NCBI GenBank assembly: GCA_010093485.1
Contig: MU001501.1
Coordinates: forward strand, 1,443,052-1,507,051
Reading direction: 5' to 3'
Length of the DNA stretch: 64,000 bases
Source of the DNA: Karstenula rhodostoma CBS 690.94
Lineage: Eukaryota; Ascomycota; Dothideomycetes; Pleosporales; Didymosphaeriaceae
The notes under the pieces were generated by a model. It searched no databases and was not told the origin of the DNA. It worked only from the letters and a program-made list of their open reading frames with translations. A program made the position numbers and the translations under genes. Shown one piece after another: positions 1-64,000 of this stretch. How positions within the stretch are numbered: the first letter of the stretch is position 1; every line of letters begins with the position of its first letter.

Positions 1-235
1 AGGTAGAGTAACTTAATAAAGTAGGGGGATAAAAAGGCACGTTATACTTTACTAATATATAAATAAAGGGGGACTAAAAAAGTAGCTAAGGTATACCTAG
101 TGTCTATATATAGGCTAACTAAAAAAGATATAATACTAAGCTAGCTAAAATAGAACTAGTATAAGGCTAACCTAAAATAGAACTAGTATATACTTACTAA
201 TATTTAAGAATTCTAATAATAGAGAGTTATTAATA
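1..235 (+). repeat. Left terminal inverted repeat of the AT block
   Basis: This sequence matches the reverse complement of 21,065-21,285 almost base for base from AGGTAGAGTAAC inward, including a shared GGGGGATAAAAAGG and a shared AAATAAAGGGGGACTAAAA. Differences are nearly all transitions. The left copy carries an extra short duplication of about 27 bases near 140-185. A shorter copy of the outer 130 bases also lies at 18,476-18,605. Confidence 0.8.
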
Positions 236-1289
236 GATAAAAAGGATAGTTCTTATTAAGACTAGGAGAAAAATATATATAGGTAGGTACTATTACCTAT
301 ATTATTTTCTCCTATCCTATACTCTATTAATTATTAATAGTATATAAGAATATAATTAAAATAGTTATTATTAGTAAGCTATAAATCCTCCTTAATAGTA
401 TAACGCTTATATAATATAGGTTTACTAGTATAATATCTATATACTAGGATTACCTTATCTAGTAGTAGTAGTAATAATAATAATAATAATAATAAATTAG
501 TAATCTACCTATTCCCTATAATTCTAAAAGGTATAGAAGTAGCCTATAATACTAAGTAGTACTTTTATAAAGTATATTCTACTATTATAATATACTAGGG
601 TAATAGTAATAAGCTAAAATAGATTATTACTAAGGTAAAGATTAATAAAGAGGTATATATAGGAATTAGTAAGGTATTTAAAGTATCTTAACTAGGCTAG
701 GGGGTAATTAATATTTATAAAATAGAGGTAGAAAATAGATAGTAGTTAGTATATATATAATAAGAGCTATAAGAAATTAAAACCTATTATAATAAAGAGG
801 TAACTAAGGAGGTAACTAGGGAGAATAAGAAGTTTATAGTAGAAATAATAGGTAAGGTAAGTATTTACTAGATATAAGAGGTCCTATATAGTATAGTAAA
901 TATATAAGTAAAAATAGAGGTAAAGATAGAGATAAAAGTAATAATATTAGTAAAGGAGTTTTAAGTCTTATTCTAAGTTCTAAGCGTGGAGCCTATAGGG
1001 TAATATATAAAGGGCGAAGGATAAAGAATAAAGAATAAGAATAGTAACTATATAGAGTTAGTATTTAATAATAGTAATAGGGGTATATAGTATTTAATTA
1101 TAAAATACTAAGTATAAGAGCTTAGTATTATATTAATAGTAGAATAAGGTAATAAGGATTATAATATAGTTAACTAGTATTTAGCTATAATTAATAGCTT
1201 TTAATAGACCTTAACCAATTCTAGGGAAAGACAGTAATTAAATAAACTTAACTTAGCTAAGTAAGGATTCTAAATAAATAAATAAAAAG

Positions 1290-2240
1290 GTAACTAATTA
1301 ATACTAGTTAACTTACCTTAATAATATACTTATCTACTCTACTAGAATACTAGAGAAATATATTAAATATATAAAGAAAGTACTTAAAAAAATAAAATAG
1401 TATTAATTACTTTTTTATTTAAATAAATATAAGTTTTATATTACTAAAATAAAGTATCTAGAATTTATTATTTTAAAAAAAGGTATATTTATAAATCTAA
1501 AAAAGGTTACTACTATATAGAAATAACTAGTCTCTAAGTTAGTAAAAGATATCTAGTTTTTTCTAGAATTTACTAACTTCTACTAGAAGTTTATTAAGGA
1601 CTACTTTAAAATTACTATACTACTAACTAATCTTATAAAAAAGAGTAATAATAAACTTAATTAGTTAATTACTAAAAAAATATTAAAAGTATTTAAGAAA
1701 TTATAAGTAATATTTCTAATAGCTCTACTTTTATAAATATTTAATCTCTAGAAACTAACTAAGATTAAAATAAATATATTAGATTATATACTAGAAGTAA
1801 TTCTTTTATAAAAAAATAAAAATAGGAAATAAAAACTAGTATTTTACTATTCTAGAAACTTTTTAAAAGTAAAACTAAACTATAATATTTATAATAAAGA
1901 ACTACTAGCTTTAATAAATACTTTTAAATAATAGAAAGTATAGTTTATAGAAGTTTACTTTAAAGTTAAAATATAAATAAACTACTAGAACCTTACTAGC
2001 TTTATATTAATAAAAAAACTTAACTAATAATAAATAAAATATATTACTAATCTATATAAACTAAATTAGTATATTTATAATAAACCCTTATTACCTATAA
2101 AGATAAAAGAGGAAGTATATAATAACTATATAAAAATTATAGTATAGAAAAAAAAAGAATTTAAAAGAGTATAGTTAGTAGGGCTAAATAGGCTAAAACT
2201 ACCTAACTATACTAAAAAGGTATTTTACCTAGTATTATAC
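1290..2240 (+). pseudogene. Ty3/gypsy reverse transcriptase-RNase H relic
   Basis: The + strand frame at 1314-1340 reads YLNNILIYS, the RIP-altered form of the gypsy catalytic motif YLDDILIYS, in which both Asp codons became Asn by G-to-A change. Downstream the frame keeps the known order: the block around F-hydrophobic-G, the FLGF-type NFY region and the RNase H start, with many TAG/TAA stops where Gln and Trp codons stood. It ends in an RNase H-like segment near 2040. No integrase follows directly, so it is separate from, or split from, the gypsy relic near 11.7-13.5 kb. It is non-functional. Confidence 0.7.
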
Positions 2241-5200
2241 TACTATTAAGGTAGTACTAAATTACCTACTAAACCCTAGAGAATAGTATTTTCCTTAAAA
2301 ATCTAATTAATAAAAATCTATTACTACTATAAACTTTATTCTTTATATATAAGTACTTTAAAGTATAATTAATAAATAGAGGTATTAGTTCTAATATCTA
2401 GCCTAATACTTATATATAAGTCTAGTACTAGGTAAACTAAAATAATATATTCTAGTAAAAACTAATTACCCTAGTAAATTAGTAAATATACTAGATATCG
2501 CGCTTTATAATAGTAACACGCTTAGTATAGATATAGGCTAGTAGTATATCTAAATTTAGTTAATAAATATAATAGAGCTTAATACTAGGACTAGTACTTA
2601 TATTTAAAGAAATAAACTAGAAAGGCTTTAGAGACTTTCTAAAAAGCTATAATAGTATTAGGCTAGAAATAAAGACTATAAATTAGGTCTTTATTAATAG
2701 TCTTAGAGAGAGTATAGTAAGTAGAGTAGAAGATACTATAATTAATAGTTATCTTCTTTACTAGGTACTAGAATAGTAACTTAGAGATAAGTAGGTTAGT
2801 ATTCTTTTAGAACTAATAGATCTTATAAAGAGTTATAGCTAGAGAATATTAGTCTAATACTAGCTTAATACTAGTACTATATTTACTACTAGGTTTATAG
2901 TAATAAGGCTTCTTAATACTACTAGTAATTAGAGTAGATTACTAAATTTTAATAGGTAAACTAAAAGTAATAGTTTTATAAAGGGTCTTAGTAACTATTA
3001 GATAACTAGATAGACTAGCTATAATATATAAGTATAGGGCTAATATTTAGGACTAATATTTAATTTACTTTAAATCTTAGCCTTACCCTTACCTTTACTA
3101 TTAATAGGGTATAAAGGCTTAATTTTTTTATATAGTACTATATTAGTAAACTTATAAAAATTATTTATAGATAGAATTAATTAAAGAGGGTTAATAGTTT
3201 ATAGTATTAAGGTAAAGAAGAGAGAGGGTAAAAAAGTAGAAACTATAGTACTTATATAGATTATATAATAGGCTTACTTAGCGCGCGCGTATAATATAAG
3301 TAAAAGTAAACTAGAAAAAAGTAAAAGTAAAAGGTAATAAATTAGAAAAAGAACTCTATATTTATAAAAACTTAACCTATTTAAGCTATTATAAGTATAT
3401 ATAAGATATTAGATAGTATTAGTCTATATAATAAAAAAAGTAATAGAATATTTCTACTTTTAGATAAGGTATATTTACCTTTACTTTAGTAAATAAATTA
3501 TAAAGGTACCTTAGTATTTATAGTAAGAATAAAAAGTAAATATATTTTAACTTTATAAAAACTTAATATATTTAAGCTATTTTAAGTATATATAGGGTAT
3601 TAGGTAGTATTAGTCTATATAGTAAAAAAAGTAATAGAATATTCTTATTTTTAGGTAAGGTATATTTACCTTTACTTAAGTAAGTAAAGATATCTTAGTA
3701 TTTATAGTATAAGTACTTAATAGATAGGTATATAATAGTAGGGTTTAATTATATAAAATCTACTTATAATATTTATTAATAACTTTTTCTATTTACTTTT
3801 ACTATCTTTCTTCTATACTCTATATTATAGGACTATATAATTACTTATTCTATACCTAATATCTACCTATTACTTTATATCTAATACTTACCTAATATCT
3901 TTACTATAGTAAACCTACTTAATATTAAGTAGTATAAAGGTATTAGAGAGTACTCTTTAAATAAAAATATAAAGAAAAATATAGCTATTTAGATAAAAAA
4001 AACTAGTAAAAAGCTTACTATAGAATATAATAAAATAGTAGATAATATATATTATTCTAAATTCTAGAAGAATACCTTTCTACTAGCTATATAGCTAATT
4101 ATTAATTAGTTACTAATAAGAGACTAGCTTAATATACTAAAGTAATTATATATCTAGTTAAATAATATATATAATATAATATAATAAGTTAAAAAAGTAT
4201 TAGATAGTATTAGGTACTAATATATTTAATAGTTTTAATACTAGAACTACTTAGCGCTATAAGGTAGTAGCCTATACTAGCTAAAATATTAGTAAAATTA
4301 AGGTTAAGTAATTTATAAAGAAGTAAGCTTAGTATTTTAATATCTCTAGTTTCCCTACTCTAACTTTAATAATACTAGTATCTACCTAACTACCTAATAT
4401 CTTAACTAATACTAGAGCCTTATTATTAAAGACTTTAGACTAGTAATTACTTAACCTATCTACTATTCTTAAAAGAAATAAGAAAAAAGAAGTTAAAGTA
4501 AACTAAAAGACTTTTAGGTAAGAAGTTCTTAATACTAAAATTAGTATTAAAAATATAGTTATATTTAATACCTAGATTATTATAAGGGATAAGACTATTA
4601 AATACTTTAAAACTCTATACTAGAAGTAGAACTATCTTTACTAGAATCTTAAGACCTTTCTTAATAATCTATAGAATAAAGATCTCCTATTTATAAATAT
4701 ATAAGTATTCTAAGATTAATACCTTACTAATATCTACTAGATATAAATTAAGTAAATACTAGCTAGGTTAGATATATAAGTTTAGAATCTAATTTTAGTA
4801 AAAAGGATATTAGTTTAAAAGAGTATAAAGATAAGTTCCTATTTAAACTATAGTATTTTTAACTAATTTAATATAGTACTATATACTATATAAAATAACT
4901 TTATTAATTATATAATATCTCTCTATATATAAGACTTTAAAAATTACTTATCTACTATTTATAATTCTATAGTCTAAGTAAAAGAGGGTACTTATTAGTC
5001 TATTCTATATAGTCTAATTTACTAGTTTCTTTTACTAATTTATAGTCTATATAGTATACTAGAATATATATAAAAAGGGTATTACTCTACTACTTTCTAG
5101 TCTATATAAGAAGTATATACTATATTCTACTTTATAAATAAAATATTAGCTATAGTATTAGATATTACTAATAAGTTAGAGACTATATATTTAGAGTAAG

Positions 5201-8200
5201 TAGATTTACTAGTAAAGAGACTACTTATATTCTAAATATAGTATTTAGTAATAAAAAGGATCTATCTAATAATATAGATTAGATTATAGATATACTTTAT
5301 AGTACTAAAAATAAGGACTAGATAATAAATTAGTAAAAGGTATAGTATTAGGTATACTAAAAAGTATTAGGCCTTATAATAGCTAGAAAATAGTCCCTAA
5401 ATATAAAAATAACTAATTTAATCTCTATTATTTATCTTTCTTTCTTACCTTTATATATTTCCTATCTTTAGACCTTAGATACTAGAAAGGAAAAGAAGTC
5501 TTAAATATAAAGCCTTTAATACTCTATATATATAATAAAGTAATATATAGTAAACTAGTAATAAAGTTCTTCTTTCTAGATATAAGTATTCTAGCTAAAA
5601 TAAAACTAAAACCTTAGAACTTATATACTATAATAACCTATACTAAATAAAAAGGAAACTAGATCTATATAATAACTACCTAGTTATAAAGGAACTTATA
5701 AGATATAGGAAAGATAGGTATAACTACCTTATCTACCTCTATAGTATATAGACTAGGCCCTATATACTAATTAAAAATAGTAAGAATAACTAAAGGGGAT
5801 TCCTTTATATAGTCTATAGTAGCTAGATACTATATAATATTATTAACCTTACTAATAGCTCTATTAATAAGACTATATTTAGTTTAAGTATTAGCTAGAA
5901 GTATAACCTTAGTATTAATAGAAAAAAGAAGTTTACTCTCTAAATTACTAGCTTCTATTAATAGTATTATTATATATATAGGGTTATTATATTTAGTATA
6001 GTAGGCTAATACTAGCTAGTATTAGTTCTAAAGATAATTATAATTAATTATATTAACCTTATAGCGCTTAGTATAGAGGTATATAGAATTATAGAAAGTA
6101 TTTATTTCTAAATTTAAAAGAATAGCCCTATAATAAGTTTAGAATAGTAACTAGTTCTACTAAGTACTTTTATTAATTTAAAGTTATAAAAGGGTATTTT
6201 AAAAATTAGTCTTACTATCTTCTTATTAGTATTAAATAGTATTAAGAATAATAGTCTTTAAAAATTACTAGTAGAGCTACTTTATATAGGTATTAATAGG
6301 TTTTTTACTTAGTAATAGATTATATAAAGGTCGCTAGGTAATAGGTAGTAGCTAGTAAAAGTCTCTAGATATAATAATATTTAGGCTAGTAAAAGGGAGG
6401 TATATAAATTAAAAATAGATCTTACTAAGTTAGGTACTAATTTAAACTAGTATATTAAGACTAACTATAGACTTTTTATTAATAATAAAATAGTATATAG
6501 AGGAGAAAGTAAACTATAACTACTATAGAATAGTAGTAGGTAGTAGTAGTATAATTCCTTCTATATATATAATTAGAATTTAGAAAAGGCTATTAATTAT
6601 TTAGTTATTAATTAGAAATATAGTAACTCTAGTAGGTATAGATTAAATAATAGGAGATAGTATATCTACTTCCTTAGCTAGTTAATTAAGGTAAGTTAAA
6701 ATTATTTTAATAATATAGGTTTTACTAGTACTAGCTTTTCTATTAAGATTAATAAGAAGCTATAGTAATACCTTTCTACTAAGAATTACCTTAAAATAGT
6801 TTATTACTATATTAAAAGTAATTCTTTATTAAATAGCTAGAGTATTAGGGTTAGTATTAGGCTATTCTACTCTAGTAATAGGATACTTCTAGATTAACTA
6901 CTTCTAGTAGGTTAAACTACTTAAGTCCTAATAGTTATTATATTCCTTAGTATCCTAGTTCTTAGTATAGTTAATAGGCCTAAACCTTAGTATATCTTAG
7001 TTAATTAGTTTATTATTAATAGTAGGTCCTTAAGCTACTAGCTTATTTAACTTAAATTAGTCTTAAATAGGTATTTCTTTAAGTTCTAAGTCCTTTACTT
7101 CTACCTAATTAAGATTATCTCTATAATAATTAATATACTTATAGGTATAATATATATAATAATAGTAATAGACTTTAGTATTAGTTTTAAATAACTATTT
7201 TTAAAAGTTATAAATATTATCTATATACTAAAAGGGATAATAAAGTATAAGCTTAATATAATAAAAGTAGGCTAAATCTAATATAGAAGAGTACTATAGA
7301 TAATAGAATAGAATATATAGTTTAATTCTAGATTACCTAGAGGGGATCTTACTTTTATAATTAAAATATAGAAGGAAGTTAATATAGTAGAAACTATTAA
7401 ATATAGATAGGTATTCCTTATATCTCTAGAGTATTAACTTTCTACTCTAGAATAGAGTATTATTAGAATTAAACTCTTCCTTATTTATCTATTAAACTTA
7501 ATAAAAAAAGAATATAGTAGACTATACTTTTTTAGGCTAGTAATTAATACTTATTATAACCTATATAGACTATATAAGTAGAAGACTAAATAGTATATAT
7601 ATAACTTCTTAGGCTAAATAATCTCTTTCCCTAATTATTTTATTTATAAACTTAGATATAAATAAAGTAAGAGTATAATCTTTATTTAGATAAGGAAGAA
7701 TAAATACTATAAGGTTTATATAGAAAATAGTATATTTTTTAATCTTTAAAATATATATACTAATATATTAAGCTATACTAGCTATACTAGTATAGACTTA
7801 GATATTAGTATTAGCCCTCTAGCCTAATACTAATATAGGATAGAAAGGATTAAGTTATATATAATTATAAATAGGTTTAAAGTATCTATATTACTTTCTA
7901 GGGGGAATAATAAAAGTAGGGTATAAATAAGTAGGTTAAGAAGCCCTAAACCTATAGGTTTTCTCTTCTATAGTAGTATTCTTTTAAAGATAGTAATTAG
8001 AAATATATTAGTATATATAATACTAGATAAGAATTAATAATAATTTCTAGTTATTAAACTTTATTTCTATAAAAGGAAGTAATAATAGTATTATAGTATT
8101 AATTAGAATAATAGTACTATTAGATTATATTAGTTTAGAATAGATTACTAAAATAATATTAGACTAGTATTAGGCTAGGTATTTAATATTAGCCTCTATA

Positions 8201-11200
8201 ACTAAAGGGCCTAATTCTAGGTCTAGATCTAGAGTATTACTAATATAGTAGAGCTTATAGTTATAGATACTCCTATACCCCTACTATTTATAGCGATTCT
8301 AGGAGTCCTAGATATTAAGAAAAGGGATAAAAATATACTTTTTAAATATAGTAAATTAAATATAAAAATAATAAGCTATAATATAAGGATATTCTTTTAG
8401 AAAGTTCTAAGTAAGTCTCCTCTATATATTTAAAGTTACTACCTACTACTCCTTAAATTATAGTATAAACTAGAGGAGATTATATTAAAAGTTATTAGTA
8501 GTAAAGAAAATAATAAATAAGGTAAGGCTTTTTAACTACTTAATCTAGAAAGTATTAGGTAGGTATTAGGTAGTTAAAGTTATAATAACTTACTATAGTA
8601 TTAAGCTTCCTATTTTCTTATTACTAGTATAGCTATATTCCTTAGAGCTAGGCACCTATATAAATAATAGAGTTAATTAGTAATACTCCTTAATTAGGCC
8701 CTAAAAAGGTAGTCTAAATATCCTTAACCTATAATAGAAGACTATTAATACCTTACCTAGCTATAAAACTAGTCTATATTATAGATACCTTCTATATTAT
8801 TATATTAAATAAAATAAACTAAAATTAAGAATAGTAAATAAAATATCTATCTTTATAATAAAGAAAGTAATATATATAAGTAATAAAATTAACTTCTTAT
8901 AAATAAAACTTATTATAATTATCTATACTAGTAGGGTATAGTAAAGGGAATATAAAACTTAGGTAGTAAATACTCCTAATAAACTTAATAATTAGTATTA
9001 GGTAAATAGCTCTTATAGAGAGGTAAATATAACTAGTATAAAAATAAATTTAGTCTTAAAGAGATTTAAATTTAGGAGTAGTTATACCTAAATTAAGTAT
9101 AGCTAAAATCTCTAGAGACTTATTTTTATTCTTATATATATTATCCTTAGTACTAGTCTCTTTATTACTACTATATATACTTTTACCTCTTCCTTATATA
9201 GAAGTAGTACTAGGTAGTATACTACCTATATTTAAAAGATAAGACTACTAGCTAAAGAAGGTATTAAGTATAGTATTAGTTATTTAACTAGAACTAGAAT
9301 CTTTAGAATTAAAGTAAAGGACCTCTAGTTACTACTTAATAGAACTATTAATAGGAAAGGATATAAAAGTTTTATAGTTAATAGTAATATTTTAGTAGCT
9401 AGAATAATAAGTAACTAGGAATAAAAGCTACTACTATATAATAGAATAATATATATAGTAGTCCTTCTTAAATTAGTAATTAATTTAATCTAAGTTATCC
9501 CCTTTAGTCTAGGTAGGCTTTAGAATAATAATCTTAACCTCTTAAGGAAACTATAGAAGTTAAGAAAAAGGTATTACTATATTAATAGTAAAGTTATAAA
9601 TATAGCTATAATAATAGTATTAGGCCCCCCTATAGATATATATCTCTATAGTAATTTAGATTTAAGTAAGTAGGTATTTTTCTATATTAGTAAGAGGTAG
9701 TAATAATAAAAGTAGAGGTCTTAGGTCTATATTATTCCTACTCCTATATAATAAAATAAAATCTAGTCTATTATTTTTTATTTAATTTTAGTAGTAGTTA
9801 TTATACTCTCTCTAGATAATATAGAGATTAAACTACTAGTAATTATAGATAAAATAAGTACTTATCTAAATATTCTTAAGCTCCTAATAAAATACTAATA
9901 TATAGTTTAATTCTTTAGATAGAAATATAGGTTCCTATAAATAGTCTAGGTTTATAGAATTTAAAGATTACTAAATAGAAGAATTCTACTAATATATTTA
10001 GTCTTTAGTAGTTATAAAGTCCTCTATAAAGAGGTCCCTATTATTAAATTTATCCCTACTACTTTTATTACTATAATTAGGTACAGGACTATTAGAGAAA
10101 GTAAAGTTTAATACCTTATCTAATACCTATAGACCTAGAAATATAGAAGTAGACTAGATAGGTATTTATACTATTATAAATTAAATAGATCTTATATCTA
10201 AATTCTCTATATATAATAATAAAGGAGTATATAATATTAATTATATTATATTTAGCTTAGGAGAGAATATTAGAAGAGGGATTTAATAGGCCTTATATAA
10301 TAAATAATAGCTATCCTAAGATAACCTTTATAGGGTTAGTTTTATTAAGGTAAAGAGCTATAAAAAATTTAGTAAAGATAATAAAATATAAGGTATAGAA
10401 TATAGTTAAGTTATAGTATTAGTAGGCCTACTAATAATATAGTATTTAGAAAGAGGTATAATAGGAGTTAGTAGAGAATATTTTTATTTATAATATATAT
10501 AGTATTTCTTTAGTTTTCTATTTATAAAGATATTAAGAACTAGATTAAATAGATAACTATATTTATAGTAGAGTAGTATAGGTCCCTAGTCTATTATTAC
10601 TAATTAATAGAGAAATAGTATATAACTAGAATAGATAATATAATATAAAAATATATCTATAAAATAGATATTAGTCTAGGTATTAGGTAAGGATATATAT
10701 AAAAAAAAAAAGGTAGAATATAATTAATTTACTTTAAAAGTTTATTTTATACTAATTTAGAAATATAATCTATTATAGGAGGAAATACTTTTATTTACTA
10801 TTATTTATATAATCTTAGAAGAAGGGGAGAATAATATCTTCTATAATAGACTTAAATTACTTAGCCTTATAAAGGCACTACTTAGCCTATTTCTAAAGCT
10901 CTAGAACCTTATAAAAAAGGATATACTCCTAATTAGAATTATTAGAATATTTTTTATATTACTAATACTATCCTATAATAATTATATAATACTTAAAAAA
11001 GGTATACTAATAAGGAAGTAAGGTATTATAAAGAGAGTATTATATAGTATCTATAGTAGAATATAGTAGGTTAGCTAGTAAAGATATATAGGATAATAGT
11101 ATACTTTTTAATATAGAAGGATATAGTATTATAACTTTAGGGTAGGTAAATTTAAAGGGTAATAGTACCTATAAATCCCTATTAATATTAGTTAAAATAA

Positions 11201-11650
11201 TAATAAGGAGGGATATTTATATTTTATTTTATTTATTATAGCTATAATATTATCCTAGATAAGTATATCTATATTATATATAATAGGCGCTTTAGTACTA
11301 GAAGGACTTCTACTCTATTAGAAAGTATTAGAAAGTACTATAGAAATAAAGGATATAGATAATATTCTATAGGTATAGAATATCTTAGAGGATATTAAAG
11401 TAGATAAAAGAGATAGTATAAGACTACTAAAAGTATTATTAAAATTAAATATTATAATAGTATTATAATAAAAGGATAGATAAAGGATAAAGTTAAATTA
11501 AGTTAAAAAAAAAGTTTTAAATTTTTAAAGTATTAGTTAGTATTAGGCTAGACTAATACCTAAAGAAGGATTATATACTAGGTAAATATTTAAAAATATA
11601 TAGCTAAGTTTAATATTCTATAGCTAAAGTAGTTATAGATAATATATTAA
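2241..11650. other. RIP-degraded sequence, elements not identified
   Basis: About 9.4 kb with the same TpA-rich texture as the flanks. Several frames on both strands read for long distances if TAG is taken as former Gln or Trp, which suggests decayed coding elements. I could not match them to a family. The only internal structure I can document is the tandem duplication at 3361-3730. Confidence 0.5.
3361..3730. repeat. Tandem duplication, unit about 191 bp
   Basis: Two adjacent copies start at 3361 and 3552 with TTTATAAAAACTTAA and continue through a shared AGTATTAGTCTATATA and AAAAAAAGTAATAGAATAT. They differ mostly by transitions, so the duplication predates most of the RIP damage, or each copy was mutated separately. 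It could be part of a long terminal repeat or a non-coding tail of an older element. Confidence 0.7.
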
Positions 11651-11659
11651 TTATATTAA

Positions 11660-13470
11660 TATTTAGGGAAATATTATTATATCGCGTTTTAAGGACTAAT
11701 TAGAATATATAAAATACCTTTTTTTAGTTAATAAGAAGTCTAAAATCCTCTATTCTAATTAGGTAATATATAGCCCTAAGGTTTAGCTAGCTATATAGAA
11801 GCTCTACTATAATAGTTTACTTTTTTACTTTATTCGTTATAAATAATAATAGATAGAGTTTTTAGTAAACTTTAACTTTATAATTTACTATTACCTAGAA
11901 ACCCTTAATAGTATAGTAAATACCTTAAATAGAAGGTTAAATTTAATTAAAAATAAAGTTAAGCTATATAATATAATTTTATATAAATATAAAAATAGTA
12001 TACTTAAATATAATTAGTTAAAAATTAAAGTATAAATAGCTAGCCTATAGTATACTAGACTAGAAGTATATAACTTTAAAAATTATAAAAAACTTAATTA
12101 GAAATAAAAAAAAAAATATAACCTTTTTAGATATAGTTTTAATAAAACTAAAGAAAACTATTATTAGAGAATTATTATTAATAATAGATATATATCTATT
12201 TTAATTAAAAGGCTATATAAATTCTAAAAATAGAAATATCTAGATATTAAAGAAATAATATATTATATTATAAATAAATATACTATCCCTAAACTTAAAC
12301 TACTAGTTATAAAGGAAATAAGTAACTATTTAGTTTACTAAAAAAATAAGTCTAAGAGATATAAGTCTTATAGACTTCTATAACTATTACTAGTAGTATA
12401 ATAATTATAATAAAGTATAATAATAGATTTTATTATAAAACTTCTAAAATTACTATAGCTAGGGATAAAATATATATATAATACTATTATAGTAATAGTA
12501 AATAGGCTTATAAAGATAGTAAAGTTTAGGCCTATAAAAAAATCTATAATAGTTAAGAAACTTATCTATAAAATAAATAATATACTATTCTCTAAGTATA
12601 AACTACTAGAAAAATTTATTATAAATAGAAATAAGCTTTTTACTTTAAAGTACTAAGATACTTTTACTATAACTCTAGGAATAAATTAAAAGCTTTTAAT
12701 AAGTTTCTATTCTAAGACTAATAAATAAATAAAATATATAAATTAAATACTTAAATAGTATCTATAATTTTATATAAATAAGTAATAAAATAACTATATA
12801 GAATTTTTATTAATAATATAGCTAGTATATAATAGCTTAAGGTTAGATATAATAAGATATTTACCCTACTATATAAATTATAAATATAAGCTAGTTATTT
12901 ATTAAAATCTAAAGGATATAAAAAGTATTTCTACTAGAGCCTAAAATAAAGTTTAGAAAATAAAAAAACTTTATAAAATTCTATAGAAAAGAATTATCTA
13001 TAGAGCCCTTATATTATTAAAAAATATAAATAAGTAAAGGATTAAAGAACTAACCCTTAAAAGAGGGAATAAAGTTTTCCTATTATAGAAAAATTTAAAA
13101 ATAAAATAACTAAGTAAAAAACTAAATTATTTTTAGATAGGACCCTTTAAAATTTAGGAAACTAAGAGACTAGTTATAACTAAACTATTTCTACTAATAA
13201 GTATAAAGATCTACTCTATCTTTTATAAATTACTTCTAGAACTAGTACCTCTAAATATTCTAATTAAGATCTAACTAAAATTAGAAAATAATAAATATAA
13301 GGTTAAAACTATTAAAAACCTATAATATATTAAAAATTAGCTAAAATACCTAGTAGAATAGAAAGGATAGTTAGAATAGTATAATACTTAAAAACTAGAA
13401 GAAAATCTTATAAATTATAAGGAATTACTAAAGGAGTTTTAGTTAGAATATTTCTAAAAAGGCTAGTTAA
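11660..13470 (+). pseudogene. Ty3/gypsy chromovirus relic: RNase H end, integrase, chromodomain
   Basis: The + strand frame contains the end of an RNase H domain, an integrase core with the degraded strand-transfer region (around 12,420-12,800), and a C-terminal chromodomain at about 13,290-13,443. The chromodomain still shows the typical hydrophobic-KYLVE-x-KG and the NT-x-x-LEEN-L order. This marks it as a chromovirus, a gypsy class whose chromodomain directs insertion into heterochromatin. Asp residues of the integrase core have mostly become Asn and Trp codons have become stops, so it is inactive. LTRs were not recognised. Confidence 0.75.
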
Positions 13471-14655
13471 AAAAGATATAGAGTTAAAATTAATAAGGAA
13501 GTTAGAAAGATTAAAAGAGGAAAAAGAAGATTTAGCCTATAACTAGCCACTATTAGTAGTTATTAGTAAAAGTAATAAAAATATATATTAATTATTAGAA
13601 ACTATACTCTTTATAAAAGATAAACCCTCCTTTTATATATAATCTATAGTATTTATAATCTAGAGATTATAATAGATAAAGATATACTCTTTTATCTCGG
13701 CCTCTACTAGTTTATAATAAAGGCGAGTAGCCTTAAGGGCTACTAGAGCCTAATACTCCTTAGTATTTAATAAAGCTAGTTACTTACTCTCCTTTTTAGT
13801 ATAAACTACTTTCTATTTTTTCTCTAAAACCTATAGACTATACTTAATATATTTCTAAAGATAATTAATATAATACCCTATATAAGTATTTATAAAATAG
13901 TAAAACTTTAATTTTTAATAGTACTTATAGTCTAATAATATCTCTAGACTATAAAATATAATCTTTTTAGTATAAAAATAATAGAACTTAGTTATTAAAT
14001 AAGGGGCTTTTAGTATAATTAAAGAGATAAGGGAAATCTAGAGGAGGATATAATCTAAATATAGAGTAGGGAAGATCTACCCCTTATACTCTATAGGAAC
14101 TAGGATAGAATAATCTATATAAAAACTATACTATAGAAAGATATATAAAATATTAAGATAATAACTCTAAATAGGGGGATAATATTATAATTATAGAAAA
14201 ATATAATAAGGAATTAGTAGAAAATAGTATAACTAGAGATAAGGCTAATACTAGAAAATAAAAAATTAGTAATAATAGTTAAAAAGACTAAGTACTAATA
14301 TTATATAATAATATCTAGTAAATATAAGAACTTAATAAGATAATTTAGTTATATAATAATATTTAGTAAGAAATAATATTTATAGGGATAATAGATATCT
14401 TAGAAATAATATTTTTAAGGTAGAATAATAGGATACTAAAAAGATAGAATAACTAATATATAATTAATAATTTTCTTTAATTAATTTCTATTCTTTATAG
14501 TTAATTTTTATACTTAAATTAAAGTACTTTATTTATATATAAATATTTAGTCTTCTTTTAATATTATTATATTATATTCTATTATAATATAAAATTATTA
14601 TTTTATTTTATAATTACCTTAGACTATATCTTATTCCTTAAATAATTCTTAAGGT

Positions 14656-14966
14656 TATTAGATTTACTATAAATAATAATAGATTATAGTAAACTATAAA
14701 TAAAATTAGATTAAAAATAATAATTAATTCTTATATATCTAGCTAGACTAAAGACTCTAAGTTAGTATTCTATATATTAAACCTTTTTTAGTATTCTAGC
14801 TATTTTTTATACTACTAGTAATAGTATATAGTAGCCTTTTACTATTAATTATAGTAAATAGTAGATAATAGCTACTATTAGTAACCCTTTATTATTAATT
14901 ATAGTAAATAGTAGTTATTAACTACTATTAGATTATATATTATTCTAAGTAGTTTATAATCTAATA
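14656..14966 (-). repeat. Copia 3' LTR
   Basis: 311 bp, aligned end to end with 20,133-20,443. Differences are mainly A/G and T/C transitions. It begins and ends with short inverted TATTAGAT/ATCTAATA. Confidence 0.85.
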
Positions 14967-15559
14967 TACCCCCTTAGCTTAGTATACTTATATTACCTAA
15001 GCTAGATAATTAGAGTAGTTAGCTAGAGTATATATTATAGGTAGTTCTAAATCTCTTTAAATAGTATAGTAATTATTATCTCTAAGCTAACTATATTAAC
15101 TATTTTAAATTAATTAAAAAAGCTCTTTTATTTATTAGCTAGGAGTACTTTTATAAGTCTATTAGTAATTATTTTATTTAATTTAAGGTATTTAATTATA
15201 ATCCTTTTTATAGAAACTTTTTATCTTAATTAATAGTTATATATATTAATATACTATAGCTTAGTTTAGAGTTTTAATACCTCTTTAGTTACTAGCTAAA
15301 TTATCTATTTATTATTATACTATATTATAATTATTAAACTAGATAGTTTAATCCCTAGTTCCTTTAATAGTCTTAAAATATAGAGGGCTTCCTTTACTAT
15401 CTATAAAAGGGTAAGGAGTTCTACCTTTATTATTAATATTATAATTATATCTTATTTATTTACTTTCTAGATAATAAGTCTATTAAATAGCTTAATAGTA
15501 TATCCTTAGAAGCTCTTTCTATTAAGAATATTATTAGTAAATAAAATATTATTAACTAT

Positions 15560-16200
15560 TTAGAAATAGTCTCTATCCCTAAGCTATAAGGCCTTTTATT
15601 TAGTAACTAATAAATAAAAAAGAACTTAGTTAGCTATATTATAATATACCTATTCTAGGTTTAATAAAAATCTTACTAATTATAATATAGTAAATATAAT
15701 ATCTAGTTATATTATAACTACTATAAATAAAAAAAAATCTAATCTTTTACTAATACTTATTAATCTCTAATAGAGAGGATAGATCTATTCTAGATTTTAA
15801 TTCTACTCTAGCTATAGGTATATTATATTAGTAATTATTTTTATTAACTAATTATTAAATCTTCTCTATATATAAGGATTAGAATAATTATATAAAATAC
15901 TAGTTCTATTTTTAGATTACTTTTATATCTAGAAACTATTAAAGGTTATTCTCTCTAGTTATTATATATTTTTATTATAAAAGCTTTATAATTTTATTTA
16001 TTTCTTCTTTCTTATCTTTATAGTATATAATAATAATATTATTTATATAGAAGAAAATAATAATTCTATCCTTAATAATATAGTAGGGCTTATATAGTAT
16101 AGTTATAAACTTAAGTTTTTCTAAGGTTAATATAAACTCTTATTACTAGAGTTTAGATAATATTTATAGGCTATAAAATACTTTCTAAAGCCTAAGAATT
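15560..16200 (-). pseudogene. Copia reverse transcriptase relic
   Basis: The minus strand at 16,055-16,038 reads FFYINN, followed by a run of Ile. This is the RIP form of the copia catalytic motif FxYVDDI, with both Asp changed to Asn. The flanking sequence keeps the copia order downstream: a charged KDKKEE helix, a block ending near FLxIKV, and the later RNase H approach. Many stops are present. Confidence 0.8.
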
Positions 16201-18475
16201 ATTTCTTATTTTTAGTATTTTATAGGTATTCTTATATAGACTTCTCTATTAAGCTTTATATAAATAAATATATTAGTAATATTATATTATTTAAGCTTAA
16301 GATTATACCTAACTACTATTACTATAAGTATTTAAAATAATTAACTTACTAGTATTACTATATAGGTATCTTATAAGGTAATATTCCTCTATTAATTACT
16401 ATAAATAATAAGTTAAACTTTATACTTTAGAAATTAATAGTACTTATTAAGTTTATAGGTATATACCTATATATAGTCTAGTATTTAATAGCCTACTTAT
16501 TTAATTAAGAATTATTCTACTTCTAATTATAATTTTATTTATTAGTAACTATTAAGATAAGCTTATTTAGCTTCTTTAAATAGTTTTTTTATTAAATAAT
16601 CTTTTAGTTTTATTTAAATTATTAGTATAGATAAGAGCTAACTATAATAAGACTTAAAATCCTTTATAAGTATTTATTTTATTTAAGTCTTATTAAGCTC
16701 TATTCCTTAGTAGGTACTTATATATTCTATTTAGATACCTACTAGAAAGATAGCTACTTATAGTATTATTTTTATTTAACTAACTACTAATAGTAGTTAG
16801 TTACTATTACTAGCTTCTATTTTAGGTAGTAGCTTAGCTACTATTAATTACTAGTTACTACTATTATTTATTATAAGTTAGATAAATAGTATAACTAGTA
16901 GTAGTATTACTAGTAATATTAAATAAATATAATTATTCTTTCTTTTTTTTATATATTCTAGTATATCTTTATTACTATATAATAATTTACTATAATCTAT
17001 TATAATTATTTTATCTTTATAAAAAAAGGTTATTTTAGGTTAGTTTATTAGTATAGATAATAGTTCTACTATTTAGATCTATATTATAATTTCTTCTAGA
17101 GTACTATATATTAGATTATCTATAAACTCCTTCTAGATACTATTAAATATAGTATCTTTATTAAATATAATATTATAGATACTTATTATCTTTAATAGTA
17201 ATAGGATCTATATATACTATATATTTATAAACTAGTAATTAACTAGGTATCTAATCTATACTTTAGAATTAAGTCTTTATAACTTATTTTTTCTATATTA
17301 TATATTATTAGTTATTATAAATACTTTATACCTATATACTTTAAAATATACTAGGTTTAGTTTTTAAGATTAAATTACTATTCTATTATAGAGTATAACT
17401 ATTATAAAAAATACCTTATAGAATAAATACTATTAGTTTTTATAGTTTAGTATTTAATTATATAGGTATACTATAGCTCTAGTAATTTTAGGCTATATTT
17501 CCTATAGTAGGTTTATATTAAATTATATTATATAAGTCTTCTCCTTTATAATACCCTTTAAGTATTTAGCTCTACTATTTTAGACTTATATATTTAATAC
17601 TAAAAGCTTAATTCTAATACTTTAGTTTATATACTAGTACTTAATATTTACTTTTATAGTAAAAATTTTATTATTAAACTTAAGGATTTTTATAGTAACT
17701 AAGAATTATACCTTTATAAAAGTTATAAATTTATTTAATAATCTAATAATTATTCTAGCTAGATAATTATTTTTAAAATAGAAGTCCTATATAAAACCTA
17801 AATACTAATTAGTAATAAGTATCTAGTTTCTTTTTTTATTAAAGCTCTATACCTTATAATTATAAAAGTTAATTACTATATATTTATCTAGTTCTTTATT
17901 AGCCTAGTAAGGTTTTTATTTAATCTATTATTTTAATTTAGCTTATTTATAAATATTATATTTTACTATAGGTATCCCTATAATATATACCCCCTTAGAC
18001 TATAAAATAAAGTATTCTAGTATATTAGATTCTAGATAGTTTAGATATTTATACTATATTATTATATTAGTAGTTCTTAGCTTTTATTTAGTATTTAAAT
18101 TAACCTTATATATAGTAAAGCTTATATTATTACTTATATTTTAGTTAGGTAACTACTTTAAATAGCTAAGGGTAGTAATTAGTAGTATTTTACTATTATT
18201 ATTTATTTATTCTATAGGCCTATATTCTAGTACTTATTACTTATATAGCTTTTAGAACTCTACTATTATTATATTATTAGCTTATTTAATTACTATTAGC
18301 TTTAACTTAATATCTTATTAGAGGCCTTACCTTTTAAATAGTTAGAATAATACTAGATTATAGAGGAGGTTAGAATAGTATATAATATTATCTAGTCTAA
18401 TTATATAGTTATTATATATACTTTATATAATAGTACTATTCTATAATTTAAGGTAAATAGTTTTATATTGGCGCT

Positions 18476-18605
18476 ATACCCTTTTTAGTTAGTCTATATA
18501 TAGATACTAGGTACGCCTTAGCCACTTTTTTAGTCCCCCTTTATTTATATATTAGTAAAGTATAACGTGCCTTTTTATCCCCCCTACTTTATTAAGTTAC
18601 CCTAC
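18476..18605 (-). repeat. Third copy of the outer inverted-repeat end, inside copia
   Basis: It matches the terminal 130 bp of the repeats at 1-235 (inverted) and 21,065-21,285 (direct), including CCCCCTTTATTTATATATTA. It keeps more CpG and CpA (for example GTACGCC and GCCAC) than the copy at 21 kb. Because it lies between two copia LTRs that carry their own target duplication, it was probably inserted into copia or carried by it, and is not the end of the outer element. Confidence 0.75.
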
Positions 18606-20132
18606 CTTATAGTAAATCTCTATAATATAGTTTTATATCTTTATATTTAAATTTATATATTTCTTATCTATATAAAGTCTCCTAGTATTAGTTATTTAAA
18701 TAAGACTATCTAGTTAATATTATTATAAATATAGTAAGTTATATCTAAATTAAATATTAATAAATTATATAATAGGTAATTATTTAAATTTATATAAAAG
18801 GATATAGCGTTAAAGCTTACTAAAATTCTAGTAATCTATTTTCCTTCTAGTTACTTATTAGTATTAGCCTCTATAATTTAAGAGGGAGTAAGTATATATA
18901 ATTATTTAATTTTAAGTATTTAAGTTTATAATTTTTTAGCCCTCTTTAGGTTCTTTTAGAGCTCTAGGTTATTCTATATCCTATAGTTAACTATAGTACT
19001 AAAACTAAGTTAAGGATTAAATTAGTCTAGTATTTAACTTAAAAAGGTATAGTAATAGTCCTAAAGACTATAGTATTATTTATAAGTAAGATATTTTAGG
19101 TCTCTAACTACTACTATATTTTTTTTTAAAAACTACTTAGATATAGTATATTAATTAAAGGTTTATTTTTAATAAAAATTTTTTATTTAAATAGTATAAC
19201 TTTAGTAATATAAGAGATATCCCTATTAGTATCTAGAGTAAATTTACTACTAGTAGTAAGAGATAATTCTATAGTAGTAAAAATACCCTTTTACTATTTA
19301 CTTTTAAGTAGGTAGAGAATAACTATATACTTTTAGAAGTATTTTATTATTTCCTTCCTATTTATATTTATATCTTAGTATCTACTTTCCTAAAAGGAGG
19401 TTTTTTATATTAGTATAATTTTTATAATTATAACTAAAAAGTCTTTTATTATATTATATATAAACTATACTTTACTAATTTTATTTATTTTAGTTTTAGT
19501 AGTTATATAATTATATTCTATTAGCTATATATTCTAATTTAAAAATAGTTTTATTAATTTAAGGGCTTATAGATATTAAACTCTTATTTTATTTTATTTA
19601 TTTTCCTTATCTATACTAACTAATTCTATAAGAGACTTAATCTATTATTAAATTATTTATCTAGATTAATAGTAGTTATATTATAGATATAATAATATAG
19701 TTAATTATAGATAAAATACTATCTTTTTAAGGCTAGCTTTCTCTTTTTAATATTTTTAATTATATATTTTATATATTTTAAGGTATATTTTATAGTATTT
19801 AAGATTCTCTTAATATACTTTCTAGCCTATTATTAAAAGGTCTAATAATTTTATTAGTCTTAATAGTTTAAAGGTATTATATAAGCTATCTATTAGAATT
19901 ATACTTAGCTAGTATATATTAATCTTAGATAGTAATAGTAAAATTAATTTTACTCTAAAAATTATATTACTATTAGGGTTTATAAACTTCTATACCTTAA
20001 ATAGCTTATATTATATTTAGAACTAGTATAGCTATTAGGTATAGTTTATATAGTCTATAAGAATTATAATTAGATTATAAAGGATTAATAAAACTATTTT
20101 ATTAGTTTAATTAAGATAGTAAAACTTTTAAT

Positions 20133-20443
20133 TATTAGATTTACTATAAATAATAATAGGTTATAGTAAACTATAGATAAAATTAAATTAAAAATAATAA
20201 TTAATTCTTATATATTTAGCTAGATTAAAGGCTCTAAGTTAGTATTCTATATACTAAGTCTTTTTTAATATTCTAACTATCTTTTATACTACTAGTAATA
20301 GTATATAGTAGCCTTTTACTATTAATTATAGTAAATAGTAAGTAATAGCTACTATTAGTAATTCTTTACTATTAATTATAGTAGATAGTAATTATTAACT
20401 ACTATTAGATTATATACTATTCTAAATAGTTTATAATCTAATA
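20133..20443 (-). repeat. Copia 5' LTR
   Basis: 311 bp, partner of 14,656-14,966. The next five bases (AAGAT) are the right half of the target duplication. Confidence 0.85.
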
Positions 20444-21064
20444 AAGATATAAACCTAGATTAGATATATAGAAAATTCCTTATAATATTTTTTATTTTCT
20501 TTAGTCTCTTTTTTATTATTATAGTAATTTTATATACTTTATATCTTTTATTACTATAGTATATATCTATAGCTAGGAAATAATAGATATTATATTATTA
20601 ACTAATCTAGTTTATATAATTTAAATATTTTCTTTATACCTATATATACTTTAGATTTAGATCTTAACTAGCTTTTAATTTTTTAGATATTATAACTATT
20701 ACTTATTATTACTATTATTATTTAAATACCTTTACTATACTTCTCTATTTTATTATAAGTATTAGTTATTAATATTTTTAAATAAATAGTAGGAAATAGG
20801 TATATTACTACCTATATAGATTTATTAATTAAATTAATTCTAAGGTATAGGTAATATATTAGTAAATCTAGAATTATAAGTATTATATTATATTATTAAG
20901 TAGGATTTATAGTATATTAGAAATAGGTATTTTACTTATATTTTTTTTTCTTCTTATATATATATTATTAATAACTAATAAAGTATAGAATAAAAAAAAA
21001 ATATATAAATAGTAATATTTACTTATATATATTTTTTTTCTAGTTTTAATAAAAACTATTCTTT

Positions 21065-21285
21065 TTAATATCTTATTAATTCTTTATTATTAAATTTCTT
21101 ATATATTAGTAGGTATATACTAAGCCTATTTTAACTAGCTTAATACTATACCCTTTTTTAGTTAGCCTATATATAGATACTAGATAAGCCTTAGCTACTT
21201 TTTTAGTCCCCCTTTATTTATATATTAGTAAAGTATAATATACCTTTTTATCCCCCTTACTTTATTAATTTACCTACCTTTATAG
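21065..21285 (-). repeat. Right terminal inverted repeat of the AT block
   Basis: Reverse-complement partner of 1-235. It ends at TTTACCTACCTT, about 20 bases before CpA-containing, normal-composition sequence starts. Weak similarity to the copy at 18.6 kb continues for about 20 bases beyond, so the exact end lies between 21,281 and about 21,305. Confidence 0.8.
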
Positions 21286-21305
21286 TAATTGTATATAATA
21301 TATAT

Positions 21306-22052
21306 ATCATTAGCATATATTGTAATCATGTAAAAGATACCAGAAGCATATCGTTGCTCTGGGAGGGGGCAAGGACAAACTTAACCGCCTTGCAAAATCT
21401 GACATCTGGCCACACTTACTGCGAATGTCGTTCGTCTTAGGCATGATTGCGACTCAGTGGCTTGATCTGGGCGATCAGCCGTTGCTGCTAGGTCTGTTGA
21501 TGAGTGGAGAGCGGCAGCGTAAAGACAACGTAATCTTATATCAACGAGGCGGTTTTGGATCAAGCTAGTCAGGTGTTGGCAGTAGTCAGCATCGTTCGGG
21601 CGCTTTCATAGGCTGCGTGAAGGTATGAGCAAACGCGAAGGTGAAGGCGAAACCACGCCATGCACCCGAGCTTCCTGACAGGTGCGTCCAGAGAGTCAAA
21701 AATTCAAGTCTTGGCAGCGACAACGTACCAAACGATACTGTAAGCAAAGCTACTCTGTACAACATGCATCTTATAGATGCTGGTCAAGAAGCAGCTCACA
21801 CGACATCGGATTCTGTTCAAAGTGCCGTCGCACCTTGTTTCACCCATAGTTACGGTCGCCCAACCTTCACGCTGAGGTAGTTGGGAACCGGGAACCAAGG
21901 CACACCACAAATGGTTGATCGTGTCTTTTTCCTCAGCTACCGCGGAAGGTGTGTCTTCGGGCCATTCGTCACTCTCCGGAAGGAAGGGTATCGATGTATC
22001 ATCCTACAGACTTCAAGCCTGTGATAGAGTAGGCTTGGTACATACCGTGCCA
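21306..22052. other. Intergenic, no gene seen
   Basis: Normal base composition. Short open frames on both strands show no recognisable protein. It holds the 3' flank of CUE3 and the junction with the RIP block. I see no sign that RIP spread into the neighbouring gene. Confidence 0.6.
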
Positions 22053-24075
22053 TCATCCCGGCAGCCCACCCCTCGCCATCTTCCTCGCCCGCTGGTCTCT
22101 CCGATTGTGATTCGCTCTTGACCCCTTGCCAGCTTCTTTCCTCTGTCTCGAAATTTGTGTCCCTTTATCGTCAGTAGGCCCAGCGACGTTGCCGCCACCG
22201 CGTCCACCACCACGTCCCCTACCCCGACCACGCCCTCTCCCACCTCCTCTGCCACCGCGTTGTCCTTGGCCTGCACCGCCCGCCTCTGCTCCCTCAGTAT
22301 CAGAGCCAGCCGGCGTGCTCCGCCATGATGTCGAAGCGATCTGTGTCTGCTGTCCTGAGAACGCCGATAGCTTAGCCTCCAATCGTCGAAGACGCTTAGG
22401 ATCACGTCCGATCATCAGACCCCAGCCCTCGATTGCTTCATCGGTCATACCCGTCTCGCTCTTCAGTGCAGTTCGGGGTTTCCCTCGCCTAGTCTCCGCG
22501 TCACGCGAAAATAGGTCTGGAGTGGTCGTGTACGCTCTAAACAGCGCCTCTTCGTTCTTGTCTCTTAGATCTGCATCCGCCTCGTCGGGCCCGGTCGTAG
22601 CGGAGTCTATGGTGCCACCGACGTCTTCGACGTCATACGTGTCGTCACGTTCGTCATCATCGGAGTCGAAAGCGGCCAGGGCGGAGAGTATCGCAGATTT
22701 ACTGGGAGCAGCACCTCGGTCAGAGAGGATGGTGTCGGCTGTAGCGTCTGCATTCTTGCGGCCAACGTGGAGGCGCGATGTGTCCATGGCCAGACGATCG
22801 AATTCGTCGTTGTCGAAGACATTGCGCCGCTCGATGGCGGGGGGTGTTGACCGTGGTGTGAAATGTGGCTTTGTGGCAGAAGGAGAAGGACTAGTGGTGT
22901 TAGCAAGCTTGAGTAATGTGAGTTGTTCGAACTTACAGTGGCTCGCTCCGATCTGCATCGGCGAGATGCGGGGGTAGTGAGTCTTCCAGCAGATGTGCAG
23001 TGACTTCTTCGATGTTGTCGTTGTATTCGTCGAGCAGCTTCATTACGAAACCAGAGCCTAGATCGGGGAAGAGGTCTTGTATTTGGCTGATCATACTCAT
23101 TCGATGAACATGTATTTCCCTAAACGCGCCGTGTTCATACTCATCATCAGTCGCCTTACCCTTTCCTTTCTCGACCTTTCGCCGAACGAGCTTTTTTGGT
23201 CGGGCGATGGATGACTGCTGGAAGGTGCTCAACGATGCAGCGAAGTTCCTCACCCTTGCGGCTTCCGGAGCAGTCGCCTTACCTCTGATCTTATGCAGGA
23301 GAGGAGTATTCGTTACAAGATCTGCAATAAGCGAAGTCTGAGCAGCACCAGCCCTCAACTGCTCGCCGTTTGCTTTGAGACTGTATAGATGATCTGATAG
23401 AACAGAAAAGTTGGGCTTCGCGCCTTCCAAGAGAGAAACCAGTCCCATATATGCAGTTGTAGCAAGTTTTGCCTGCAAAGGAGGGGTGACCTTGGGATAT
23501 GCATTGCATAAGGAGTCCAGAAAATCAGACCCTGTAATCATATACGTTCCCGCATCAGGCGACAATCTCAACAAAGGTGCAATCTTGTCCAAAGTGTTTC
23601 GTGCCTCCTCTGGTCGTTTTGAATCCAGATTCTTAATCAGTGAGTTCTTCGCAGGCTGAAGACTCTTTTCAATAGACGCAGCTTTTCGGTTCCACAATCC
23701 GGTGAGTAGCGTCCGAAACTGTGCGTTTTTCGAGAAGATACGGCATGCATCTGACAAAACGGGCCAACCGAGGAGTGGTGCAGGCACTCCTTCTCCAGAG
23801 TATATTCGATGCAAGAGGAAGAAGCATTTCTTTCGTAGTAGAAGAGTCTGCGGCACTAGGCCGTCGTCGTGGGCCAACTCGTGGAAGAAGGAAACGAGAA
23901 AAGCAGTCAAAGATGACCCGTCATCCGTGATGGCATGTCGGAACTGTATGTCACTCAGGCGAAGATGTAGCTCTGCCAAAGATGCCCAGGTATGCAGATA
24001 AGCTGTCCATTCAGCGGGTAATATGTTTTGGCGGACCTTAACGTCAGGGAACGGAGCAAACTGCGGGAGGGACAT
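22053..24075 (-). CDS. CUE3: CUE-domain protein, ribosome quality-control trigger subunit (Cue3/ASCC2)
   Basis: Exons 24,075-22,937 and 22,890-22,053 (intron 46 bp, GTAAGT donor) give 658 residues. The CUE domain (about residues 322-372) has the typical FPDLG...LLDEYN-x-x-IEEV-x-x-LLE...LP pattern and binds ubiquitin. The second exon encodes an acidic, low-complexity region, a long Gly/Arg RGG stretch (about 587-617) and a basic C-terminus with the conserved HNRR-x-x-RA-x-KM motif of this family. Known role in yeast and human: subunit of the RQT/ASC-1 complex, which with helicase Slh1 splits collided ribosomes after ubiquitination of uS10. The ATG at 24,075 is chosen because the frame upstream of it has no ATG. 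The gene is divergent from RPS20, which encodes uS10 itself. Confidence 0.85.
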
Positions 24076-24431
24076 TGTGCGGCTGCACAGGTCAACTCGC
24101 TGGGTCGGAAAATGCTTCTCTCTCAACTGAGGTGTAATTCCGAACACGGCTGGGCGAGCGGCCACCTTTTGATGCGCATCGAGTAGTCATCATGAGTCGA
24201 TGCGGAGGGCGGGATGATCTCGCGCTTGGGCCCAAACCGGCCTAGCGTATCCAAATCTTGGCGTCGCACATTCGCGAAATTCTTCGACGGCGGAGGGGAA
24301 CTCATCGACAATCTCGCCGACGCACGCAACAACCACGCCAGTCATCACGTTACAGTGATCAAGCATCCGAGTCGTGACTGGAATCTATCCGCTACCACCA
24401 GCCTCCAATCCTATCCACACCGACAATCGCC
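24076..24431. promoter_or_regulatory. Divergent promoter between CUE3 and RPS20
   Basis: The two start codons are 356 bp apart on opposite strands, so both genes must share this stretch as upstream region. The RPS20 side is pyrimidine-rich just before its ATG, common for fungal ribosomal protein genes. No specific factor site is claimed. Confidence 0.6.
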
Positions 24432-24834
24432 ATGTCTTACAGTAGGCATCGTCCCACCCGCCGCGCGCGCACACAGCACTGACAACCGCGCAGACAAGCC
24501 AGAGAAGGGTGACTTCGAGGGTCCCAAGATCCACAAGATCCGCATCACCCTCACCAGCCGCAACGTCAAGAACCTCGAGAAGGTCTGCACCGAGCTCATC
24601 GACCGCGCCAAGGGCAAGGACCTCCGCGTCAAGGGCCCCGTCCGCCTGCCCACCAAGAACCTCAAGATCAGCACCCGTAAGACCCCCAACGGTGAGGGTT
24701 CCAAGACCTGGGACACGTTCGAGATGCGCATCCACAAGCGCCTCATCGACTTGAACGCCCCCACCGAGGTTGTCAAGCAGATCATCATCAACATCGAGGC
24801 TGGTGTCGAGGTTGAGGTCACCATCGCTGCTTAA
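24432..24834 (+). CDS. RPS20: 40S ribosomal protein uS10 (Rps20)
   Basis: Exon 1 is only 10 nt (24,432-24,441), then an intron of 52 bp with a CACTGAC branch site, then exon 2 (24,494-24,834). The product is 116 residues starting MSYNKPEKGDF, close to the family length. The conserved core [11 protein letters not shown], the PTKNLKI-x-TRKTP loop and the C-terminal IIINIE...GVEVEVTI are all present. uS10 sits at the beak of the small subunit near mRNA entry. In yeast and human, lysines in its N-terminal tail are ubiquitinated by Hel2/ZNF598 on collided ribosomes; here K5 and K8 are the equivalent candidates. Codon use is strongly C/G-ending, as for a highly expressed gene. Splicing one base after codon 3 is needed to reach the core frame. 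Confidence 0.95.
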
Positions 24835-25478
24835 GCGTAGACATGAGAAGGAAGTTTGGGAGTGCCAAGGGGTGGGAAAGATACGTGGTCATGCAATAGC
24901 CTGAATGGAGACTTTTACATTGGGCTAAACTTTGTGCCACCAATCCTGCCATTGTGATGCTGTGTTCTGCGTTGACATCCAAAAGTACCCGAATGCTGAC
25001 ATGATCTACGCGTGCATATTTTATGAGGTGGAGCAAAAATGGAGAAAACCAAAAAGCAAGTCGCGGCAATGACTCGCTTGCACGACCCTACGGGTATCGA
25101 ACAGACGCCTCGCGCCAGCGTAGGCAACATCAGTAGCGTGGGCTTGGCCAACTCGTGAGAGTCGTGTGGTTATAACACCACCACAACAAGGGTTTTCGCA
25201 AGCCGCGCCCGAAGCGGCTTAGGGCCACGCTCCTTCCTAGCCCTCGCCCTACACCGACCTCAATGCTGTTTCTCGACCACTCAGAGAGGGGCAGATGCGG
25301 GAGTTCATTGCTAGGTGTCTCGCAATGTCGACTGCAGTCGCTCTAGTATCGTGCCACTACGTGTAGTTTCGGCACGAATCCAAACAACTAGATATGTGTT
25401 CTCCCTGGCTAGTATATAATTGCTCATCATGCCATTCTTTCCTGGAACAACCCACATCTTCAAGGCGACACATTCAAT
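24835..25478. other. Intergenic between RPS20 and OLE1
   Basis: Holds the RPS20 3' flank and OLE1 promoter. An 84-nt stretch at 25,082-25,165 looks faintly tRNA-like but fails the T-arm test (see rejected items). A TATAAT-like segment lies near 25,410-25,420, about 65 bases before the OLE1 ATG. Confidence 0.5.
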
Positions 25479-26979
25479 ATGGGTGACAAGCGACCCCAGC
25501 CAAAGTGCGTCTTCACGTATGCTCGACAATGAGATATACTAACTTCAACAGGGTCCACATCAGTGACCAGCCTGTCACTCTCCACAACTGGTACAAACAT
25601 ATCAACTGGTTCTCGACCGTCCTCGTCGTCTTTGTCCCCACGTATGGGCTTTACGCTTGCCGATACGTTCCTCTGACGCGCGCCACCGCCATTTGGGCAC
25701 TCATATACTACTTCTTCACCGGCTTTGGTATCACCGGCGGTTATCACAGGCTCTGGTCGCACCGCTGCTACAATGCACGCTTACCTCTCCGCCTTTTCCT
25801 AGCCTTTGTAGGTGCCGGCGCCATCCAAGGCTCAATCAGATTCTGGAGTAGCAAGCACCGAGCTCATCATCGGTGGACGGACACCCAGAAGGACCCATAC
25901 TGCGCGCTCAAAGGCTTCTTCCACGCTCATATCGGCTGGATGGTGTTGAACCAGGATCCTAAGAAGATCGGTAGGACGGATATTTCGGACCTGGATTCTG
26001 ATCCTGTGGTTGTGTGGCAGCACAAGCACTGTAAGTTTGACTGGATAAGCAGAAGATGCTACCATTGAAATACTGACTTTGCGTAGACGGCAAGAGTCTT
26101 CTGGTCGCAGCGTGGCTCTTCCCCATGTGTGTCGCCGGTCTAGGCTGGGGCGACTGGTGGGGAGGACTTGTGTATGCAGGGATCATGCGCGCGTGCTTTG
26201 TACAGCAAGCCACGTTCTGTGTTAATTCTCTTGCTCACTGGTTGGGCGATCAGCCGTTCGATGACCGACGGACGCCTCGAGACCATTTCATCACCGCTCT
26301 CGTCACTCTTGGCGAAGGATACCACAACTTCCACCACGAGTTCCCTAGCGACTATCGTACGTTGTTCTGGCTCCTCATGTTTGCCAGACCATAGTACACT
26401 CACTAACGGATGACAGGCAACGCCATCACCTGGTACCAATACGACCCCACAAAGTGGCTGATCTTCCTCCTCTCCAAAACCACCCTCGCTTACGACCTCA
26501 AACGCTTCCGCCACAACGAGATTGAAAAAGGCCGTCTCCAACAACAGCAGAAAGCCCTCGACGCCCGCCGCGCGACCCTCGACTGGGGTCTTCCCCTCTC
26601 TCAGCTCCCTGTCCTCTCCTGGGACGAATTCCAATCCCGCTGTGCCTCCGGTGAAGCCGCGCTTGTAGCGATCGCAGGCGTCATCCACGACGTGACGGAT
26701 TTCATCGCTGAGCACCCCGGTGGCAAGGCGTTGATAAAGGGCTGGGTGGGCAAGGATGCGACGGCGGTTTTTAACGGGGGTGTGTACATGCACAGCAATG
26801 CGGCGCATAATTTGCTGAGTACGATACGGGTTGGGGTGTTGAGGGGTGGGCAGGAGGTGGAGGTTTGGAAAGAGGAGAGGGAGACGTATGTCAAGGATAA
26901 GATGGGGCAGAATGTTGTGCGGGCGAATGATCACATTACGAATGTGAGGCCATTGGTGGCGATGGCGAATGCAGCTTGA
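25479..26979 (+). CDS. OLE1: Delta-9 acyl-CoA desaturase with C-terminal cytochrome b5 domain
   Basis: Exons 25,479-25,504, 25,552-26,030, 26,087-26,356 and 26,417-26,979 give 445 residues. The enzyme introduces the first double bond into palmitoyl- and stearoyl-CoA in the ER membrane, using electrons from its fused cytochrome b5. The three di-iron His boxes are visible: HRLWSH (74-79), HRAHH (111-115) and HNFHH (249-253), between hydrophobic membrane segments near 30-70 and 170-210. The cytochrome b5 domain spans about 324-400, with heme ligand His358 in HPGG and probably His384 in MHSNAAH. All catalytic residues are present. Length fits filamentous fungi; yeast Ole1 has a longer N-terminus. 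The start codon in the first, 26-nt exon is the only ATG that splices into frame. Confidence 0.92.
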
Positions 26980-27412
26980 AAACGATAGAAGAGTTTTAGG
27001 CGACAGGAGTTTGGAATCCATGATTGATGATAGCACACCTGGAATGCACCTTTGCGAAAGAGTGAGGCTGACGAATTCGCATGGATTGCTTCACCACGCC
27101 GGCAAGCTAAAAAGTGCAAAACTGTCTATGATGATCCAGTACCTTTCAGCAAAGCATTCCAGCAGGGTCCATATTGCTTGCAGTGTCACGGTGGTGTTGG
27201 CTATCACTTTCACCTGAACTCGTTATGTAAGCTGACCGTTTGCTCCTCCCTTGCGCACCAAATCCTCACGCTTGACCAAACAACCGTCACTCCATGTATA
27301 TTTATCTTAAGCGCGTTGGGTACCTTTGACGGCCGACAGGCTCCCTCAACACTCAAGCGCACCTCGATCTGGTCGGATATCAACCTTGCAACCTTTCGAC
27401 CCCGCCGCGAAC
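26980..27412. other. Intergenic between OLE1 and first BTB gene
   Basis: No protein-like frame or RNA gene was recognised. It contains the OLE1 3' flank and the upstream region of the next + strand gene. Confidence 0.5.
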
Positions 27413-28393
27413 ATGGCGTCACTTAAGGACCTTCTCAGTAAGTACCTTGTGCAGGATGAAAAAGCGTCAAATGCAAGTGCTAATCATCATTATCGTAACA
27501 GTCCCGAGTTCCGACGCAAAACAGTACGTATATTCTACACGAATAGCATTGGACACTACAAGTCGTACTTCCGAGGAACAGATTCAAGACTAACCCGGTC
27601 GCACAGAATCGGCAACGACCCCATCATTTGCGTCGTAACCAAAGGCAAGAACGAACCGAACAAGGAGCAGGCGAACGGCCAGATCGAAGCAAATCAGGGT
27701 GGTAATCAGGACGAAAACCACAATAGCGACAGCGAGCTCAGCGAGATCAAGACCGAAAGCTTGGACGATATCATGCACGATACCGATGGCGGCACTCACG
27801 CAGAGGACAGCAACAAGGCTCAACACGACGCTAATCAAGTCGAGATCCGGATTCCGAGGGCTGTGCTCTGCTCGTCATCTAAATTCTTCCAGAGTGCTAC
27901 GAAGGATGAATGGGCGTTGTTGCGGGACAAGAAGCAGACCATTACAGTCGCATTCGAATCAGGGCTGTTCCAAGCGTATGTACACTGGTTGTACTTTGGC
28001 ACGATCCCTCGCCTTACGAATAGCTCCTCGACCACTCCTCCAAAGGATTCACCATACCTTGCCAAGCTTTACGTGTTGGGAGAGGAAATAATGGACTTTC
28101 GCTTCAAGAACGCCATCATGGATAATTTCATCGCAGTGTACTCGGGGCGCAAGATATTTCCGTCTGTGGAGGCTGTGGCTATTATCTATGGTGCGACAGT
28201 TGGGGGTTCTCCGATGCGGCGTATGTTAGCAGAGATCTACGCGTACCGTGCTCGCGGCTCTAAGGACTGGAAATGTCTTCCGAAGGAGGCACTGCTGGAC
28301 ATTGTGGAGTTGATGGCGGAGGTGAGGCTATGTGTTAAGGGCAACAAGCCTTGGCTTAATGTGGGTGATTATCATGAAAAGGAAAAGGACTGA
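27413..28393 (+). CDS. BTB/POZ-like domain protein, copy 1
   Basis: Exons 27,413-27,437 (25 nt), 27,502-27,523 (a 22-nt microexon) and 27,607-28,393 give 277 residues. The folded part is a BTB/POZ-type domain: a beta strand near PIICVV, then IPRAVLCSSSKFFQSAT, then AYVHWLYFGTIP and the helical LAKLYVLGEE segment. Such domains mediate dimers or Cul3 contacts; fungi carry many uncharacterised members. Between the first strand and the VEIRIPRAVL helix sits an acidic, Asn/Gln-rich insertion of about 65 residues that the neighbouring copy lacks. Introns 1 and 2 have the same phases as in the next gene, and both microexons are exactly 22 nt. I cannot assign a pathway. Reading through without splicing would replace this N-terminus with unrelated sequence. 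Confidence 0.75.
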   Translation: MASLKDLLSKYLVQDEKASNASANHHYRNSPEFRRKTVRIFYTNSIGHYKSYFRGTDSRLTRSHRIGNDPIICVVTKGKNEPNKEQANGQIEANQGGNQDENHNSDSELSEIKTESLDDIMHDTDGGTHAEDSNKAQHDANQVEIRIPRAVLCSSSKFFQSATKDEWALLRDKKQTITVAFESGLFQAYVHWLYFGTIPRLTNSSSTTPPKDSPYLAKLYVLGEEIMDFRFKNAIMDNFIAVYSGRKIFPSVEAVAIIYGATVGGSPMRRMLAEIYAYRARGSKDWKCLPKEALLDIVELMAEVRLCVKGNKPWLNVGDYHEKEKD

Positions 28394-29361
28394 GATGATC
28401 ACTCTAGTGAAGGAGGTGCTTCTTTGGCAGGTTTTTGGATATCTCAACTCACGAGACTCGCACGTTACGAATCACTATACCTGCGCGTCAAGGTGGCCGA
28501 CTACACTTGAAGCAAAGGTGCAGGTTGCGTAAAGATGGCAACGGAAGTTTACGAGCAGAGGCCCAGGTTATTCGAAAATGGATGAGATATGATCATAGGA
28601 AGTGGAATGGAGAGACGAGGAGCATACGCCGTGTCATGATTGACCGGGATCGAGTAATGACTGCTCTACATCTAGGTAGTAGGTAGCTTAGACAATCATG
28701 CATCATCTGTATGCTTTCAAGCAGCGTGATGAATACCGTGATTTTGACTTTGGCGCTGATCGGTATGTAAATGTTTCTGATTCAGCTTACACCAGCGACG
28801 TTCGACTGATATATGTCCTGTGGTTGACGCTAATCGACTGCACCTATGTGGAGATTGGATTAAGAGACTTTGATATGAGCATTAATAGGCTTAATCTGGC
28901 ACCATGGTTTATCGCCGCTATCAATCTCCTCTACATATATAGATCACTAGACCCCACATTTACCAAAGCTCACCTTTACCAATACCAAGTCATGGATACC
29001 ACGTGCGTACAAGATGGCGAGTACAAAGGAATGAGTAGCTTGTGCGATTAGGCAGGCATAGTCGTAGCAAGGGACTACGAGAGGGTAGCTGCGACTGACC
29101 GTCTCGTGTGGTCGCCACGGACCCGTGAACCTGAGATGTTGCCGTTGGACGCAAACATTTCGGCTAAGTCAACGTTTGCGCTAAAGTATCTCACTTTCAC
29201 CGTAACCTGGGTTGCGTTAAAGAGCCCGCCCCACTTTTTTAATCAACTCGATCCGCCCACAGATTTACCTCGAACCTGAATCTCATCTCCGCCCGCTCTC
29301 CAAAGGTCCACTACTACACGATTACTCAGACTCGCACGCAGAGCCAGGATCAGCAACATCG
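28394..29361. other. Intergenic between the two BTB paralogues
   Basis: Nearly 1 kb without a supported gene. A short + frame at 28,698-29,051 has no recognisable domain and I leave it uncalled. Confidence 0.5.
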
Positions 29362-30315
29362 ATGGCAATGTCTGAGCCAACGGACCCTCGCAGTAAGTGA
29401 GATTAAAAAATATGGACGGCTGAGCGATACTTACTCTATGTACTAGTTTCCCAGGCCAAGGCCAAAGAGTGAGTTCTTCTATAAAATTACCGCGAAGGGT
29501 TTCGGCACCCTGTATCGACCCTGAAGGAGCCGAGGTGTACCCAAGCCTTTCATCTACGGATTGCAAAGCTCTCTGCGTGTATGTACGGTACTAATAATCT
29601 CACAGTTTCGGTGGCCCTATGATTCGCGTCATCTTCGCGCCCAAGGGGGATGATCCGATCAGCGTGGGGCAAGTCGGTAAGGCCCAAGGGGAGGAGCTCT
29701 GGGTACCGCTCAACCTGCTTCGTTCTTCCTCGCAATTCTTAAAGGCGGCAACGAAGCCAGAGTGGGATGATCTATGTGAAGTCAAGCGTACAATCACCCT
29801 TAGCAGCGATCCCATGCTCTTCAAGGCCTACGTAAGTGTAGCATATCAGTTGCTATGTATCTCGACTTACACGGACTGGACAGGTTCACTGGCTGTACAT
29901 GGGCACGATTCCTCGCCCCGACGACAATGCACCCGACCACAAGGATTATCCTTTCCTCGCGAAGCTATATGTTCTGGGCGAGGAGCTACTGGACGCGATA
30001 TTCAAGAATAGGACGATTGACGCCATCATAGCGGTTTACATCAAATCAAAGCTGTGGCCGATCGGGGAAACGATCAGAATTATCTATGAAGGTACTCCGG
30101 AGGGCTCGCCAGCTAGACGCCTTATGGCAGACGGCTTTGCTCGCATAGCTTATGATCATCCGAGCTGGATGAAAGAGTTCAAGAATTGCTCTCACGACTT
30201 CCTCGTAGATGTATCGAGAGCAATGGTCTCTGTTCGCCAGCCACCATCGGGAAAATTCTTGGACGACATCGATCACAAGTCTTATCACGAATCGGTTCCA
30301 AGCTCGGCACCTTGA
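29362..30315 (+). CDS. BTB/POZ-like domain protein, copy 2
   Basis: Exons 29,362-29,392, 29,447-29,468 (22-nt microexon), 29,606-29,831 and 29,884-30,315 give 236 residues. It parallels copy 1 block for block: GGPMIRVIF, LRSSSQFLKAATKPEWDDL, FKAYVHWLYMGTIP, LAKLYVLGEELLDAIFKN. The acidic insert of copy 1 is missing and an additional intron (29,832-29,883) interrupts it just before VHWLY. A second in-frame ATG at 29,368 could be the real start and would align better with copy 1. The two genes are a tandem duplication in the same orientation, about 1 kb apart. Function is unknown beyond the BTB-type fold, which is inferred from pattern rather than a search. Confidence 0.75.
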
Positions 30316-30775
30316 CTGTTTATTCATGCGAAGACGGCGATTCATGGAACTCTATCGAACAGGGGACTTGCTTGATTTGCGATAGTACATGGACGGTGGT
30401 GATGAAGAGTGGCAAAGCACTTTGGTGTCACCGCTGTTTGTTCCGACAGGAGACGGTGCAAGCACGACCGTCACTCTGAATTCGAAGGTAGGTACCTGGG
30501 CTTGTGTGGGTAGATACGTCGACCGCTGGTTCCAAGTGTACCTTAGTATTGCGACCGATGCGACTTGCAGGATACCACTAGTTTAATTTGATCATCAATA
30601 CATGAGGTCATTGAAAGCAACGTCTGTTGTCCTCAACTGAAGCGTGATGAGATGTGGTCGAGCTTCCAAAGAAATTGCTAACCACAAGAGGCTAGATCTC
30701 CCGCGTCTTTGGGATTCAGTCCGTCCTTTGAGCTTGCCGCTTGACTTGCACTTGCACACACCATCTTTCGCACGC
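30316..30775. other. Intergenic upstream of the Mtf1-like gene
   Basis: No gene recognised. Both flanking genes are on the + strand, so it contains a 3' flank and a promoter. Confidence 0.5.
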
Positions 30776-32765
30776 ATGCTAGGCTCCCTCACACGGTCGC
30801 GACCGCAGCTCGTCTTCCGGGTGCCCTGTCGGGCGCCCCTTTCAATCCCTCATTCGCGCCATGTATCAGATGGCGGCCCAGCAAAGGTCAGACGGCGTTC
30901 GCGTGCAAGCTACTGGAAGGACCACCCTCGTCTGGCATACACGGACAAATACCCGCTGTCGCGCGAGCTTGCTGAACTTGGCCCTCGAGGCGATCCGCTA
31001 CAAAGCACAAACACGACAGCCCGCCTGCGAACGCAAATTGTAAGCCCAGAACTATGCGGTATGTTGAGTCCTGCAGACTTGTCAGGCCTTCCGTTGCTGA
31101 TTGCACTGCGCAGATGACGTATTAAAGTACATCGGCCCCTCGCTGGAAAAGTACAGAGGATGCGACATCATCGACCTGCATCCCGGCGCCTGTTTGTGGT
31201 CGCAGAAGCTGCACGAGTTCCTCCAACCGCGGACGCATGTGCTCTTCGAACCGGCCCCTGACATGTGGAGCACCTATCAGCGACCTCTACTGGACAAGCC
31301 AGGCTCGAAATACAGGCTGTTCCAGGGCAATATGAAGGACAAGGAAACGTTCGGGGAATTGTTTGACAGCATTCTTCCCCACCAGAAACCCGTTGAGCCA
31401 CCGAGTTCTGGGGCGCCGAAGCCGAACGAAAACCTGCTGGTCACCGGCTCGATCATGTGGGACCCGAATGCCTCAGGCATGGGTTTTGATTCTCTGGGCA
31501 AGCAGCTGCTTTATTTGTTCGCCGAGTGCTCTTGGAAAAACGCGCGCTTCCACAAATATGGCCCGGTACGCTCGCTTTTGTGGATGACTGAGGGGGATTT
31601 CAGGGGCGCTGTGCCCCGCTCCCACTACATGTACAGCAAGTTCTCGTTCGTGATGAACTACCTAGCCAAAACCGTACAGGTGGTGACGCCAGACCATGTG
31701 CCGAAAGGCCCTGCCCACTCTACGATTGGTCGTCTACCACAATACGAAATCCAGAGCGTGATTCGCGCGATGCAACGTGGCCAAGAAAACGGCATTGAGC
31801 TTCCCCAGCATCGTCGAGACTGCGTGCACGAAATAGCCGAAGAAGTAGTGCAGCGCAACATAGAGCAGGGCAAGGCTGCAGACGCGAGGCTTTCTCAGCC
31901 CGAAATAATGGAGTACTTTGAAAAGCGGCTACGCGAGGGGAAGACGAGTGTTGGGGTCGACTACGGACGGGACATCGATATCATTACGCAAGACCAGTAT
32001 CTAGATGAGCATCCTGAACTCCGTTGGACAACAGACCAAGCCGGCAATCCCAAGCGTACGCCACAAGGTGTAAAACTCAATTTCCGCTATGCCCAGCTGA
32101 GATCACTTCGCAAATTCAGAATTCAGGCCGAAGAGATCGCAGATGAGTTCGAAGCAATGTTTGATCGGGAATGCGAGGTCCTCGCTATGGAGGACGGTCC
32201 AGAAAAAGAGGAAGCGAAGAAGTGGCTGGAAGCCAAGGACGAAGAACTGCAAGCCGCCCTGGAACATATACATAGCCCCAAACGCACCGCTGTGGTATCA
32301 TCAGCAAATGACCGCATCACGCTCAAGTCTCCCGTCCCGCGCCTCCAATGGGACACTCGGCCATACGAGCCCCTCGTCATGCAGCCGGATGAGTTCTGGC
32401 CTAAGCAGCGCGCTTGCCTGATTGACATGGAGCCTTACCCTGGCAAAGATTTCAGGTTGGAATGGTTCCTGGATTTTGCCTACGCTCTGTTCCAATCAGC
32501 GAACAACTCGGTAACGAAGGCGCTCGATTCCATGCAGTCTGGGGCATCTAGTCTATGTGACGAGGTACCGAGTTTGAGGGACCCGGCACGGGGTGGGCGA
32601 CTGAATCTAGACCACATGAAGGTCAACATGTTGACGAACGAGATGATTGAGGATCTGTTCCTTGCATACAACGCCTGGCCATTCAAAGACAGTTCGGCGA
32701 ATCACTCGAAGTATTTTCAGCTAAAGCAACGGGGCCACACAGCTAAAGACGTGATTAGTAGGTGA
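30776..32765 (+). CDS. Mtf1-like mitochondrial transcription factor / rRNA adenine methyltransferase family
   Basis: Exons 30,776-31,058 and 31,114-32,765 (intron 55 bp) give 644 residues. The N-terminus is Arg/Ser-rich, free of acidic residues for about 33 residues and starts MLGSLTRSRPQ, typical of a mitochondrial presequence. Around residue 110 is a methyltransferase-like SAM-fold motif, DIIDLHPGACLWS, followed by a strand ending in FEPAP. The later LLVTGSIMWDP block sits where the family has its catalytic loop, but I do not see a clear NLPY-type motif. Related proteins are the yeast RNA polymerase specificity factor Mtf1 and the TFB1M/KsgA rRNA dimethylases. The length is about twice yeast Mtf1 because of C-terminal extensions, which I believe is usual in filamentous fungi. 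It could instead act as a methyltransferase of mitochondrial rRNA. Confidence 0.65.
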
Positions 32766-32950
32766 TGCAGTCATGACACTGGGCGTCATGTGGGTTTATA
32801 TCAGAAGCCTTATAACCTTGTTTGTACAAATAATGTAACACATATGGAACACGAATGCACTGCAAGCAGGATGCGGCGTGTCTTTGTCGCAATGAAGCCC
32901 TGCCTGCCTGTCCCTCCTGGTCGTTCCACACTGTATCTCACGCCGCGCAC

Positions 32951-33468
32951 TTATTTCTTCCCGGCCTTTGCAGGCGCTGCTTTCGAGGGTGCCGGAGCAG
33001 CGGGCTTTGCAGCCTTGGTCGGCTCTGTCTTTCCCGCACCGCTGATCAAGTCCATGAGGAAATCCGACTTGGCCGCTCCCTTGCCCTGCAGCCTTGTTAG
33101 CACCTGGTTTCTTCTTTGGCACACGGTCGCCATACCTGCTCAGCATCCCAGCCCCGTCCAAACTTGGCCCTGAACGCGGCCAGCTTGCCTGCCTCGTCCT
33201 CCTCGACGTTCAGCAGCTTCTGACTGCTCGGGTTCCACAGCGGCGTGTTGCGCGTGTCTTTGGTGGCCTTGTACACGGGGAGCGGCGAGGTGGTGCGCTG
33301 GACGAAGGTGCTGCCGTCGGAGAGGGTGACGAGCTGGGTGAAGGTGTAGGGGCGCTTTGGGCGGCGGAGGAGCGTCGCGTGGCGGACCTGGGTGCGCGCG
33401 GGGGCCGGGCTCGCCGAGAGGGCGCGGAGAGCGCGGAGGGCGCTGGGCGAGGGGATGGGTGTGGCCAT
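32951..33468 (-). CDS. MRPL36: Mitochondrial ribosomal protein bL31m
   Basis: Exons 33,468-33,136 and 33,085-32,951 (intron 50 bp, GTGCTAAC branch site) give 155 residues. The N-terminus is rich in Ala, Ser and Arg with no acidic residues, a presequence. The core carries the bL31m signature: a basic RRPKRPY segment, then FTQLVTLSDGSTFVQRTTSP and the DTRNTPLWNPSS motif that matches yeast Mrpl36 (RNNPLWNPS). The last 25 residues are a Lys/Ala/Pro-rich tail. It functions in the large subunit of the mitochondrial ribosome. It is convergent with the Mtf1-like gene and divergent from the flavin-reductase gene. The short second exon is supported by an exact in-frame splice. Confidence 0.85.
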
Positions 33469-33722
33469 GGTTGCGCTGTGCCGGGGAAGCGACGATGGGT
33501 CGGTCGTGGGTGAGGGTGTGGGCGGTGGTTGCGGGCGGGACATCCTCGGCGGAACTTTTTCTGGCAGGGATTTGGGACGGCGCCATGCAGATGCCGTCAG
33601 TCTTCGACGGCGACAACGTCTGGTGCCTGTCCCGGCACGTCCAGTCCAGCTTGCTCGGTCTGTCTTTTTCTGTGCCCAACTCCCGCGCTTCCATGGCGAA
33701 GTAAGATCAGTCACCGTTACCA
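33469..33722. promoter_or_regulatory. Divergent promoter, MRPL36 and flavin-reductase gene
   Basis: 254 bp between two start codons on opposite strands. Both products begin with mitochondrial-type presequences, so co-regulation is plausible but is inference. Confidence 0.5.
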
Positions 33723-36016
33723 ATGGCGTCCGCGTTGCGCCCGACCGGCCGCTTCTATGCCGCATTCTATCGCTGGAGCTGCTCTACAGGTAGGGGAGAA
33801 GTTGTCCCCGTACCGAAGCACGCCTGTTTACATGCTCTGTAGTGCGAGCTCCGCATTGCACTCGTTCCATACGCCGTTCCCCGCCCTGCTTCGAAACTCG
33901 CGCCCGCCACGCCTATTCAACCACCAGACCGCTCCTGCACGACAATGCAGCTGCTTCAACCCCCGAAGCGAGTCGCGATGAGAGAACTTCGGCCTCAGCT
34001 GATCAGGAGGCGACCATCCTATCTCCAGACCCCGTCTCCATGCAGGAGACCATGCGTAGCCTCATGCGCCACGTACCGAGCACCGTCACCGTCATTACTG
34101 CCTTCGGGGAGCACACAGACTCACGTACGCCCCTTCCCGTCGGCAGCGCCATATCCTCCTTGACCACCGTTACGCTCGATCCGCCACATGTGTCTTTCAA
34201 CATCAAAACTCCGTCGAGAACGCTCGATGCGATCCGCGAGACGGGAGGCCGATTCTGCGTTCATTTCCTCGACAACTCGATTATTGCGGCGAAGGTCGCC
34301 CAAAACTTCACCGAAGGGAACTCAATCGAGACCTTGCGCAGGCGACGGCAAAAGTTCACGTTCGAATATCCCCCCACCGATCACATGCAACAACCCCCAA
34401 AACTTGTATCTCGCTGCGTTCTTGCTTCTATGACCTGCAAATTGGTACAGGAAGCTACAGTAGCTGATCATGTTGTCGCCATAGCAAGTGTGAATGAACT
34501 TTCGGCCAGACAAGATCAAGCGCCGGCCTTGATGTATCATGAAGGAAAGTTCAAGAGATATAACGGCTCCACGTTGTACCAACACAAGGCCCCTGCTCTC
34601 GGTCAGACGTTCATTGGTCACGGCGTTTATTGCAGCTACCCACTGTTCCCAGGGGATGCTGAGAAGGAAGACTTCATTTCCCGGGCCAAAGAGTACATCG
34701 AACAGAACCAAGCCGAATTCCTCGCAGCTCCTTCTACTTCACGCGCTACAATATTGAAAGACGGATGGGGGATACAGTCTGGTACCTTTGGTTTGAACCT
34801 CACCCGGCTCGTGGACCAATGCATGGCCGAGCTCGGTTTACATTCAGACCAGGAGCCATGTCTGAACAATGCTCCCCTTACATATCGCTTTTACGGGCAA
34901 CTAAGTCCAACCGATATTACCACGATAGCTAATCAGGCCAAGGCTCTTGTTGAAAACAATCCAGCGGCCTTAGACGGGGACTACTTCACAGTCCTAGATC
35001 GGCTGGACGTTTGTCCCTGGGGCACTAATCTGCTTGCCAGTGATATCCTGGTGCCTTTGCGCGAAGGCGGGTTGATCGCGCCTTTTGAGCTGCGCAGCAT
35101 TGACCCTAAAGCTACCCTGGACCTTGGTCACTTGGAACAGGTCGAACATCGAGTGTTCAAGTTCCTCAAGACCATTCCCCGCGAACAGGCGTATCGCATG
35201 AAATTAGGCAGAATCCAAAATGATGCAGGATTACAGCAGCTTCATATGATCTACTTGAAGCAGATACTCCCTCGTATCACAGCAGAGGTGTGTCCCGATG
35301 CATTCTCTTCACCTCAAGTCGACTTGAGGGGTCAATTGTCGCCGGAAGAAGTCCGCGTTGCTGTCATTCGCATGGTGAATGCTCTCTCTGATGCCAAAAT
35401 TTACCCGACATTTACATCCTTGCCGAAGGCCGAGATCTTGCGCGAACTGGGCGTACACCCCATGGCCACAGGCGCTAATCTAGACTTTCTCTGGGAGAAA
35501 ATGAACCATATGAGGGCAACGACGAAAGACAGCAACGCGCTCGAGGAGGCCGTGGATATGATGCTGGACACGATGCCGGACCCTCTGTTCGAAAAGGGCT
35601 CCTTCAAGTTGGAAGAAGTCCAATCGCGAGTCAGGAAACTGGTTAATTCGCATCCTCTCAGTGTCCTCGCATGGTCAACCAGTGACATAGTAGCGGCCAT
35701 GGGGCTCCGCTACGGTGCCACGACCGTACCGCACAAGGGCAAGGACGTGCAGATTCACAGCCTGATCCGCAAGATCTTCAGAGAAGCGCTCAAAGCGAGG
35801 GTTGGAGACGACGGAGTCACCGCCGAAGAGAAAGCCGCGATCAACGAGTACTCACGCCTTTTCTTGGCGCCCAGGCCTAAAGGGTGGGTAATGCCTGCTG
35901 CTGAAGCGGCAAAGTTCTCTAGACCGAAAGTCTTGAGTTGGCGCTACCAGAAGGAAGAGCAAAAGGTAAAGGAGAGAGAGGAGAAGAAAGAAGAGGCTGG
36001 GGCTCTGGGAGTTTGA
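33723..36016 (+). CDS. Flavin-reductase-like domain protein, probably mitochondrial, with long C-terminal repeat region
   Basis: Exons 33,723-33,789 and 33,843-36,016 give 746 residues. The first exon supplies the only ATG that splices into frame and a presequence-like start (MASALRPTGRFYAAFYRW). Residues about 90-270 form a flavin-reductase-like split-barrel domain: MRHVPSTVTVITA, then SAISSLTTVTLDPPHVSFNI and RFCVHFLD. Such proteins bind FMN and reduce flavin or serve as NADH:FMN partners. The remaining 470 residues are not a family I recognise. They hold three loosely similar segments near residues 374, 517 and 611, with a pattern like LSPEEV-x-x-x-x-x-x-LV, then S-x-x-DI-x-x-LG. Length far exceeds simple flavin reductases (about 200). 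The substrate cannot be told. Confidence 0.7.
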
Positions 36017-36577
36017 GCCCGCGTTGGGATGCTTGTATACTATTTCGATGTAGGAAGAGTGGCCGTATATACTGGCGCAGATGAGCTTTCTTAAGTAGGA
36101 CCTGTAAGATTTGGTGGCACGAAGGGGTCAGGCAGGGCAGATGTGTAACAGTACCCAGAGACTCGTACATCTCATGGACAGCTTTTCGGAGGCATTGTTG
36201 GGACATGTCTCAATGTCATGTTTTCTGATATCGTGTATTGGGATACGGACTAGTACTGCATTCAAAGTATCGGCCTATGCACATGATTCGCCTACACTAG
36301 ACCCATGTGAATGAGACATGCAGCCACTTCGATTGTAAACATTACACCTCTTGTCTCTTCGACGGAGCTAGAAATTGCAGTATTGAATCGGGAATTTTGG
36401 CAGCAGGTACAGCTTTCGCCCCACGCGCTACAGCATCGCTACATGGCGTTGTGACATGCGGTCTTTCAGCCTGTTGCTATATCTGTGGTGTTCAATGGAC
36501 TTCTTCCATGTCTTTCCCTACTCTCATCTCACCGCTTCGCGGAAGTCGCATACAACAATCATTACCACTCCTCACAC
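36017..36577. other. Intergenic between convergent genes
   Basis: Contains the 3' flanks of the flavin-reductase gene and the SKI3 C-terminal gene. No other gene seen. Confidence 0.5.
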
Positions 36578-39500
36578 TCAAGCCCTCGACACACACTCAG
36601 TCAGCGCAGTCCACCCCTCGACCCGCCACGGCGCAAGCACCACACCCCGCTGCGCATCTCCCACAGCCCCAGTCCCCACCACCGCATCCGCCAACCCCCG
36701 CGCATCCAACCCACCCACAGGCGGCACACTCCTTCCCGCCGTCTCCCTAGCCATCACCGCCGCGAACGCGCCCTCCTCCGCCGCCCCAGCCAACTCCTTC
36801 CACCCGTTGTGCTTCCACGGCGCGAGCATGACGCTGCGCCTCGCCTCATCCAGCCCGTTGTCCTCCCCACCAAGGAACACGGAAATGGCTTCGACGACCT
36901 TCTCCACGCGCGCGAGGTCAGACGGCGACACATCCGCAGCCGTGCGCAGCGCATCGAGATCCTCCTTTACCGCCGCCATGGTGTCCTCGTCGCCGTCCGC
37001 GACCGCCATCGCACCGAGCAGCGTCACAATGCCTACGTGGCGCCCGTGCGTCTCCACGGCGGTGAAGAGCTGCTCGCGCGCAACGTCCTTTTCGTTGTCG
37101 CCGCCTTTGGCCCACAGGACTTCGGCGAGGAGGCAGATGATGTCGGGATCGGAGTTCGTGGCGGAGAGACACGTGCGGAAGTAGGGGATTGCAGCGTCGA
37201 GGTCGCCGTGGAAGTAGTGCGCGAGGCCGGCAGTGAGGCGCGCCGACAGGGTTGTTTTGTCGAGTGCAGCGGGGGAGAGCACGGCGGCGTTGGTCTGCGT
37301 GTCGAAGTCGGAGAGGAGCTCGAGGGCTGTCTCGGCTTCCTCGACGGCGGGGCCGTAGGAGCCTGTTGCGAGGAGGTTGCGTGCGAGGTCATTCTTTGCT
37401 TTGGCGAAGCGAACGAGGGCCGAGAGCGACTCGGAGGTTTCGTAGTCTTGCTCTGCGACTTCGCAGATGGTGGTGAGGGCTTGGATGGCGGAGTCGTGGT
37501 TGCCGATGCGCTCGAGGAAGAGGGCGGCGAGGTGCTTATGCGGGATGTCGTATGGGGCTTGGAAACCTAGCTGGTGGAGGGCGAACAAGGGCTGTATGAG
37601 GTTGGTGATGTTGCTCGATGCGGAGGGCGAGGAGATCAGGAAATCAAAGGTCGATACGGCGTATTGGCGCTTTGTGATTAATGACGAAGAGTCGGAAAGC
37701 TCAAATGCGTGTGTGAAGTGCGAAAGCGCTTCGTTTGTCTCGCCAAAGAGTAGGGCGACGATGCCTTCTCCTACCCATGCCAACGCGTAGTCTGGATCCG
37801 TAGACTGTGCACGAGAAAAGGCTTGGTGTGCGAGCTCGGTATCGTTTTGAAGGAGGTAAAGCGTGCCCAGATTAGTCCATGCGCGAACGCTTCGCTCATT
37901 CAGATGTAGAGACCGGACGAGAGCATGTTGAGCGACTTTGGGGTTGAGTGTCGTAGTGATGACACCTAGGGAGTTCCAGAACTCAGAGTTGCCGGCCTCG
38001 AGCTCAATGGCTCGCTTGAAGCACCGCATTGCGGCTCGGAGATACGTGGTGAGGCTCGAATCTTGGGTGACTTCCTGCTCCAGGCAGACGTGGGCACGGT
38101 ATTCGGTCCAGCCCAGGTTGTACCAAGCAACGGCTTGCGCATGGATGTCGTGCGCACAGCTTGCAATTGCTCGTTTGTGCGCAAGTATCGATGCTCTCAA
38201 CACTGTCGCTATGGTTGAGGATTTCTCCGATGAGAGAGTAGCCAGATCGCTAGCCCCAATGCCGTCAACGTCTTTATGAGCATCCAGATCCAGCTCGATG
38301 TCCGACTTGCTGTTGAGGAGTTGGGCCACCTGGCTCCCCGGATATTGCTGCAGCTTCTCTTGAACCCAGGTGAATATGCTTAGAGCATCGCCAACAGCTT
38401 TCCACAGATTGAATGCATCGGGTTTATACTCCGTGATTGTGAGGGCAACATGGATAGCCCTCGTCGCACTGTCTGCCGCCTCACCAAAGAAGCCGGTTTC
38501 GATGCACCGCCAGCCCTTCTCTACCAGCGTCTGGACTAGTGCGATCGAAACTCCAAACTCCTGAGACCGCTCTTTGAGGACCTCTTCATATCCTTCAATG
38601 GCCTCGTTATACTCGCTGAGTTCGCGGTTGACGTTTGCCAGCATGTACTTCGCGAACCAGCCCTCGCTGTCCGCTTTCTTGATTGTTACACCTTCGGAAG
38701 GATTCTCAGCATAGTTGAAGGCTTTCGCGGCAGAGTTGTAGCGACCCGAGTTATGGTAGCTCTCGCCGAGACCAATGTACGAATGGTAGTCGTCGGGACT
38801 GATGCGGAGAGCCGATAGAAAAGAAACAATGCTCTTCTGGTACTCCTGCTTGTTCATCTGCACTACTCCAAGCGCGGAGAATGGCCAGCTGACGCTCTTC
38901 TTCTTCGAACCCGGCGCGGTCTTGACCTTCCCGGAGTCTACCACCCTCTGTGATATCACCTCCACGATGTCCCATTCACCTTGGTTGGCAAACAGACGCG
39001 CCAATCTTTCCGCTGCAACAATCTCTGAAGGCGAAAGCTCAAAGGCTTTCTGGAAACACTGTCTCGCGCGCCTTTTGTCTTTGTTGTACTCCTCGTAGAA
39101 GATACCGAGCTTAGTGTATGCGGGTGCAAAGTTAGGGTTGGCCTTGATGGCAGCCAAATACTTCGCGTAAGGCCCGGCACGGTCGCGACGGGCTGCTTTG
39201 GACGGATCAAGCTCCCACATGCAAACGCCTATCCTATACAGTGTTTGCGCTCGGAGCTCGCGGCCTCGCGGTTTCGATGCGTCTAGCTGGGGGTACTCAA
39301 GGTAGTCTTGAAGTCTTGAGAGACCGGCCTGGTAGTCGCCACTGAGCGCCTGGCACCAGGCTGCCTCTGCGCCGATGCGGCCATTTGCTGGGTCCTGCTT
39401 CAGTGCTTGCTCAAGAAATTCGAAGGCATTAGCATATTCCTCCTCCTCTTCCAGAATGAGTCCGATACCGATCAAAGCTGCAGTGAACTGGGGCTTTCGC

Positions 39501-40049
39501 TTCAATATTGCCTCAAAGATGCCTTTTGCCTCGGGATGATTCCTTGGGGTCTGGTAGTAGACCAGTGCTGTTGCCAATGTGCTGTTCAGTGCGTCTCGCA
39601 TCCTTTTGAAGTCAGCTCAGGCCTCAGCACCAGAGGAGTGATTGCTACCTCTGAAACGACAAGTCTGTCCTCTTCGCTTCGGTGGCCGCAAGCCGCAGGC
39701 CTTTCCGTGTAATCTCAACAGCGCTCTCATACTCTTCCAGATACAGATAGAACTCTCCAAGAAGACAGTGCGCAAGTGCTGAGTTCTTGGCGTTCTCAAT
39801 GCCCTCGGTCATCAACATCAAGCAATCTTCTTGTGTGAGTGGCTCATTCTGGCTGAGCGATACCCCACCCTCGCTCAAATCTGGGGCGTCGGCACTCTCG
39901 ACTTTAAGAGGATACCGGGACAAGCCGCTGCTCAAGTAGCCAGTCACTACTTTTGAGAGACCCTCGTTGGGGAAAAGCTCGACATATTGGCGTAACGTCT
40001 GGATGTCCAGGTCTAGGAAGTCATGTGCGCTGTTTGCGTGTGACGCCAT
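36578..40049 (-). CDS. SKI3: C-terminal part of Ski3 (superkiller TPR protein), separated by inversion
   Basis: Exons 40,049-39,649 and 39,602-36,578 (intron 46 bp) give 1141 residues. The start is MASHANSAHDF, the only ATG in frame; the frame opens further but only with TTG. From LRQYVELFPNEGLSKV onward the protein follows Ski3 in order: the LYYQ-x-PRNHPEAK segment, LIGIGLILEEEEEY, AKYLAAIKANPNFAPAYTKLGI and the typical C-terminal LAPW-x-VEGW repeats. TPR helices run through most of the length. Ski3 is the scaffold of the cytoplasmic Ski2-Ski3-Ski8 complex, which feeds mRNA to the exosome. The first third of normal Ski3 is missing here and is encoded by the divergent + strand gene at 40,366-41,281. 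Together they make 1428 residues, about the size of intact Ski3 (1432 in yeast). Confidence 0.85.
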
Positions 40050-40365
40050 TGGAAGTAAATTCGGAAAGAACACCAGCAAATGGATAGAACCGGCCGGAAA
40101 GCAAGCAGATAGCGAGGGTCGAACAACTATGCGTGCCCTGAGAGCGCGTGGAGTGAAAGATCAGTGGACGTATAAGCTAGTGGGGCGTCGAAGTGTCAAT
40201 ATGAGGCTTATAGGGCTGAATTAAGCTTTGCCTAGCGCGGGGAACGTCATACATTGCACCCAGTCGCCCGCCCACCCACGCGTCTCCCCGCGTCCATGGC
40301 AAACAAATGATCCTTTGCGCGCATTGCGCTCCACCTGCCACCTCCAGTCCCTTCGATTATCCGCC
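40050..40365. promoter_or_regulatory. Divergent promoter between the two SKI3 halves
   Basis: 316 bp between the two start codons. Under the inversion model this contains the original SKI3 promoter, now next to the N-terminal half and firing in the opposite direction. The C-terminal half must use this stretch as a newly acquired or bidirectional promoter. No TATA box or factor site is claimed. Confidence 0.5.
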
Positions 40366-41281
40366 ATGTCCACCAAAGCAGCGCTCAAAGCCGCCAAGGC
40401 AGCCATCGACGCCAAAAAGTGGGATGAAGCCATCGAGCAAGCGAACGCGGTACTCGCAAAGGACCCCGAGAACTACTTCGCGAAGCTTTTCATAGGGCGC
40501 GCGCAGGACGGCCTTGGAAAACTAGATTCGGCTGCACAGGCATACAACGATGCGACAAAGATCAAGCCCCAGGATCCGCAGGCATGGTTAGGACTGAGGG
40601 GCTTGTACCAGAAGCAGGGAAAGGCGAAGGTGGACGAGCGGATCGATGTCGAGCTGCAGTTGGCGCAGATATACGCAGAGCTGTATGTTGTGTTCTCCGG
40701 ACAATGCTATCGAGAGCAGCTTCTAACCTTCTAGTGACGATGCACACAAGGCGCAGACCGCCATCGACAGCCTCGTCGACCACGCAAGAAAATACGGAAC
40801 AAAGCAGCAATACGCCCGCGCCCTCGCCACACAGACTCCCACTTCGCCCATTTACTCCTATCTCGAGGGCCGCCTACCCCAACCCGCCGCAGTCTACACG
40901 CGCCTCGCTGAGATCTACGAAGGCGAAGAAACGGCTACTATCAAGCATCAGATTGACGAGCGCAGGTCCAGGCTCGGCGCGACACTCGAGGGCACGAAAA
41001 CAGAAGTAAAAAACGAGGTATATGGGTCAAGCCCATTGGAGGATATCTACCAGAATATCGTGGATTGGACGGGCGACGATACGCTGAGGAGGGAATACGA
41101 GGAGAAGCTGCTGCAGAGAGCATACGATACGCTGCTCGTGTTACCAGCCGGAAAGAAGGACGCCAAGAGGGAGAAGGTCATCAAGCTGGCGCACGACATG
41201 GTTATCATCAGGCACCCGTATCCGCTTGCTTGGCAGATAGAGCTCGAGTGGAGATCGGGGCTTGCGGTGGAGGCGTATTGA
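40366..41281 (+). CDS. SKI3: N-terminal part of Ski3, separated by inversion
   Basis: Exons 40,366-40,682 and 40,735-41,281 (intron 52 bp, CTTCTAAC branch site) give 287 residues. It starts in a good context (CCGCCATGTCC) with MSTKAALKAAKAAID, the normal Ski3 N-terminus. It continues with TPRs (AAQAYNDATKIKPQDPQAW), KYGTKQQYARALA, YLEGRLPQPAAVYTRLAEI, SPLEDIYQNIVDWT and the basic VIIRHPYPLAWQIELEW segment. There the Ski3 homology stops: the frame ends six residues after the LEWRSG. Intact Ski3 would continue with the LRQYVELFP block that opens the - strand gene 1.2 kb away. In yeast this region belongs to the N-terminal arm. Whether the two polypeptides reassemble is unknown. Confidence 0.85.
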
Positions 41282-41416
41282 GACACAGCCAAAGTGGAAA
41301 GGAATCATGTTCGAGTGGCTTCTCGAATCCGTATATTTCAGGATACTTGACACCATAAAATCACATTGCAGAACTCATGTCCATCCCTGAACGCCACCCA
41401 TGCATGCTTTCGTGCA

Positions 41417-41991
41417 CTAGCCAGTCGCATTGACGACCCTCCTCTTCTCCTCGGCCGAATAGATGCTCGAACCCTGCCTCAAGGCATGCACTAGCATCGG
41501 CAAACTGCTAGCCTTGAAGTCCTGCGCGTCGCGAACTTTGACGAGGTCATCCGCAAGCTCTGCTGTGATCTTCTTCAAGTAGATGGATGAAAATTCCTCT
41601 GGGTCCTTTTGCGGTGCTTTCGCTTTTGCTGCTGCTGGAGCTGGAGCTGAAGCTGGTGCAGGTGACGGCGACGCAGATGAATGTGAAGACGGTGCATCAT
41701 GTGCGTCTGTCATGGGAATGTCGTCATCTTGAGGAGTGGGTGCAGGCTAGAAAGGTGAGCCCAAGTCACAGAGGGTTAAATCTATAGACGGCCTTACCAC
41801 TTGTTTGCTCTTTTTGGGCTTCTTGGTGCTCTGCTGGGGCGTGTCGCTGTCGCTTTCTGAAGACGAGACTTCGACTGCAAACGTTAATCACGTCCCTTCA
41901 GGAATATGGACGACGTACCCTGAGTTCGGCTCTTGCTCTTCTTCTTACGGCCTCTCTTTTCTGCGAATGCTGATCCTCTTGCTGGCGCCAT
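41417..41991 (-). CDS. RSA3: Ribosome assembly protein 3
   Basis: Exons 41,991-41,919, 41,874-41,798 and 41,746-41,417 give 159 residues. The N-terminus is a basic stretch (EKRGRKKKSKSR) fitting a nucleolar protein, then an acidic Ser/Asp run and an Ala/Pro-rich linker. The C-terminal Rsa3 domain (about residues 95-155) shows FSSIYLKKITAELADDL, DFKASSLPMLVHALRQG and the final EEKRRVV. Yeast Rsa3 acts with the Dbp6 group in early pre-60S assembly. The C-terminal domain is encoded in the last exon; the first two exons are inferred from splice sites with good GTACGT and GTAAGG donors. It is convergent with the SKI3 N-terminal gene. Confidence 0.8.
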
Positions 41992-42720
41992 GTTGCGATG
42001 TTTTTTGAGAAGTTCAAAAAAAGCTGAGAATGAATGAGAGGCTTATCTTATCGGCACGTGATTGTATAATTAGGTATAGCGTGACTTCTCTACGACGTGC
42101 CTTTCTCCTCCTGCATTTCATACCGCTCACAACATTAGATCATCATTGACAAGGTTGTCTCGATCTCATTATAATGTCGGCTAATTATCACCTGACCGCA
42201 GATACTCCAGGGCTACCATGCACAGCCTCAGCTGAACTCCAAGCGGCTTCAAACACACTCCCATTCGCCTTGATCTACTTACCTGGTGTCAACCCCAATC
42301 TCATTCCTTCTGCTGGTTCGATTTGTCTTGTGATGCCTACCAGCCAGAATACGGACTCGTCCTTCCTTGCGAGACTCAAGAGCCTCGAGCTGTTCAAAGT
42401 GCCGGCTATTGTATCTTCTGTTTGAACGACTTTTTAATATAGGCCAAGCTTTGCAAGAAGATAACCTTGAGTGCGGACGAGGTTCTCAACCTGGTCGAAT
42501 TTGAAGTGGTCATGCAGAATAATAACGACAGCACAAATCACTCAAATTTCATAGTTCTCGCACGACATTGAGGTAACGCAGCATGACATTCAGGGTTTAA
42601 CGGTTCACATAGATCGCGTCCAGTGAGAGCCTACAATGATATAAGATACGAAATCATAGACTGCACAATTTTCCCAACGAAATCTGGTACTCCGATACGA
42701 TTACCCTACTATTTCCAAGC
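41992..42720. other. Intergenic, one weak small open frame
   Basis: An 83-codon + frame at 42,174-42,425 starts with ATG but has no recognised domain or homologue pattern, so I do not call it. The rest holds the RSA3 promoter and the 3' flank of the F-box gene. Confidence 0.4.
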
Positions 42721-44200
42721 CTAGTTCCCGTGTCCTTCCAAATGCTTCATCAGCGGATTCACATAGATTCCTGGAACGTCTTCATCTTGCAACAACAACA
42801 CCGAACTATCCCTGATGTATATCTTTTTCAACAGCGGGGTGTATTCACTAGGCGTATCTCGAATTCTCGATACGAGTTCCTTTTCCTCCTCCGTGAAAGA
42901 TCCAGTAAGACATAGCTTTTCGAGAGATTCTGGAAGGACGCTGCGCACGTCAAAGCCGTTGTCCGCGCCCGCAGTCTCGTGGTCTTCTTCGTAGAAGCCG
43001 CCATCAGACTTCTCCTCGTTATCGAATAAAATCGTGTCTGTTGGCCAAAGGAGGTGCCAGTCGATTCGGAGCGTTTTCAGCTTCTGAAATCCGCGGAGAG
43101 AAACCTCGGGAATGTCTTCCTCAAACTGCGCGATGGCACTGTATCAGTATCCTGGTCTTTCTCGAAGTAACAAATATACGTACATCATCCCCATATTCAG
43201 GTGTTTCAAACAGCAGATGCTGGAGGGAGTGGCCCACATGCTGCACAAGCGCCTTCAAATCTTGCTTTGGCATGGGGGTAACACTTTCATCCACTGTTGC
43301 GCCAGCGAGGTCATAGCTGAACCTTTCCAGAAACGGCGTGTTGCTGACGATTGCCTCGAGCGCAGCTGTCTCGAAACGCGAATAGTGGAACACCAACTCG
43401 GTAGCGTTTGACTTTGGCAGCTGTTCTGGCAAAACCAGGCCTGGCTCAACGTCTCCGCCCATGGCGTTGGCGACAAAGTTGCGTACGCTGGGAATCGCGC
43501 AGAAATACTGACACCATTCCACGTCGCAACTCCCTTCAGTGTCCCAATGCGCGACTGCCACGGTAGTAAGGTGCTGGAACGGCAGCTGCGGCGCCAGTAC
43601 GGGGTCGTTATACGCCACTGCGGCAGCGCACAAGCATCTGCAGAAAACGGCGCTCATTTCCAGGTCCGTGAAGCGGAAGGCCTTGAGGTAGGGCATATGC
43701 TGCACAAGCATTACGATGATGGGCTCTGAAGAGCCGTTCAAGACGTATTCGTCCCACTCGCTAGGACCAGGTACGACATGTCCTAGATCCACAGACCGGT
43801 AAAGGTCTTGAACCTGTTCTCCAGCACCAGCGAAGCGGTCGACGTCCTCCTGGAGTAGTTTCGCGCTTTGAGCCGTGAGCTGGAAATCATGCGCGGCATC
43901 TCCGTCCAAGTATATCGCGCGAGAGCTGGGCAGATTCATCTCGCGAACATACTCGCCAACATTTGGGTCGTTCAAGATCTCTTTCAACTTATCCCATAGG
44001 ATGTGATTCTGGTATGGATAGGAGGCGTCCCTGGCATCGATCACACGATTTTCGGCGAAGAGTCGTTTGTGCTTCTGAACGATGGTGTTGCAGAGGTTCC
44101 AATGCGCTTTGCACGTGAGCGCGAGGTCGAAGCTTGAAAACGGGCCCAGGAGCTCAGCGATTGTGATAGTCAATTCTGGCGGAAGTGAGCGGAGAGCCAT
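42721..44200 (-). CDS. F-box-like protein
   Basis: Exons 44,200-43,184 and 43,125-42,721 (intron 58 bp) give 473 residues. The N-terminus (residues 4-45) has the F-box pattern LPPELTITIAELL...DLALTCKAHWNL, which would bind Skp1 in an SCF ubiquitin ligase. The middle has loosely leucine-rich segments (LPFQHLTTVAV, LPKSNATELVFHYS, TPFLERFSYDL), as in fungal F-box/LRR proteins that select substrates. Two acceptors are possible; only the second one (GCGCAG before TTTGAG) keeps the frame open to the end. Fungal genomes have dozens of such genes with unknown targets. Confidence 0.7.
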
Positions 44201-44843
44201 CTCGAAGGGCTGAGATTTTTGGTGTCGCAGAAAAGGAGCGTTTAGAAAGGGAAGCAATAAGGGATGAGAGGGTGCAGGCTCTCGATTACGTAATGTTATT
44301 GGGTCTTTGTGATTGGTTCAAGGCTCACTGATGTAGGTTAGTTTAGGCGGCAGTTGTGTAGACACTAATCGGTGCATTCTAACAGTTTTTGGACTATACC
44401 AACACTTTGATTTCCGATCTACGGACTATTACGCGAAAACCTTTGATGGTACATGTGCCCTTTTACAGCCAACTTTAGCATCTCTTTGTTCACGCATTTG
44501 TCAACTTTCACGTCATTAATAAAATCAAGCAGTCGTATTTGCTGGTGTTGCGCTCCGCAAGTTTGTACGCGTATAAGTTTGATGTGCATCGTGCCTAAAT
44601 CAGAATGTCCAAGACAGCTATGGTCAACTGTCTCAACTTCGACCTTGCTGTTCAGCACAGGCCAAAGCAGCGCTCACGCCTTTATGAGTAGACCTTTCTA
44701 GACTCCGCATTTAATCAAAGTGCACCGCTTCTGTTCGCTCGCAACACCCACCACACGCAACATACTGTATAGACCACCTCAAGACTTAGGACTATCAACC
44801 CCGAAACACACGACTATACTCATAACTCCTCAAGCCTCGCAAC
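44201..44843. other. Divergent intergenic region
   Basis: Separates the F-box gene (-) and the next gene (+). No gene or RNA recognised. Confidence 0.5.
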
Positions 44844-45899
44844 ATGTCAAGTCAAGGTTCTGTAGCGAGCGACTTCATGTCTTCGAGTCAGACCCCGATC
44901 TTCAACCAGGAGTCCGTACAAGATACTCACAATGTGCCTAATCCGAACGCAGGGTCGTCTTATCGCAAGCGGAAGCGCGGATCTAGCCCCGACGTCCTCG
45001 CGAACTCAAGTCAGGTCACCGTGACGTCGTCCCACAAGCGCAAGACGCCTCAAACTACACCCACGAAGCCCGTCCCGAGGTACGTGCTGTCTTCCAACAC
45101 AGCCAACAGCGCAAATCGCAGAACTAACACCTGCAGTATCCCCACCAGCAGATATCTCCAACTACAAGCGCGCGGCACAGACGAAGTATTCAAGATGAAC
45201 GAAGCCACCCTCGCCAAAACATCCGACCTATTCAAGTACAAGCTCTATCACTCAACTCGACCCTCCTCCTCCCCCGCTCCCGCCCCCGGAGCTAACGACA
45301 ACCCTCCCGAAACAGACCAACCACCCAGCAGCCAGCCCCCCAACACGCTAATCCCCTCAACCCCCATCTCCCCCGCCTCCCCCGTCGTCCGCCTCAACAC
45401 CACCTCCCAAGCCCTCTTCCTCTACTGCCTCTGGGTCGTCGCACCCCCCGACCGCCTTTCGCTGTACCTCGACTCGACGATCCCGCGCCCCAGCTACACC
45501 TTCACCATCTACCTCTACGAAGCCTTCCTGCTCGCCCTCGAACTCAAAGACACCACCTTCCTCCACCATCTCATCACCGTTATCCTAAAGGACGAGGAGG
45601 CTGGCTGGCCCGGCGAGGCGGAGATTGCGTGGGTGTATGAGAATACGGGCCCGGGACATGCGCTGAGGCGGTTTGTGGTGGATTGTACATTGACGTGGGC
45701 AGATGAGGCGGTGGGGAAGTGGGGCGCGTGGGTAAGGAGGACGCCGGCTGAGTTTGTGGTGGATGTTAGTTGTAGGATGCTGGAGTTGGGGAAGGGGAAG
45801 TGGGGTTGGATGAAGACGAACGTGGCTACGAAGTATACGTGTGGGGTGTGGTGGTCGGAGGATTATCTGGACAGAGCACTGGAGGGAGGAGAGGAGTAG
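44844..45899 (+). CDS. Hypothetical protein with basic nuclear-type signal
   Basis: Exons 44,844-45,079 and 45,137-45,899 (intron 57 bp, AACTAACAC branch site) give 332 residues. The first 80 residues are Ser/Thr-rich with YRKRKRG and SHKRK, likely nuclear localisation signals. Then come a Pro-rich linker and a folded C-terminal half with many Trp and aromatic residues (LFLYCLWVV, YTFTIYLYEAFLLALELKD). The order - a segment with VFKMNEATLAKTSDLFKYKL, then a helix-rich part - resembles the degenerate BTB-type proteins common in Dothideomycetes, but I cannot confirm this. Function unknown. Confidence 0.6.
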   Translation: MSSQGSVASDFMSSSQTPIFNQESVQDTHNVPNPNAGSSYRKRKRGSSPDVLANSSQVTVTSSHKRKTPQTTPTKPVPRYVLSSNTANSANRRTNTCSIPTSRYLQLQARGTDEVFKMNEATLAKTSDLFKYKLYHSTRPSSSPAPAPGANDNPPETDQPPSSQPPNTLIPSTPISPASPVVRLNTTSQALFLYCLWVVAPPDRLSLYLDSTIPRPSYTFTIYLYEAFLLALELKDTTFLHHLITVILKDEEAGWPGEAEIAWVYENTGPGHALRRFVVDCTLTWADEAVGKWGAWVRRTPAEFVVDVSCRMLELGKGKWGWMKTNVATKYTCGVWWSEDYLDRALEGGEE

Positions 45900-46075
45900 G
45901 TAGAAATAGCGTTAGGAAAGGCTACGATTCGAGGAATGTCAGTTAGGTGAAGTTATCGAAGATCGGAAGCTTAGTCTAGTGATACTTCAGCGGAAATAAA
46001 TCAATGGAAGTTTTTTTTTTAAGCAGACTTCGGTTCGCCCGCAAGACGAAGCCATCTCAAACACATCCATTTCGT

Positions 46076-49000
46076 CTACTCTGTACCCCTAGCATCAGCC
46101 ACCACACTCGCCCAGAGACCCTCGACATCCACCTCTCCGCCTCCATACGTAGATTCAAAAGTCAACATTCCCAGGCTGCCCAAAAAGGGCCGCACAACCC
46201 TATCGATCAGCTCGCCTCTTGCCATCTCCACCACCTCTGCACCCTCTTCTTTCTCCAGGGCCTCCAGCAGCGGATCCAAGAACAGCCTTCTCTGCGGCTC
46301 ACCACTAACATCGTTCGCGTTATGGGTTAGCGGACGTGAAGTCGAAGCTCCCGTCGCTTGAAGGACCTGCGCAATTTCGTCTGCAAGACTAGCAGGATAT
46401 ATGGAGGTGGCGGACTCGGTCGGGTAGGCGGCGTCGATAGTGTCGCAGATGTAAAGCCACTCGATGAGCTGGAAATCGTCTGGACTAAGGATGACGAGCG
46501 CGTCCAGTAACTTGCACGCCTGAATAATGCCCGCGTTGTTGTAATGTTCCCTGTTAGTCGCCTCGGGAAGCAAGCTGCTTAGTGCGGATGTGAGTTCGGC
46601 ATTGATCATCGGCCATAAAGATGCCAGGTGGATGGAAGATGTTTTGAGGATGAGCGCACGCAGTAGTACAAGTACATCAGCGCGGGTTACTGAAGATGGC
46701 GAAGATGCTGGAGTTGCAGTTAGGAGTTCCGTTATAGAGGTCATGATGGCCGGGAGACTCGGAGTGAACGCATCTTCGACGCTGGCTAAGACAAGTAGCG
46801 CAATGCGACGGAGCGTGAGTTGCGTTTTGCGGTCTGCCTCTTGCCGCGCGGACGAGGCGCCCACGCCGAACATTATGCCCGCTGTTGTAGGCGCACTCAA
46901 CCTGCTCAACAACTCAGGTAGGCGGTCTTTATCGGAGTGTGCCCATTGCGCTAGAATGGGGAGCCAAGATTCTCTGAGCAGGGGCAGAGGTGTATTGAAG
47001 AACCGACTGTCGTTGAACGCATCGTAGAGCTCCTTCTTCCAAAACTTGTTACCTTGTGCAACTTTACCTAATGCCTGGAGCAGGTCTAGCACACCCCTCG
47101 AAACATGTTCGGGAAACGTTTTGGTGCGGAAGGTAGGGCTGATGACCGAAGTAGCAATGTTTGTCACGACGGTTGTCACGCGCTCGTTTTCTACTAGTAT
47201 GATGGGAAGGTGTGGGACGATGGCGTTCAACACAGACACTACGTCTGCAGCACGCTGCTGTGAGAGGGTGCTGTTTGTTGGAAGGGACGACTTTTCTGTT
47301 ACTTTGAAATTGCTCTGTGCGGAGTTGGGTTCTTGGAAGTGGCCCATTGGACGAGTGGTAAAGACGGCGGTGAGGATACGCTGGAATATGTCCTGTGTGC
47401 GTTAGCATCATTGGTCCGGGATTTGGGTTCAGTTACATACTGCTAGCTCTTTCCTCATTTTCCGTTGTTCGCCGAAGTTAGTGTTGTCGACCTTTTGCCC
47501 GATGACAGCCGTGAATTCGAGGAGTAGTGGCAGGATTTGCCTATGAGGAAGTGGATTCGCCAGCACATCGCGTAGAAACAGAGTGCAGTCCTGCCATATT
47601 TCGTCCATGGCATCATCTTCTAGGGATCTGGTATAGTCAATCAAAAAAGCCACCAGGTCTGTATCCGTGAGATCAGATGTCAAGGTAGACATGCGATTAG
47701 GGTCGAGGGCGTTCGGATTCGTGCGGCTGTACACAGCGTTGAAGATCGCCGGAATGGTGTGTTTGGGCTTCGACCCGTTGAGCACGTTGAGAAGACCCAC
47801 GATGGCTTCTACCTGGATGTCGTCTTTCGACGATTGCGACCACAGCACAGCAAGCGTCTCCAAGCATTCTAGCGCTTCTGCGGCGAATAGGTGCTCCAGG
47901 ATTCGCCTCGCTCGATTACGCATACGCAAAGAAGTATATCCAAATGACGAAGCCGATGTCAAATCTTGCTGTCCGATGCTAGTCGCATAACCTCCCCATG
48001 ACCAGATAGCGAAGCATATGCGCACTGTGTCCTGGAAGCACAGTAACACCGTTAGTCGGCTGTTAGCTGTTGGCGTGCGGGATTGATGTGCCTCTGATGA
48101 AAACACGCCGGATACCATGTTGCCGAAGAAACCCTGGGGCTGTTCTGGGGATTTGTTGGCGACAGACTTTGTCTCTTGCATCATGAGACGGTCATGAGCC
48201 CTAGCAAGAATCTGCTCCAATCCGTTGATGAGGGCTATGAGAGTTGATTCTGGTGAAATTTGTTCGACTGTTTCTACGACACAGAATATGTGCTTCAGCT
48301 GCTCGAAGGTCTTACGAATCTCCTTGCAGAAGCACTCCACCAGAGGGAGTAGATTCTGAAAAATCGTATCCGCAAATAGAGGGAGCACCTCAACAAGGAA
48401 ATGAACCCAGTCGTCCAACACAAGCCGACTTGATGGTGATGAGAACCCATACTTGATAATGTCTACGAGTTGAGGGGGCGGCGGTATGGGTGCCGGCTCG
48501 ACTTCGACAGACTCTCTATTCATAACCAGAGATAGCCTCGGTTTGTGAGATGCTGAGCTCTGGACTCTCTGATCTATCTGGGGTTCGTTCGGTCGAGTGA
48601 GACGTAGTCGCAGTGCATGTAGAGAGGCGCCGAGCAGAAGACTCTGTAAAGAAGGACCAGCCGATTTCAGGCGAGTCATCAAAGGAATCTCAAATTCCAA
48701 ATCCCTCAGAGCGGGCGCGAATGGACTACCGTAGATCTGGGAGATGATATCAACGGACACATGATAAAGCTCATGTAAATGTGCTGGTTTGGCTGAATCT
48801 TCTTTGGCCAGATCCAAGGAGAGAGTCTTTAAACAAGTTCTCACGATCCATTCCTGCAGCGATACCATAGGTGCTGTATCATGGAGACGTGGGACTGCCT
48901 CTTCAGCTAGCGTAGCCCAAATGTGTCGTGAAGGTCGTTTCAGAATGTTGTGGATATGTTTCAAGAAGTAAAGACATTCCTTGCTGTCATCTCCCTTTGG

Positions 49001-51883
49001 CTGCGCGTTCCCTGCAGCCGGCATTGTGCCGGGAGCCAAGCTGTCGGAGGAGGAAAGGCATTGAAGAGACTGCAAACGCGTGACTAGGACCTCGAAGATC
49101 TTGTTGAGCGTTGGAAGATCCTGGAGCCAAGTGTTGACAACAGCGACAGCCTCTGTTCCTTCGTCACCAAGCAGATCGAGAAGGAGCAGTAGTGGCCTCG
49201 AAAGGACGGAGTGGAAGCTGACCCCCTGCGTGGCGAGACTCGAGATGCTCATCGCACTCGCGCGGCGTGATAGGATACCGCGCTTCTCGGACTGCAAGCT
49301 GAGCTCGTACATAGTATGCGTCCAGATGACTGCAAATCGTCGACTGGCATCGGCAAAGTGGATGCTTGGGGAGCCTTCAAGCGTGTCTTGTATCAAAATA
49401 GAAGACAACGCTGCTTCTACAACGTGATTCGAAGGAGACATATTGTGCAATTGCAATATGCACCTTACAGCCTCTACGTGATATTTCGGCATCAACGGGG
49501 AAAGATACTGCCAGAGAGCAGCAATCAAAGGGTGGATGATCTCGCCGACCTGAGATTCGTTAATGTACGGATCCGATGGTCTCGCAATCTGCAATCCAGT
49601 GAGGACTGTCGTAACGGCACTCAGGCGAGAAAAAGGCAACGGTGGACTACTTTTGCCGCCAGGCCTGGAGAGAACATGCTGGATGACTGCGAACGGCTCC
49701 ATGTCATTCAAAACGTCAAATTGCTGGACCTTCACAATGGCATTCGCCAGTATTTTGGAAGGAATCTCCGCAGAAATCTCGGAGTGGAGCTGGACGAATG
49801 CAAGGAACATCCGAGTCGATTCCTCAATGATAAAGTGACCAATCTCAGCGGCACTAAAAGGAGGATCTACCAGGTCCAAGCTTCCCTGCGACTCTTCGTA
49901 GAAGGCTTGTACTTTCTCTAGAACCACGCGTTTTGCTTCGCTTGCGTTGTCGCTGCTTTGGTGGTCTTCTTTTCCCCTAATTGCTCGTTCAGGCACTATC
50001 TGCACAAGGGAATCGACGATTTCAAGTGCGAGATCTACGACTTCTTGATCTTGAGTGGACAGGGTTGAAGCACTTCCGGCTTTACTGTTGAGCGCCGCAA
50101 GCGTGGAGAAGATCATGAGTGGCATGTGGTGAAACAGCATGTCTTCTTCTTTGAGATTAAAGCGAGACAAAACAAATTTGGCTAATCGCATCTGTCGAAG
50201 TGCATCTTGTCGGTTTGGAGGGGCGGACTCGAGTGAGGTCGTGACTAAATGGATCAATTTGCCCCAGATCAAGCCACTGTCGACTCCATCAAAGAATGTA
50301 CTTGCGCTTCGCAAGACCTCGTCAACTTGAGCTTTCGTAGCTGTGTCACTGTATGACTGGATGCTTTGCAGTGCAGGGAGGAAAATTTCCGGCACGATCA
50401 GTCCCCCGACTTCCCATCGGTCCATGAGAGATAGGCACACGCGGAAAGGCTTTGCGCGCTCGGCAGGATGCTTGGTAGGTCTGTTGATCATCTTCAACAC
50501 ACTCTGAGTCAGCGCTTCGAGGCCGAATTGAGAAAAGTAGGCGGCATGGTAAGATGAGGGGTCCGATGCTGCGCCATGTCTGTCTTGCGTCGGTGATGAA
50601 ACAGCGTCGTTGCCGTCGGTGTCGGGCGCCGGCTCGGGGCCAAGGAACCAAGCCCACAGCCTCCGATTCAAACTCATGTCTCTCCGCGAAACAACGCCTG
50701 CAGCTGCAGCTACTATTCGCTCTCGATCCTCTTTACCAATCCGGTCCTGCAGTACAGGCGAATCCAATGGCAGGTGTGTGACAAGCAAATCAAGAAAGCC
50801 TCGTTGTATCAAGAGCTGACTATCAAAGAGACCAGCTTCGAAACATCGAATAAGCAAGCCTGGCTCCGGGGTAATGGCGGCTTCGGCTTCGGCTGGCAAC
50901 CCTTCAGGTAGTGCACCGGACTCCCCTGGAAACGATGCGCGACGCTGGGGAAGACTGAACGTGGGCAAGCGACGCACAAGATAGGCAAGCGCGCCTTGCC
51001 TTCGTGAGGCATTGGTGATTGTCGCTAGAAAGAAACATTGCCAAAAGTGCGACGATCCAGCCTCGGTCCTTGCTTGTGAAATCTCGTCTGAATGGCTCTT
51101 TACAGCATTCCGTAGTTTATCCAGGGCAGATACCATCCGTTCAAAGTCTTCGCTCGTTTCGTCTTCCAACCCCGGGAGCAGAGATAGGATGACTGCCTTG
51201 AGCGCCGGGCGAAGGGCGGATGCGTCGAGCTGCAATATGTGGCTCTCGTATACGGACAGGAAGAGTGGACGGACCGAGAGCGAGGCAAAGGAGAGCACTG
51301 AGGAAAGTCCGGGAAAGTAGAGATTAAGATCACGAGCAAGGGCATCTTTCTGGGCTTGGGTCAGCGAATGTCGACCACGGGAACTGATTGGCATACACCA
51401 ATGGTCGCGAACAGGTACGAATACACTTCGAGCGCCTTCTGATGCACTCCAGAGGGCAATGTTGGATTCAAGCACTGCGCTAATCGGAGTGCGACTGCAT
51501 CGCTATGGGGAATGACTGTCGTCTCAGAAGGATGAGATTGCAGAGCCTGGAACACGACCATATGAGCGCAATCCCTCCGTGAACTAGATGGACATATTGA
51601 CCTTCAAAAGCCTTCCCAAGAACGATATGTAGTCGGCCCATTCCTGCTGTGCAGTGTCCCACAGCGCGAGTGCGCGCTCGACACCGGCTGCATAGCGACG
51701 GAAGCCTTTGTCCTTCTTTTGTAGCGCTATCAAGCTTCAGTAAGCTTGCACAAGCAGGAACCCAGTGGCCGCCCGTGACGTACCGTCTTCGGTGTGGTTG
51801 CGCGTTACGCGGGGCGATGGTGAGGAGCGACCGGAGCCCGTTGGCGAGAATATCTGGAGATTAGCGGAGGAATCAGGAGCCAT
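46076..51883 (-). CDS. DOP1: Dopey family protein Dop1
   Basis: Exons 51,883-51,784, 51,726-51,602, 51,546-51,397, 51,349-47,441 and 47,392-46,076 give 1866 residues, the usual size in filamentous fungi. The conserved Dopey N-terminal domain covers about residues 40-340: ERALALWDTAQQEWADYISFL, LRLAQCLNPTLPSGVHQKAL, ARDLNLYFPGLSSVLSFAS, SVRPLFLSVYE. The rest is helical repeat sequence without enzymatic motifs, including an APALRDLEFEIPLMTRLKSA segment. In yeast, Dop1 works with Mon2 and flippase Neo1 at Golgi and endosome membranes. For exon 3 the donor GTATGC after ATTGGT is chosen because the alternative one base earlier breaks the frame. The gene is divergent from the PPxY protein gene across 255 bp. 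Confidence 0.88.
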
Positions 51884-52138
51884 GCTGGGCCAGGCTTGTA
51901 ATGTCTGTGAGTCGGATGCAGCGCACTGGACATGCTGGCTAGAGCACTTGTTGCGTCCTCTTCGCGTCTGCCTGTTGGCAGGTGAGCTTCAACGCCCATC
52001 GCGCCTTCCTGACACGAACGCTCGGCGGACGCGTTTTTCCGCCTCCGCGGAGCCTCAAGCACGCCGCAGCGGGTTGACCCCACACGCGCTCCGGATCCCG
52101 CAGTAGTCCCCCCGGCTACCTGCAGCCGCACCATCTCC

Positions 52139-52614
52139 ATGGACCATCACGCACCCGTATGATAGAACCTCGTCTCTAGCACGTGTGTAATGCTGACGCT
52201 GGAAAGCCTCCACACAGCCCTACCCCTTCCGATCCCCCACCAGCCTGGGAACCCCCCGCACATCATCACCATCCCATCCATCACGACCCCCCGCCCGACC
52301 ACCACGATCCGCCAGGCTACCACGATGGGCCGGATGCGCCTCCTCCATCTTATGACGATGCCACCAACCCTCTGCTAGGCGGCGTACCTCCATCGTACCA
52401 CTACGGCACGTGGCAAGAGCCCGACGCCTCGTCCACAACAAGCACCGAAGTCGAGACAGCAGAGTCCGGGCTGCATGACTGGATCGGCCATGTTGTAGTC
52501 ATATCTTTCTTTGTTGCTATAATATATGGCTTTTGGTCGCTGCTTGCAAATCCGCCCGATGGGCTTAGCCATTTCCCGGGCTTCGGTCCAGATAGTCGTC
52601 CTCACCCTGGCTGA
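52139..52614 (+). CDS. Small single-pass membrane protein with three PPxY motifs
   Basis: Exons 52,139-52,156 (18 nt) and 52,207-52,614 (intron 50 bp, TGCTGAC branch site) give 141 residues. The N-terminal 75 residues are Pro/His-rich and contain three PPxY motifs: PPGY (41-44), PPSY (52-55) and PPSY (67-70). One transmembrane helix (about 99-119, VVVISFFVAIIYGFW) is followed by a short tail. PPxY motifs bind WW domains of Nedd4/Rsp5-type ubiquitin ligases. The combination of PPxY repeats and a membrane anchor is that of ligase adaptors such as yeast Bsd2, but there is no sequence similarity I can claim. The ATG is inferred from the splice; the long exon itself has no upstream ATG. Confidence 0.6.
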
Positions 52615-53224
52615 AGCACGGCCTGTACACACGGCATGATTCCAAGCACACGGACGACCAAAGTTGTGGGAAACCAAAACAACGCAAATCATGCCAGGGT
52701 CGAAATTTCTACCCTGCTTGGCTACGCCATGTCGCTCAACACGAATGCAAGCTCACGTTTCCGAATTTCGAAACCGCCAGGATCAACCCGTTGCAGCTTG
52801 CAGTCGCTATCAGTCTACCTGGCCACCAACAAGAAGGAATCAATCAAATGCTGTGGAACCCGCACAATCGTTCCAATCACACTCGTGGGGGCAACTTGGC
52901 GCGACTATGTTTCCGAAAGTCACCACTAAGCGCTCGTGAAGTTTCCAAAAGTGCCCACACCGACTCTGTGCTGAACATCGCCCCGCAACTCAGTTTCGTT
53001 CCGGTGCAGATGCAGATGCAGGTCATGCAGATCCTAATTCTGACCGTTGGACTGCAGGCAATACACATTACTTGATCCCTACCGAAAGACGACCGTGATC
53101 GAACGAATTATATGGATCCTTGCATGGTCATGTTTCGACAGTAGTATTTGGGAACATACAAAGCTATCGTGCCTACAGGGTATGGCCACCTCGACACACA
53201 CGCGTCGGCCGTGCAACTTTCAGT
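52615..53224. other. Intergenic between convergent genes
   Basis: No gene recognised. Short overlapping frames on both strands look random. Confidence 0.45.
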
Positions 53225-55285
53225 TTATAGGATCTGACCAAAGGTATCCGCAACTACAGAGCCTGGGTCGAACCACTCTACCACCTGCATGAGACTTCCC
53301 CGGAGTCGATTCCAGACTGCCCGGTCCCAGCCACCGTGCTCATGGTTGTGAACGTGGTTGGGAGGAGCACCATGCCTTGGTGGAGCACAGTGTCCACCCT
53401 GTCTTCGACCATTGTGTTGTGCATGCCCCGGTCCATCGTGTCCGCGACGCTCTCCTTCAGGACGGTGCACTCCCGGCGGCAGCCCCCAGTAGCCCCCGCC
53501 TACGCCATCTTCCGTTACGCATTGCGGGTTCCTGTGGTTCTCCAGGCTGCCCATCGGCCAGATTGGCACAAAGCAGACTTCCTCGTCCGCACACGATCCG
53601 CATTCTTTCCACGCCGTCCACTGCAGGTAGCCCACCAGGCCGTCGACGAGATCGAGTGCGCGGTAGGGTGGGCTAGACGTAGCTGCCACAGGGCGCGAGA
53701 GCGTAAGAGTCGACGCATCGAGCGCATTGAGTAGGGTGCTGCAGATGTGAGTTGTGACAGTGTGCAGCGTGGTGTGTGCAAGCGGAGGCGAGCTGCTCGG
53801 CGGAAGTGGCAACGGGGGAACGATCTGCGCGACGCAGCGCTCAGTCTCGAGGGAAGCATTGCGCGCGGAAGGAGAGACGAAGGGCCGGAGGAGTGCAGAG
53901 AGGTATTTCGCGAAAGCCTCGTTGCTGCTCCGGACAGACGCATCGGCGTGCAGATAATGAATCGCTTTACCGTAGCGCGTGACGACCATGTCCGCAACAG
54001 CTTGCCAATCCCTCCCCTCCCCTACTCCCCCGCCCCCGAGAACCATGGCGGTAACCGCGTCCCGTATCTTGCCTAACTGCTCCGGCGAAGCCTTCACAAG
54101 TCTCGGCTGCGGCGTATCGCTCGCAACATCGTTGTCCCACAGCCCCATCCCCATCCCCCCTTCCTCGCCATCATACGCAAACACACTCACGAAATCCTCG
54201 TAGTCCAGCGTCACCCTCCCACCACCGATCCCATGATACCGCCCACTCACAGCCTGGATATACCGCCACCCGCCAAACACCCTGCCCTTCCCCACACCAG
54301 GCGGCCCATCATACGCCACGACGCTCTCCCTCACCACCGTGCTCCCAAAGTCGCACAAGATGATTTCGAACCCTGCCTCCATGCGCAGGATGCCGTCTAT
54401 TTTGCTCTCCCACGGCGTAGATGCGAGGTCGCACAGCGCGCGGGCGCGGGCGATGTCGCCGCCCATGGGGGAGTCGTGCGGGACGGTATCGTCGAGGAGG
54501 AGGACGTCTTGCGTGTCGAGGGTGCCGTTTGAGGTTTTGGCGGCTGAGAGGCCGTCGATGTACAGGAGGCGGAGGGGCCGTGTGGGGATGTAGGTGTGGA
54601 GGTAGCCTTTGGCGGTGGTGGGAGGGGGGTGGGGTGGGTGGTTGGGGAAAGGGCGTTGGAGGTTGTCGTGGGGAGGAGGCGGGCTTGATGGACCGCTGTG
54701 GTGGAGGGGAGGCGGTGGTCGGTGCCGATCGTAACGCGGAGGGGGCGGCGGGTGTGGTTGTGTGAGAGAATCGTCATCTGGTTGCCCATGGGGATGTCCA
54801 GGCGGCGGATTCGGACGGCGATGCACATCAGGCGGTGGAGGCGTATGCGCGTGTCCTTGTCTCGACCACGGATCAGACCCCATGTCGCAATCTGCCTCGT
54901 GCTCAGGGCGTCGCGGTTCTTCCCACTCTTCCTCCTCCCTATTCCCATGCCCAGGCCCACGACCCGGTCGCCCTCCCCTTGGTCTCGCAAAGACAAGCGC
55001 ATGCTCCGGCTCAAAGGCCAGCCACTCCATGCCCTTCACCACCTCTTCACTCGGTGTGCCGTGGTACAACTGTGTCCCTGCAGGAACAGTCGCCATGAAG
55101 AAGGACATGCCGTTGTGGTTGAGCGAGGACCCCCACTGGCGCATCGACGAATGTATCGCGTTGAAGACGTGGTTTGCATTTCCCGCTTTGGTATCTTGTC
55201 TCCGCACGATAGGCGTAGCGGCTGCATTGGGTGCGAGAAGAGATGACAGAAGGAACGCCTGCAAAGAAAGAGACTGCACACGCAT
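53225..55285 (-). CDS. Secreted protein with Pro/His-rich insert, uncharacterised fungal family
   Basis: A single exon of 686 residues. The start at 55,285 is chosen because it opens with a signal peptide (MRVQSLSLQAFLLSSLLA) followed by a Kex2-like VRR at about 27-29. A longer frame starts 42 codons upstream without a signal. The folded parts show NHNGMSFFMATVPAGTQLYHGT and GMEWLAFEPEHALVFARP, then PLRLLYIDGLSAAK, FEIILCDFG and RVTLDYEDFVSVF. I recognise this as a conserved, uncharacterised family of ascomycetes with no assigned function. Between the first two conserved blocks lies a low-complexity insert of about 150 residues (105-250), rich in Pro, His, Asp and Glu. The C-terminus is Gly/His-rich with several Cys (ECGSCADEEVCF). 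It is probably extracellular or wall-associated; that is inference. Confidence 0.7.
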   Translation of the reverse strand: MRVQSLSLQAFLLSSLLAPNAAATPIVRRQDTKAGNANHVFNAIHSSMRQWGSSLNHNGMSFFMATVPAGTQLYHGTPSEEVVKGMEWLAFEPEHALVFARPRGGRPGRGPGHGNREEEEWEEPRRPEHEADCDMGSDPWSRQGHAHTPPPPDVHRRPNPPPGHPHGQPDDDSLTQPHPPPPPRYDRHRPPPPLHHSGPSSPPPPHDNLQRPFPNHPPHPPPTTAKGYLHTYIPTRPLRLLYIDGLSAAKTSNGTLDTQDVLLLDDTVPHDSPMGGDIARARALCDLASTPWESKIDGILRMEAGFEIILCDFGSTVVRESVVAYDGPPGVGKGRVFGGWRYIQAVSGRYHGIGGGRVTLDYEDFVSVFAYDGEEGGMGMGLWDNDVASDTPQPRLVKASPEQLGKIRDAVTAMVLGGGGVGEGRDWQAVADMVVTRYGKAIHYLHADASVRSSNEAFAKYLSALLRPFVSPSARNASLETERCVAQIVPPLPLPPSSSPPLAHTTLHTVTTHICSTLLNALDASTLTLSRPVAATSSPPYRALDLVDGLVGYLQWTAWKECGSCADEEVCFVPIWPMGSLENHRNPQCVTEDGVGGGYWGLPPGVHRPEGERRGHDGPGHAQHNGRRQGGHCAPPRHGAPPNHVHNHEHGGWDRAVWNRLRGSLMQVVEWFDPGSVVADTFGQIL

Positions 55286-58200
55286 GTTGGCGTCGCTGCT
55301 CCTGCTGAGGCGGTGCGGGCGCGCTATCGACGTGCAGCCAGCCTTGTATTTACCCAACTCTACAGTTGTCGCATGTACGACGGCAACGACAAAAGGTCTC
55401 GTACAAGACACCGCGGCGAGCTTACGAGGACTTTGCGCGTGTTTCCAAGTCTTACGAGGCAGCGGAGATGATCACGTAGCAGAGTCGACTCGTGTTTCTC
55501 CCGTTGTCAAGTTTGGGTTCGCCCATTACGCGTCCCCTTCTCGATGGCGGGCAGACCATGCCGTTGGTGGCTTAAGCCGAGCGATAAGATCGTGCTCGTC
55601 TGTTGGGCGTCTGCCAGTGCGTACGCGCGCACGAAGAGACCCCTCTTGCATCTGAGCAGGAACGGTGCGAAACTTTCCCCAGGTAGAGTGGACGTAGAAG
55701 TGGGAAATGCATGTATTCGCAACAAGCAAATCCGAGACGAGCGCACGTGCTCGACCAGGCCAATCGTCACGTTACGGGTAAGATGAAGAGACCCACCCCA
55801 GGGCTGAAAGTTCGGCGGACCAACTCTCGCGAGAGCAACACTTTGTAAATGAAACCGTCGCGCCCAGCCGCCGGGCAGGAGATCCATGCCATGCATCTAT
55901 ACGCGTGGTCAGAAGAAACCCATCGGACCTGCCGAGCGACACTCCACATGCTCTTTGGGGGCACCGAAATGCAGATCGTCGTTGTACGCGCCTCTAACTC
56001 TTTGGGTGCTAGAGTACGAGGCTCTCGGGTTGTAGCAAAAGTCCGCAGACCATTTGGTGAAGCGACCTGTGGAGACCGTAGGAACGAAGACTGTGCAAGC
56101 GCAGCGTCATCGTACGTCGAAGCGTTGAAATCTCCGTTCGTGCGCAGGCCCGAGACTGCAGCCCTGTGGGTTCGTAGACGAGTAACAGGACGCACTACCC
56201 GTAGGCTGTAGCACTACTGCGTCCGTGATCAATGTTTTGATGGCGCGCTGGAGACTTCCGCAGTGCTTGACAGTTGCCCCAGGTGGTAAGGTGTACGTCA
56301 CAGAGTACGCAGCCCTAATCGCAACGGTGCCGCCCCCTTCTTGCATCGTTGTTGAACCACAAGTCGGCGACTGAGAAAGCCCCTTGCGGGCACGACTGCG
56401 CGGCAAGCCTCTGCTATAACTCCGAGTAGCACACAGTGCGGCCAAGAATGCGTACAGTAGAATTCGGCCATCACGATGGACGGCCACCGAGAAGGCTACT
56501 CGAGTAGATTACCCTGTCGGCAACTCAAAAGCTTAACTTTCTGAAACGCGACCGATCCCACAGCCCACTCTCCGCACTCGCAAGCCAATAATAGATTCGG
56601 ATGACGGCATGTTCGCCCGGTGCCCCATTCTCCGGATCGCTCGACTGCACGTCTCAGAGCGGGAAGCTCTTACGAAGAACTAAGAGCGAAGCGACACAAC
56701 CGCGCCTTGCAGACCGGGCGATCAGTTGAGCCTCAGTTAGCGGGCTTGTCATGTCTTGTCAGTGTCACTGCGCGGCCTCGAGCCCGTCGTACTCAGCCTT
56801 GTCTCTCGTGCGCGCAGTCTCACCGTCTGCACTTCTCGCTCCTTGCGCTCAGCGATGCTTGAACCCGCATTGCATTGTCGGTGAAGCTTGACACTGGTGG
56901 GGGCCACTGTTTTTCAAACCCCATGAGGGTTGTTTGCCATGTGTAGGGACGCAATAACGATGCCTCTTCAATTCCAGTGTGAGATGGTAGCAGGCCAAAG
57001 CGATCGGCGCTAATGCAGGTTAAGCAGAACAGGTATAGCTTACGCATGCAGGGCGTCGCTTAGGCAACGAATCGCGAATTGTATCCGCCCCAACAGGGCT
57101 GCGTGGGGCGAAAGCGCAGGGAGACGAAGCCAGGCGCTTCTCGCATGCTCCTCCTCAGACGTGGGGCTGTGAGGCTGTGACACTTCCGACCATGTGGTTG
57201 GATGCAATATGCACATTTCTCATTGGTCGGAAACCACTTCGTCAAAAGGATCAGCCACGCGACGCAAAACGTGACCCCTCGTGAGCGATGGGCAGCTCAG
57301 GCCGACCACAGATCTTCGGGTGCATCCGCCCCGTTGTGCTGGGCCGTCCGGTGAGAGAACCCGATGTGAGGGAGATGCCGCGATGCTTAAACCTATTCAT
57401 AGCGAGAAGCCTGACGATTGCCGTTTGCTGAGGCGTTGAACCGCTGTCAGTGAAGGATCAGCAGGGCACGGAAGGTTGTCCGCATACGTGCCCTGCTTTC
57501 TTACGTATGACAAGAAGGGTAATGTACGTGAAGTTCCTGCAGGCGAGCTCAAGCAGGAAGTTCCTCCAGCCAACGTAAGCTGCAACAATACTTCCAGGTT
57601 GGAAAGGGGAACATAGATTGCGTTCGCTGACTGGTACGCCTTCAACAAGGTTTTTGAGCACAGGAATGCTGCCAATGTGCGGATTAAGCGCCGACCACGA
57701 GTAGTGTATGGCCTATCATGAGCCGCCACGGACGAGCATTGGAAGCTGAAGTGTTCCATCCGATGTAGTATCGAAGGCGTTGTTGAATGTGCCTTGCATT
57801 CCATCAATATGGCACAGAGCGACCTCCGTGAGCTTCAATCTTAGGAGCAGTACAGTAGCCACTGTGATGGTGCATCTGTTGGGTGTCGCGCTGTTCCTTT
57901 CGGTACAGAAGAAACACACCTGCCTAAGTACAACCCCTGCTTTCCCAGGCCTTGCGTTGATCTGCGTGGTCCGTCTGCGTGGTCCGCCTGCGTTCCCAAA
58001 CGAATGGAAAATTAGTGTCGACATCGGATGCAGGCGTGCAGAACTGCTGAGCCCATCTTGAACGATAGATCCAATGGATGTAAAGTTGAAGGAATGCCCA
58101 ACAGCGCGTATGCATTCTTGTCCACGTACAGCTGCGAACGCGGAGACATTTGACGCCCAGGTCCACAAGCTATCGCTGTAGCGTGCTTGCCGAATGTCAT

Positions 58201-58909
58201 TCGTGCGGGAACCATGCCTAGCTATTTGCAGGACGTGTCGAATCAGCCTTGTGGAAAGTTCAGGCCACCCGCACTAACTGCGGTCGTTTCAAACCCAAGC
58301 GGCTACCCAACCACAACCTGGCATGACGTTCAAACCCGCCAATGCCGACATGGGAAGGATGTCGTCTTGGTGGTGGCGGGTGGGCTGCGGTATCGTTAGA
58401 GCTCGGGAAGGCTGCAGTCAGTATAGCGAACAAGACGTGAGAACGAAAACCGCGACGAAAGGAAGTGAATGGAGACAAGTAATTTTGTATAGCTAGAGAT
58501 GCTGGAAATGCTTCCACAAGTATGGTGGGGAAGGCATTCCCATACCGTGGAGAAAGAGTGCGAGGTTCCCAAAGATCTAGGCACCTTCTTAATGCCCCTG
58601 TAAATCATCAAAACGCCATAATCATGCAATGCCCAGTTCCGTGGGCTTCTATAGTGTGTATAAAACGTGCAATCGGGTATCGTAAGTGATCGTAGAGGAA
58701 AATAGTGCGAAGGCTTTTGAGCTCGGCCCCAGGTCGACTTCGTAGCTTTTTGCACTGGACAGCCGGGTCCAGGTGCGGCCAGAGGTCATTGTAATGAATG
58801 TTGAGTCCCATATGCGTGGGATCGTCGTCTGCGCCGGGAGACCGGGGCTCCAGGCCGTCTCAAAAGGCGACGAGTGCCATCGAGACGAATAATGAGTAGC
58901 AGTAGCTGA
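55286..58909. other. Gene-poor stretch
   Basis: About 3.6 kb of normal base composition with no confident gene. Overlapping open frames of 60-150 codons lie on both strands without family signatures. The best candidate, at 55,909-56,487 (-), is listed separately. Confidence 0.45.
55909..56487 (-). pseudogene. Possible Cys-rich secreted protein frame broken by one stop
   Basis: An ATG frame from 56,487 begins with a basic residue pair and a hydrophobic stretch (ILLYAFLAALCA), resembling a signal peptide. It continues for 126 codons with four later Cys (TCGS, KHCGS, ASCYS, QGCSLG). It meets TGA at 56,107-56,109, but the same frame stays open for 65 more codons, with further Cys (RCACT, DFCYN, VECRS), to a stop at 55,909. 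This could be an effector-like gene disabled by a single base change, a gene with an intron I did not find (the GTACGA...CACAG at the stop is only 25 bp), or chance. No family recognised. Confidence 0.3.
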
Positions 58910-59786
58910 TCATGCCACCATCGATTTAGGACCTGAGCCATGTCTTGATGCTTTGAGGTGTATCCGCTTGACGTGGTCTCGCTGTTTGATCCGTAAGCTT
59001 CGTGGCTCCTCGTGAGGCGCTATGACTTACCATGTTGTCGACTCGGCTGAATACTCGATCGCAGCCATCCCAATCGCACAGGACCCCCGGGTTGTGCTTT
59101 GCTTCATGCCGCGCGAGATCCTTTTTGCTGGAGAAACCGCCACCGGTAGCTTGAGGACACCCTTCATGACGGCAGAAGAAGGACTTGGTGTGCCTCTTGT
59201 GGTGCTTCCTGAGATCGCAACCCCTGGTAAAGACCGCTCTTGATGTGCAGCCAGGATACGCGCAGCTCCAAGTGCCGTTCTTGTTGGGGAACCCGTATGC
59301 CCTCAGATCTGGGGAGCTCGGTGAGAGCGAACGAGAGAGGGAAGGCGGTGATCTTTCTGTCCCGCGGGTAGAAGGAACACCCAGGCTAGATGACGCTGAG
59401 AGCGACCTGGAAGGGCGAACAGCGCCCATGGGCTGTGGCATGTATCTCGAGTCCGGGGCAAGCGTCTGGTGGGTGTTCATTGCGGTAAGCGGCGGGTAGG
59501 ACGAGTAGGTTACATGCGTTTGCGGCATCGGGAGTGGTTGTGATGTCCAGTAGCTCTGTGGCGGATACGGCGAGCTAACTACAGGCTGAACAAACTCATT
59601 TCCTGAAGGGTAGATGTGTCCGTGGGTAGGTTGCGTTGTTGGTGGTCGATGTGCCATCTGGTGTAGAGGGGGCGAGTACATGATGCTAGGAGGTGATGAA
59701 CATGAGCTTGAAGGGAAGAGGTGGCCCATTCCGTCGTTCTGTGCCAGGAGTACCATCTCGGCCTCGTGGGAGTAGAAGTTCGCCAT
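58910..59786 (-). CDS. C2H2 zinc-finger protein, likely transcription factor
   Basis: Exons 59,786-59,031 and 58,981-58,910 (intron 49 bp) give 275 residues. The N-terminal two thirds are Pro/Ser/Gln-rich and disordered, with MANFYSHEAEMVLL at the start. The C-terminal third has three Cys2His2 fingers: CAYPGC...HHKRH, CRHEGC...HEAKH, and CDWDGCDRVFSRVDNMRDHVKRIH (C-x4-C-x12-H-x4-H). The third finger's two His residues are encoded by the second exon, so splicing is required for an intact finger; the unspliced frame loses both. This arrangement is typical of fungal regulators that bind DNA at promoters. Target genes are unknown. The start at 59,786 is the first ATG; the frame extends upstream only to a TTG. 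Confidence 0.8.
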
Positions 59787-60839
59787 GTCTGTGTCGTGCT
59801 GCCGATGGATCAAGTGTCGAGACGATAGAGTGTAGGTGGAAGGGTTGTGCGCCGGCTTTAGAAGTCGAATGAGATGTGAGGGCGAGGCGACGGTATATCA
59901 GTCAGGAAGGCCAGTGCGTTTGAATGAAGTGCTTAGGTGAAGGGTGACAACAAGTATGGTGTGTTTCAACAAGTGGGCCAGGTCGGAGAGGGTTAGGGCG
60001 CAAGTAGGGCTGTACTGAATAGTCCGGGTGTAAGTTTAGCTCAACGAGGGTCTGGGATGGGTGCTTTTCCGTGACATAAGGCTGGTACCGTGGAGCAGTG
60101 TGGCGGACCGTGGCGGAGCCGCGATGTCTCGCACTTGCTGGCTTGGGATGATTGGCCCCTGGAAGCGGCCTAACGTTGACCAAGTTGGAAAATTGAAGGT
60201 GGGTTTTCGAGCAGGTCAAGGGAGTATGGCGTCGACGCAACAAGGCGCAGGCGGGAAAGGGAGCTTATGGTACTGTCAGGCTCGATAAGAGTCGATCTCA
60301 CGTAGGGAGGCTATCACGATAAATAGAGGAGCGACTAAAAGAGGGCCCCAGACGTGGACCAGGGCCGCTCACCACGGCCGTGCCCTGGCTTCCACTTTGG
60401 AGACGGCATCGTGGCTGCTTCCTCCCGCTTCAGCAGGAGTGCATAAGTGTTCACAAATGGGTTGCAGGGTCGAGTGAGCCTTGGAGACGACCAGCCGATC
60501 CCTGCGACTGGGGTGCGTACCGCCATGACGGGAAGTAACAAGCTCTGGCTCCAGCGCGGTGCTCTGACGGGTCCGACTAGGGTCGACCCCAGGGCGCGTG
60601 CAATCAAACTGACGTCCTCGAGCGCATATGCAGCCGGGCGGCACCTCCAGGCCAGCCCCCTGGGCGCCGGACAACGGCGTATCGGTGATGGAAGGCTTCT
60701 AGAAGGAGTCGCTTTCTGGAACAAGTGCCTCAGGTCTTCTCCGAGCTTTGGGTGGGCGGCGTGTAACGGACACGGCGAAGGGTCTTGTGCCGTGCCGTGG
60801 TGTGCTGTGCTGTACAGTAAGACGACACCGAAGGCGGCA

Positions 60840-60863
60840 GGGCAGGGCAGGGCCGGGCAGGGG
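60840..60863 (+). other. G-quadruplex-type motif
   Basis: Five runs of three or more G separated by two-base spacers (GGGCAGGGCAGGGCCGGG and on). This satisfies the standard intramolecular quadruplex pattern. It lies about 1.05 kb upstream of the zinc-finger start codon. Confidence 0.6.
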
Positions 60864-61192
60864 CGCAAAAAGCGGTTCCCCAGAGCAGCAGGGTGGTGGG
60901 TGGTGGGTGGTAGCGTCGACGATCGCGCACGCAAAGGAGCAGTGTCGGTGTGGTGTTTAGCGCGCTGCCCGGGCGACTCGCAAAGGCCGGTCGAGTGCAA
61001 GCAACAGCACGTAACACCGGCAGAGCGCAGCCGGACGGCCTTGGATGCGTGGCTGCTCGTTGGCGCGGGGGCCGCATCGGGCAGAGACGAGCCAGCAGCC
61101 CATGGTATATTTAGGCCATGATAGGACCGAGAAGCGATGGCAAAGCCCTATGATCTGATCAGTCCATTTCCGAGTCAGAGCGGTTTCATGCG

Positions 61193-61253
61193 TGCTGCCG
61201 GTGCTGCTGCCGGTGCTGCTGCTGGTGCTGGTGCTGGTGCTGCTGCTCGTGCC
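61193..61253 (+). repeat. Imperfect GCTGCYGGT / GCTGGT repeat
   Basis: A run of GCTG, GGTGCT and GCTGCC units of 3-9 bp in tandem over about 60 bp. It reads as Ala/Gly-rich on one strand, which creates spurious open frames. Confidence 0.7.
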
Positions 61254-63699
61254 GTGGACAGCGACGCCCGACTGCAGCGCCGTCCTCGCGCCGACCTCGC
61301 GCTTCACGTGAGCCCCGCCCATCGAGGCCGCGGCGGTGAGGGCGAGCGCCCGTCGGTCTCTTGCACCTGTCAATGGTCGAGGGAATCGCCAGCCATCGTA
61401 GAAGGACCAAGCTGCCGTGTCGCCAAGCTGCTAGTTTGCACCGCACGCGTTGGCCACCACCTCTGGAGTCGAGTCGCATCTGCGCCTTCACCACTGCAGT
61501 GTTCGGTGCTCAGAGGCCGGCTTCGAGCTCACCTTGCGGCACATGGAGAAACATGGCCAACGGCGGGCGGGCTGTCGACGCCGTCACCACAACGCCAATC
61601 GCCGGCCCACGCGCGGGTCGGTGGCGCCTGCGTGCTGTGCAGTGTTGCGACATTCCGGGGACGCGCTTGGGGAGAGGCCTCGCCGGACAGCTTGGAAACA
61701 TGGCGACTTCCCTTTCGTCCGCTGTCCAGAGACTCCCCCAGGCGCAGGATCCGGGCTGGTCGTGCTGCCGTGCTGTCGTTCATGTCCATGCTCATGCTCA
61801 TGCCCGAGCACGTTTCGCGAGGTAGCAAGAACACGACATAGGAAGGACGTCAAGCCTCGTTCGTGGAACAGCATTGTGAGGGAGCTGCGTCGCAAGAGAG
61901 GAAATCAGGCCTGCAGTGGGGTCCGGTCGTGCCTGCCCCCAACCCTCACCCCTCCGACAACCTTCCTTACACTCCCCTTCACAATTCCTCACGTCTCCGA
62001 CCCTGCAGCGAACAGAGGCTTTCCATCGTTTATGCGCTGCAGCCCGATACATACGCCCTGCGAAAGCTCTCGTTCTAGCACTGCCATTGTGCCGCGCAAC
62101 GCTTCAGCGGGTGCCAACACCGACCGATCCATTGCTCTCGTCGGTTTGTTGTGTTCACTGTTCTGGCTATATCATCGCGTCTGCGACAGACTGACATATC
62201 AATGCCGGAAAATTTTCCTTGGTAGTCTGAAAGCACAGTCCGACCACAAGGACCATGCGCCCGGTCGAACGTCTCCTAATTCGGACCTCAAACAGTCGGC
62301 TCTTCCGATCCAAGTCCGTTTCTTACTGTACACAGATGATTGCGCAAGGCAGACTCTGTTCGCTTGGAGCCGTACGACGCGAACCCCAGCGAGTCACAAC
62401 TCAAAATACCCGCGAGGATTTGCGCTGGCATCGTGCCATCTCCACTTGTGGACCGTGAATGCTCCACTCTGCTTTCTCGGTCGCTCCTTCCGAGAAATCC
62501 GAGAGTTGCCGTGTCCTTAGCGTTTAGCATATCGTCCAGTGAACTCGTGGGAGTTGCATTCGCCAGCCTCGCGCACGGCACGGCAGTCTCGGGCGAAGCG
62601 GACTTCGAGCATTGTTTACGTTGCTGTTTCGCAAACCCAAAACAATCATCCATACCCCAGCGAAACTCGTCATTACCACGCGAGACTGCTTACCCACGTT
62701 TTTGGTGCTTTCTGCCCTCTGCAGATGCGCAAGCTCTCCATCGTCCGGAAATCATCCAGTGATACTCGGCTCCCGGGGTCAGACGGGGCGTATGTGGGAA
62801 CCACCCGATCAATTCTCCGCGGGGATTCCGCTCATCCTTCAGGTCAGTGTACTCTTCAACTTGCGGCTGAATTTGATATGCAAGCGCAATGGTGCAAGAC
62901 CAGGCTTTGTTTCGAACTTGGACGCGAGATTCCAACTGCGGTGTTTCGGGAGAGCGGTTTCGGCTCAAGGAGCACTGCCTTTTCCTTCTCTGCAAGACTG
63001 CTGGAACACAGGTTCCGCATTCTCCATACACTAGAGGAACCGTCAACGACTTGGCTCCTCGCCTGAAGTGGTACTTCACAAATAATCTGCCCCCTGCTGA
63101 GTGGGGCGTACCAGTCTCCCGAACCTGCTGGGAGACTGTATACCATTTCGAGAAGATCATCCATTGACCAAGTACTAGTCACTTTCACTATTCTGACAGG
63201 TAATACCGCATCAGGCTATCATAACAGGTTACATACCGCGAGCACATTTCCCAATTGATCTGGCTTGCACTCATGTTGACTAGCTCCCTACCGGTTCATC
63301 AAAATTCCACCAGTCTTTCGCTTGAGTCACTTTTCGAAGGCCCACTTGGCGATCGTCGATGTGCCCAGTCTTCGGCAGTCGATCTATTTATGGAACAACG
63401 TGGAGGCATACCGAGTCCACAGTGCACTGACTTGCGATATGAGGCTCGAGCCGCTCGAACAGGTAACAAATGATCCGCAGATACTATGACGTAATGAAAA
63501 TGTACTGCAGTGCCACCAGCAACCACACACCCCTTAGATCCGCACGATACGAGTCGGCCCGCCCACCTTGGACCGCCTCACTCCGCACGCGATCTGTTCG
63601 ACGTACATTATGTACAGCAATTACCTGATATATGGCCTGTTCAGACGCAACACACTGTCCCCAGATTTCAACCTAGCGCTGCGCACCCACCCCCTATCA

Positions 63700-64000
63700 C
63701 GACGTCCTCCCCCGCCGTCATCACCAGCGACTTGTCCCGCCCTGGGCTGCGCCGCATGCACTGCAGCGCTAGGTAGCTCGCGGTGACCACGCTCTTTATG
63801 TTGATATCGACCAGCGCGTGTAGGCCTTTGACGGGTAGTTTCACGTCGCCATTGATGTCTTATCCTTGAAGAAGTTCGCGTACTCAGCGATCCCGGCGTT
63901 TCGAAATCCAGTCTGTTATATTCCGTGTAGACGGTCTTGGAGATTCAACTAAGCCCAGATTCGTCGGTTACGTCGGAAGGGTGGAACGTAGCGCTGAGAG
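63700..64000 (-). pseudogene. Short-chain dehydrogenase/reductase relic, cut by window end
   Basis: The minus strand shows the order of an NAD(P)-dependent SDR of the 15-hydroxyprostaglandin-dehydrogenase-like type, but in different frames: YTEYNRLDF, then NAGIAEYANFF, then DINGDVKLPVKGLHALVDIN, then ASYLALQCMRRSP and SLVMTA. NAG is the conserved motif after the Rossmann fold; DIN corresponds to the D-hydrophobic-N helix. At least two frameshifts separate the blocks, and stops lie just upstream of YTEY and between the blocks. The Ser/Tyr/Lys active-site part is not found after SLVMTA. The 5' end lies beyond the window. Confidence 0.6.

Follow-up and report, generated by a model that had tools for sequence, protein, structure and literature searches.

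In the 64,000-nucleotide window from Karstenula rhodostoma CBS 690.94 (Pleosporales, Didymosphaeriaceae), which is the whole stretch of DNA analysed here, SKI3 is present as two clean genes arranged head to head, with the N-part on the + strand and the C-part on the - strand. Ski3, also known as TTC37 (SKIC3), is the TPR subunit of the Ski2-Ski3-Ski8 complex and a core protein of the RNA-decay machinery, where it is the scaffold of the helicase by which mRNA is passed from ribosomes into the exosome; in most organisms it is made in one piece. Exon 1 of the N-part (40366..40682, +) opens with the start codon at 40366 and is followed by a 52-nt intron (40683..40734, +) with the elements GTATGT, CTAAC and TAG, whose removal restores the reading frame into exon 2 (40735..41281, +), which holds the TPR_22 domain and closes with the stop codon at 41279-41281. 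The spliced product of 287 aa has no internal stops and is 100% identical to P0001, an annotated protein of the same strain. Its last residue to align plainly with intact Ski3 is W278 (codon 41249..41251, +), and in that alignment the codons beyond W278 make up a new C-terminal tail. The C-part begins at the start codon at 40049 with exon 1 (40049..39649, -), continues after a 46-nt intron (39648..39603, -) into exon 2 (39602..36578, -), identified by domain search as the TPR array, and has its stop codon at the low end; its product of 1141 aa is likewise free of internal stops. From the layout, the 316 bp between both start codons (40050..40365) are a putative two-way promoter and probably the old SKI3 promoter. 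On the other side the N-part lies tail to tail with RSA3, and the 135 bp between their stops (41282..41416) may comprise a shared terminator region together with the second of two supposed breakpoints. The coordinates, strands, introns and lengths given for both parts in a preliminary description of this DNA all agree with the gene models.

The identity of the two products as Ski3 is supported from both ends of the protein. Exon 2 of the N-part carries Pfam TPR_22 (PF18833), the N-terminal Ski3 domain, scoring 91.1 bits (cut-off 27.2), and this N-part exon matches yeast Ski3 directly by sequence, while the C-part does so via P0121 of a relative, which is 95% identical to it. Like intact Ski3/TTC37, the halves align collinearly and over their full length with intact fungal Ski3 and match the yeast protein (4buj); the earlier claim that nothing is missing at the split is borne out by these alignments, in which the junction shows neither a missing block nor lost residues. 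The difference is that two genes encode it as two proteins, with the cut close to yeast residue 296 (chain numbering of 4buj_B). Since the two genes are on opposite strands with starts and stops of their own and do not encode a single continuous polypeptide, this is a two-piece Ski3 and not the standard one. The organism's own 44-Mb assembly contains one N-part locus and one C-part locus, with no second SKI3 copy, intact or as a leftover of either half, seen there, and SKI2 is present in the genome as a gene with a Ski2_N domain. Trans-splicing of both transcripts was considered and is thought unlikely, the N-parts having their own stops and the C-parts a conserved MASHADS-like start.

The SKI3 split is clade-wide and ancient, and is not private to the K. 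rhodostoma genome. A search for N-parts among proteins of 158-502 aa gave 166 matches, 120 of which were listed; 102 of these were inspected, the other 18 being short pieces, and 93 of the 102 are standalone N-parts of 281-292 aa with matching ends. They come, among others, from Alternaria, Bipolaris, Plenodomus, Didymella, Melanomma, Lophiotrema, Sporormia and Delitschia, which we take to be Pleosporales, and furthermore from Glonium (Gloniales), Lophium and Lepidopterella (Mytilinidiales) and Zopfia (Dothideomycetes incertae sedis). The corresponding search for C-parts admitted 628-1996 aa and returned 1534 matches among the 7996 best candidates. Among the 120 listed of these 1534, no protein is longer than 1243 aa and the species-named C-parts measure 1098-1148 aa, many of the other, shorter entries starting inside the protein; the C-part start is conserved in relatives as a MASHADSAHD-like sequence. 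The standalone C-parts are, in the matches listed, from the same Pleosporales as the standalone N-parts, and none from Glonium, Lophium or Lepidopterella is among the 120 listed of 1534. The cut between the two proteins has the same position in many Pleosporales, and the Gloniales and Mytilinidiales have a matching N-piece.

This distribution also bears on the possibility of an assembly or annotation error, that is, a collinear SKI3 of which the N-terminal piece had been flipped. The annotations of dozens of other assemblies contain the same two proteins, which rules out an assembly flip; the relatives, moreover, show the conserved new start and their own stops, and with nothing found in its favour an error of either kind is so improbable as to be negligible. 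The reading of the preliminary description, that the split is real, complete and maintained, has thus stood, and its two clean halves look, by their models and their conservation in relatives, like maintained genes; the ancient spread across a whole clade had not been foreseen.

Intact Ski3 was sought with the N region among proteins of 786-2499 aa. There were 216 matches, and 118 of the 120 listed are at least 1338 aa long. The best of them, from Macrophomina (Botryosphaeriales), scores 375 bits, and full-length split N-parts score 371-626 bits in the N-part search; an intact copy in Pleosporales, if present, should outscore the intact Ski3 listed. Lineages that were looked up place further intact forms in the Patellariales, the Acrospermales and Coniosporium (incertae sedis). 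To go by their names, other species with intact Ski3 presumably belong to the Botryosphaeriales, Dothideales, Capnodiales and relatives, Venturiales, lichens, Aspergillus and so on, and among the 120 listed of 216 we recognised none that we would assign to the split clade.

Both gene trees place the split forms on one side of a single branch. The outgroup-rooted N tree, built on residues 1-278 from 22 split and 29 intact rows, gives this branch a support of 100/96 with a bootstrap that is not fully settled, and nests the split clade among intact Dothideomycetes, so that the intact form is ancestral and the split form derived, with a single origin. The C-part tree (18 split and 29 intact rows, Gloniales and Mytilinidiales left out) agrees on one branch with an SH-aLRT of 100. 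The nearest intact neighbour differs between the two, being Botryosphaeriales with Coniosporium in the N tree and, weakly, Pseudovirgaria in the C tree. With one origin on both gene trees, the fission of SKI3 appears to have happened once, in the shared ancestor of Pleosporales, Gloniales and Mytilinidiales. Passages of PMC7912389 date the Pleosporales crown to 206 (171-254) million years and the parting of Pleosporales and Hysteriales to 236 (188-300) million years. As the split is common to Mytilinidiales and Gloniales too, it would be of the order of the Pleosporales crown in age or older; from these Pleosporales dates, in passages that do not date Mytilinidiales and Gloniales, the fission is probably about 200 million years old or more.

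The two halves have also stayed together. Of 45 tabulated species or assemblies whose names occur in both lists, 40 have the same longest contig for N and C, a measure that gives neither strand nor exact distance; adding Alternaria alternata, which is outside the table and has differing longest contigs, makes this 40 of 46. The five that differ are Boeremia exigua, Alternaria rosae, Bipolaris maydis, Alternaria burnsii and Paraphaeosphaeria minitans. In several of these pairs the N and C rows are from different strains or annotations, and in A. rosae the tags of N and C are consecutive despite the differing contigs. Eleven of the shared contigs are below 300 kb, one of these being 40 kb. Where serial tags are visible (J4E90, J4E91, J1614, IAQ61 and ACET3X), N and C are consecutive genes in all five annotations, a count that leaves out JGI-type record numbers, as in Ampelomyces. 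The linkage of N and C in Pleosporales is therefore long-lasting; the head-to-head orientation is known from the K. rhodostoma genome alone, and no DNA of the SKI3 locus of relatives was present in prokaryote genomes or viral contigs. The kept linkage stands out because intrachromosomal inversions shuffle gene order in Dothideomycetes, a pattern described as mesosynteny in passages of Ohm et al. 2012 (PMC3516569). Our case resembles mesosynteny in concerning the same fungal class and the same kind of rearrangement, but differs from that account in that one breakpoint would have cut a coding region, of which both products are still there.

One predicted protein of a relative, P0126, extends about 86 residues upstream of the MAS start. 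Two pieces of this extension match the - strand of the K. rhodostoma window at 40,248-40,180 and 40,076-40,017 in the right order, with an E value of only 0.03, and the extension of P0194 matched that region at the start codon only. P0126 and the N-part exon piece P0105 share the same longest contig (30,131), and this pair is a weak hint as to the orientation in a relative.

As to mechanism, the halves lie head to head in the K. rhodostoma genome with a junction free of loss, and from this layout in one genome we infer a single inversion as the best mechanism and the simplest history. The inverted segment would have held the N-terminal module together with the old SKI3 promoter. This promoter would have stayed with the N half, and the same 316-bp region would have been brought in front of the C half; the N half would have ended up tail to tail with RSA3, where one terminator region could serve both. 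A hurdle to gene fission named in passages of Durrens et al. 2008 (PMC2557144) is that one product needs a new promoter, and an inversion yielding a two-way promoter would remove it. A somewhat unlikely alternative is an ancient fission without a single inversion, in which the gene was split in place by a new stop and start, or was duplicated with complementary loss, and the N half was flipped later. Such a later flip would be easy, given the frequency of local inversions in Dothideomycetes reported in parts of PMC3516569, and domain loss after fission is mentioned for the monkey king genes of Drosophila in those of PMC2557144. Nevertheless, splitting and then flipping needs at least two events, an in-place split leaves the C half initially facing the promoter hurdle just named, and the K. 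rhodostoma genome holds no leftover copy of either half. Short repeat matches of 13-21 nt occur in 39,900-41,700 and a weak tandem repeat is seen at 41,628-41,659. None of these forms inverted arms at both supposed breakpoints; after such a long time breakpoint repeats have little to tell and are not informative.

It is quite probable that the single inversion favoured here belongs to one fission in the ancestor of Pleosporales, Gloniales and Mytilinidiales, both halves having been kept since then as a two-subunit Ski3. At the protein level both products of the fission are retained, with both halves conserved. Mean distances are 0.394 for N and 0.358 for C among the split species (ratio 1.10; 18 species, 153 pairs), and 0.599 and 0.635 among the intact species (ratio 0.94; 29 species, 406 pairs); at C distances of 0.3-0.5 the mean N/C ratio is 1.10 in 137 split pairs versus 1.05 in 30 intact pairs. 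Judged by these distances, both halves are under ordinary constraint and neither is decaying. The N half appears slightly faster relative to C in the split species, which would also fit mildly relaxed constraint. N residues 250-278, beside the cut, are the most conserved N window in the split species (99.6th percentile, 22 rows) and rank at the 71st percentile in the intact ones (29 rows). On the C side the percentile of residues 11-45 is the 47th for split species and the 46th for intact ones, and the linker 46-74, which ranks lowest in intact species, reaches the 21st percentile in split species. For related species and windows picked for flanking the cut, these values are suggestive of a contact on the N side of the break that may have been kept, perhaps strengthened. 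Conservation does not single out a docking surface on the C side, the first helices of the C-part being at average level.

The N-part is predicted as a compact domain with a mean pLDDT of 91.7 and has yeast Ski3 (4buj) as its best PDB match, and the cut itself lies in an interhelical loop directly following the N-terminal module. We propose that the N-part would still act as the N-terminal arm of Ski3, bound non-covalently, with its last helices packing on two short helices retained at the N-terminus of the C-part; these would be followed by a flexible linker and then by the TPR array, the part to which Ski2 and Ski8 bind. According to passages of PMC8860381 the arm of human SKI3 (TPRs 1-8) is flexible and unmodelled, and those of PMC11540850 place the human contacts with SKI7 and the 40S subunit at TPRs 29-30 and 39-40. 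With a flexible arm and these contacts elsewhere, docking of a detached arm at the module boundary is structurally plausible. The same observations allow that Ski3 without its arm may still work, and the main functional rival to a two-subunit Ski3 is indeed that the arm is gone from the Ski complex: the N-part would have left for a job of its own, as a new gene, with the C-part alone as Ski3. We regard this as quite unlikely, for the lasting linkage of N and C, their similar rates of evolution and the helix beside the cut being the N window that split species conserve most all speak against it. The genes and their evolution give good support to a natural two-piece Ski3, and physical reassembly is a prediction; most likely Ski3 has become a two-subunit protein that reassembles non-covalently.

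Fungal gene fission as treated by Durrens et al. (PMC2557144) likewise turns one ancestral gene into two, with inversion named in passages of that paper as a possible cause; Ski3 is absent from its text as available, and the SKI3 halves differ in lying head to head over a short region that could have supplied a promoter to each of them straight away. A further likeness is to the split mitochondrial cox2 of scoliid wasps, protists and plants, for which the available passages of PMC5374615 and PMC9895450 describe two complementary products thought to form one complex; cox2 is an organelle gene whose split is described there as insertional, whereas SKI3 is nuclear and was probably split by inversion. 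Among the matches listed from literature on Ski3, gene fission, inversion, Dothideomycetes and Pleosporales, in which subscription journals are poorly covered, there was no earlier report of a SKI3 split, and "superkiller protein 3" combined with Pleosporales had no literature match. What we did not find described among these matches, and present as new, is that a conserved scaffold of RNA decay has been split, throughout a clade, into two linked genes, which lie head to head in the K. rhodostoma genome.

A tentative extension, possible rather than probable, is that the Ski complex gained a subunit: the old Ski3 arm would now be separate and detachable, docking beside the break, where it may be regulated or exchanged, and both halves would be kept in step by one promoter region made two-way by the single inversion. 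A clade that has kept the arm of Ski3 as a separate protein for very long is a natural experiment. The split shows where Ski3 tolerates cutting, predicts the interface between N and C, and makes it possible to delete or tag the arm as a gene of its own. SKI3 would furthermore be a test case of how one inversion may solve the promoter problem, a reported reason why fission is harder than fusion.

The C-terminal Ski3 gene, C-part, encodes a linker at residues 46–74 (window 39828–39914, − strand), located behind the first two helices of the protein. Within this linker lies the sequence PDLSEGGV, which is conserved in at least five split species, that is, fungi in which Ski3 is made as two separate proteins; in intact, single-chain Ski3 no other stretch is conserved as poorly as the equivalent linker. 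PDLSEGGV may be a new docking motif.

Several annotations give the N-part and the C-part one and the same name, 'Superkiller protein 3' (the database proteins P0003 and P0123, P0011 and P0124, and P0004 and P0125), and each half has therefore been identified as Ski3 on its own by automatic naming. A 1400-aa 'superkiller protein 3' recorded under cork oak, Quercus suber (P0349), was placed among the fungal Ski3 proteins by search rank, and probably reflects fungal contamination of that record.

An open frame of 740 aa (33794–36016, + strand) carries a flavin reductase domain at residues 91–255, and a further approximately 480 residues of this frame were without Pfam match at E 0.001.

Beyond the N-terminal Ski3 gene, N-part, lies RSA3, encoding ribosome assembly protein 3 (41417–41746, − strand; PF14615 match), and in the window these two neighbours are arranged tail to tail. 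RSA3 provides a marker gene for testing in outgroups the inversion proposed to have split SKI3.
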